Positions 1 through 64,000 of a stretch of DNA of 64,000 nucleotides are shown here, one piece after another (the stretch's first letter is position 1; the number at the start of each line of letters is the position of its first letter). Under the pieces are notes generated by a model. The model did not search any database and was not told the origin of the DNA. It saw only the letters and a program-made list of their open reading frames with translations. Made by a program: the position numbers and the translations under genes. Origin of the DNA: Amphibalanus amphitrite (lineage: Eukaryota > Arthropoda > Thecostraca > Balanomorpha > Balanidae); NCBI RefSeq assembly GCF_019059575.1, contig NW_024882784.1, positions 127,487-191,486 of the forward strand, in the 5' to 3' direction.

Positions 1-107
1 CCGGGCTACCGGGCGGAGTCCCCGCCCCCTATTTGAGTCATCGACCCGTACGGACCAGGCGGAGCGGCAAGCATTCCTTGTGCTGAGATTATTATGGGCT
101 GGAAAAT

Positions 108-1180
108 GTGGACGGATGATAACCCGGTCAGTGCTGACCAGGCGACTATCGAACAGCTCCCGTGCGAGCGCTGCGTTGTCTAAGGCAGGATAATAACCCG
201 GTCCGTTCTGACCGGACGACAATCAAACAGCTCCCGTTCGAGCGCTGCATTGTCTTAAGGCAGGATAATAACCCGGTCCGTTCTGACCGGGCGACAATCA
301 AACAGCTCCCGTTCGAGCGCTGCATTGTCTTAAGGCAGGATCATAACCCGGTCCGTTCTGACCGGACGACAATCAAACAGCTCCCGTTCGAGCGCTGCAG
401 TGTCTTAAGGCAGGATCATAACCCGGTCCGTTCTGACCGGACGACAACAAACAGCTCCCGTTCGAGCGCTGCAGTGTCTTAAGGCAGGATAATAACCCGG
501 TCCGTTCTGACCGGGCGACAATCAAACAGCTCCCGTTCGAGCGCTGCAGTGTCTTAAGGCAGGATCATAACCCGGTCCGTTCTGACCGGACGACAATCAA
601 ACAGCTCCCGTTCGAGCGCTGCAGTGTCTTAAGGCAGGATAATAACCCGGTCCGTTCTGACCGGGCGACAATCAAACAGCTCCCGTTCGAGCGCTGCATT
701 GTCTTAAGGCAGGATCATAACCCGGTCCGTTCTGACCGGACGACAATCAAACAGCTCCCGTTCGAGAGCAGCAGTGTCTTAAGGCAGGATAATAACCCGG
801 TCCGTTCTGACCGGGCGACAATCAAACAGCTCCCGTTCGAGCGCTGCAGTGTCTTAAGGCAGGATCATAACCCGGTCCGTTCTGACCGGGCGACAATCAA
901 ACAGCTCCCGTTCGAGCGCTGCAGTGTCTTAAGACAGGATCATAACCCGGTCCGTTCTGACCGGGCGACAATCAAACAGCTCCCGTTCGAGCGCTGCATT
1001 GTCTTAGGGCAGGATCATAACCCGGTCCGTTCTGACCGGACGACAATCAAACAGCTCCCGTTCGAGCGCTGCAGTGTCTTAAGGCAGGATAATAACCCGG
1101 TCCGTTCTGACCGGACGACAATCAAACAGCTCCCGTTCGAGCGCTGCAATGTCTTAAGGCAGGATAATAACTCGGCCGCG
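108..1180. repeat. 75-bp satellite array, about 14 copies
   Basis: A unit of 75 bp is repeated head to tail about fourteen times; the shared GTCTTAAGG word recurs at 252, 327, 402, 476, 551, 626 and so on up to 1151. One copy (402) has lost a base and the first and last copies are diverged. Each unit contains the short dyad CCGGTC...GACCGG. Because 75 is a multiple of three, short reading frames run through it, but I see no sign that they are coding. Confidence 0.97.
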
Positions 1181-1480
1181 AGTTGGCCAGACGACGAGGA
1201 TGTGGAATCAGTTCAGGTGCTTCGGGGTCAGCCTGGTCACTCCCGCGCTCTCCGAAATTAGTGTAGCTGGGCCCGTCCCTTACGCGGTACCTCTCCCCCC
1301 GAAAAAACTGCACCAATCACCGACGGCCGTGCCGGCTGACTCCGCCCATGTTAAGCGAGAGTGGACCCTACCTACCCTTGTACATTCGGAAGAGAACGCG
1401 AACAGACATAGATTTTAATGTACTTACGATAACTTACAAAAAAAAAACACGCTAAATCGAGGTAACTGTGACTCATCATT

Positions 1481-3791
1481 AGGGTGGCCATTTTTTTGCA
1501 AAATACACGGAATCACCGCTCCTAGCCTCGATTCTGATGCATTTTTTCATGCTGATTCCGAATCCGTCGAGAAAAATGAAAAATTCGTAAAAAATTTGAC
1601 CCCTGGACGTCCTTGAAGTTTTTGGATAAAGTGAAAATATCGACATCTCACTGTCTAATCGAAAGTTGCGTTGTGTTTAGACTAAAAAGTTTATATGAAC
1701 GTGAAATATGGTTTGTTGGCGTCACAATGCCGCTAAAACCAGCAATATTACTCATTTGGTTTAGCAACAGCGTTCAATAATATCGGCACCCTTTGGGGCA
1801 ATCTGCCTCTGATGGCGAGTATCGAACTAATAGTGATACACGTCTGCCTGTAGGTGGCAGCACTGTTCCCCAACCTTTGATTCTTTGATAGGTCATTGTG
1901 ATATCATTAACACGTTTTATCATCATGTTTTCCTTGCCAAAAGATACAATAACCATTAATCTGATTGTCTGAAAGAAATTTCAAGCATCAGTGTGTCATT
2001 TTCCTTACCTAAACAATGTCTAAAATAAGGCTTTTCTAACCAAAAGCAAACAATCTGGGTGAAACGGCAATGCCCCAGCAATGTAAGCAACGATTACACA
2101 AGGAATCGTTTATGACAGGCTTATTTCGTTTAGTGTCATGCAGGGGATGCACCTATAGATGTTCGGCGAGCCCCACCGGCAAGTGGTCGTAAAACCCTGT
2201 GACCTGACTTCAGCCCAGCTGCCGCCCCGCAGTGATGTGTTTGGAAGATTATTCAAGCTCAACTCTCGAGCTAGAGGCGATGGCGTCGTGCCTCACCTCA
2301 CTGATATGTATCACGTACCAATAAAGCCCATCATTAAACATGTCTCCGATGAAGTTAATGTATGGTTACGCGCTTCCTTGCCTGTCTGGAGGGTGTGAAA
2401 CTGCCGTCCGCGGCGCCGCGGAGACCGTGTCGCTGCAGACACTGACCTCATGAGAACAGCGGCCCAAGTCGGAGACGGCCTTGCTGGCTGTTTTTCAGCG
2501 GACCCGACCTGTCGCCTAACTATACCGGATTCACTGCCAGCCACAATGAGCGAATTCCCGCAGAGGAAGTGTAAATGTAGCGAGGCAGAAGGCCCACTGG
2601 AGGGTGTCTCACTCTGCCGAGCAGCGGCACAGAGCAGAGGAGCAGCGCTGCCGGTTTTTCGCCTGTCCTTTCCAGTATCCCGCTGTTGCCTAGCTACTGG
2701 CCGATGTGCTAATGCCTGGCACCGAGCTGATCTGCGAGGAAGGACAAATCCTCGGGATGTTCCGGTAACTAATTCCGGTGCGCTGTCAAACAGCGAGCTG
2801 GTCCCTTCAGATTGTGCAGTTGTTAGAGTCTGACGCTTTAGCGATCTTGCCTATTGTTCGACAGTTCATGATTTTGGCCACCATTGAGTCAATGCGCTGG
2901 GCAGGCAAGTAAGTGCATAACCATAATACTTCACCGGTGACCTGTTAAATGATGGGGTTTATTGGTCCGTGACACATCAGTGCCGCACAACGCCATCGGC
3001 TCTAGTCTACGATTGCATAATCTTCCAACGACATCACTGCGGGCCGGCAGCTGGGTTTAATCAAGTCATAGGGTCTTACGACCCTACCAAATGCCGGTGG
3101 GGCTCGCTGAGCTTCTAGGTGCATCCCGTCCCGTGTATGCTACTGAACGAAATTAACCTGTCGTACACGATTCCTTGTGTAATCGTGTTTACCCTGGCCT
3201 ATTACCGTTTCATTCACATTGTTTGCTTTTACCTTATTTTACCTCATTTTAAACATTATTTAGGAAAGGAAAATGACACACTGATGCTTGAAATTTCTTT
3301 CAGACAATCAGATTAATGGTTATTGTATCTTTTGGCAAGGAAAACATGATGATAAAACGTGTTAATGATATCACAATGACCTATCAAAGAATCAAAGGTT
3401 GGAGAACAGTGCTGCCACCTACAGGCAGACGTGTATCACTATTAGTTCGATACTCGCCATCAGAGGCAGATTGCCCCAAAGGGTGCCGATATTATTGAAC
3501 GCTGTTGCTAAACCAAATGAGTAATATTGCTGGTTTTAGCGGCATTGTGACGCCAACAGACCATATTTCACGTTCATATAAACTTTTTAGTCTAAACACA
3601 ACGCAACTTTCGATTAGACAGTGAGACGTCGATATTTTCACTTTATCCAAAAACTTCAAGGACGTCCAGGGGTCAAATTTTTTACGAATTTTTCATTTTT
3701 CTCGACGGATTCGGAATCAGCATGAAAAAATGCATCAGAATCGAGGCTAGGAGCGGTGATTCCGTGTACTTTGCAAAAAAATGGCCACCCT
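1481..3791. mobile_element. DNA transposon with ~850-bp inverted arms, Mutator-like or foldback
   Basis: The ends are exact inverted repeats beginning AGGGTGGCCATTTTTTTGCA. The left arm (1481 to about 2350) matches the reverse complement of the right arm (about 2940 to 3791). The outer 500 bp or so are nearly identical and the inner 300 bp are clearly diverged. A 10-bp direct duplication, ACTCATCATT, flanks it at 1471-1480 and 3792-3801. Long terminal inverted repeats with a 9-11 bp target duplication are typical of Mutator-like elements, but no transposase is visible, so the copy is non-autonomous. The 60-residue frames at 1774-1956 and 3316-3498 are the same arm sequence read twice and are not taken as genes. 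Confidence 0.85.
2351..2939. other. Central spacer of the long-arm element
   Basis: This is the roughly 590 bp between the two inverted arms. A plus-strand frame of 127 codons (2450-2833) crosses it, but it shows no domain I recognise and no transposase motif. Confidence 0.5.
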
Positions 3792-3801
3792 ACTCATCAT
3801 T

Positions 3802-6800
3802 ATCAAGTTTAAAAGTAACACCGAGGCAAATATCTATTTCACTCTCATTATTCCGAGTTAGAGCTTTAACGACGGTCACTAGGACAACAACGACTCGGCG
3901 TGATACTGCGTGCGTTTTCCCAGTGTTTGTGTTCCGCGAAGAAACGGCATGCTCACGGGTGAGAGCAGTGTGAAGGGTGATGTTTCGCTTGGTTTTCCAA
4001 GTATCGACGGCCAAAACGCTCTCGCTGGGTCTGCTCGTTCACCATTCCCTCCCTAATATCCCCAACAGATATGAGTACTTTTCCAAGATATATTCAATCA
4101 AACAAGAAGATATGAAACTCGCCATACAAAAGCAAATGATTCAAAAAAAAAGGAACGGAAAAAAACTAAATCGACCGGTAAGCTAACAAGTTAATCACAC
4201 AGTTTTGGGGCGGAGCGAGCCCCCAAAGCGGCTAAAAAATCTTTCCTGCACTCAAACTCATTGACCCCTTGTATCGGATGAAACCGCTTAGGCTTAAAAT
4301 CTACCCCTCCCCACTAACTGAAAAAAAAACCGGAGTAGGCACACTTTAGATGCCGGATGCATAATTGATGCAACCCCCCCAAAAAAAAGGTAATCCTGAA
4401 GCGCAAATTCAATGCCCACATATCCTGACGGGCCTGAGAAGCCGGGCGGGCTCACCTCGCTCGCGAAAAAAAAACTTGACCCCACGTATTTACAATCTCG
4501 GATCGACGTATAGTTCGTCGAACATCGCCATTATCGCGCCACGGTATGATCTAGACCGGGTGGGCGACGTTGACTAAATAAACGTACTCCCTCCCCCGAC
4601 CGGTGAATGTCTACTAAGGGTTGGACCATACCCGGGGTGGCACCCGCACAAACGGAAAGACCAACAAGTATCATAATTGTAACTGGTGGCTAGGGGTGAA
4701 TATGAATAATGAGGCGTGGTTACATGGTGAAGGGGGCCAGGATGTGTTCTGATGTGTCCGCTTCAGACTCACTTGCAACCGATGGTCGCCGAAGAGGCTG
4801 CTGCGAAGTGTAGCGCTGACTGGATCTCGGCTGCGTGGTGACGCCCGGAGGAGCACTGTTTGCGAGTGACGTCCGGGTAGCAGTGAGGGGGAGCGCCGTC
4901 TCTCCTCCCCTTTTTATGCTTTCCGTCCGTTCTCTCGATCTTTCGCCTTTCACCGACGCCATTTTGCTGGCTTCTCGCGATTTCGAGGGGCCTTGTTCTT
5001 TGTGAATTTCCTTCGCTTGATTCTGGCCTTAGTTATACAAATTTCTTGTTCCATTTCACGAAAGTTGCAATTGCAAATCCTTTTCTGGAGGCGTTTGCTT
5101 GGTTTTGTAGGCGGATGACCTGACAGTATTGCTGTATCTGTGGTCTTCCCATTCTTTATCGGGTTTTTCTTGTGCTGTAATCCGTTAATTTTACTTCAGC
5201 TCGGATTGATTTTAAATTTGTCTTCACTTCTCATCTTTGCTTGTTTTGGCCTTCTCTTCAGAAACCGCTCCAGATTCCCTGATGAGAAAATTGCTGTTCT
5301 TTCGTGTCTCGGCACGGCGAAATCCAATATTTGCCTCATCTTCAATTTGACGCATAGTCGAGCCCCCTGGATGTTCATCTCTCACAGATGGTTTTATCCT
5401 CGCTGGTTTAAACGGAAAATTGTTAGCGTGGCTATTCGTTCCAGCTTCGGAAGTAGATGATTTCGAGAAGTCCGGAATACGGCCACTCGCTGGGTTTCAC
5501 GTTCATCTTCTGGTAACTTGATTCATTCGGTAAACAGCAGGTCCTTCCAATTTACAAGTGACATGTTGCAGCTCTGGGGTTGGGCGATTTTCTGCCGCGC
5601 AACGATTCCATCTCCAGTTCTTGATCCATTCCGTGAAAAGCCGGCCCTTCTGAATTTGTTTCAGCTGTGTAAAAAGATATGTTCCACGTTTATCTTCTGG
5701 TGACCTGACCCGCTCTTTAAATTCGGTGGATCCTTCCAAAGTGCAATTAAACGGTTCCCTTTTTTTCCCGGGTTGAGTGAATTTCTGCAGCGTCTTGGTT
5801 TCTTTTCCGGTTAACGCGTCATTGGAAGCGTATGCCATACCCATGGTACTTCTGAATTTATTTCACCTGTGTCTAAGGGTGGGCTAGTCGGTTGCGCTTC
5901 CCTTTTCTTCAGATTTGGTGAGCTTTTGCGAGGACTCAACTTTTGCGAATTCCTTTTCTGTTGATTTAGCTGTTGAGGTACACAGGCGATTTCCCTTCTT
6001 TTAGTGTTCTTGATTGTGAATTCGCTATTTTGCATGTAATTCACTAAGCCGCCCATCAACTCAAACAATTTTGTTCCATTCATATTCCCACTCTTCCGCT
6101 GATGTTTTGGGTACTATCTGTGTACTGCCGAGCCGGTATTATGAAACCTCCTTTTTTCGGTCTGTTTGCCGGCGGTCGTGCAACCGGGTCAACTGTACCT
6201 TCATCTGTTCTTCCTTGCCGCTCGACTGTTTCGTTGAGTTTTAAGGGATTCTGGTACAGAGATTAGCTGTTTTTTTTCTGTTCTTCGCTGTCTTTAGTCT
6301 TTTACGAGTTGCAGTACCAATAATGTCCCTGCATTGCTTGATTTCTTGCAGTGATTCTTGTCTCCTTCTGCCGGATTTCTGGTAAGAGGACTGGGTTCCA
6401 TTGTGGGTTGTCGGGTATCTACGGATTCGTCCTGCAATGGTGATTTTGGTCGTATTGCTTTCATCGTTGATTTGGCCCGCTGATCGCTGTTGCAATGTGG
6501 TTGCTGCTCACTCTTCCCTTGTTTCCCCGTTTGGCATGCCACCTGCCTCCTTAATTACTGAAGCCGGAGGTGGGCCGCGCCATTTGTTGGCGTCCTCTTT
6601 CTAGTACGTGACTTCGGGAAGGTTTGGCCGATCCGCCTCTGCTACTGGGAGCATCCTGAATGGCCGTTAGTCTGGTCCTAGACACTCGTTACAGTCGTTT
6701 CTGCCGCGCCGATCGCCTCCAATCTGTCGGCGGCGGCGTGTGTGCCTGCTCCATTTCTGCGCCCTTGGGGGCGGAATGCCTCGCTGTTCTGCACGTAGCG

Positions 6801-8691
6801 TGGGAGAGTGAAAGGACGATTCAGGATAGGAACACCTGTCGCTGGGGACCATCTGGGCCAGTGAAGTCCAGACTGGGTTCAACATTTTTATGCATAGTCC
6901 GGTGGAAAAAAAATGTAATCTCATTACAGGGACTGTGATTTTGGGCGTTTACCTACCGTTTCCGAATCGCCACGACCAGTACCTAGCGGTGGAACACCCT
7001 CAATTAAGGGGGGCACTGTCGACTTTTGATCCCATTCTTTCCATGCAACGCCCATAGGGCTAATGTTAAAATGCCAAAATCAAAGGGGGCACGGTTCCCC
7101 GGTGCCCTCCCCGTTCCGCCGCCTATGGCCACGACCATGGTGGCGACTGGCGATACCCGAGTACCTACAACCAGGCACATAGCCAATGGAGGGACGACAG
7201 GGTCAGCCGTCTCTCCCTGGAGATGGACCACTTTTTTTTTTAAATGAAAATGTGGGCCCCTCCCGAAAAATAGTGGGCCGAATCCGGGGACTTTTCGGGT
7301 TTTGGTGGGGGTATACCCTGGGCTCCGGCAAACTACAACCCCAATGAAAAACAAAAAGTTCCACCTCTGCTAATTATTGCTCCTACCTCGGCGACGGCGC
7401 TCCCCGCAGTCAGCGGAGAAGCTAAAATAAAAGCCACCATCCTCCTCCGTAAGTCAATTTTAGAGCGGCCGAGTGGACCGATGCGGGGCCACCAAACTGA
7501 GATAAGTCGTGGCTAGCAATTGCAAACCGTCATAGAAATCAATATCTTAGGACGTACAATATGGGATGATTACTCTGAAGCTGGAGTGAAAGCATGAGTA
7601 GATTGCAAGAAACGAAATGCATAGATTGGTTGAATTATGTACAATAGGCACAGCTCAATAGATGAAGCCATTTCTATGATGTTGACATTTGACATAACCC
7701 TTCCTCTCCTCACCTATGACCTAAGTGCATTGGCAGTTGCCGGCATAGTTTTTGAGCACGAGTGTAATTCGCCATCGGACCGCAATGCATGTTGCTAGGC
7801 TGCTGCAATTACAACGAAAATACGAATACTGCCTTCTTTTGTAGAAGTTTGTTTTTTAGGCGGTCTTTGACGTACAAGGGGGCATACCTGTCGACAACTT
7901 GAGTTCCTCCGAATTTCAAAAACTCCCAGATTTTCAATTCCTTATGCACTGTTGTAGGTACAGCTATGCTCACAAGTTTTCGTTTCCTCCTGTTCTAAAA
8001 AGGATGATATTTGTCGATTTCGTGCGTCGCTGATAGGAGGGTGCGTTTATTAATTAGGCCCAACGCTTTCTGCATCCGCGAGTACCTTCAAAAGGGAACA
8101 ACAGTTTCCATTTATTACACTATGGGACATGTGACAAAATGACCACTGGAACACGCATGAAACGGAGCTCATATTCCTAAAAATGTCTACAAGCACTTCT
8201 TTTCTGACACTATTAGCAAATACCATCTCAAGTTAGGTGGTTGACAGACAGTCAATGGAGATCAGGGGAGACTGAGTGATGCCAATTCACCACTTAACTG
8301 ATAATGAGGGCCGGGGGGAGAGAAACATGCAACATGCACAACTGACAACTTGACAGGTGACAAAACACTACCACTATTGCGCAGTGCACAACAAATTACA
8401 GCAGCCAGCCCAAAAATGCTTTTGGTGGCTAATTGCAAAACAAGTCACTAATAAATGTCTTAGTTGCAGCTGAACACTGCACAATGATCACACTGTTCAC
8501 GCATTGAGTGAGATGCCACAGGTGGTTTGAATCACACTTTGGTAAAACTGCAAATCGGAAGTGTTGTCATGAGGTTCATGCCTCCATGATCACAGCACTT
8601 TGGTTGTGGTTGGCATAACACTTGTAGTCTGCAGAGTTCCACATGAACTGCAGACACCTCATCTGGACTCTGGTGGTCTTCATGTTGCTCA
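3802..8691. other. Intergenic stretch with no recognised gene
   Basis: No frame here shows a family I recognise. Short minus-strand frames (6294-6542, 6241-6495, 5811-6083, 5503-5844, 4720-4962) are lysine-, serine- and threonine-rich and lie in different phases with stops between them. They could be a decayed element ORF, but no diagnostic motif supports that. The segment 6995-7135 is a dispersed repeat that recurs in a PCNA intron. Confidence 0.5.
6995..7135. repeat. Dispersed repeat, copy 1
   Basis: About 135 bp, from the AACACCCTCAATTAAGG word to the CCGCCTATG word, is matched at roughly 85 percent or better by 39261-39393 inside a PCNA intron. It looks like a short interspersed or MITE fragment; no target duplication could be defined. 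Confidence 0.75.
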
Positions 8692-8695
8692 ACTT

Positions 8696-9327
8696 TGTGG
8701 TGCTGTGGGGCTGTTCACCACATATCAGTGACTGGATTTTACGGTAATCAGAAATGGAAAATATCAACCTGGTGCGTGTTCCAAAAATTCAATCAGTTCG
8801 ATCCAAACGGCCCCAAGTAAAAGAATTAATTTAAGGAGCGGGTTGTTATATTTAAATTACCAAAACGAAGTCAAAAACCAAAACAGCGAATCAGACAATG
8901 GAGCGACGAAGAGACGAGAATGAAATCCAAGTTTGCCAAATATGCCCTGCCTAATCTAAGTTATAAATCCCGGACAGAACGGGCCAAATCGCGGAGCCAG
9001 ACGTGACGCGTCTGCTCGGGCCAAGAGCTCGGCCAGAAGTCGGGGGAGCGCGCGGCCCGACGCAGCGGGCAGGGCCCCCAGACATGCGCAGAAGCACTCG
9101 GAGACAACGTGGCTGCGGATCGGAGCGCGGATTGGTCACTGGCCGACGCACTGCGGCAGCGCAGGCCGCAGGCACGCGGTCGAATCGTGATGGGACAAAG
9201 TTCACTAACAGACACGTCCTGGGCCGCCCCCCAGCGCCGGGGCGGGGTAGCGACGTCACAAGTCGGCGCGCGAATCGGTCTGCGCCGGGAACTCCCGTGC
9301 CGGCCGGCGACACACGTGGTTACCACA
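8696..9327 (-). repeat. 3' LTR of the CsRn1-like element
   Basis: This 632-bp LTR is uninterrupted and matches the 5' LTR without length differences once the later insertion there is removed. It starts TGTGGTGCTG on the plus strand and ends TTACCACA. The left target duplication ACTT lies at 8692-8695. Confidence 0.95.
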
Positions 9328-9576
9328 GTACTCACCGCCTCAGCGCGGAGCGCATACACGATAAGCCAAAACAATCACTTTTCACATCACTCGGTGCGCG
9401 ACGCGATCGACACTTCACTGCGCGACGCAATAATCACTACACGGTACGGCGCAACGCAATTGTCACTGCACGGTCCTGCGCGACGCAAGAATCACTACAC
9501 CGCGCGACGCAGTTATCACTTCACTGTCGGCGCCACGCGATCAGGATCGTCCTCGAACGCACGTACGCGGGCGCAC
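9328..9576 (-). repeat. Degenerate tandem repeats between pol and 3' LTR
   Basis: Between the pol stop and the 3' LTR, a motif close to GCGACGCAATNATCACTACAC recurs about five or six times at roughly 30-bp spacing between about 9395 and 9540. No clear polypurine tract is seen; the bases next to the LTR read GAGGCGGTGAGTAC on the minus strand. Confidence 0.7.
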
Positions 9577-12500
9577 TTAAAAGTATCGGAAGTCCGGTTG
9601 CGGCCGGAAGTGCACGCGGCGGCCGCTGCGGGTGTGCACCGGCGCAGTCGCGGACGGCTTGTCGTCCTTGGCCGGCGATGCGGAAGACGTTACTCCAGGT
9701 TTTGAAGTCCTCTTGCCGGACGGTCTTGTAGTCGTCGGCGTCTGTGTCGGCTCGTCGGGCGCCCCAGTGGCGAGGGGCCCGAGCGAGGTCGACGGTGACG
9801 GCTGCTGCTCCGGAGCCGTAGGCTCGGTACTGCTCGGACCAAGCGTGTCCTCAGGTGGCGGCATGTGTGCCGGTTTGAGTCTGTCGACGCTTACAGTGTC
9901 GTGGGCGCCAGTCGGCAGCTCCAACGTGAACACTTTAGGGCTGCGTCTGATGACTCGCATGGGGCCGCGGTACGGGGACTCCAGAGAGTGCCGCACGCGG
10001 TCAACGCGTACCCACACGTGTGTGCATGTCATGAGATCGGGTGGCACGTGCGTCGGTGGTGTGCGGGCGTGGTTCGAGCCCTGTGAGAGTGTGACGAAAT
10101 CGATTTCTGACATACGCTTTGCCAGTTCTTGGACGTACTTTGTCCCGACGGGAACCTTCTCGACGGCGCAGCGGGGAAACAGCACCTGCGCGCCTGTGAC
10201 GGCAGTGAATGCCGAAAAACCCGACTCTGCTGGCATGGCTCTCAAACCTAGCAAAACGACGGGTAGCGCGCGCAGCCACTCTTGCCTGCGCGCCCGGATG
10301 GCGGCTTTGAGCGTTCGGTGGACTCTTTCCACCATCCCATTGCACGTCGGATGATAAGCAGTGGTTCGGAGGCGATGGAAACCTATCATTGAAGACAAAT
10401 GCGCAAACAGTTCCGATTCGAATTGGGAACCGCGGTCCGTGACTACATGCAGTGGCACTCCGAACCGGGACACCCAAGTGTCGAGGAAAGCGGAGGCTAC
10501 ACTTTCCGCGGTGATCGAGACCAACGGCACGGCCTCGACCCAACGCGTGGCGCGATCGATGCATGTCAACAAATACCGAAATGGCGCGGTGAAGGGGTGC
10601 CCGTGGGGTACTGACGGGGGCAGCGGCCCGACTATGTCTATATGTACAGTTTCGAACCGCTGTGAGGGCACGTCAAACCGACCAGGCGAAGAACGAGTGT
10701 GCCTGTGCACCTTGGCTTCCTGGCATGCTTCACACTCCTTCACCCATCGCGCAATGTCACGGCGCATATTATGCCAGAAATAGCGAGAGCTGATGAGACG
10801 GGTGGTGCCTTTCCTACCCGGGTGTGACAGGCCGTGGAAACGATCAAACACGGCGCGCCTGCATGCCTCTGGTACGTACGGGCGTGGATGTGGTCCAGAG
10901 TTTTCACACAGGACTGTGATGTCACCAGACAGTGTTACTGGCTCCAATCGGGAGGTGTCCTGTGGATTTGAGCGCGATCCTGGACCTGACTCGGAATCCT
11001 GGTGCTCTGAATCGGCACTGCCGGCGTCTCTCTCCTTTTCCTGCTTCTGAGCCGCCGCGATAAAATGGAGGTCACATGCATCGAGGGACACTGCATTTAC
11101 CGGGCGACTGAGGCAGTCCGCCACCACGTTGTCACTGCCACGAATGTACGAGACCTCCGTGATGTATTCCGTGACGACACACCAGTGGCGCTGTTGGCGG
11201 TCAGACTTAGCCGTGTGCGGGCTGTGAAAAGCGCACACGAGTGGCTTGTGGTCTGTTCGCAGGGTAACGTGGCGGCCTTCGATCATGTCACGAAAATGGA
11301 GTGTGGCCAGATAAGCCGCGAGTAGCTCTCTGTCATACGCGGCGTACTTCTGTTGGGCCTGACTGAGCTTCCGTGAGAAGAAGCCAATGGGAACGGGTAC
11401 TCCGTCCACAATCTGATGGAGCGCGGCACCCACCGCGACTTGTGATGCGTCAGTGACGAGCTCGTACTGCTCGCAGTGTGGCACTGGGTGTGGCAGAGTG
11501 CAGGCGCCAGCCAGCGCCGCTTTACTGTCACTGAACGCCTGAGTCTGTTCCTCTGTCCACGTCAGTTCTTTGCTTTTTGGATTGAGTCGAATCAGTTCGG
11601 TCAGGTGGAACGTGACATCGGCGAATCGCGGAATCATACGCCGGTAGAAGCCGATGAGTCCCAGATAGCGACGCAGTGACTCTGAGTCATGCGGTAGAGG
11701 GAGGTCCAGAATCTCCTTCACTCTGGCCTTGGGAGGTGTGACACCTGTGCTGGTGACGTCATGACCGAGGAAAATGAGTGACTTCTTCATGAACTCGCAT
11801 TTCTCCAGTGAGATGCGAAGCTTGTGCTCAGCCAGCTTGCTGAACACGAGGCGCAAATCTTTCTCATGCTGCTCCTGGTTCTCGGAAAATACCAGGATAT
11901 CGTCAAGATAGACGAATACGCACGGCACGTCTCGGAAGATGCCGTCCATGACCCTCTGGAATGTGGCACCTGCGTTGCGAAGCCCCATTGGAATGAAGGC
12001 GTATTCGTACAAGCCGAAGGGCGTGGTGACGGCCGTCTTCTCCGAGTCAGCGGGGTTCATAGGCACCTGGTGATATGCACGGAGCAGATCGATTTTGCTG
12101 AACCACTGAGCGTTGTGGAGCTTGGTTGAGAGGCTTTGAATGTGCGGCAGTGGGTAGCGATCCGGTTTGGTTACGGCGTTGAGCGCGCGGTAATCACCGG
12201 TGACACGCCACTCACCAGGGGTACTCTTCGGAACCATGTGGATGGGTGAGGCTCACGGGGACCTAGACGGACGAATCACTCCTGTTTTGAGCAGCACATC
12301 GAGTGCTTGCTTTGCTGCGGTTAGTTTGTCGGGCGGCAGCTTGCGTGGGCTGGCGAACGTGGGTGGAGCGCTGCCGGTGTCGATGAAGTGAGTGGTTTTG
12401 ATTGGTGAGTCTGTGTAATCCGGCTGGTTAGGGCTGAGAACAGCGGGGTGATCCTCTAGGATGGGCCGCACTGCCTCAGGCACCTGAGCGAGATCATTTA

Positions 12501-14570
12501 TCACCAAATGAACAGACTCCCCGGTCGTCGGTACACCGGGAGCAGAGAGCAGAGTGGTGGAGTCGCGGAGAACTTGGGAACCACAATCGACAACCAACGA
12601 GTTGTGAGCGAGAAAATCGTTACCGAGTAGTGGCTCTGCCACTTCAGCCACTACAAATGTCCATGTGTAACTGCGTCTCAGTGTGGGGAGGACAATATCG
12701 AGAGTGGCCTCGCCATGCACGCGCAGTGGCTGCCCGCTGGCAGTCGTGATCGAAACAGCAGATGGCAGTGTAAAATTTTTACTTCACCGTTACCTGTGCA
12801 GATGAAAAAAGTTTTGTTTTTTACCAGTCAGTGATGAAAAAAATTGACCGATCTTAACATGCAATGATGATTTTTACACTAACAGGTGCTATGATGAAAA
12901 GAATGACAACGTGAATTACGTCACGGTGTAAATGGTGTGAACCATTATCCAGCTCACAATGATGGATGGCATAGAAACATCGTTATAAAAAACGTACATG
13001 GCGGCAACCATTTTCTGTGGGTGGAGGCGCAGGGGCTAAAATTTCATCGTATCAGTATGGACCTATGGTCATTATTCACAAGTTATGGGCAACAATCAGC
13101 ACCATCTTCTCTGATCAGAGAGGATAGTGCTCGAGTTGAAGGTGAAAAACTTCTTTACAATGTAAAATTAAAATAATTCTGAAAATAAAAATACCTACCA
13201 GGTTTCAGAGAGCTACCCAGCGACGCATTATCATTACGTTGCTTATATATATCCTGATCATTACCCTCTCTGAAAACGGAAGGCACGCGACGCGTTGTTT
13301 GCGCCGTAGTTTGTCACGCTGGCGCCAGAAAATGCGGCTACTAAATAATTGCGTTGCATTAAACCGAACCCGGCCCCCGACACCGTAAGAGGTGCAATTT
13401 CCCTCGAGACATTACCCAGCCTGCATGGCATCAAATCGGAAGAAACTTGCACCACACAGTTCAAAAATGATCGAGGCTGTCACATATGTATAGTATTTGC
13501 CATATCTTTCATCAAATCATGAGATAGCTTGCGTCCATGTTGCAGCCTGGACACCAGCCCGAGGATGAAATTTTTGTTCATTTTCGAAAGGCAATGTTTT
13601 TATATTAACAGCAATCTAAGAGTTTGTATGTATCTTATAACGAAGTCCAGTGTCTTATCTTCTAAAAAATGCATTACAGTCATAAAAATATTGACTAGAC
13701 TCCCTACAAGCATTCTCGACTGGTGACTAAAAATCGAAGAATTTTTCATCCTCGGACACTCTGTAAGAAAACAGCTATAATTTCCCTAATATTCAATATT
13801 TTTCGATTATATCTCCAGCAAACATGGAGAACGATCCATTTAACATGCTAATCCAAACAGCAGATGATTTGGAAACTTCATGAAGGCGTGAGAGATCCCC
13901 GCGGTTACCTGGAAAATTTCATCCTCAGCCTGGCCTTTTTAATGCTTTTTCATCCTAATTTCATCATTCAGTTGTAGAACTAGTTTAATGCAATTCTTCA
14001 GGGAATGTTTATACAAAATCAATAAATTAATTTAATTTTAATTTTTAGACATTATTTGATTGATAATATTGTATTATCGAGTGTATTTATCTGCACTTAC
14101 CTACACCTTTTTATTGTTCTGTTTCTTTTTTTAATCGAGGCAATCACGAAGCGCATGATACATACACTGTGCTGAGATATTTCCATGTGTCATTACTATC
14201 ATTGCTGATTGGAAAGGAAGGTGCGTATAATTTATCATGTATATTTTTTGTGGTTTTCATGATAGGTGCAGTTTTTAACCTTCTAACATTATTTTGGGAC
14301 ATTTTAACCGATTTGAATAAGGATTTGGTGCATTGGTGTTGAAAGATGAAAATTATGAGCCAGGATGAAAAATTAGCAGATTTCATTAACTGTGATTTTC
14401 CAGGCTAATACCGGAAAAATTTTACACTGGCAGATGGGTGGATTAGAGTTCCATTCACATAGGAGGGTGGAACCAGGGATACACCAGCGCCAGTATCCAC
14501 GATGAATTTCAGGGGCTGATCATTCACCTTGGCTGTGACCCTAAGGAGCGGCAGGCCGAGGGCTGCGTTT
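9577..14570 (-). pseudogene. pol: pol of the CsRn1-like element (protease, RT, RNase H, integrase), disrupted
   Basis: Pol is read in the -1 frame relative to gag. The aspartic protease motif DTGA is at 14486-14497, then a hAT element (12766-14429) plus its 8-bp duplication interrupts the protease. The frame resumes at 12757. A single in-frame TGA at 12250-12252 lies just upstream of the main reverse transcriptase frame (12237-9577). Downstream come the YLDD active site (about 11899-11910), an RNase H domain beginning near a TDAS motif, an HHCC zinc site, an integrase core with the D, D and E residues (HIDIVGP, VTDRGSQ and GMVERVH contexts) and a GPY/F-like tail near SPYRGP. The last part is low-complexity and Pro/Thr-rich. 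The copy cannot make intact Pol because of the insertion and the stop. Confidence 0.93.
12766..14429. mobile_element. Non-autonomous hAT element inside the retrotransposon protease
   Basis: Both ends carry the 15-bp inverted repeat CAGTGTAAAATTTTT. The 8-bp duplication GCAGATGG is present at 12758-12765 and 14430-14437. An 8-bp duplication and a CAGNG terminus are diagnostic of hAT. Short GATGAAA words are frequent near both ends and around 13560 and 13740, as expected for subterminal transposase sites. No hAT transposase frame is visible in the 1664 bp. Confidence 0.93.
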
Positions 14571-15435
14571 ACGGCCTGCTCCTCTCGTTTCCCGACTCTG
14601 AGGCTGCACGGGAGGGAGATGCAGCTCGTGAGGACGGCTGCATGGTCAGATCAGCAGCTTTGTCGGGCCAGTGACACCATGGCTTGCAAGTGCGTGCTCG
14701 GCTGCCGAAAAACAGGTGAGCACGGCATACTTTCGGCTTCTGGTCAGGGTGGAACGGCGTGAGACCGAGAGACGCCCTTGAATCACGAGCAGGGGAGTGT
14801 GTGGCGGCTCGGCTCTGCGGCTGAGTGGCCCTGTGGTACTTTGGGTGCTGCTGAGCCACAAAGAACGCCTGTGAGTCGGACTGTGGGTCCTGATCCTGAC
14901 AGTGAACCATGTTAGTAGCTGAGTTTTGCACAAGAGGCATCAGTTCGTCCGCGAGTTTGCCCAACTGCGACAATGAGAGCTCGCGCTGAGAAGCCAGGGC
15001 CGTTGCAATGCCTGTAGGTAGCGACTGGATAAATTTGTGCCGAACGAGATCGTCTCCGACACCAACCTTGTCGGCCACCTCTCTGAGCTCGCTTAGAAAG
15101 AGTGAGGGGCGGCCCGTCAGACGCGTTTTGCTGATCAGTTTCTCAAACATCTCTGGTTTTGTCTTTTCGTACATGTCAGTGACGGCTGTCTGTAGCTCAG
15201 AGAAATTTTTGTTGCTCAAGACAGCACGCGGAATGTGCGAGATGGTTTCCGGAGGCAGGGCAGAGAGAACGTGGTAGAATTTGGTCTGCGAGTTGGTGAT
15301 TTTGGCAATGTTAAATTGGGCGTCCATAATAGCAAACCAGCCGTCAACCGCGGTGTCCATAAAAACCGGCGGCTTGATCGACACATGATGGACCGGCTCG
15401 GCATGAGCGGGTTCCATCGTGCCCTCGTTCGTCAT
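14569..15435 (-). CDS. gag: Gag of the CsRn1-like element
   Basis: This 288-residue frame starts at the first ATG after a 285-bp leader and stops at TAA. It has a Gag capsid-like helical region (about residues 30-180) and, at about residues 237-254, the knuckle C-x2-H-x9-C-x3-C. That CHCC spacing differs from the usual retroviral CCHC and is characteristic of CsRn1-clade Gag. The tail is Ser/Arg-rich. The protease frame overlaps the gag end in the -1 frame, which implies a -1 frameshift to make Gag-Pol. Unlike pol, this frame is intact. Gag would coat the element RNA in cytoplasmic particles. Confidence 0.88.
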   Translation of the reverse strand: MTNEGTMEPAHAEPVHHVSIKPPVFMDTAVDGWFAIMDAQFNIAKITNSQTKFYHVLSALPPETISHIPRAVLSNKNFSELQTAVTDMYEKTKPEMFEKLISKTRLTGRPSLFLSELREVADKVGVGDDLVRHKFIQSLPTGIATALASQRELSLSQLGKLADELMPLVQNSATNMVHCQDQDPQSDSQAFFVAQQHPKYHRATQPQSRAATHSPARDSRASLGLTPFHPDQKPKVCRAHLFFGSRARTCKPWCHWPDKAADLTMQPSSRAASPSRAASESGNERSRP

Positions 15436-15720
15436 GATCGTTAAAGTATAGCCGGTGTTTGCAATGCACTGAACAATTAAAATTTAAAACACCGAGTGCA
15501 AAATCCAAAAGAGCCAATGGAACGCCGAAATAAAATCACCGAGAAGATAAATGCCTAACTAATCACACGGCGGAGAGATGGCACAGAAACCATCATGGAA
15601 AAGTGGCGCAGAAGCCACTGTGGAGCGACGGAATAGCAATCCATGTGGGGGAATAATATAAAATAATTGATTCGGGAATGAGCGGAGGCGACAACCCGGA
15701 AGTATGGAAAAATCGAACAA

Positions 15721-15740
15721 GAATCACGTCGGTGTCACCA
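15721..15740 (-). promoter_or_regulatory. Primer binding site complementary to tRNA-Trp
   Basis: On the minus strand, three bases after the 5' LTR, the sequence TGGTGACACCGACGTGATTC matches the complement of the 3' end of animal tRNA-Trp with about two differences. Priming by tRNA-Trp is unusual and is known for the CsRn1 clade. Confidence 0.85.
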
Positions 15741-16256
15741 ATATGTGGTGCTGTGGGGCTGTTCACCACATATCAGTGACTGGATTTTACGGTAATCAGA
15801 AATGGAAAATATCAACCTGGTGCGTGTTCCAAAAATTCAATCAGTTCGATCCAAACGGCCCCAAGTAAAAGAATTAATTTAAGGAGCGGGTTGTTATATT
15901 TAAATTACCAAAACGAAGTCAAAAACCAAAACAGCGAATCAGACAATGGAGCGACGAAGAGACGAGAATGAAATCCAAGTTTGCCAAATATGCCCTGCCT
16001 AATCTAAGTTATAAATCCCGGACAGAACGGGCCAAATCGCGGAGCCAGACGTGACGCGTCTGCTCGGGCCAAGAGCTCGGCCAGAAGTCGGGGGAGCGCG
16101 CGGCCCGACGCAGCGGGCAGGGCCCCCAGACATGCGCAGAAGCACTCGGAGACAACGTGGCTGCGGATCGGAGCGCGGATTGGTCACTGGCCGACGCACT
16201 GCGGCAGCGCAGGCCGCAGGCACGCGGTCGCATCGTGATGGGACAAAGTTCACTAA

Positions 16257-17350
16257 TGGGCGGTTCCCACATGGACCGGTAGATGTCGGGCCGGACGGTA
16301 ACGGACGAAAACGTACAACATCGGGAGACATCGGGAGGAAGCGGAGGCGCAGTCAGCTGATTATGTCCGATCTCTGACGGTGGATATGGGAACCGGTGGT
16401 TTGCGGCGTTTCCACGGGCCGGTTTGTGTTCGATCCCGGTGACGATATCGCCCCGTCAGCTCGTGGGGCAAAAGTTGAACACTGTTGAACTTTTTGTCCG
16501 TTTTCGTACGTTGACAGTTCAGAAGAAAGGCGATCTGAGCGCGCGGATATACATTTTCCCTACATCAACATAGTGAGAAGACCAGGTTGTTGCACCTTTG
16601 TTTCATTTGTAGGAAGAATTGCATATTCATTATTATGTATGATTATGCATCTGAATGCAACTATGTAGATATTGAGGCTGCTATCTGTTCCAACCATGGG
16701 TGAAAGGGTTACTTTTCCTTTGAAAGTGAAAGGAAAGAAAAAGGTTGAAAGGAAAGTGAAAAATGAAATAATAGATAAAAAACAATAATACAATGTTACA
16801 GCTGAAATGATGAAAATTCGCACTTTCTTGTCGTAAATTCGCTGCTTGCCTTTCCCAGACGTACCTACCACAGGCACGTGTCAACCAGCCTGTCTTTACT
16901 TACCATTTATAATATAGATTGTGACACTCTTGATAACACTGTTCAAACCACGCAGTGCACAACCCCAAACCCGCGCGCCCACGCTCTCTCTCTCGCTCTA
17001 CCCGCGGTAATCTCCCTCCCCTCTTCTCCCGCCGGCGACGCTGGCCCCGCGCGTACCGTCTCCGACACCGCAATCTGCCGACCGCAGACTGCCGCGCGTA
17101 CGGTCTCCGTCACGGATTGCGGTGTCAGAGACGGTACGCGCGGGGCCAGCGTCGCCGGCGGGAGAGAGGGGAGAGCGAGAGACGCTTACGATGTTTCCCC
17201 ATATCTCACGATGTCTCCCTGTGTTACCATATTCGCATCGGTGCTACCAACTCTAGGCTGTTTTCAACTTTTGGGCAGATTACGCCAAACCAACGATTTC
17301 TTCCGTTTTCTCACCGTCCCATCTCTACCGGTGTATGTGGGAACCGCGCG
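16257..17350. mobile_element. PIF/Harbinger-like non-autonomous element in the 5' LTR
   Basis: The insertion is flanked by a 3-bp TAA duplication (16254-16256 and 17351-17353), exactly where the uninterrupted 3' LTR has one TAA. The ends are imperfect inverted repeats sharing GCGGTTCCCACAT and CACCGGTAGA. A 3-bp TAA or TTA target is typical of PIF/Harbinger. No transposase frame is seen. A large GC-rich hairpin lies inside at 17014-17174. Confidence 0.85.
17014..17174. repeat. GC-rich inverted repeat (hairpin)
   Basis: The arms, about 60 bp each (about 17014-17075 and 17115-17174), are nearly perfect inverted copies around a 39-bp loop. The core word is GACGCTGGCCCCGCGCGTAC. The arms would form a very stable hairpin in RNA or single-stranded DNA. 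Confidence 0.93.
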
Positions 17351-17836
17351 TAACAGACACGTCCTGGGCCGCCCCCCAGCGCCGGGGCGGGGTAGCGACG
17401 TCACAAGTCGGCGCGCGAATCGGTCTGCGCCGGGAACTCCCGTGCCGGCCGGCGACACACGTGGTTACCACAACTTCTTCAGGAGGCAAATGTCGACCAC
17501 CCAGCGGAAGCATGGTCCTGCAGAAAACAAAGGTAATGCATAAGGTACAAACATTATCTGATGAAACAGCCCCTTCTGTTGGCTGTTATTAAACTTTTAG
17601 CATAACATAACATAACATGTATTCTGTGTATATTACATTTGTTGAAGTAAAATACTGCTGGCTATTTCAAAACCAGAAAATGAAATTATATTGTGGCATA
17701 ATTCACATGCTCAGCTATCAGTATCAAATAATAAATTAATTTAAAATTTGGCATATTCTATAAAACACATTCATAGAATATTCTACTTCACGTCACAAGG
17801 ACTCACAATCTTTCTGTTGGGTGTTTGATTGACGCA

Positions 17837-18341
17837 TTAAAGGGACTATCCCACCTTCTAAAATGTTGTTAAAACCAGTTAAATTGTGCCCGACTTTATA
17901 GATTGGATGACTAGGAACACGGTTCTGGCATTTATTTTTCATTAAACATCTTAGGCTTCCCATATTCCAAACACAAACTTTCAAATATGTGACGTCACAG
18001 CCCAAAATTAACTCCTTCCCCAGGCCACATTACTGTCATAAAGCTCATTCTTTTTACTCTGTAGGCACCACAACAAAGTTCAGACCAAGTTTTAAGCAAT
18101 TTTGCAACGAACAAACCCATTTAAATCAGAATGACTAAACGAGGTGACGTCACACTAATGGTCGCTCCATGTTGAAGATAGGGCCTTGTACAAGGCCCAT
18201 TTTCAAATGAAGGGAACGAATTTCTTCAACACCAAGAGGCCGCGGGGGTTGCAACCTAGATAGATAGTGGTTTCTGAACCTCGCCGCAAGCTTGGCTATC
18301 TCAACTCAAACCCCATGTTAAAGGTGGGATAGTCCCTTTAA
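17837..18341. mobile_element. TTAA-flanked MITE, copy 1
   Basis: Terminal inverted repeats AGGGACTATCCCACCTT lie directly inside TTAA at both ends (17837-17840 and 18338-18341). The right end matches the left ends of the two elements at 19850 and 20322, so this copy lies in the opposite orientation. The TTAA target suggests mobilisation by a piggyBac- or Kolobok-type transposase. Confidence 0.88.
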
Positions 18342-19430
18342 CTAAGTTTGTCTTAGGTTTTATTATTGCAAAAAATTCATATTGCATTATTGTATCAAAA
18401 TACTGCCAGCAATAACAAAACAAGAACATGAAATGTCAATGAGCAAGCCGCCTTTCCTAAAAATGGGTTACTTTGAAAAGAATTTTAGTTTCTTTTGAGG
18501 AAAAGGAGAAATGATTATCAGGTAATTATCCGTAAACCACTCAACCAGCAAGTGGCTGGGCTGGGTGGTTTCACAGCAAACATCAAGCCAAAACATATAT
18601 TTACATTTATCTAACAATTAAGCCATTTGACTACTACAAGGATATGTGAGCAAAACAAGCATCCAATTATCCAATGTTGGCTTCCTTGCAAAGTTTATGC
18701 CTTATTTTATGAAAATGTGTCAGTAGAATATGATACTTATCATCGAATATTATTTAATTTACGATTTATTTCGATCGAAACGCACATGGAGTCCCGCGCC
18801 ATTTTCGTCGACGATGAATATGATCGTGTTTCATGAAGAGATAAGGGGTTTCATTGGTCTTTCAAAGCAATAATTTGATGCAAAATTTGGTAGGAAATAA
18901 TATAAAGCTGGTTCAAATGGCCATCAACCATTTAAAACACCGAAAATACTCACAACTCCGACCCAACGACCACGCAGCACCGCGCACGCCACACAACTGG
19001 CACAATGCCAAAACTGCTGTCACAGCAGAAATGTTTTTTTTTTTTCTCGATTGCAATTGTGAAATTATTTATTAAACAGAAGATGATCTTTCCGAAAAAG
19101 CGACTGATTTTATACACAGATGCATGGAAAATAAAAAAAAATCCCGGTAAGTTTATTTGTATTGTTTTGTCGATTTTGACATGCTCCTAGTTTGCAGCCA
19201 TATTTCGATAAGTTCTACAGGGAGTTCAGAATTATTTCAGGACCAATCTTTTCCTCGTTCATTTTCCCGTCAATCGTGAAATTTTTAGAGCGGAACAATT
19301 AGTTTCCAGGCGGTCCGAGCGGTTTTCGTGAGAAGGGTGCAAAAATCGGCGTCGTTTTTAGAGCCTCGACACCAGCTCAACACAGGACCCTATGGGAGAC
19401 GGTGAAGTAGCGGAAGCAATAAATAGAGCG
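18342..19430. other. AT-rich intergenic stretch, nothing recognised
   Basis: I see no coding signal, tRNA or transposon ends here. A few short AT-rich frames exist by chance. Confidence 0.5.
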
Positions 19431-19439
19431 CTCTAATTT

Positions 19440-19735
19440 TAGCTTATTTCCCTGGTGTGTCACCGACTGACATAGTAGATATCTAACATTTTGTGTGTGT
19501 GCAGTGAAACGTTAGGTATGACGCCTTGTGAGTCGGCCTGCCGAAATCGAATGAAACTAAAAACACACATTTAGAGGTAGGTAGGTATGTACATGAGCGA
19601 TATTTATTGTTTTCAGTTTTCGTTCGACAATCGCAGACTTTTAGTGTTTAATAGCATCACAATAAATCACTTGCCTGATGACTCGACATTCTACGTTAAT
19701 GATCGATACGTTGTCGACAAAGGTAGGTAGATACA
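19440..19735 (-). repeat. Downstream flank of the broken Hsp70 copy, inverted duplicate of 33179-33410
   Basis: The reverse complement of this region aligns with the 3' flank of the intact Hsp70 gene. Shared features are the ACGTAGA...GTGATGCTATTAAAC block, an AATAAAT(A/G)TCGCTCATGTA block holding the polyadenylation signal, and the TTTCGGCAG(A/G)CCGACTCAC block. It marks the outer edge of the inverted Hsp70 duplication. Confidence 0.85.
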
Positions 19736-19849
19736 TAGGTAGGTAGGTACCTACCAAGAAAAGGGAAAGAAGTCAAAGCGATATACCTGATCAAACGTAC
19801 CAAAATCACTATCGGTAAAAGGCAGCATAAGTAAACACAGCTCCACTGG

Positions 19850-20325
19850 TTAAAGGGACCCTCCCACCTTAACATTAGATTTGAGTTGAGATAGCCAAAA
19901 TGGGGTCCCTGGCTCACAATTACCGGTTTCGGCACTCACAACATCGAGAAATGCCTTAAATCGGAAATATTGAATTTCAAAATTGCAGCATTTTGATTCA
20001 GAGGGGCTAATGCATAGGAATACCCCTCTGAATGTGTGACGTCATCGCAGATATCTAACGATTTTTAAATGTTTGACTAAAACGTTTTGTAGCACGCGGT
20101 AGTATATGCTGCTTTGCGCGCAACAAATGCCGCACTTTTAAATAAAGTCGCTAGGAACAGCGGCGATCCCAAAAAGTAAACAAATGTAAAAGTCTAATAT
20201 CTTGAAAACCGGTGAATATTTTTCGATGAAATTTGGTAGATATTGGTTTTCGCTCTTTCTGAACCGAGCGACATCACTTTTATGCCAATTCATTAACTTT
20301 TTTGAAGGTGGGAGGGTCCCTTTAA
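19850..20325. mobile_element. TTAA-flanked MITE, copy 2
   Basis: The ends read TTAA then AGGGACCCTCCCACCTT and its inverse. The right TTAA (20322-20325) is also the left TTAA of the next copy, with which it is highly similar along its whole length. Confidence 0.9.
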
Positions 20326-20795
20326 AGGGACCCTCCCACCTTAACATTAGATTTGAGTTGAGATAGCCAAATTGGTGGCCATGGCCTGAAAATACCGGTT
20401 TGGGCACTCACAACATCGAAAAATGCTTTAATTCGGAGATATCGAATTTCAAACTTGCAGTTTTCGGATTCTAAGGGGCTAATGCATTGGTATGCCCCCT
20501 TAGAATTTGTGACGTCAGCGGAGATCTAACGATTTTAAATCTTTTACTAAAACGTTTGGTATCACGCGGTGGTATATGCTGCTTTGCGCGCAACAAATGC
20601 CGCACTTTCAAATAAAATCGCTGGGAACAGCGGAGATCCCAAAAAGTAAACAAAAGTAAAAGTCTAATATCTTGAAAACCGGTGAATATTTTTCGATGAA
20701 ATTTGGTAGATATTCGTTTTTGCTCTTTCTGAACCGAGCGACATCACTTTCATGCCAATTCATTAACTTTTTTGAAGGTGGGAGGGTCCCTTTAA
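20322..20795. mobile_element. TTAA-flanked MITE, copy 3
   Basis: It has the same termini and orientation as the preceding element, sharing the TTAA at 20322-20325 and ending in TTAA at 20792-20795. The two copies form a perfect head-to-tail tandem. Short minus-strand frames that cross it are not coding. Confidence 0.9.
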
Positions 20796-21830
20796 GCCGC
20801 GGTTACCGCGTGTAATGCAAGTAACAGGTGTCATGTCATGTCCTATCCCCAAAGGTGTCCATATGTAGAGACATGGCCGATTTCCTTTATCATTCATATT
20901 TACTTATCCATAAAGAAAATCTGACAAAATAAAATTTATTGTCAAAATCATCGAAAATCAATAAGAATCAAATAAGATAATGCTCGTGGAACAGCTGTTC
21001 GATCGATTCTGTCAGACAGACAGTTCGTGACCTAATTCCACCGTTTTTCTTCATCTCGTGGCATAAGCATGAGCCACTATAAACACAAAGCACTTCTTAT
21101 CCCTGAAATGAAAAAAAGAATAACTGTATACCTCCTACAGCACACACCTTCAAAACAATGTCTCTCCAGGCGAAGAAGGCAACGCTAACACTTAACAGTG
21201 AGGCAGATGCTCAATGCTTCACATCAGTCACCTATGTAGGCATGCAAAAGGATGAGAGGCAGTAGCTGCCAGTCCAAGTAAAACTCTTGTTTTAAATTAG
21301 GTAATGCGAGACACATAAAAACATAACATTAACATGCTGGCGAATAAACATCGTTTGCTAACTGCGTTGGCAAGAAGTGAGCGCAACGCAGCAAGCATTG
21401 CGAGCGCAATGAAGCGAGCAAGCAGCGCGCAATGAACTGACTAAGGGTTGGCCGACCCCGACACAAGCCTTTCAGACCGACATCGAGCCATTGCAAAATA
21501 ACACACGAGAAAACCAACCCGCACATATGCAGTCAGCGTCAAAGAAGCAAAGTTCAATAACATGAGCTGTTTCTAGGCGAACCTTGCGCCGTCACACGCC
21601 ACACGGCTCGCAAAGTACGTTCGTGTCATCGCACTGCTCCGTCACATCTTACAGGCCGTCCAGTATCCGGACCAAACACTGCTGATCCTTCTGCGGCACG
21701 AGCACGATCCCTGATCGGCGGGAAAGGCGCAGCTGCTCAGTCCCGGAATGAATCCCACTAGTCCCATCACCGGAGACGAGCACAATATCACGTCACAAGT
21801 GTTTTATGTAATGCTCTTCTTCATATATCT
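20796..21830. other. Insert replacing the C-terminal end of the broken Hsp70 copy
   Basis: The sequence expected for the last part of the Hsp70 C-terminus is absent. A 65-bp segment at 21083-21150 (ACAAAGCACTTCTTAT, then GAAATGAAAAAA, then ACCTCCTACA) recurs at 21867-21935, next to the point where Hsp70 homology ends. This suggests an insertion or duplication event. I recognise no gene. Confidence 0.5.
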
Positions 21831-21917
21831 TCATTCATCTTCATGGTATATTACATCAAATGTTAAATACAAAGCACTTCTTATTCCTGAAATGAAAAAA
21901 TGAATAGCTTTGCACCT

Positions 21918-24674
21918 CCTACACATACACATCTCGTTGACAGTGTCCACATCGTCTTCATCAGCGTTAAGATCAGCCTCCACGATAGTCTGCACCACCT
22001 GGCACAGATAGCTCTGCGCTCGTTCACGCAGAGGTGGCTTCTTCTTCTTGGGCTCGCTGGCCGATTTCTTCCCGGCCTTTCCGTACTTCTCGTCCAGCTG
22101 ACGCCGTAAATCCCGAGCTCGGGACCGGACTTCCTTGTCGGGCTCGTGGCAACATGAGCAAGAAGACCGATGAAACACCGGTGGCGAACCTCTTCACGCT
22201 CCTTTTTTCGACGATTTCGGTTCTCCCTCTAGAAGGTTCTCGATGGTAAGCAGCAGGTCGTTGCCCACCTTGTCTGACGAAGGCTTCTCGTCTTCGTCAG
22301 GGTCTTTGTGCTCCTCAGCTTGGTCGGATAGTTTGGAACTGGGACTGACTGAGATAGCTCGGACAGTTTGAGGGCGAGGACCACCGATCGTAGGAAGTGC
22401 GACACCACGCTCTCTCACCACGCTCCTTTTGATCCGCGCTGGTTGCCGCTCTGGCGTCCGCGGCCTCGGTCTTTTTCGTCATCAGTGGGGACGTCACTTG
22501 TGTCGTTTTTCGTCCCTTTTTCTCCTCGGACGGGTCGATGGTGAATCACTTCCGCTGCTCCGACTATCGTCTTCAGAGGAACTGTCGCTCTTGCGCCTTC
22601 TGTTTCTATTTCCTTTACGCTCAGCGTCCTTTTCACGCTTCTTTGTTTCGCGCTGTTTGTCACTTTTACGTCCGTTGGCACGGTCTTTACCTTGAGCTGT
22701 GGAGGCGTCACTTTTGCGTTTTTCGTCCTTTCTTTCGCTTCGACGAGTTCGCGAGGCGTGGCCCCCGCTGGTACGACTACCGTCTTCAGAGAAACTTCCA
22801 CTTTTCCGCCTTCTGTCTTTGCTTCGTTTGCGTCCAGCCTGTGGAGAAGTGTCACCTTTCCTTTCCGCAGAGCCTCCATTGAGCTCCCTACCGCCCTTTT
22901 CACTTTTTCCTCGGACTTCCGATCTCCCATCATCACGAGGACCGTCTCCCTCCAAACTGGCGTTGAACCGTTCCTCTTTGTCTTTTCCTTGGCGTCTTTC
23001 CCGTTCTTCTTTGTCTTTTTCTTGGCGTCTTTTCTCCTTCTCTTCCTCTGCTTCCGCCTCCATCCTTTCCGCATTCTCCTGCATCTTCTCCAGCTCTTCA
23101 GGTCCGAGGCGGTAAATGCAGTTGATCTTAATCTCTTTTGACGTTCCTGACTTAGAGTCTTTCGTGGATCCTTTCGATGTCTTTCCTGACTTCGAGTCTT
23201 TCGCGCATTCTTTCGCGGTTACTGTCATAATGCCATAGGCATCGACGTCGAAGACGATCTTGAGCGTCATCTCGCCGCGTTTTACGGGTTTGATGCCATC
23301 CAGCAGAAACTCGCCTAGGAGATGATTGCTGCGAGCGTTAGGATGGTCTCCCGCGTAGATGTAAACTTTTGCGGTGGTTTGATCGTCTTCTCCCAAGACG
23401 AAATCGTGCGCAACTCTGATGGGCACCTCACTGTTGCGTTTGATGAGTATCTGGAGGTGGTTCTCATCCTCTTGTACCCCTAGTGAGTATGGGATCACGT
23501 CAATCTGGCGATCCACACCGGAAACATCCTGTCCGGAGAGAATAGCCGCCTGGACTGTGGCGCCGAACGCCACTGCATTGATGCGAAGATTTAGCTTCTT
23601 GCCGTCAAAGAAATCTTTAAGAAGCTTGCGGACCTTCGGAATACGCGTCGAGCCACCGGCGAGGATAACTTCGTCGATGTCAGTTCTCTTCAGATTTGCA
23701 TCATCCAGAGCGCGCTGAACCGTATCCAGTGTTTTTCGGTAAAGATCTTCACAGAGTTCGTCAAAACAGGCCCGAGAAACCTTCCCTGCAAAATCGATCC
23801 GCTCAAACAGGGAGTTAAGTTTGATGTGAGCCCCCAAAGAGTTCGACAGAGTCTTCTTCGCCTCTTCACACGCCAACTTGAGTCTCTTCGTCGACATGGG
23901 GCTGTTGCGGGGATCTATCTTGTGCTGACTCTTAAACTCATTTGCGAAATAATTGACGAGTCGGTAATCGAAGTCATCGCCTCCAAAATGTGTATCGCCC
24001 GCCGTGGAAATCACTTGGAAGCCTTGATCTGTATACGCGAGAACGGAGACATCGAACGTGCCACCTCCCAAGTCGAAGATGAGTACCTTCTGCCCTTTCT
24101 TTAGCTTCCTGTCCAGGCCGTTTGCCAGCACGGCAGCAGTGGGCTCGTCAATGATGTCCATGACGTCCAGGCCGGCCATTTTTCCAGCTTTCTCGGTGGC
24201 CTGGCGCTGGGCATCAGTGAAGTGAGCCGGCACCGTCATGACAGCTTTGGTGACCGTTTTCTTGAGGTAGGCCTCGGCCGTCGACTTCATTTTAGTGAGC
24301 ATCATGGAGCTCATCTCCTCGAAGGTGAACAGCTTCGTCATTTCCATGTACTGCACCTCGACCTTCGGAATTCCTCGGTCTTTAAGCACTTTAAACGGCC
24401 ATCGCTTCATGTCCCTTCGCAGTTCCTCGTCGTCAAAGTCACGACCGATCATGCGCTTAGCATCGAAGACTGTGTTCTCCGGGTCTCTAGGCCACTGATT
24501 CTTGGCGACCTCTCCAGCAAGCCACTTCATTTCGTTGAACGTCACATAGCTGGGCGTCGTGCGGTTGAAGTGATCGTTAGGAATGATCTCCACCTTACCG
24601 TTCTGGAAAACTCCTACACATGAATATGCAGTGCCCAGGTCAATACCAATCACCGGTGCTTCTGAATCAGGCAT
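21918..24674 (-). pseudogene. Hsp70-type gene, degraded copy with intact ATPase core
   Basis: From the ATG at 24674 a 726-residue frame runs to 22494. Its nucleotide-binding domain keeps IGIDLGTAYSCVG (the second Thr of the usual GTT is Ala), FDAKRMIGR, the phosphate-2 loop [11 protein letters not shown] and GGSTRIPKV. Compared with the intact copy, two residues are missing before VAFGA. The substrate-binding sandwich and first lid helix follow, then two charged repeat units. Homology then changes frame near 22500 and returns near 22420. It stops at 22194 after an extra A in a run of A's, and continues to about 21918 before ending in the middle of the lid. The last lid helices and the C-terminal motif are gone. 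A shortened product from the 726-codon frame cannot be excluded. Confidence 0.88.
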
Positions 24675-25115
24675 GATGTTGCTGTTTTACACAATGCAGG
24701 CGTCAGGCGGAAGATGACGGTGATGCCTCTGAGACGTAGATGAAGAATAGTGAAACACTCGCACTAAAAACGATACATGTCGCGTCGTGGTGGCTGTTTG
24801 GCGCCACGACGAACGCTCGGGTCTTTGCTGAGGCTCAGCTACTCCAAAAGCTGATCGCACAGCTGTTCTTGATACTGCCGAGGATACTGCCGACCACAGT
24901 CAGGTCCGACTGTCAGCGTGGAGTGGTTACCCCACCCTGTGCAAACTTGACAGGCCTGCAGATAACCCTCGGCCTATCGAATGTACAAATAGTCTCGCTG
25001 ATTGCGATAGTCCAATCCACTCGGGCAGTGGGCACTCGCCTTGGCGCCACCACTTGTTTCAAACTTCACGATGCTTGATGTACACCGTTTACTCCTCCGT
25101 TACTCCTCCGTGATT
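24675..25115 (-). promoter_or_regulatory. Leader and promoter of the broken Hsp70 copy, inverted duplicate of 28545-28983
   Basis: The reverse complement aligns with the leader of the intact gene, including GTAAACGGTG(T/A)ACATC and the GGCGCCACCAC/GTGGTGGCG region. The TATA-like box of the intact copy is TTTAAAA here (about 25095), which suggests a weakened promoter. The plus-strand frame 24740-25078 is antisense to this leader and is not treated as a gene. Confidence 0.75.
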
Positions 25116-27238
25116 TTAAAGCGACTCTGATCACTAAAGCACCGCTAGTACCCGTCAGTCTGCACCGTTGTGATGAGTATTTTTCACAACTTAGAGCTTG
25201 GTCTTGCTGTTTGTTTAGTCCGTTGCCTCGCGTCGGTCGTCCTGATCAGCGGCCGGTGCAGAATGGCACACTCTGCATTGGTAATCGCAAGGCGCAGTCA
25301 CCCGCGGTACGGCGGCCGCTCTGAGTCACAACTCTCACCACCAGGGCTCATCAGCTACTGCGCGTCTCCGGCCGCCGCGCCGGCGCCAGCCCCGGCACGG
25401 GCGATACCAGCGGGCGCCGCGCCGGCCGGCAGTCGCACGGGTGATCCCAGCGACGGCTAGAAGGGGGCGGCGCGGTACACCACACTGTTCACAATTGTTC
25501 TTGTCTTGCTCAGAAACTTCCCAACTCACCCGACTGGATGTTCCTTTCTCCTTCCCCGAGTTTCTCACCTTCGGCCACTTGGATTTGGAAAATGGAAGCC
25601 TTCTAAAGCAGCTTTTTCGGCGTGTCTCGGTGTTCGGCAGATTTTTTACTTCTCTCGGCTTGTGCTGCCATTTCCTATTGTTCCGTTATGAGAATGGATA
25701 GCTTAGAAGAGGTGTCCAGTCACTCGTAGCTCTTTGTGATTCTTCTCAAGCTTTCGAATCAACCGTTCGGAACCCTTGATGATATTCCACTACTGGCGGC
25801 ACTCCTGCTGTTTCCTCACTTCTGGTGTCTCACTAACTCACTCCTGGTGTCTCACTAACTCACTCCTGCTGTCTCACTAACTCACATCGTCCACCGCTTG
25901 CCACAGGCTTCACTGCCCCACTGCCTAACCACAGGCACCATGCAGCTCGCCCCCGACGCTGCAGTAGTCCCTGATAGCACCATGTAGGTATGTGTTGATA
26001 AGATATCTTGATATGATGTGCTGTTTTAACATGACCGACTACTCGTCATAGAAAATTGTATTCTGTATTCTGTATTTTGTATTTCTCATCGCCGTCTACA
26101 GGTGATGAGAAATACAGAGAAATAGGTAGAATTGGACAGATTTGACCTTGCTCAGCCTCCCTGTGACGTCACAAGTCAAAATTGAGGTCTTCGATAATTC
26201 AGCTTGTACACATTGATGAGGTCTTTTGAATGCCGTTTGGATTTTTGTGGACCCGACTTTTGGTTCCCATTATGTTTTGAACCCGTTCCGCGGACCGGCG
26301 CGGCGGCTTGTGGGCTGTGCCAAGGTGACTATAAATAGTTTCGATAAGGTAACATAACAAGAGCGCTAGAATTGACTACCAGAATTGGATCCGAAGGTCA
26401 AATGGGTCACGTGACTGTCAAGTTCAGATGAACAACACAGAGTTTTGGGAGGGGCAAACCATAACAATTTAGTGGTTCTTTCCACGCACCGTACCTGAGC
26501 GTGATGTTAAAATTATGCCGTTTGGGAGGGGCAATTGCCGTATTTGCCCTCCCCTGGATCCGCCACTGCAGGCACGAACCGAACAGTTGTGTCGGCAGCA
26601 GTGACAGAGGATGCAACAGTTCCGGAGATACGACGGGGGCCCTTTGCCCCCCCCCCCCAGCCTGGACCTGGAACCGGTCAGACCTCAACAGGTCACGGGT
26701 TGTAAACAATCAATCACATTTGCAAGCCAAGATAGTCATGCTGACCATGGGGTACACGAGGCTTTGCACTCAATACCCCACGTTTCAAAAAAAAAATGTC
26801 GCAGCTCCCATGTCCAACACTGAATGCCAGGGAGCCTCCGGCTGGCAGATGAAACGTCCAGGGATGACCTCATACAGGCTACATCTCCCAGTATAATTTT
26901 CATAAGGGTCATGACTATCCATAGGTTAAGGTAGGCATCTATTCTATACTATTCTATAGGCCTATCAGATAATTTTTATTACGATATTTTTCTTTTAGCA
27001 GAAGGCATCATTGGAAACTTAGTTTAGATACACACGCATTTCATAAAAAAGCAGCTCAGCAGCGTTGTCATAAGGATTATCCAAAATCACTAAATTTAAC
27101 CCTTGTATCGATCTGCCTATTTTCCTACAAAATAAACGCACCAAAAATAGGCAAGTGGTAATACGAAACACGAGCAGCTAGAATGACATGGATACCTTGC
27201 TAAACCTGTACCTCCCCGCTCCCGAGGTTTGGAGAAGC

Positions 27239-27365
27239 GGTGGGTTCCCCCCAACATATCCCCACTCCAGATTCCTCAACATTTCCCCGCCGCTCGACAT
27301 CGGGGAAGTCCCGGCACAACACCGGACCATAGTGTCATCATACCGCCACACTGGGAGCCCAGATA
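27239..27365. repeat. Direct duplicate, copy 1 (copy 2 at 27805-27932)
   Basis: Both copies share AATCCCCACTCCAGAT-like sequence (ATATCCCC here), GGGGAAGTCCCGGCACA and ACCGGACCATAGTGTCATCA in the same order and spacing, with diverged bases between. Confidence 0.85.
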
Positions 27366-27804
27366 CAGCGGGGAAGTCTATTTTTGGCAGCCGGCTTAAG
27401 CTCACGTCTGAGACGCCGAAGCCTGCCGTGCAGGAGTCTAGAAAGGTCGGCCCTGAGACGTTATCAAGGAGGCTAGGTCTTTTTTTTTTTTTGCTTCATG
27501 TCAAATTAATGGGGGATAAGGCAAAACAAGTTTCGCCTTTCTATCCCTAAGCGTTCATGAGGCATCGCAAATATTCGCCAGGGGAGGCGAAAAACGCCCC
27601 CCCCCCCCCCCTTCTGGGCCAGCGAGGGTTAATGGTTAAGCTCAATACGTGTGCATGAAACCTGAAACCATAATAATTTTGAATGGCAGCATCTAGGGGC
27701 AAGCCGCAAGGTGCTCATGGATTTTGCAGATCGGCGTATCAGACAACAGTCGGGTCACCTCAAGCTTGCCCCCATTGGCGAAAATTCGTGGTGCCGCCAC
27801 TGCC

Positions 27805-27932
27805 CTATCCCCCCCCCCCGACGAATCCCCACTCCAGATGCCCCGACATTCCCCCGCGGCTCCAATGAGGGGAAGTCCCGGCACACCACCGGACCATAGT
27901 GTCATCATACCGCCACACTGGGACCCTGATAC
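27805..27932. repeat. Direct duplicate, copy 2
   Basis: It matches 27239-27365 in the same orientation; see that entry for the shared words. Confidence 0.85.
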
Positions 27933-28554
27933 CGCCCTGCCGCGTGACTCAGACGTCGCCGGGCCCCGACGCGAGGAAGCGGTGCTATCATGCAGGGCGC
28001 TATCAGGGGCACTGCAGTGTCCGCAGCGAGTTAGACGGATGCATTGGCAACACAGTACTGGCAGTGAAGCCTGGGTGTGAGCGTTGGATAAAGTGAGTGA
28101 GAGACCTGGATTGCTGCCAGTGGTGAAAGATCATTGAGTTTGCGAGTTTGTATAGTTATGAAAGGTTGAGAAGCGAGGTAAGAAAGGTTGAGAAGAATTA
28201 CGAAAAGCTGTAAAGAGCTAAGAGTGACTAGACAGCTCTTCTTAACCATCCTTAGAACTGAGAAATAGGAAAAGGCAACACAACCTGAGATAAGAACAAA
28301 ATCTGCCGAAAACCGAGACATGCGGAACACGAAGCTGCTTTAGAAGGGTTTATTTCTGCCAAATCCAAGTGACTGAAGGTGAGAAACTGTAAGAGCGAGA
28401 AAGAAACAATCGGTCAGGTGAGTTGAAAAGTTTCTGTGGCGAGACAAGAACCACTTTGAACACCGCGGCCCAACTCTGTGCGTGAATGGAAATACACTCA
28501 TGAAAACGGCGCTGACGGATGAGTGTTGGATGTATTTTAGCGGTCAGAGTCGTT

Positions 28555-28561
28555 TATAAAT
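28555..28561 (+). promoter_or_regulatory. TATA box candidate of the intact Hsp70 gene
   Basis: TATAAAT lies about 430 bp before the start codon, just inside the inverted homology shared with the other copy. I found no clean array of heat-shock elements upstream, so heat inducibility is not supported by the sequence. Confidence 0.5.
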
Positions 28562-28983
28562 CGCAAAAAGTAAACGGTGAACATCTAGTATCGTACAGTT
28601 TGAAACGAGTGGTGGCGCTAAGGCGAGTGCCCAGCCCGAGTGGATTGGACTATCGCAATCAGCAAGACTATTTGAACATACGATAGGCCGCTCGAGGGTT
28701 ATCTGCAAGCTAGTCAATTTTGCAGAGGGTGGGCTAACCACTGTGGACTGACACTCGCCCCCGTCGGCAGAATCTTCGCGAGGGTCAAGAAGAGCTGTGC
28801 TGCTTGCTTCTCTCGTAGCTGCAACCTCGTCATTGGTACAGACGTTCGTCGTGGCTCCCAGCAGTCTCCACACCGCTGCATTCTTCGTTCTTAGTGCAAC
28901 TGCTTCAGCATTCATCGTCTAAGTCTCAGTGGCGCCGCTGTCATCTTTCGCCTGACGCCTTCAGTGTGTAAAACAGCAACACC

Positions 28984-31900
28984 ATGCCTAAGTCAGCTGC
29001 ACTGGCGATTGGTATTGACCTGGGCACCACCTACTCATGTGTAGGGGTCTTTCAGAACGGCAAGGTGGAGATCATTGCGAACGACCAGGGCAGCCGGACG
29101 ACGCCGAGCTATGTCGCGTTCAGTGAAACCGAGTGGTTTGCTGGAGAGGTCGCCAAGAGTCAGTCACTTAGAAACCCGAAGAACACAGTCTTTGATGCTA
29201 AGCGCATGCTCGGTCGTGGCTTTCACGACGAGGAACTGCGAAGAGACATGAAGCGATGGCCGTTTAAAGTGATCGATGACCGTGGAATCCCGAAGATCGA
29301 GGTGCAGTACAAGAACAAGACGAAGTTGTTTACGCCCGTGGAGATCAGCTCCATGGTGCTCACTAAAATGAAGATGACGGCCGAGGCTTACCTTGGAAAA
29401 ACGGTCGCCAAAGCTGTCATCACGGTGCCGGCCTACTTCACGAACGCCCAGCGCCAGGCCACCAAGGACGCTGGCAAGATAGCGGGTCTGGACGTCATGC
29501 GCATCATCAACGAGCCCACTGCTGCCGTGCTGGCCTATGGTCTCGACAAGAAGCTGGACGAAGAGCAGAAGGTACTCATTTTCGACTTGGGAGGTGGCAC
29601 GTTCGATGTTTCCGTCCTCGCGTATGCAGATCAAGTCTTCCAAGTGATGGCCACAGCGGGTGATACACATCTTGGGGGCGAGGATTTCGATCATCGACTC
29701 GTCGAGCACTTCGCAAATGAGTTTAAGAGGCAACACAAGAAAGATCCCCGAACCAGCTCCCTAGCAATGAGGAGGCTAAAGGTCGCGTGTGAAGAAGCGA
29801 AGAGGACCCTGTCGAGCACCTCCGTAGCTCACGTGAATGTTGACTCACTGCTCGAGGGCATCGATTTTGCAGGAAAGGTTTCTCGAGCCCGTTTTGACGA
29901 ACTCTGTGGAGATCTTTTCCGAAAAACACTGGATACGGTTCAGAGCGCTCTGGATGATGCAAATCTGAAGAGAACTGACATCGACGAAGTTATCCTCGTC
30001 GGTGGCTCGACGCGCATTCCCAAGGTCCGCAAACTACTTCAGGATTTCTTTGACGGCAAGAAGCTGAACCTTCGCATCAATGCCGACGAGGCAGTGGCGT
30101 TCGGCGCCACGGTCCAGGCGGCCACTCTCTCCGGACAGGAGGTGCCCGGTGTGGATCTCCTGATCGATGTGATCCCCTACTCACTAGGCGTGCGGGAGGG
30201 TGAGAACAACTTCGCCAAGTTCATCGAACGCAACAGTCACGTGCCCATCAGAGTCGAGAAAGAGTTCGTCTTGGGACGAGACTACCAGACCGCGGCACAG
30301 GTTGATATCTACGAGGGTGAACATCCTAACGCGCGGAACAATCATCTACTGGGCGAGTTTCTTCTAGACGGCCTTCCGGCCATGAAACGTGGCGAAACGA
30401 AGCTCAAGATCGTCTACGACGTCGACGCTGACGGCATCATGACGGTCTCGGCAAAAGACACGATGTCAGGAAAGTCAAAAGAGATTCAGGTCAATTGCAT
30501 GAGCTACATCGGCCCGGAGGAACTGAAGAAGATGCAGGAGAATGCGGCAAGAATGGCGGCGGAAGCCAAGGCGGAGGAGGAAAGACGCCGGGTAGAGGAC
30601 GAAGAGGAACAGTTCAGCACCAGCCGGGAGGGAGACGGTCCTCGTGACGATGAAAGATCGGAAGCCCGAGGAAAAAGTGACAGGAGCAGTAGGGAGCTCG
30701 ATGGAGGCTTCATGGAAAGGAAAGGTGACACTTCTCCACAGGCTGGACGCAAACGAAGCAAAGACAGAAAGCGCAAGAGCGACAGCTCCTCTGCAGACGA
30801 CAGTGACAGCAGCGGAAGAGACGCATCACGAAACCGTCGCAGCGGAAAAAGGGGTGAAAAACGCCGAAGTGATGACTCAACACACGGAGACGAAGACGGA
30901 GGCCACGAACCTAAAAAAGACAAACGGCGAGAGACAAAGGAGCGGGAAAAGGATGCTGAGCGTAAAGGAAACAAGGACAGAAGGCGCAAGAGCGAAAGTT
31001 CCCCGGAAGGCGAAAGTGACAGCAGCGAAAGTGACGCTTCGCGAGACCGCAGAGGCGAAAAAAGGGGCGAAGAACGCAGAAGTGATGACTCCACAGACGA
31101 TGAAAAAGATCGAAGTCACGGACGTAAAAGTGACAAATGGCGAGAGACAAAGCAGCGGGAAAAGGATGCTGAGCGTAAAGGAAACAAGGGCAGAAGGCGC
31201 AAGAGCGAAAGTTTCCCGGAAGGCGAAAGTGACAGCAGCGAAAGTGACGCTCCGCAAGACCGCAGAGGCGAAAAAAGGGGCGAAGAACGCAAAAGTGATG
31301 ACTCCGCAGACGATGAAAAAGATCGAAGTCACGGACGTAAAAGTGACAAACAGCGAGTGACAAAGGAGCGAGAAAAGGACACTGAGCATAAAGGAAACAC
31401 AGATAGAAGGCGCAGAAGCGACAGTTCCTCGGAAGGCGAAAGTGACAGCAGCGAAAGTGACGCTTCGCGAGCCCGTCGCAGCGAAAAAAGGGACCAAAAG
31501 CGCAAAAGTGATGACTCCACAGACGATGAAAAAGACCGAAGCCACGGACGTAAAAGTGGCAAACAGCGAGAGACAAAGGAGCGGGAAAAAGACGCTAAGC
31601 GTAAAGGAAACAAGGACAGAAGGCGCACAAGCGAAAGTTCCTCGGATGGCGAAAGTGACAGCACCGAAAGTGACGCTTCGCGAGACCGCAGAGGCGGAAA
31701 AAGGGGCGAACAACGCACAAGTGATGACTCCACAGACGATGACAAAGACCGAAGCCACGGACGTAAAAGTGACAAACAGCGAAGGTCAAATGAGCGGGAA
31801 AAGGAAGCTGAGCGTAAAGGAAACAGAGACAGAAGGCGCAAAAGCGAAAGTTCTTCGGAAAGTGATAGTGATAGCAGCCGAAGTGACGCCTCGCGAACCC

Positions 31901-32832
31901 GTCGCAGCGAAAAGAGGGACGAAAAACGCAAAAGTGACGTCTCCACAGGCGAAGACCAGGACCGAGGCCAAGGACGCAAGAGTGACAAACAGCGCGGGAC
32001 AGAGGAACATGACGAGGGCAGGAGGCGTCGATCTCCTTCGCCACCTCACGATCGGCGGTCGCGACATTCCGACGCCAGTCCCAAACGGTCTGACCAATCT
32101 GAGGAGCACAAAGACTCTGACGAAGACGAGAAGCCTTCAACAGACAAGGTGGGCAACGACCTGCTGCTTACCATCGAGAACCTTCTAGAGGGAGAGCCGA
32201 ACTCCTCGAAGAAGGAGCGTCAGGAGGTTCGCCGCCGGTGTTTGGGTCTTCTCGCTCAAGTTGCCACAAACCCCAACAAGGAAATTCGGTCTCGAGCTCG
32301 GGATTTACGGCGTCAGCTGGACGAGAAGTACGGAAAGGCCGGGAAGAAATCGGTCAGCGAGCCCAAGGTGAAGAAGCCACCCCTGCGTGAACGAGCGCAG
32401 AGTTATCTATGCCAGGTGGTGCAGGCAGTGCTGGAGGCCGATCATAGCGCTGATGAAGACGAGGTGGACACTGTCAACGAGATGTGCATGGACATGATGA
32501 GCTGGCTGGATGATGATGATTCTATCCGGGATAAGGAGATCCTAAGGAGGATCAGAAGGCTGAAGACCAAATGTGACGACATCAGAGGCCTGTCTGTACC
32601 AATGGACGACATTGTTGATGAATCGGAAAGCGAAGACAAACGAAGCTCTGATGTTGAAGAAGATCGCGGAAAGACTTCTGGGAGGGATTCCCGAAAAGAC
32701 AAGCGTGACAAAGATACCAAAGACAAGGGAGACAAGGCTACCAAAGACAAGGGAGACAAGGCTACCAAAGACAAGGGAGACAAGAAAGAGTCTGATTATG
32801 GCGATCTTCCTCCTCTTGAAGAGGTGTTTTAG
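28984..32832 (+). CDS. Hsp70-type chaperone with repeat-split lid, 1282 residues, intronless
   Basis: Residues 1 to about 385 form a normal Hsp70 ATPase domain: [13 protein letters not shown] near residue 9, [20 protein letters not shown] near 200 and [10 protein letters not shown] near 338. Residues 390-540 form the peptide-binding sandwich and first lid helix, ending at [20 protein letters not shown]. The usual lid is then interrupted by about 500 residues. These hold six tandem 71-residue units rich in Ser-Asp/Glu and Arg-Lys (about 595-1016), then a lid-like segment (about 1055-1110). Canonical lid homology resumes at about 1134-1200 with SWLD and a CDDI helix. An 8-residue Lys/Asp repeat and the terminus PPLEEVF follow. 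A typical cytosolic Hsp70 is about 640 residues and ends EEVD. The start has a good context (CACCATG). Residues for ATP binding are present, so it is probably an active ATPase. Its client and partners are unknown; the RS-like region suggests nuclear or RNA-linked sites. A diverged copy lies head to head at 24674. Confidence 0.93.
30769..32030 (+). repeat. 213-bp coding tandem repeat, six units, in the Hsp70 lid insert
   Basis: A 213-bp (71-codon) unit recurs about six times; the AGAAGGCGCAAGAGCG-type word recurs near 30975, 31188, 31401, 31614 and 31824. Each unit encodes an acidic Ser patch ([14 protein letters not shown]), a basic patch ([14 protein letters not shown]), [19 protein letters not shown] and a Glu/Lys-rich spacer. 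The frame is maintained throughout. The degraded copy has about two units. Confidence 0.93.
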
Positions 32833-33178
32833 TGTGGTGACCAAGGCGTTTCGTTACCTGTGGCTGGTTGGAAAATCGTCAGTGCATGTTACTTGTGCAG
32901 TTTCACGCAACACAACTGACGTTGACTGACTGATGAACCTGAACGTCCCGAATGTTTGATTGTCCGGACTGCCAATTAAGAATTGAAAGTCGCGCTGGAT
33001 GACATACCTACTGTTACTGTTACTTGCGTTACACGTTATAATCGTTTGATGCTTAGTGCTTACCGGTGGATCTTGCGTTTACTTATCTTGCCGATCTTGC
33101 TTTGGGTACGTTTCATCAGGCATGTGGCGTCTAGCTCCGAAGCTTTTGTTGCTCTGTAAAGCTATCATCTATCTATGA

Positions 33179-33410
33179 CGACCATGTATTATAAACGTAG
33201 AGTGACGAGTCAGCAAAGTGATTTAGGTATTGTGATGCTATTAAACAGCAAAAGTATTCGGTTGCTAAGTGTGAAGTGACAAAAATAAATGTCGCTCATG
33301 TATGTTTAGAATGTGTTTGCGTTTAGTTATTTCGGCAGACCGACTCACGAGGTGTCATAACGTTTCAGTGCACAAAAAAACGTTAGATATCTACTATGTA
33401 GTGTCCAAGG
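33179..33410 (+). terminator. 3' flank of the intact Hsp70 gene with polyadenylation signal
   Basis: AATAAA is at 33284-33289, about 450 bp after the stop. The surrounding 230 bp are conserved in inverted orientation at 19440-19735, beside the broken copy, which supports this being part of the ancestral transcription unit. Confidence 0.6.
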
Positions 33411-33965
33411 CCTTAGAATGTCGTTCCATGGAACATGATAAAACACTGCTGGCGGTGTTTTGGTAGGACGGAGGCTGCTGTGGAGGTCAACGACTCAATA
33501 TTCCACTGTGCAGGGCAATACGTCCGAATGTGACAAGCGACAGAATATTCAAGCCTACGCTTTACAAATCAGTCAACTGTCAACTGTGCAATGGAATTCA
33601 TAAAAAGCTAATCCATATCCTACAAAATCCAATTAAATCGGTTTCTTTAATTTTATAAAACGTCTTTCTGGCTTACTGAAGGTACCGCATCTTAATACCA
33701 AACATCAACACCTTTGTTGAAACCTTTTTTATTTATCGATACCTAAGCAAGAAAAATAACTTGCGATAAAAAATGCACGGAAACGCTACGTGGCTCGAAA
33801 CCACGGGGCGGAAAAGTGAGCACACGGCGGAAGCGTGCGCATTCCTTATCGGCCGGACGCAGTTGATCGACGAGCAAGTGTCCATTGCACACCGTCTGAG
33901 CCAACAGATTGGTGCACGCCGATAGTCCCTTTTCCTCGTTGCAGCTGTTTGCACACTACACGATG
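33411..33965. other. Intergenic, nothing recognised
   Basis: I see no coding signal or transposon end between the Hsp70 3' flank and the repeat region that starts near 33966. Confidence 0.5.
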
Positions 33966-34873
33966 CAGGGGCGGATCCAAGGAAGGGCGGGCAGACATGG
34001 GCATTGGGCACGGATCCCAGACAACCAATCACGGAAATCGAGATGGCCATTAGATTGACTGTCTTCAAGAATGAAATTATGGTGGAAAACATGGCTAATA
34101 GAAGCCTCTCAAGGAGCCAACTGTTTTGCATTCCTTCAGAGTTAGGTAACAGTGCTGAGAAAATCCCTCAAGATCCATCTCGGATCTATGATTCGTGATC
34201 ATAGATCCGAGATGGATCTTGAGGGACTTTCTCAAAACTGTAAACTATCAAGGGAATGCAAACTAGTTGGTTCGTTGAGAGGCATCTATGGATGTAAGTC
34301 CACGCTTAAAAACAACTAATCTAGTGGTCATCTTGATTTTCGTGTCTGGTCGTTTGGGATCCGTGCCAATGCTTTGGGGGCTAATGCAAAGCCCCTAACC
34401 AAAAAAGATATGCCGCCGTAAGGAGCCACGAATTGGGACGCCGCAACACAAGTGGCGTCCCCATAACCGTATGGGAAGGAGTTGAACCATTACCAAACAC
34501 ATCAGTGATAGAGATATGAAGTAAGCTTCAATTTTCACTCGGCCCAATCTTATAAAATGCCGTACTATTCTATTTACGGTATTTGGTAATATTCACAGTG
34601 ACCCAGTGCTGACAAAGGGTTTTTTGAGTCAACGAAATGATTCTTTAGACCGTCAAATAACGATGGACTGAAATGCGTGAAAACCATTTTTCATTTGATC
34701 GTCGTTTTCTGCAGCTGTACTTCAGCCAGTGCTGCCATATCCGTTCCACGGCGTTTTTAAGATTGAGCCCGGGCGCCGCAATCGTATATTTTGCCACCCA
34801 TGGCAGATGAGGACCGTGCCGCCGCCATAACTTTCAGACCCCTAGCCGAAAAAAATGGATCCGCCCCCAGGGC
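33966..34873. mobile_element. Possible hAT-type element bounded by GGGGCGGATCCA
   Basis: The left end reads CAGGGGCGGATCCA and the right end contains TGGATCCGCCCC. These are inverted, but no 8-bp duplication is found, so the two ends may belong to different copies. A foldback of about 390 bp lies inside. Confidence 0.4.
33995..34385. repeat. Foldback palindrome, ~190-bp arms
   Basis: The arms are inverted copies meeting near 34195, with almost no spacer. The central 40 bp per side (AAGATCCATCTCGGATCTAT and its inverse) are identical. Similarity falls outward but continues to the GGCACGGATCCCA words near 34010 and 34370. Confidence 0.9.
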
Positions 34874-35143
34874 ATGGTGATATAACAAGACGTAACAATT
34901 ACGCTTGCCACACCACGATGGGCGGAGGACTTGCTTCCGGCACTCTGTCATTTCTAAATGCAATATCTGTAGTCATACTTTATCTTTCCACTAGTTATCC
35001 GAATCATTTGTATTACGTTAAACATATTTTACTTTGTTCCACATCTAGTAAATATATAATAAAATATCACTGTATTTACCAGGCATATCAAAATACATTA
35101 TAAAATTGCAAGTCTATTGACGTCGATTTTTTATATTTATGAT
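34386..35143. other. Intergenic, nothing recognised
   Basis: AT-rich sequence with no coding signal seen beyond the transposon-like end near 34850. Confidence 0.45.
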
Positions 35144-35414
35144 CAGGGCTGCGGAGCCGATGGATTTTCGGCGACTACGACTCCGACTCCGACTCCAGCT
35201 TTCAAAAACCAGCTCCGACTCCGACTCCGACTCCGGGCAGAATTGTCGACTCCGACTGACTCCAACTCCCGACTCCGACTCCGCAGACCTAGCAGGGCTG
35301 CGGGGTCGACAGATTTTCGGTGACTCCGACTCCGGCTCGGGTTTCTAAAATCGACTCCGACTCCGACTCCGGTCACAACTGTCGACTCCGACCGACTCCG
35401 ACTCCGCAGCCCTG
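35144..35414. mobile_element. hAT MITE of the CAGGGCTGCGGAG family, double unit
   Basis: The ends are CAGGGCTGCGGAG and its inverse, with the 8-bp duplication TTTATGAT at 35136-35143 and 35415-35422. The interior is almost wholly CTCCGA repeats. A second CAGGGCTGCGG start at about 35294 shows that two units are joined head to tail. A relative is at 54221. Confidence 0.9.
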
Positions 35415-35802
35415 TTTATGATTTACATTTGCTACACGGGAAGCGCGGTTGACTGACGCAGAATGCAGGGACGTCCTGCCAAGAAAGCGATAGTGACGAC
35501 TGGCGTAACCGTCAAATCATGAGCAATAGCGGCACCAGGCAAGACTGAGAGACGAAAGGCAGCCGCCGAAGGGTAAACCGAATGCCGGGTGTTCATTTCT
35601 GCAATGTTACGCCATGGGCGTAGGTTATGACACGGTGCAATGCAGTCAGTATAAGAACGATCACCATCATTTTGACTTATCAGTTATCACCTCATAATAA
35701 GAAAACGGCGCGAATTCAAAACACATTGACCCCCTTACGATCTAGCGAATCCTATCCGTTGCATATTACAACCTGTACGTATAAGGCATACGATGATTCG
35801 GA

Positions 35803-36098
35803 CAGTGTCCCAAAATTTGTAGATGTGGGTGGCAAACGACATCCAAATGAAAATCATTTTCCACTCTTGCCTCCAGTTTTCAAGCCCAATTTTCCACTCC
35901 CAATTTCACCGAGAAGGAGCAACTGCGTGAATGGTTGTTTTGCATCTGTCACTATTGTAGATATATTAATGTTTTTGATCATTTTCCCACTCTTTTTGGG
36001 CCTTACCTGACCAACAATTTTTCACTCTCATTCTTTTTTTTTTTGGTCAGCAATTTTCCCCTCTGACACCCAAGCAAAAATATAATTTTGGGACACTG
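35803..36098. mobile_element. hAT MITE, 296 bp
   Basis: The terminal inverted repeats CAGTGTCCCAAAATT are flanked by the 8-bp duplication GATTCGGA at 35795-35802 and 36099-36106. The plus-strand frame crossing it is not considered coding. Confidence 0.92.
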
Positions 36099-36130
36099 GA
36101 TTCGGATGTTAAAAAAAACACTAACGTGTA

Positions 36131-36357
36131 CAGGTCTCGCGGGTTTTAGCGGTAGGTTTTGCACCTAGAAAATTTAGTGTACTTCAGGCTATATCTTCGT
36201 CGTCTTTAAGCTTTTAAGTGGTGAAGATGCGATCGACTTGTTGGGTAACAAGCCGGCCATGATCGTGTAAAATGGCGTCATCGTAGATCGATTAGTTTCT
36301 GAGATATAACCGGAAATGTAAAAGTGCAAAACCTACCGCTTAATCTCGCGAGACCTG
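36131..36357. mobile_element. TA-flanked MITE, Tc1/mariner-like
   Basis: Inverted ends of about 35 bp begin CAGGTCTCGCG and include AGCGGTAGGTTTTGCAC. TA flanks both sides (36129-36130 and 36358-36359). Confidence 0.85.
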
Positions 36358-36359
36358 TA

Positions 36360-37079
36360 CCTATGACCCACGTCCACCGAGCAAAACGCGCAGTTGTACA
36401 AAAGGTGTATTCAGCCTCCAACATGTTATCCAACACAGACGAGAGCAGCAATCCAACACAGACGAGAGCGGCATTAGTTGAGACCTTAGCGCACAATATA
36501 ACTAGGGTGTTTAGGTGGAACTGACGAAAATTGCTCGAAACTGGACGCCATAAGCAAAGACACATTTCTTCTCGTGAGCAAACGTTTTAAATATACAACA
36601 CGAAACAACGTGATCGTATGCATGAGGCTATAAGAAATGAAATGAACGGATAGTCTCAGATCCATGAATGGACAACTTTTCCTCGGGCCAATTGTAGGCA
36701 TTGTCAGGTACCAACGTTAAACCAGTCAAGAGAAGCCTTCAGACACAACACGACTGGAAACTTCGAGACAAGGGCAAGACGCCTAAAAGATGACGAAACA
36801 CGACCTAAGTTGTGAACAAATCGGCCACGGCCACAAAAATGTACAACGCCGCTAGTGAATGCACAGAAAACACTAGACACAGATCGGCAGAGCCATCTTT
36901 CGTCAAACGGATGAACTAGCAGCGCAGAAACCGTAGCCACCTATCGGCCACCTGGTGAACTACACATCACCCTCTGCGATGGCCAATGCACTCCGTTTCC
37001 ATGGCGTCGCCGGGCGTTTAGCTATCGTCCTGTACACAAGTGGTTGATCTTTTTCATTCGTCGACAACGCTCGTGCTGT
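36360..37079. other. Intergenic between MITE and PCNA 3' end
   Basis: The PCNA 3' untranslated region must start here on the minus strand, but I could not place a convincing polyadenylation signal. Nothing else is recognised. Confidence 0.5.
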
Positions 37080-41129
<4,050 letters not shown>

Positions 41130-41300
41130 TACACTGTAAAAAAAGATTAGCACCCTTTGGGTCATAAGTCAGAGTTCAATTTTCAGTACCCTGTTGGTGC
41201 TTAATGTATGCCCCAAATGATGCTTACTCAAGAGCCCTAGATGCTAGCATTAGCACCATCTTGGTGCTCAACTTACACTCCAAAGAGTGCTTAGTTCAGA

Positions 41301-41474
41301 GCCATAGGTGCTAAATAGGTGCTAGCACTAGCACCGTTTTGGTGCTTTGGTGCTAAATTCACGCACCCAAAGGGTGCTTCATTAAGAGCCATAGGTGCTA
41401 AATAGGTGCTAGCACTAGCACCGTTTTGGTGCTTTGGTGCTAAATTCACGCACCCAAAGGGTGCTTCATTAAGA
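41301..41474. repeat. 87-bp direct repeat, two copies
   Basis: The unit from GCCATAGGTGCTAAATAGG to TTCATTAAGA is present twice with a period of 87 bp and is almost identical. The minus-strand frame of 78 codons across it is a by-product of the period being divisible by three. Confidence 0.92.
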
Positions 41475-41759
41475 GCTCGGGTGCTAACATTGGCACCGAA
41501 GCACCCTAGCATGCGTCTAGCACCCAAAAATGTGCCGAGTTCAATTTTCAGCTCCTAGTGGGTGCTTACTGCCGTATGGTGCTACAGCGTAAGCACGTGC
41601 TAAGCACATGGGTACTTGACACCGACCTTCTCGAGCCTCTGGCGGAGGCCGGGACTTTTATTCGGAGCGGAGAAAACTTAGACGCATTTTGAAGAGTGGC
41701 GGCGAGGGACGTAGCCGCCGGCCGGGAGCCGAGCTAAATCGAAAGGAACATTGCGATTC

Positions 41760-42765
41760 TTAACCCTATTCCTGGCGGGGGGGGGGGGGGGGCCTCAGGA
41801 GCCCCCCCTTGAGGTTTTTTGGTTATATCTCCCAAACGCGTTGAGCTAGGAAGCTCAAATTTTCTGACTTTTCTTAAAAGGCTTCTACGCAACATGTCTG
41901 AAAATTTTGAGTTGATCTGACCTCAGGTCAGGTCACCAGAGGCGGTTTGGTGAGGCTACCTCAGAAAAGTTTGCAATCACGCCAGAGCTAGAGTTTTTGA
42001 CCGATCAATTTCTTCTCTTCAGGGTTTAGTTAGGGTACCAGTATGTGCAATTTGTATATCTCGGAATTTTGATATCGGTGACCTAAGGTCAGGTCAATTT
42101 CGCGACCTCCCCATTATAAGTCAATGGGGGAAAAATCAACTCCCTGTTTTTACCACTAAAACGGGTCGGAATGGCCCCATATACCATACATGACTTCATA
42201 TACGATCAACCTTCACTACCTTGAGGTCTGTTTTGCTGTTGGGCAGCTGTGAGGTCATGTGACGTCATCAAAGGTCACCAAAGGTTTTTGGCCAATAACT
42301 CCGTACATGAACAAGCTACAGACGCGTGGATGGTCTCATTGTGTTCAGCTCGTCAAGACGCATCGAATGATATACATGATGACCTCGAGGTCACGTGACC
42401 TGAGGTCAACCTTTGACCTTGACCTTTCGAGGTCAACATATATATCATTCGATGCGGATTGACGAGAGGATCACGATGATGCCCTTAGTTTGTTCCTATC
42501 TTGACTAATTCGAAAGTTATTCGAGAAAAACTCTCTCCATATCTAGTGCCGCCATTTTGACTTTTTCGACCCCTGTGACGTCATCTTTGACCTGACCTGA
42601 AAATGACCTTCGTAAAAATTGTAGATCTTGGCCGTGCGTATCCGATGCCGTTTACCGCTTGTCGCTATCTTGCTTCGTTCTCGAGATCTCAGGGGGGGGC
42701 CGAATCGGCCCCCCCCCCCCCCGCCAGTTTCTTGTCCCGGCGGAGCCCGCCAGGAATAGGGTTAA
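41760..42765. mobile_element. TTAA-flanked MITE with G/C runs, nested
   Basis: The ends are CCCTATTCCTGGCGG and its inverse inside TTAA at 41760-41763 and 42762-42765. Long G and C runs sit just inside both ends. The interior holds about fifteen AGGTCA/TGACCT words. It is nested in the larger element at 41132-44823. Confidence 0.88.
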
Positions 42766-42895
42766 TGCCTACCTCATGCTGCAAACACGTTTAGTTGTTT
42801 AGTTGTTTGTCGTTTATTTATGGTAATGGACATGACGAATGACGGTTATTAGAGTTAAATTTAAGCACAAGCGTAAACTTCTTAATCACAAAGTA

Positions 42896-43787
42896 GGGGA
42901 AGTTGGGGGAACGCCGAAGACTTTTTTTCTGACGCCCGTAGCACGCAAGGTAGACAACATACGCTATTCTTGTTGGCGTCATTCGAGAGGCCAGTCTTTT
43001 GCCTTTCAAACATACCAGGCGCATTTGATGAATTCGCATACCGTTAAGCGCACAAACTAAAAATATCAAAGAAGTGACTTTTTCGGCGTTGCCCCGGACT
43101 GCGGGGAAAGCCGAAAATGGGAGAAATGATCTACGGGGAATCCCGACATTGATGTTTTGCCATTTTATCTCAAACTTTATCCAGAATTCATCAAAGCTGA
43201 CACACGTTTCAAGAGCTTGAGGACGCGGTGCACACTGGAAGTTATAATTGTGTGATATAATAAGAAAATGCCAGGTAAATCATTCCTTATAGGTAACAGG
43301 CCGTTGTGTCGGTTGAAAGTGTAATTTGTGTGACTAAAAATACGCGTTGCTATTCTACAGCAGTAAAGTCCACGTAGCGTGCTTTTAACACGTGCGTAAT
43401 CGCACGTTTTCGGCATTACCCCAGCCAGCCATACTTTCATTTGCAGGCCCATAACTTTTCAACGTGCTGTATAAATTTCAAATAGGCAGCACACTTATGC
43501 AAAGACATGCTAAAGATTACTTGACCGAATTGGCCAGACAAACGGTAGCATAATGAGTAAAAAATGCAGCTTCAAAGGCGCATGTAGTACAAGGGAAACG
43601 TACCTTGAAAACGCTCTTGGCGCCCTCACAGTCGAAGTATTCCGAATGACGACTCGTAACAAACATGCGATAATTGTAGTCACTTAAGCTTCAGAGCATC
43701 ACTGACAGGTGGCATCCATGTCTTACGGTTTTCGAAATATCTCGAATTTCGGCTTTGCCCCAACTCCGGCATTGCCCCAACTTCCCC
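42896..43787. mobile_element. TA-flanked MITE, nested
   Basis: The inverted ends GGGGAAGTTGGGG lie inside TA at 42894-42895 and 43788-43789. The GGGGCAAAGCCG-type word recurs inward. No transposase is seen. Confidence 0.8.
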
Positions 43788-44825
43788 TACCTTTTTACAA
43801 ATTAAAAAAAAAAACAGAATATCAGCACGTCCATGCGAACAGTGCCACAGGGCCGCTCCCCTGGCATTATAACATAAGCTGATAAATCACAACATATCGG
43901 CGCCGCTATACAGGCTGCGGCCGCCGCCATGAACAGCCTCGTCTGCCGTCAACCATGCCCGTAATAGATAAATGGAAAAATATGCCATCTGCATTCTGCA
44001 GTCTGCACTGTCTCTTTCACTGTAAAGATTATAATTCATTTCATTAGCCATCAGTGATCTGTCGCCTATCTGGTAAAATGTCGACAAAACTTTGCCTTAT
44101 CAACCCTAAAAAGGTGTGGAATTACATCCATAATTATTATTCATAGCACGACAGCAGGTCAGTGCAAGCCCACCTTAGCACTCCGACAAGGCTGGAAAGT
44201 TCCCACGCAGCTCCTCCATTGATGCTCCGTTTCAGATTTCAGACTCGGTCTTCATTTCAGTTAAGACGACACCCACTTCAGTATTGTTACTCACGAATAC
44301 CCGTATTCGCCTACAAACGACCAACACCATCACTGTTTCTATCACTGACCGCACGCACATGGACCAACCAACCCGGCCGAGCGCTCCCGCACAACTGACT
44401 TGACAAATGCAAATGGCGTCGCGAATCCCGCGCGCTTTCTGAATTCGCTGCTTTTTTTCGTACGACGTAAGCACCCAGATGCTGAACAAGCAAACGAATT
44501 AGCACCGAACGGATGCGATGTTCCCGCCAAAATCGATGAAGCATATTTTGGGTGCTTTCATCAGCTCTGAAGTTTGATCATGGTGCTTAAAACTGATGCT
44601 TAGATTAGCACCGTCCGTGCGTTGGTGCTATTCCAAGCACCCTTGAAGCAGGGAAGTGCTTCAAGTGCGGGCAAATTGTCAATTTCGGAGCTTAGACAAG
44701 TACCTAAGAGTCTTAGACTGCTAAATGTAGAACATTTTAAGTGCAGGTTAAGCACCCAGGGCTCTTGTTCCAGAACCGCAGCATCCGACTAGCACACCGG
44801 GGTGCTAATCTTTTTTTACAGTGTA

Positions 44826-45404
44826 CAAGCCGTAGATATAGTCGACTACAGAATGACGTTCCACTCCTCAGAAGCTATCAGTTGACTGGAGCGCTAAGTT
44901 GTGCCGTTTATCACGCAATTAATTTGTGAACTCAGCCCGTGTGATGCGGCACAGCCTACCACTCCAGGCAAATAATTGCCTGTGAAAAGTGGAACATCAT
45001 TATGATTTATGTAGTCGACTATACAATAAAACATAACCTGGACAACGGGTGTATACATAGATTGATGCTTGGCAGTGTCTAACAGCGTTAGCTTTAGACG
45101 GCAGCGTTAGATTGGCGTAGCCCATCGATCGCGGCAATCTTTAGAGACCGCCGTTGAGAATCACTCTAGGTGGACCGTGTAGATGCTAGAGGTGAGAGAC
45201 AATCTGAGAACCTTTCCATTCTCCAATGAGCGCAGCATCTACACTGGAGATAGGACATCCCGGTTGAGAATCTCGTTCGAGCCGCGTCGATTTAAAACCG
45301 TCGTGCAGCCTTCATCAGTCCCTTGAAACTAGCTTTGAAACTAGAAGTCTAGAAGTGAGCTATCCCAGTTGAGAACTCCTCGAGCGTCGAGACCCTCGTC
45401 GAGT
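44826..45404. other. Intergenic, PIPOX 3' flank
   Basis: This holds the PIPOX 3' untranslated region on the minus strand. No clear polyadenylation signal or other gene is recognised. Confidence 0.45.
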
Positions 45405-53512
<8,108 letters not shown>

Positions 53513-54220
53513 CTGTCAGATGTGACAGACACGTAGCCCGGCGGGTCAGACATCTGTCAGATATAACAGACCGATAGATAACAGTAGAACATAGATAACA
53601 TAGATAACATAACATAGATAGATAACATAGATAGCCTAACATAGATAGATAACGTAACATAGATAGGTAACATAGATGGATAACATAACATAGATAACAT
53701 AGGTAACATAACATCGATAACATAGTTAACAGTAACTAGAATAGAAAACAGTTCTACTGTTATCTATGGGCAGACATATAATAGGCCCAAAACAGATCTG
53801 TCACAAACATGACATGATTGTGACGGACCTATAACACACCCACACTGGTCAGTGCCGGTAAGATGACTCACGGGAGACTGAAAAGCGACCCAACGTTAAT
53901 CGCTCGTGTCTTGCTTGAAGCTGAATGCAGATTACAGAATCATAGTCGGCTTCGGTCGGTGATCTCTCAGATACGAAAGAACTACGACAGGCTCATGAAA
54001 GATCTATGAAAAACAACGATGAACCTATGACAGACTTTTGACACAATTGCTGAGATTGGGAGACGACTGCTATGGCAAACGTCTCAGTGTGTAGGGCAAT
54101 TGAGCTACAAGTTACAGCGGATCATAAGTTAGCCAGGGGACCCGAAATCTATCAGATACGAAGAGCTGACGCCTGACAGACATAACGATAGATCAATGAC
54201 AAATTTTGGGTGGACCTACG
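53513..54220. other. PIPOX upstream region with ATAGATAAC repeats
   Basis: At about 53573-53730 the words ACATAGATA and ACATAGATAAC recur in a degenerate minisatellite just upstream of the PIPOX start codon. No promoter element is clear and no other gene is seen. Confidence 0.6.
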
Positions 54221-54496
54221 TAGGGCTGCAGAGTTGGAGTCGGATTCGCTCCGAGTCGGCAGTTATGACCAGAGTCGGAATCGGAGTCGAAATCGATTTT
54301 GCAAGCAGGAGTCGGAATCGGAGTCACCGAGAATTCATCGACTCCAAAGACCTACCAGGGCTGGGCAGTTGTAGTCGGAGTATAAGTCGGTTGGAGTCAA
54401 CAGTTCTGCCCGGAGTCGGAGTCGGAGCTGATTTTCGGAAGCCGGGGTCGATGTCGAAGTCAGAGTTATTGACAACCCATCGACTCCGCAGCCCTA
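54221..54496. mobile_element. hAT MITE, relative of 35144-35414
   Basis: The ends TAGGGCTGC and GCAGCCCTA, with GAGTCGGAGT-type repeats inside, match the family at 35144. The flanks GACCTACG (54213-54220) and CACCTACG (54497-54504) agree at seven of eight bases and look like a decayed 8-bp duplication. Confidence 0.82.
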
Positions 54497-54504
54497 CACC
54501 TACG

Positions 54505-55337
54505 ACCACCCCTGGCTTACGACGGGTAAACGTCTCAGTATCCAGATCATTCCGGCTATAACCGGTTCTTACCGGATCGGTAGGGAGCTCTGAGTCAGGA
54601 ATCGGATCACACAACACAAACGGACACGTGCAGATTTTGACACACCTGCCACAGGACCATGAAAGAAAGACCCATGACTGACCCCAACAGACCCCTGGGC
54701 TATGGCAGACCCGACAGACCTATAAGAGACCCGTAACATGCACACATGACATAACACGTCTATGGCAGGCCTATGACAGACACGACAGGTAAAATACGGG
54801 CAATCACACCACTATACTCACCTTAAATCCCTCGAAAACCTCGATTGCCTTGAACACTTCAAAGCCTTGATATCTCGATGCACGTCCAGAGATACGCCTA
54901 TACACCGCCTATACTGACTCGCTATCTCCCATGAGACTTACGTCCCGAGAGCTAATATAAACCAAGGTTACCAGGCATATAATAATAAACAGAGGTTCGA
55001 ACCTCGAACGTCAAGCAGACAGCTGACTAGTCAAATGTCAAAGTCATGCTTATAGACGGACGAAGGTTTGGCGGTTCGCTGTGACCGTTTTAGTAAAAAG
55101 GGTTGATGGAGGATCTCGAGGTCTGGGTTTGGTAGATTTACCGTAGCCTAACCAATCATGTTTTTTACGCCTATGGGTGATACCGGTCCAACCCTCGCCG
55201 TTTTACCGCTGAGCGAGAGCTTTGACCAGTTTGTTTGTTTGTTGGGGGTTAGGGGCGCGCCGACTACGAGGTCATTTTGCGCCCATAACATATATTTGAA
55301 TTACGTCTCTAATTACTTACTTATTTACGTGTTATGC
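54505..55337. other. Intergenic, nothing recognised
   Basis: No coding signal seen; short CTATGACAGAC-type words recur at 54640-54790 without clear periodicity. Confidence 0.45.
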
Positions 55338-55900
55338 TTAGGAAAGGAAAGTAACGGGGAAATTGGCTGCACAGATAAAGGAAAATATGCTACCGTTATG
55401 GATCCAGCGCGAGTTTTCTGAGAGAAGATCTAAGAGAGTCACTGTGGGCGCAAGATGCCCGAGGTGGTGTGACCGCATCGCGGCAAGCCGGCGGCACGTC
55501 AGCAGTACATGGGCCACTGAGAGCTGCTCCCCACAGTGGGTGCAGTTCGGTCTTTCTTCACCGCGCAGCAGATAGCCGTGAGTAGCGAAGGTGTGCCCAA
55601 TGCGGAGCCTGCAAAGGGCAACTTCCTCCTTTCTGCTCCTGCGCGAGCTGGATTCCCAGCGACTTAGAGCCGGCTTGATCTCCCTGAGCTTACTGCTCAG
55701 CTGTGCCTCCCATGCCTGCTGCCACTGGGACTGCAAAAAACGACTGACGGCGTGGAAAAGATCCCGCGCCGGCAGAGGAAAACGGCGAGTGCACAAAGCT
55801 GACATAGCACGCCTCGCGGCAGCATCGGCCAGTTCATTGCCAGCTTTGACCAGAAAACAGGCGTTTGCACCATTTCGAGACGTGCTTGATGGTACACAAT
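55338..55900 (-). pseudogene. 3' end of a Jockey/I-type non-LTR retrotransposon (RNase H tail)
   Basis: The minus-strand frame holds the end of an RNase H domain (VPSSTSRNGANA, then GNELADAAAR), a basic linker and a typical terminal region: RIGHTFATHGYLLRGE, then C-x2-C-x8-H-x4-C from NCTHCGEQLSVAHVLLTCRR. It ends with a hydrophobic tail (TVTLLDLLSEN). The 5' side is lost and the RNase H part is poorly preserved, as in a 5'-truncated dead insertion. Confidence 0.8.
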
Positions 55901-57734
55901 ATGAAGGTTTCAGGTGATGCAGTGACCTTTGAGGTCTGAGGTCGAACACCCATAGGTGATGGATGTTTAGTATGACACGGAGTCCGTGTTTAGTGAGTAA
56001 TTTCCCATATGTAGCCTCAAAGCAATGACTGACAATTGACACCATCGTATTTACCATATGAAGCCGCTTCCAATTATATGCTGTCTTTGGAGGACAACTT
56101 GGGTGGTCAACTAAGGCCAGGTCAGGTCAAAGAGGCAACACCAAGGCCTCTCGGAAACGTTTATATTTAGTTGAAAATGATACAACGTGTCTATGATGAA
56201 CCAATTTATTTTTCCCTGAGTCTCTTCAGCTTCCTTTCCATTTTTACCTTCCCCCTGATAAAAACATATAAACGCCGTTCGTTTATTTATCACCCTTTTT
56301 CTTCCACCACGAATAAAATATTTATAGATTTAACGACATCGCAAACACATCCACACAAACACACACGCACACACAAACGCCAACAAGCTAAAGCAAACAC
56401 GCTTGGATACAACTCGGGACATCAATGCACCCCCAACCTAGACGAGAACTACGTAAACCGTAGTGGTATCGGATCTAACTCAGCTGACACAGTTCCCATT
56501 CCACGGCGGAAGAGAACAACATAAGCGGTATCGCCATCCAGAACTAAGGCGATCAGCTGACGATGCAAGTGATCATTCCATACGAACAAACAGAAAATTG
56601 ACCGTATTTTTTCCATCGCTGCAGGCCTTACGTAGCTGGGCTGTACGGGTCACGGGACTATATCTGATAGGTGATTCGTCGAATTGAATTGCCCCGTAGA
56701 CAACAAAGTGCTGTGCAGTAATAACAATCACATCGTGCGTGAACCACTCAATGTGACACAGACACGAGCACACATATATGACGGTGCAATAAATTAAAAT
56801 AGGTGACGTCTCTTGCGAAACGTCAGCTTTTTACTTAAATTATGTACAATGACTGTTAGCTATATCTTAATTTAAGGCTGCTAAACCATGGGACAAATAT
56901 TCTGCACGTTTAGCCCTGTAGTCAATTCCATCAAAGCTTCGAACCTAGCGATGTCCAGATACCTCTAAAATCCCATCATGGAATTTCCCGAATGGAAATG
57001 TTAGTTCACATTTTACAGACCTTCCACCAAACATTTCGCCAAGTGTTTGAACCCACAACCCACAAAAAAATATTTCAGCTGTTGCCATGCCAATGCCTCT
57101 GTTGGCCATCTTGCACCCTGTGTACTCTCGAACCACCACGACTTGGGTTGGGCATGGCAAGCCCGGTGTACAGTTCGAACTTCGAACCCGTCAATACGTC
57201 TTCTATATAGCTGATGCGTTCCGTGCGAATTTGTTGAACGAACGAAACATTTTGCGATATTGTACACGTTTCTGACAACTAAGCCACCTTTGAACAAACC
57301 AGCTGTTTAGGTGATCATTAGAAGCATTTCACTCCTTGCATATGCTATTTCGTTCTTATAGCAGTATACCTAAATCAGAAAACCAACCAATCTTCACAAA
57401 TATTCGGTCTTTGACTTCGAGCTTTCAGAGGACATTGTAGATTGATGTTGGCGATCCTGGCGGCCGTCAATTAACTAGTAGTTCGAAAACCATTCCATAG
57501 ATGTCAGGCTCGTCTCGTTCAATGCCCCAGAAAGTCCGAGCCCTGCAACGAATAATGGATGCCATAAGCGAAAACCATAGACATAGAAACCTTATTCAGA
57601 CATTGCGGGATCAAAAACTTATTACTGATTATCAAACATGAAAATTTCATTAGCATTTTACCATAGAAACAAACCGCTAGATTGGCGCTTCATACGAAAT
57701 ATTTGTTCGCATTTATTGCCGTTGCCAATATATA
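55901..57734. other. Intergenic, no recognised gene
   Basis: Short AT-rich frames on both strands show no recognisable family. CA-rich words are seen near 56340-56380. Confidence 0.5.
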
Positions 57735-57897
57735 TTAACACATGGTTTCCCGTGTGTAAATGGTTTTAACGCACGACGTGGATGGATTGGAGCACGAGTG
57801 TGTTAATGCACGAGTGAAACGAGTGCATTAACACACAAGTGCTCCATTCCATCCACGAGTGCGTTAAAACCATTTATGCACGGAAACCATGTGTTAA
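57735..57897. mobile_element. TTAA-flanked foldback MITE, near-perfect palindrome
   Basis: Arms of about 78 bp meet around 57817 with only about 3 bp between them. The outer ends are TTAACACATGGTTTCC and its inverse. Only a few mismatches separate the arms. Confidence 0.93.
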
Positions 57898-57902
57898 ACT
57901 AA

Positions 57903-58129
57903 TTAATACATGCTTAACGGTGCGAATTTGAATTAAAATTTAACTTAGTCGATGACACTAAAAGGGCCTTTTATGGGAATTCTTAGAATAAAGTCAATGA
58001 CCCTTCCGAAAAACTTCAGTTGAGAAAGTCATCACTGCACGAGCGTGCACCAATTTAAATTGGTGCACGGCTACCTTCGAATTAACGCACGGTTAATCTC
58101 CAGTGAACGCACCGTAAAGTATGTATTAA
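57903..58129. mobile_element. TTAA-flanked MITE, 227 bp
   Basis: The ends are TTAATACAT and ATGTATTAA, with ACGGTGCG and CGCACCGT inside them. It contains a smaller palindrome, TGCACCAATTTAAATTGGTG, near 58045. It may be related to the adjacent foldback. Confidence 0.75.
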
Positions 58130-58295
58130 TGGCAATTTATATCTCATCCCATCTAAAGGAAATAATCTTCTGTATACGCTAACTATGTAATATTTTTTGC
58201 GAGAAAACAACCATCATTCATTCCTGCTATCGTATTCTACACAAAGTTACAAATATCCTCATATAGGATGATAAATGTAACCCCGACCCACATCT

Positions 58296-64000
<5,705 letters not shown>

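Follow-up and report, generated by a model that had tools for sequence, protein, structure and literature searches.

The locus described here raises the question of whether an Hsp70 chaperone can be real, and can work, when about 590 residues separate the two parts of its lid. In Hsp70s, a continuous helix B is generally regarded as the mechanical link between the lid and the remainder of the protein. The window, which is the whole stretch of 64,000 nucleotides that was analyzed, corresponds to positions 127487-191486 of contig C1287 in the genome of Amphibalanus amphitrite (807.6 Mb, 2644 contigs). It contains the Hsp70 gene P0001 and a decaying duplicate lying head-to-head with it. The following features were used.

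28984-32832, + strand: Hsp70 gene P0001, one open frame of 1282 codons encoding a 1282-aa protein
28984-30138, + strand: nucleotide-binding (ATPase) domain, residues 1-385, from Pfam PF00012, kept residues and identity to other Hsp70s
30139-30498, + strand: interdomain linker and divergent SBD-beta (peptide-binding core), residues 386-505, from alignment to the genome's own Hsp70s
30499-30618, + strand: lid helix A plus, judging by alignment to own Hsp70s, the opening part of helix B, residues 506-545
30619-32145, + strand: charged low-complexity linker, residues 546-1054 (509 residues), from composition and dN/dS against the duplicate
30751-32006, + strand: 213-bp (71-codon) tandem repeat in the linker, 5.9 copies with five full units, from Tandem Repeats Finder
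32146-32376, + strand: U1, a conserved block without an assigned fold, residues 1055-1131 (77 residues), from conservation with P0108
32377-32586, + strand: U2, where the Hsp70 lid resumes with the remainder of helix B and the helical bundle, residues 1132-1201, from shuffle, hhalign and PDB profile tests
32587-32832, + strand: charged tail that includes a 24-bp repeat at 32695-32784 and ends in LPPLEEVF, from sequence and comparison with own Hsp70 ends
28182-32490, + strand: inverted-duplication arm with P0001, including about 800 bp of 5' flank, from blastn of 21000-33999 on itself
22494-24674, - strand: decaying head-to-head duplicate P0122, a 726-codon frame with a layout like that of P0001 up to within the linker (PF00012 at 8-565)
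21924-22271, - strand: U1-U2 remnant of the duplicate with a stop (1 TGA) and frame shifts, 74% identical across 115 of 159 residues and broken off immediately ahead of the SWLD position

Layout of P0001 among the Hsp70s of its genome

From its N terminus, P0001 is made up of the ATPase domain, a divergent SBD-beta, helix A with, in all probability, a portion of helix B, the linker, U1, U2, the charged tail and the terminal EEVF. With a score of 666 bits, above the curated cut-off of 20.6, PF00012 matched residues 8-551 in a single stretch that covers profile positions 1-544 of 599. An earlier note, made from the letters of the window alone, had described an Hsp70 core whose lid is discontinuous and resumes about 590 residues on in the same frame, and had proposed a search with this profile as a check. 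The search bore out the description: the match ends at profile position 544, the break lies at about residue 545, and lid homology begins again at residue 1132, about 587 residues later, with the motif SWLD at 1173. P0001 thus lacks a continuous alpha-helical lid after SBD-beta.

Among the strong Hsp70 matches of its own genome, this layout is confined to the window. PF00012 gave 53 matches there, 23 of them above 500 bits; 21 of these strong matches reach profile positions 588-599, and just the window's two stop at 544. Of the 21 other strong loci, the ends of 17 (L001-L012 and L021-L025) were read, leaving out those on C371, C420, C1558 and C418, and all 17 show a contiguous lid. Two of the five loci L021-L025 read WLE in place of WLD.

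The ATPase domain is well preserved. All 12 of the functionally important positions counted are kept, matching D10, T13, T37, K71, P147, R155, R171, N174, E175, D199, T204 and D206 of Hsc70. Three more positions, variable or mislabelled, were left out of this count: 151 (N to T), 170 (L to M) and "D393", which is L in the genome's own Hsp70s too. Over the whole domain P0001 is 67-68% identical to L001 and L003, which we take to be the Hsc70 and the inducible Hsp70 of the same genome. SBD-beta has only 36% identity to these two and 42-44% to the paralogues C386 and C87. The core is an open frame without introns in both window copies.

At the C terminus, P0001 ends in EEVF, while L001 ends in IEEVD and L003 in VEEVD. 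A C-terminal EEVD is a mark of cytosolic Hsp70 members, and P0001 does not carry it. In the 1200 bp upstream, a scan for heat-shock elements found one site with one mismatch (0.27 expected) and no perfect site, and the same scan missed the genome's own inducible genes, which were its positive controls.

The break and the resumed lid

The earlier note had placed the break after the first lid helix. The alignment moves it: the sequence before the break aligns into the first part of helix B against AQREKISAKNALES, with few identities and mainly by charge. U2 takes up that helix again, aligning there to RNQLESYVFS. The cut is therefore placed inside helix B, as far as these alignments go, and not after helix A.

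The identity of U2 was examined in several ways. Compared pairwise with the lid of the genome's own inducible Hsp70, U2 gave a z of 17.1, with 0/300 shuffles scoring as well; against three other own-genome lids, the values were 5.5 (0/300), 7.2 (0/300) and 4.6 (1/300). A two-sequence U2 profile, built from P0001 and the outside relative P0108, was aligned by hhalign to 61 Hsp70 lids (72 found, from which 11 without a W-L-D-like motif were dropped) and gave a P of 3.2e-7. None of 100 column shuffles did as well, and the reversed control scored 9.5 against 40.1. When the same profile was searched against the PDB, 13 sequences were returned at E <=10; the top 10 were all Hsp70, as were all 8 below 0.001, and the best E was 8e-6. 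A single-sequence PDB search of the U1-U2 block reached Hsp70 only at E 0.71, as the second of three matches. When residues 385-1210 were aligned by MAFFT to P0108 and 14 further Hsp70 proteins, the tryptophan and the aspartate of U2 fell in invariant columns. U2 is 38% identical to P0108 in an alignment that extends nine residues beyond it. By these comparisons, U2 is a real Hsp70 lid. Simple helix propensity, a weak measure, fits helices in U1-U2.

One could suppose instead that the layout is an artefact of assembly or chance and that U2 is merely lid-like. The P0001 locus does occur only once in the assembly, so no allele backs it, and U2 alone had no match in Pfam; at least 7 other strong Hsp70 loci lie on two contigs with near-equal scores. 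The profile and shuffle tests come close to refuting this explanation, however, and the end block is also found as a remnant in the duplicate and in P0108, so we give it almost no credence.

A relative outside the genome

P0108 is an unnamed ENA protein of 1034 residues. It was found among the 120 homologues listed of 7991 matches (proteins of about 0.55-1.75 times the query length) and is the only outside relative among them. Searches with the tail and with SBD-beta by themselves gave no matches, but as they also missed P0108, which ought to have scored in both, they say nothing against further relatives. The Hsp70 ATPase domain of P0108 is followed by an SBD-beta into which an E/R/P/D-rich repeat of its own is inserted, then by an acidic linker and a U1-U2 end like that of P0001. 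The U1-U2 block matched P0108 at E 2.4e-28, and the remainder of the 120 homologues listed scored no better than E 0.001, for the most part through U2. U1 by itself was carried by P0108 alone among these 120 (E 1.6e-14, next 0.27), with 36% identity and 28 invariant columns. Two of the ATPase positions differ in P0108, which has I at the T37 site and E at the D206 site.

In a 19-row tree of ATPase domains, P0108 groups with the window pair at 100/99, its divergence being older than the split between the two window copies. One planned row without the start motif was omitted from this tree, which holds no Hsp110 sequence; its bootstrap is unsettled and 10/16 inner branches are open. Since the decaying duplicate and P0108 show the same layout, P0001 is, on sequence grounds, a real and unusual Hsp70 variant.

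In the organism's own genome, 14 places matched the U1-U2 block. Three of them belong to the window pair, six are the lids of ordinary Hsp70s, with E about 1e-4, two others fall in Hsp70 frames at E 1.6, and the last three lie elsewhere at E 0.3-5.7. No relative turned up in viral and prokaryote contigs scanned with the U1-U2 alignment, which is what one would expect of an animal gene.

U1 may resemble a BAG-like or TFIIS-N-like helical domain; searches of U1 in Pfam, NCBIfam and the PDB gave nothing confident. Another idea was that U1 arose by duplication of the lid bundle. Its features come in a similar order and hhalign aligned the two in register, but 39/200 shuffled profiles did as well against the lid and 10/100 as well against U2, and the idea was rejected.

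The charged linker

The linker is rich in R, S, D, E and K, 58% charged and 5% hydrophobic, with a net charge of +14, and is probably disordered. A repeat domain of about 500 residues inserted in the lid had been proposed in the earlier note. The 509-residue linker with its five full 71-codon units agrees with this, but residues 1055-1131 form the separate block U1 and are not linker. The description of the insert as RS-like did not survive: SR/RS dipeptides number 27 against 33.9 expected from composition, which makes them rarer than expected, and an RS domain was rejected for lack of enrichment. The linker of P0108 is moreover acidic (net charge -36), so linker chemistry is not the conserved part.

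P0108 has U1-U2 behind another linker and groups with the window pair. For this reason the kept feature is, judging from these two proteins, the separated lid bundle together with U1, while the sequence and charge of the linker vary. With U1-U2 shared and the linker varying, a common function as spacer or tether is favored over one as an RS-type splicing factor.

The earlier note had also taken the open frame as an argument for selection. There are indeed 0 stops in the 509 linker codons, compared with a mean of 11.7 in a first-order simulation in which 0 was never reached in 2000 runs. As an argument this is weak, however: most of the linker is one copied 71-codon unit, and another frame of the linker has just one stop. 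Better evidence for selection comes from dN/dS below 1 in the linker and end block and from the matching layout of P0108.

The decaying duplicate and selection

The arms of the inverted duplication, 21924-25755 and 28182-32490, are 76-79% identical in three main pieces (blastn). The duplicate is 78% identical to P0001 in the nucleotide-binding domain and 68% in SBD-beta; its linker and end block are interrupted by stops and frame shifts.

Between the duplicates, dN/dS was 0.35 in the ATPase domain (0.25-0.48; 382 codons), 0.27 in SBD-beta (0.15-0.45; 120 codons) and 0.26 in the end block (0.10-0.53; 104 codons). For the linker it was 0.43 (0.25-0.61), a value from 155 of 509 codons, which are repeat codons whose units are possibly mispaired. 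The ranges are 95% bootstrap intervals, all below 1. Therefore, over a large part of the history that the duplicates share, both the linker and the end block were probably translated under constraint. Weighing against this, gaps between the duplicates are multiples of three in 3/3 cases in the core, 1/5 in the linker and 1/3 in the end block. The non-triplet gaps fit later decay of the copy; they also mean that the linker tolerates changes in length.

These values bear on the possibility that the linker is spliced out, which would leave a mature Hsp70 with a near-normal lid plus U1. Low-complexity repeats could lie in an intron, but the 509 codons are open, the dN/dS interval of the linker stays below 1, the core is intronless in both copies, and the database entry P0108 retains a linker at the same place, though it is possibly a gene prediction. 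We consider splicing very improbable.

Another possible explanation is that the gene is drifting to loss, its layout having arisen as a side effect when repeats expanded in a redundant Hsp70 duplicate. The adjoining copy is decaying, the linker units change fast (pairwise dN/dS of 0.35-1.43 among the five units), and the Hsp70 on C386 of the same genome also has an R/S-rich tail. P0001 itself, however, changes little. Its branch in the tree is 0.046 long, compared with 0.28 for the decaying copy, and 21 polarised changes fall on it and 72 on the copy, counted where one of five comparison sequences (P0108 and four own Hsp70s) decides. The U1-U2 block is also common to P0108, which split off before the window copies did. 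Drift to loss is thus improbable, although less so than splicing.

A more serious alternative concerns the peptide-binding core. Since SBD-beta is divergent in P0001 and has its own repeat insertion in P0108, peptide binding may have been lost in the family. P0001 would then be a scaffold or regulatory pseudo-chaperone whose ATPase cycles with J-proteins and exchange factors without clamping a client, and the linker and U1-U2 would do the work by binding RNA, chromatin or a partner. The gap in identity to own Hsp70s between SBD-beta and the ATPase domain favors such a role, as does the fact that P0108 keeps U1-U2 despite the insertion. SBD-beta is nevertheless itself constrained, as its dN/dS indicates, and a true lid bundle would be needless if nothing were clamped. 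On balance we think this unlikely, but it deserves more weight than drift or splicing.

Proposed working of P0001

The anatomy of P0001, as read from its sequence, is a firm finding; its mechanism, including the disorder of the linker, its behavior as a leash, the clients and the location of the protein, is what we infer from that anatomy. We favor, tentatively and with somewhat less than even confidence, the reading that P0001 is a functional, lineage-specific Hsp70 of the cytosolic/nuclear type that carries its outer lid bundle, plus U1, on a long flexible charged leash. With an intact ATPase, the protein would open and close through ATP binding and hydrolysis, as other Hsp70s do. The peptide-binding core would retain helix A and a portion of helix B, and the lid bundle would dock solely as a tethered module, making client clamping weaker or conditional. 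Large or assembled clients might then be held, and U1-U2 would be free to engage a partner while still attached.

A broader claim, which we hold with less assurance, is that P0001 and P0108 may represent an undescribed Hsp70 subfamily. Its lid bundle would be a separately tethered U1-U2 module on a disordered leash, with ATP control kept, lid closure uncoupled from the core, and the sequence and charge of the leash free to vary between species. As a natural Hsp70, apparently under selection, with a cut helix B and its bundle on a leash some 590 residues long, P0001 offers a ready test of which lid parts have to be rigidly coupled.

Comparison with known Hsp70s

P0001 shares with canonical cytosolic Hsp70/Hsc70 (HSPA1, HSPA8; PF00012) the ATPase domain with its 12/12 residues, SBD-beta, helix A, a lid bundle, here resumed, and an EEV- terminus. 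It differs from them in the cut helix B, U1, the charged tail, F for D at the terminus and the low identity of SBD-beta.

The earlier note knew of no described Hsp70 with this layout. No Hsp70 with a split lid was found in the literature searched at the level of titles and abstract openings, which agrees with that statement, but insertions in both SBD-beta and the lid have been described for Hsp110/Grp170. Hsp110/Grp170 proteins have acidic insertions or extensions at both places (PMC7911927), loop extensions, possibly unfolded, are a hallmark of Hsp110s, and the lid extension sits at the C-terminal end of the lid (PMC12305717). By the definition in PMC7911927, P0001 resembles Hsp110/Grp170 (HSPH, Sse1) in its lid insertion, whereas the SBD-beta insertion is present in P0108 only. 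In contrast to the lid extension of Hsp110 as placed in PMC12305717, that of P0001 lies inside helix B; its linker is also repetitive and net positive, and it has U1. The string TEDW of the Hsp110 motif TEDWYLEE, as given in PMC7911927, is absent from P0001, and no match named Hsp110 was among the best 60 of 162 PDB matches. Since P0001 lacks the Hsp110 motif tested, the comparison is one of analogy, and the likeness looks like convergence. As in the entropic pulling proposed for Hsp110 in PMC7911927 and PMC12305717, the bulk of the 509-residue linker could create more excluded volume around a bound client. Alongside Hsp110, P0001 would offer another example, apparently independent, of a lid carrying additional mass that is probably disordered.

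The nearest layout in the same genome is that of the paralogue C386/C1412, a 1065-residue Hsp70 on C386. Like P0001, it joins an Hsp70 core to an R/S-rich charged extension, here of about 450 residues. Unlike P0001, its own lid is contiguous, the extension follows the lid, and SR/RS pairs number 44 against 35 expected.

C-terminus of the split-lid Hsp70

The canonical (I/V)EEVD terminus of Hsp70 has a role in binding TPR co-chaperones. The window gene has a similar end, but its final D is replaced by F:

32806-32832, plus strand: terminus LPPLEEVF, resembling (I/V)EEVD

A terminus changed in this way may bind TPR co-chaperones differently or not at all.

Related Hsp70 proteins

In P0108, an Hsp70 relative of 1034 residues, the peptide-binding core (SBD-beta) is interrupted by a repeat-rich insertion at residues ~418-560, which the window gene lacks. 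Among the paralogues elsewhere in the window gene's own genome, one (L011; C87:325000-331000, minus strand) is a frame of 710 codons with a contiguous lid, 44% SBD-beta identity to the window protein and G at the site equivalent to R171 of Hsc70. Another (L009; C386:167500-175000, minus strand) has a normal lid followed by a ~450-residue R/S/G-rich tail, with 44 SR/RS pairs compared to 35 expected, and ends in TVDDQVD. It is present on two contigs, C386 and C1412 (L010), as closely similar copies.

Mobile element and tandem repeats

9577-12237, minus strand: polyprotein of a retrotransposon, carrying reverse transcriptase, RNase H and integrase domains
14569-15435, minus strand: 288-residue frame with DUF7041
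114-1175: 14.2 tandem copies of a 75-bp unit, with 95% matches
46893-47476: 32-bp tandem repeat, 18 copies

The DUF7041 frame lies upstream of the polyprotein frame on the same strand and is possibly the gag-like part of the retrotransposon. The 32-bp repeat overlaps minus-strand frames of 290 and 286 codons.
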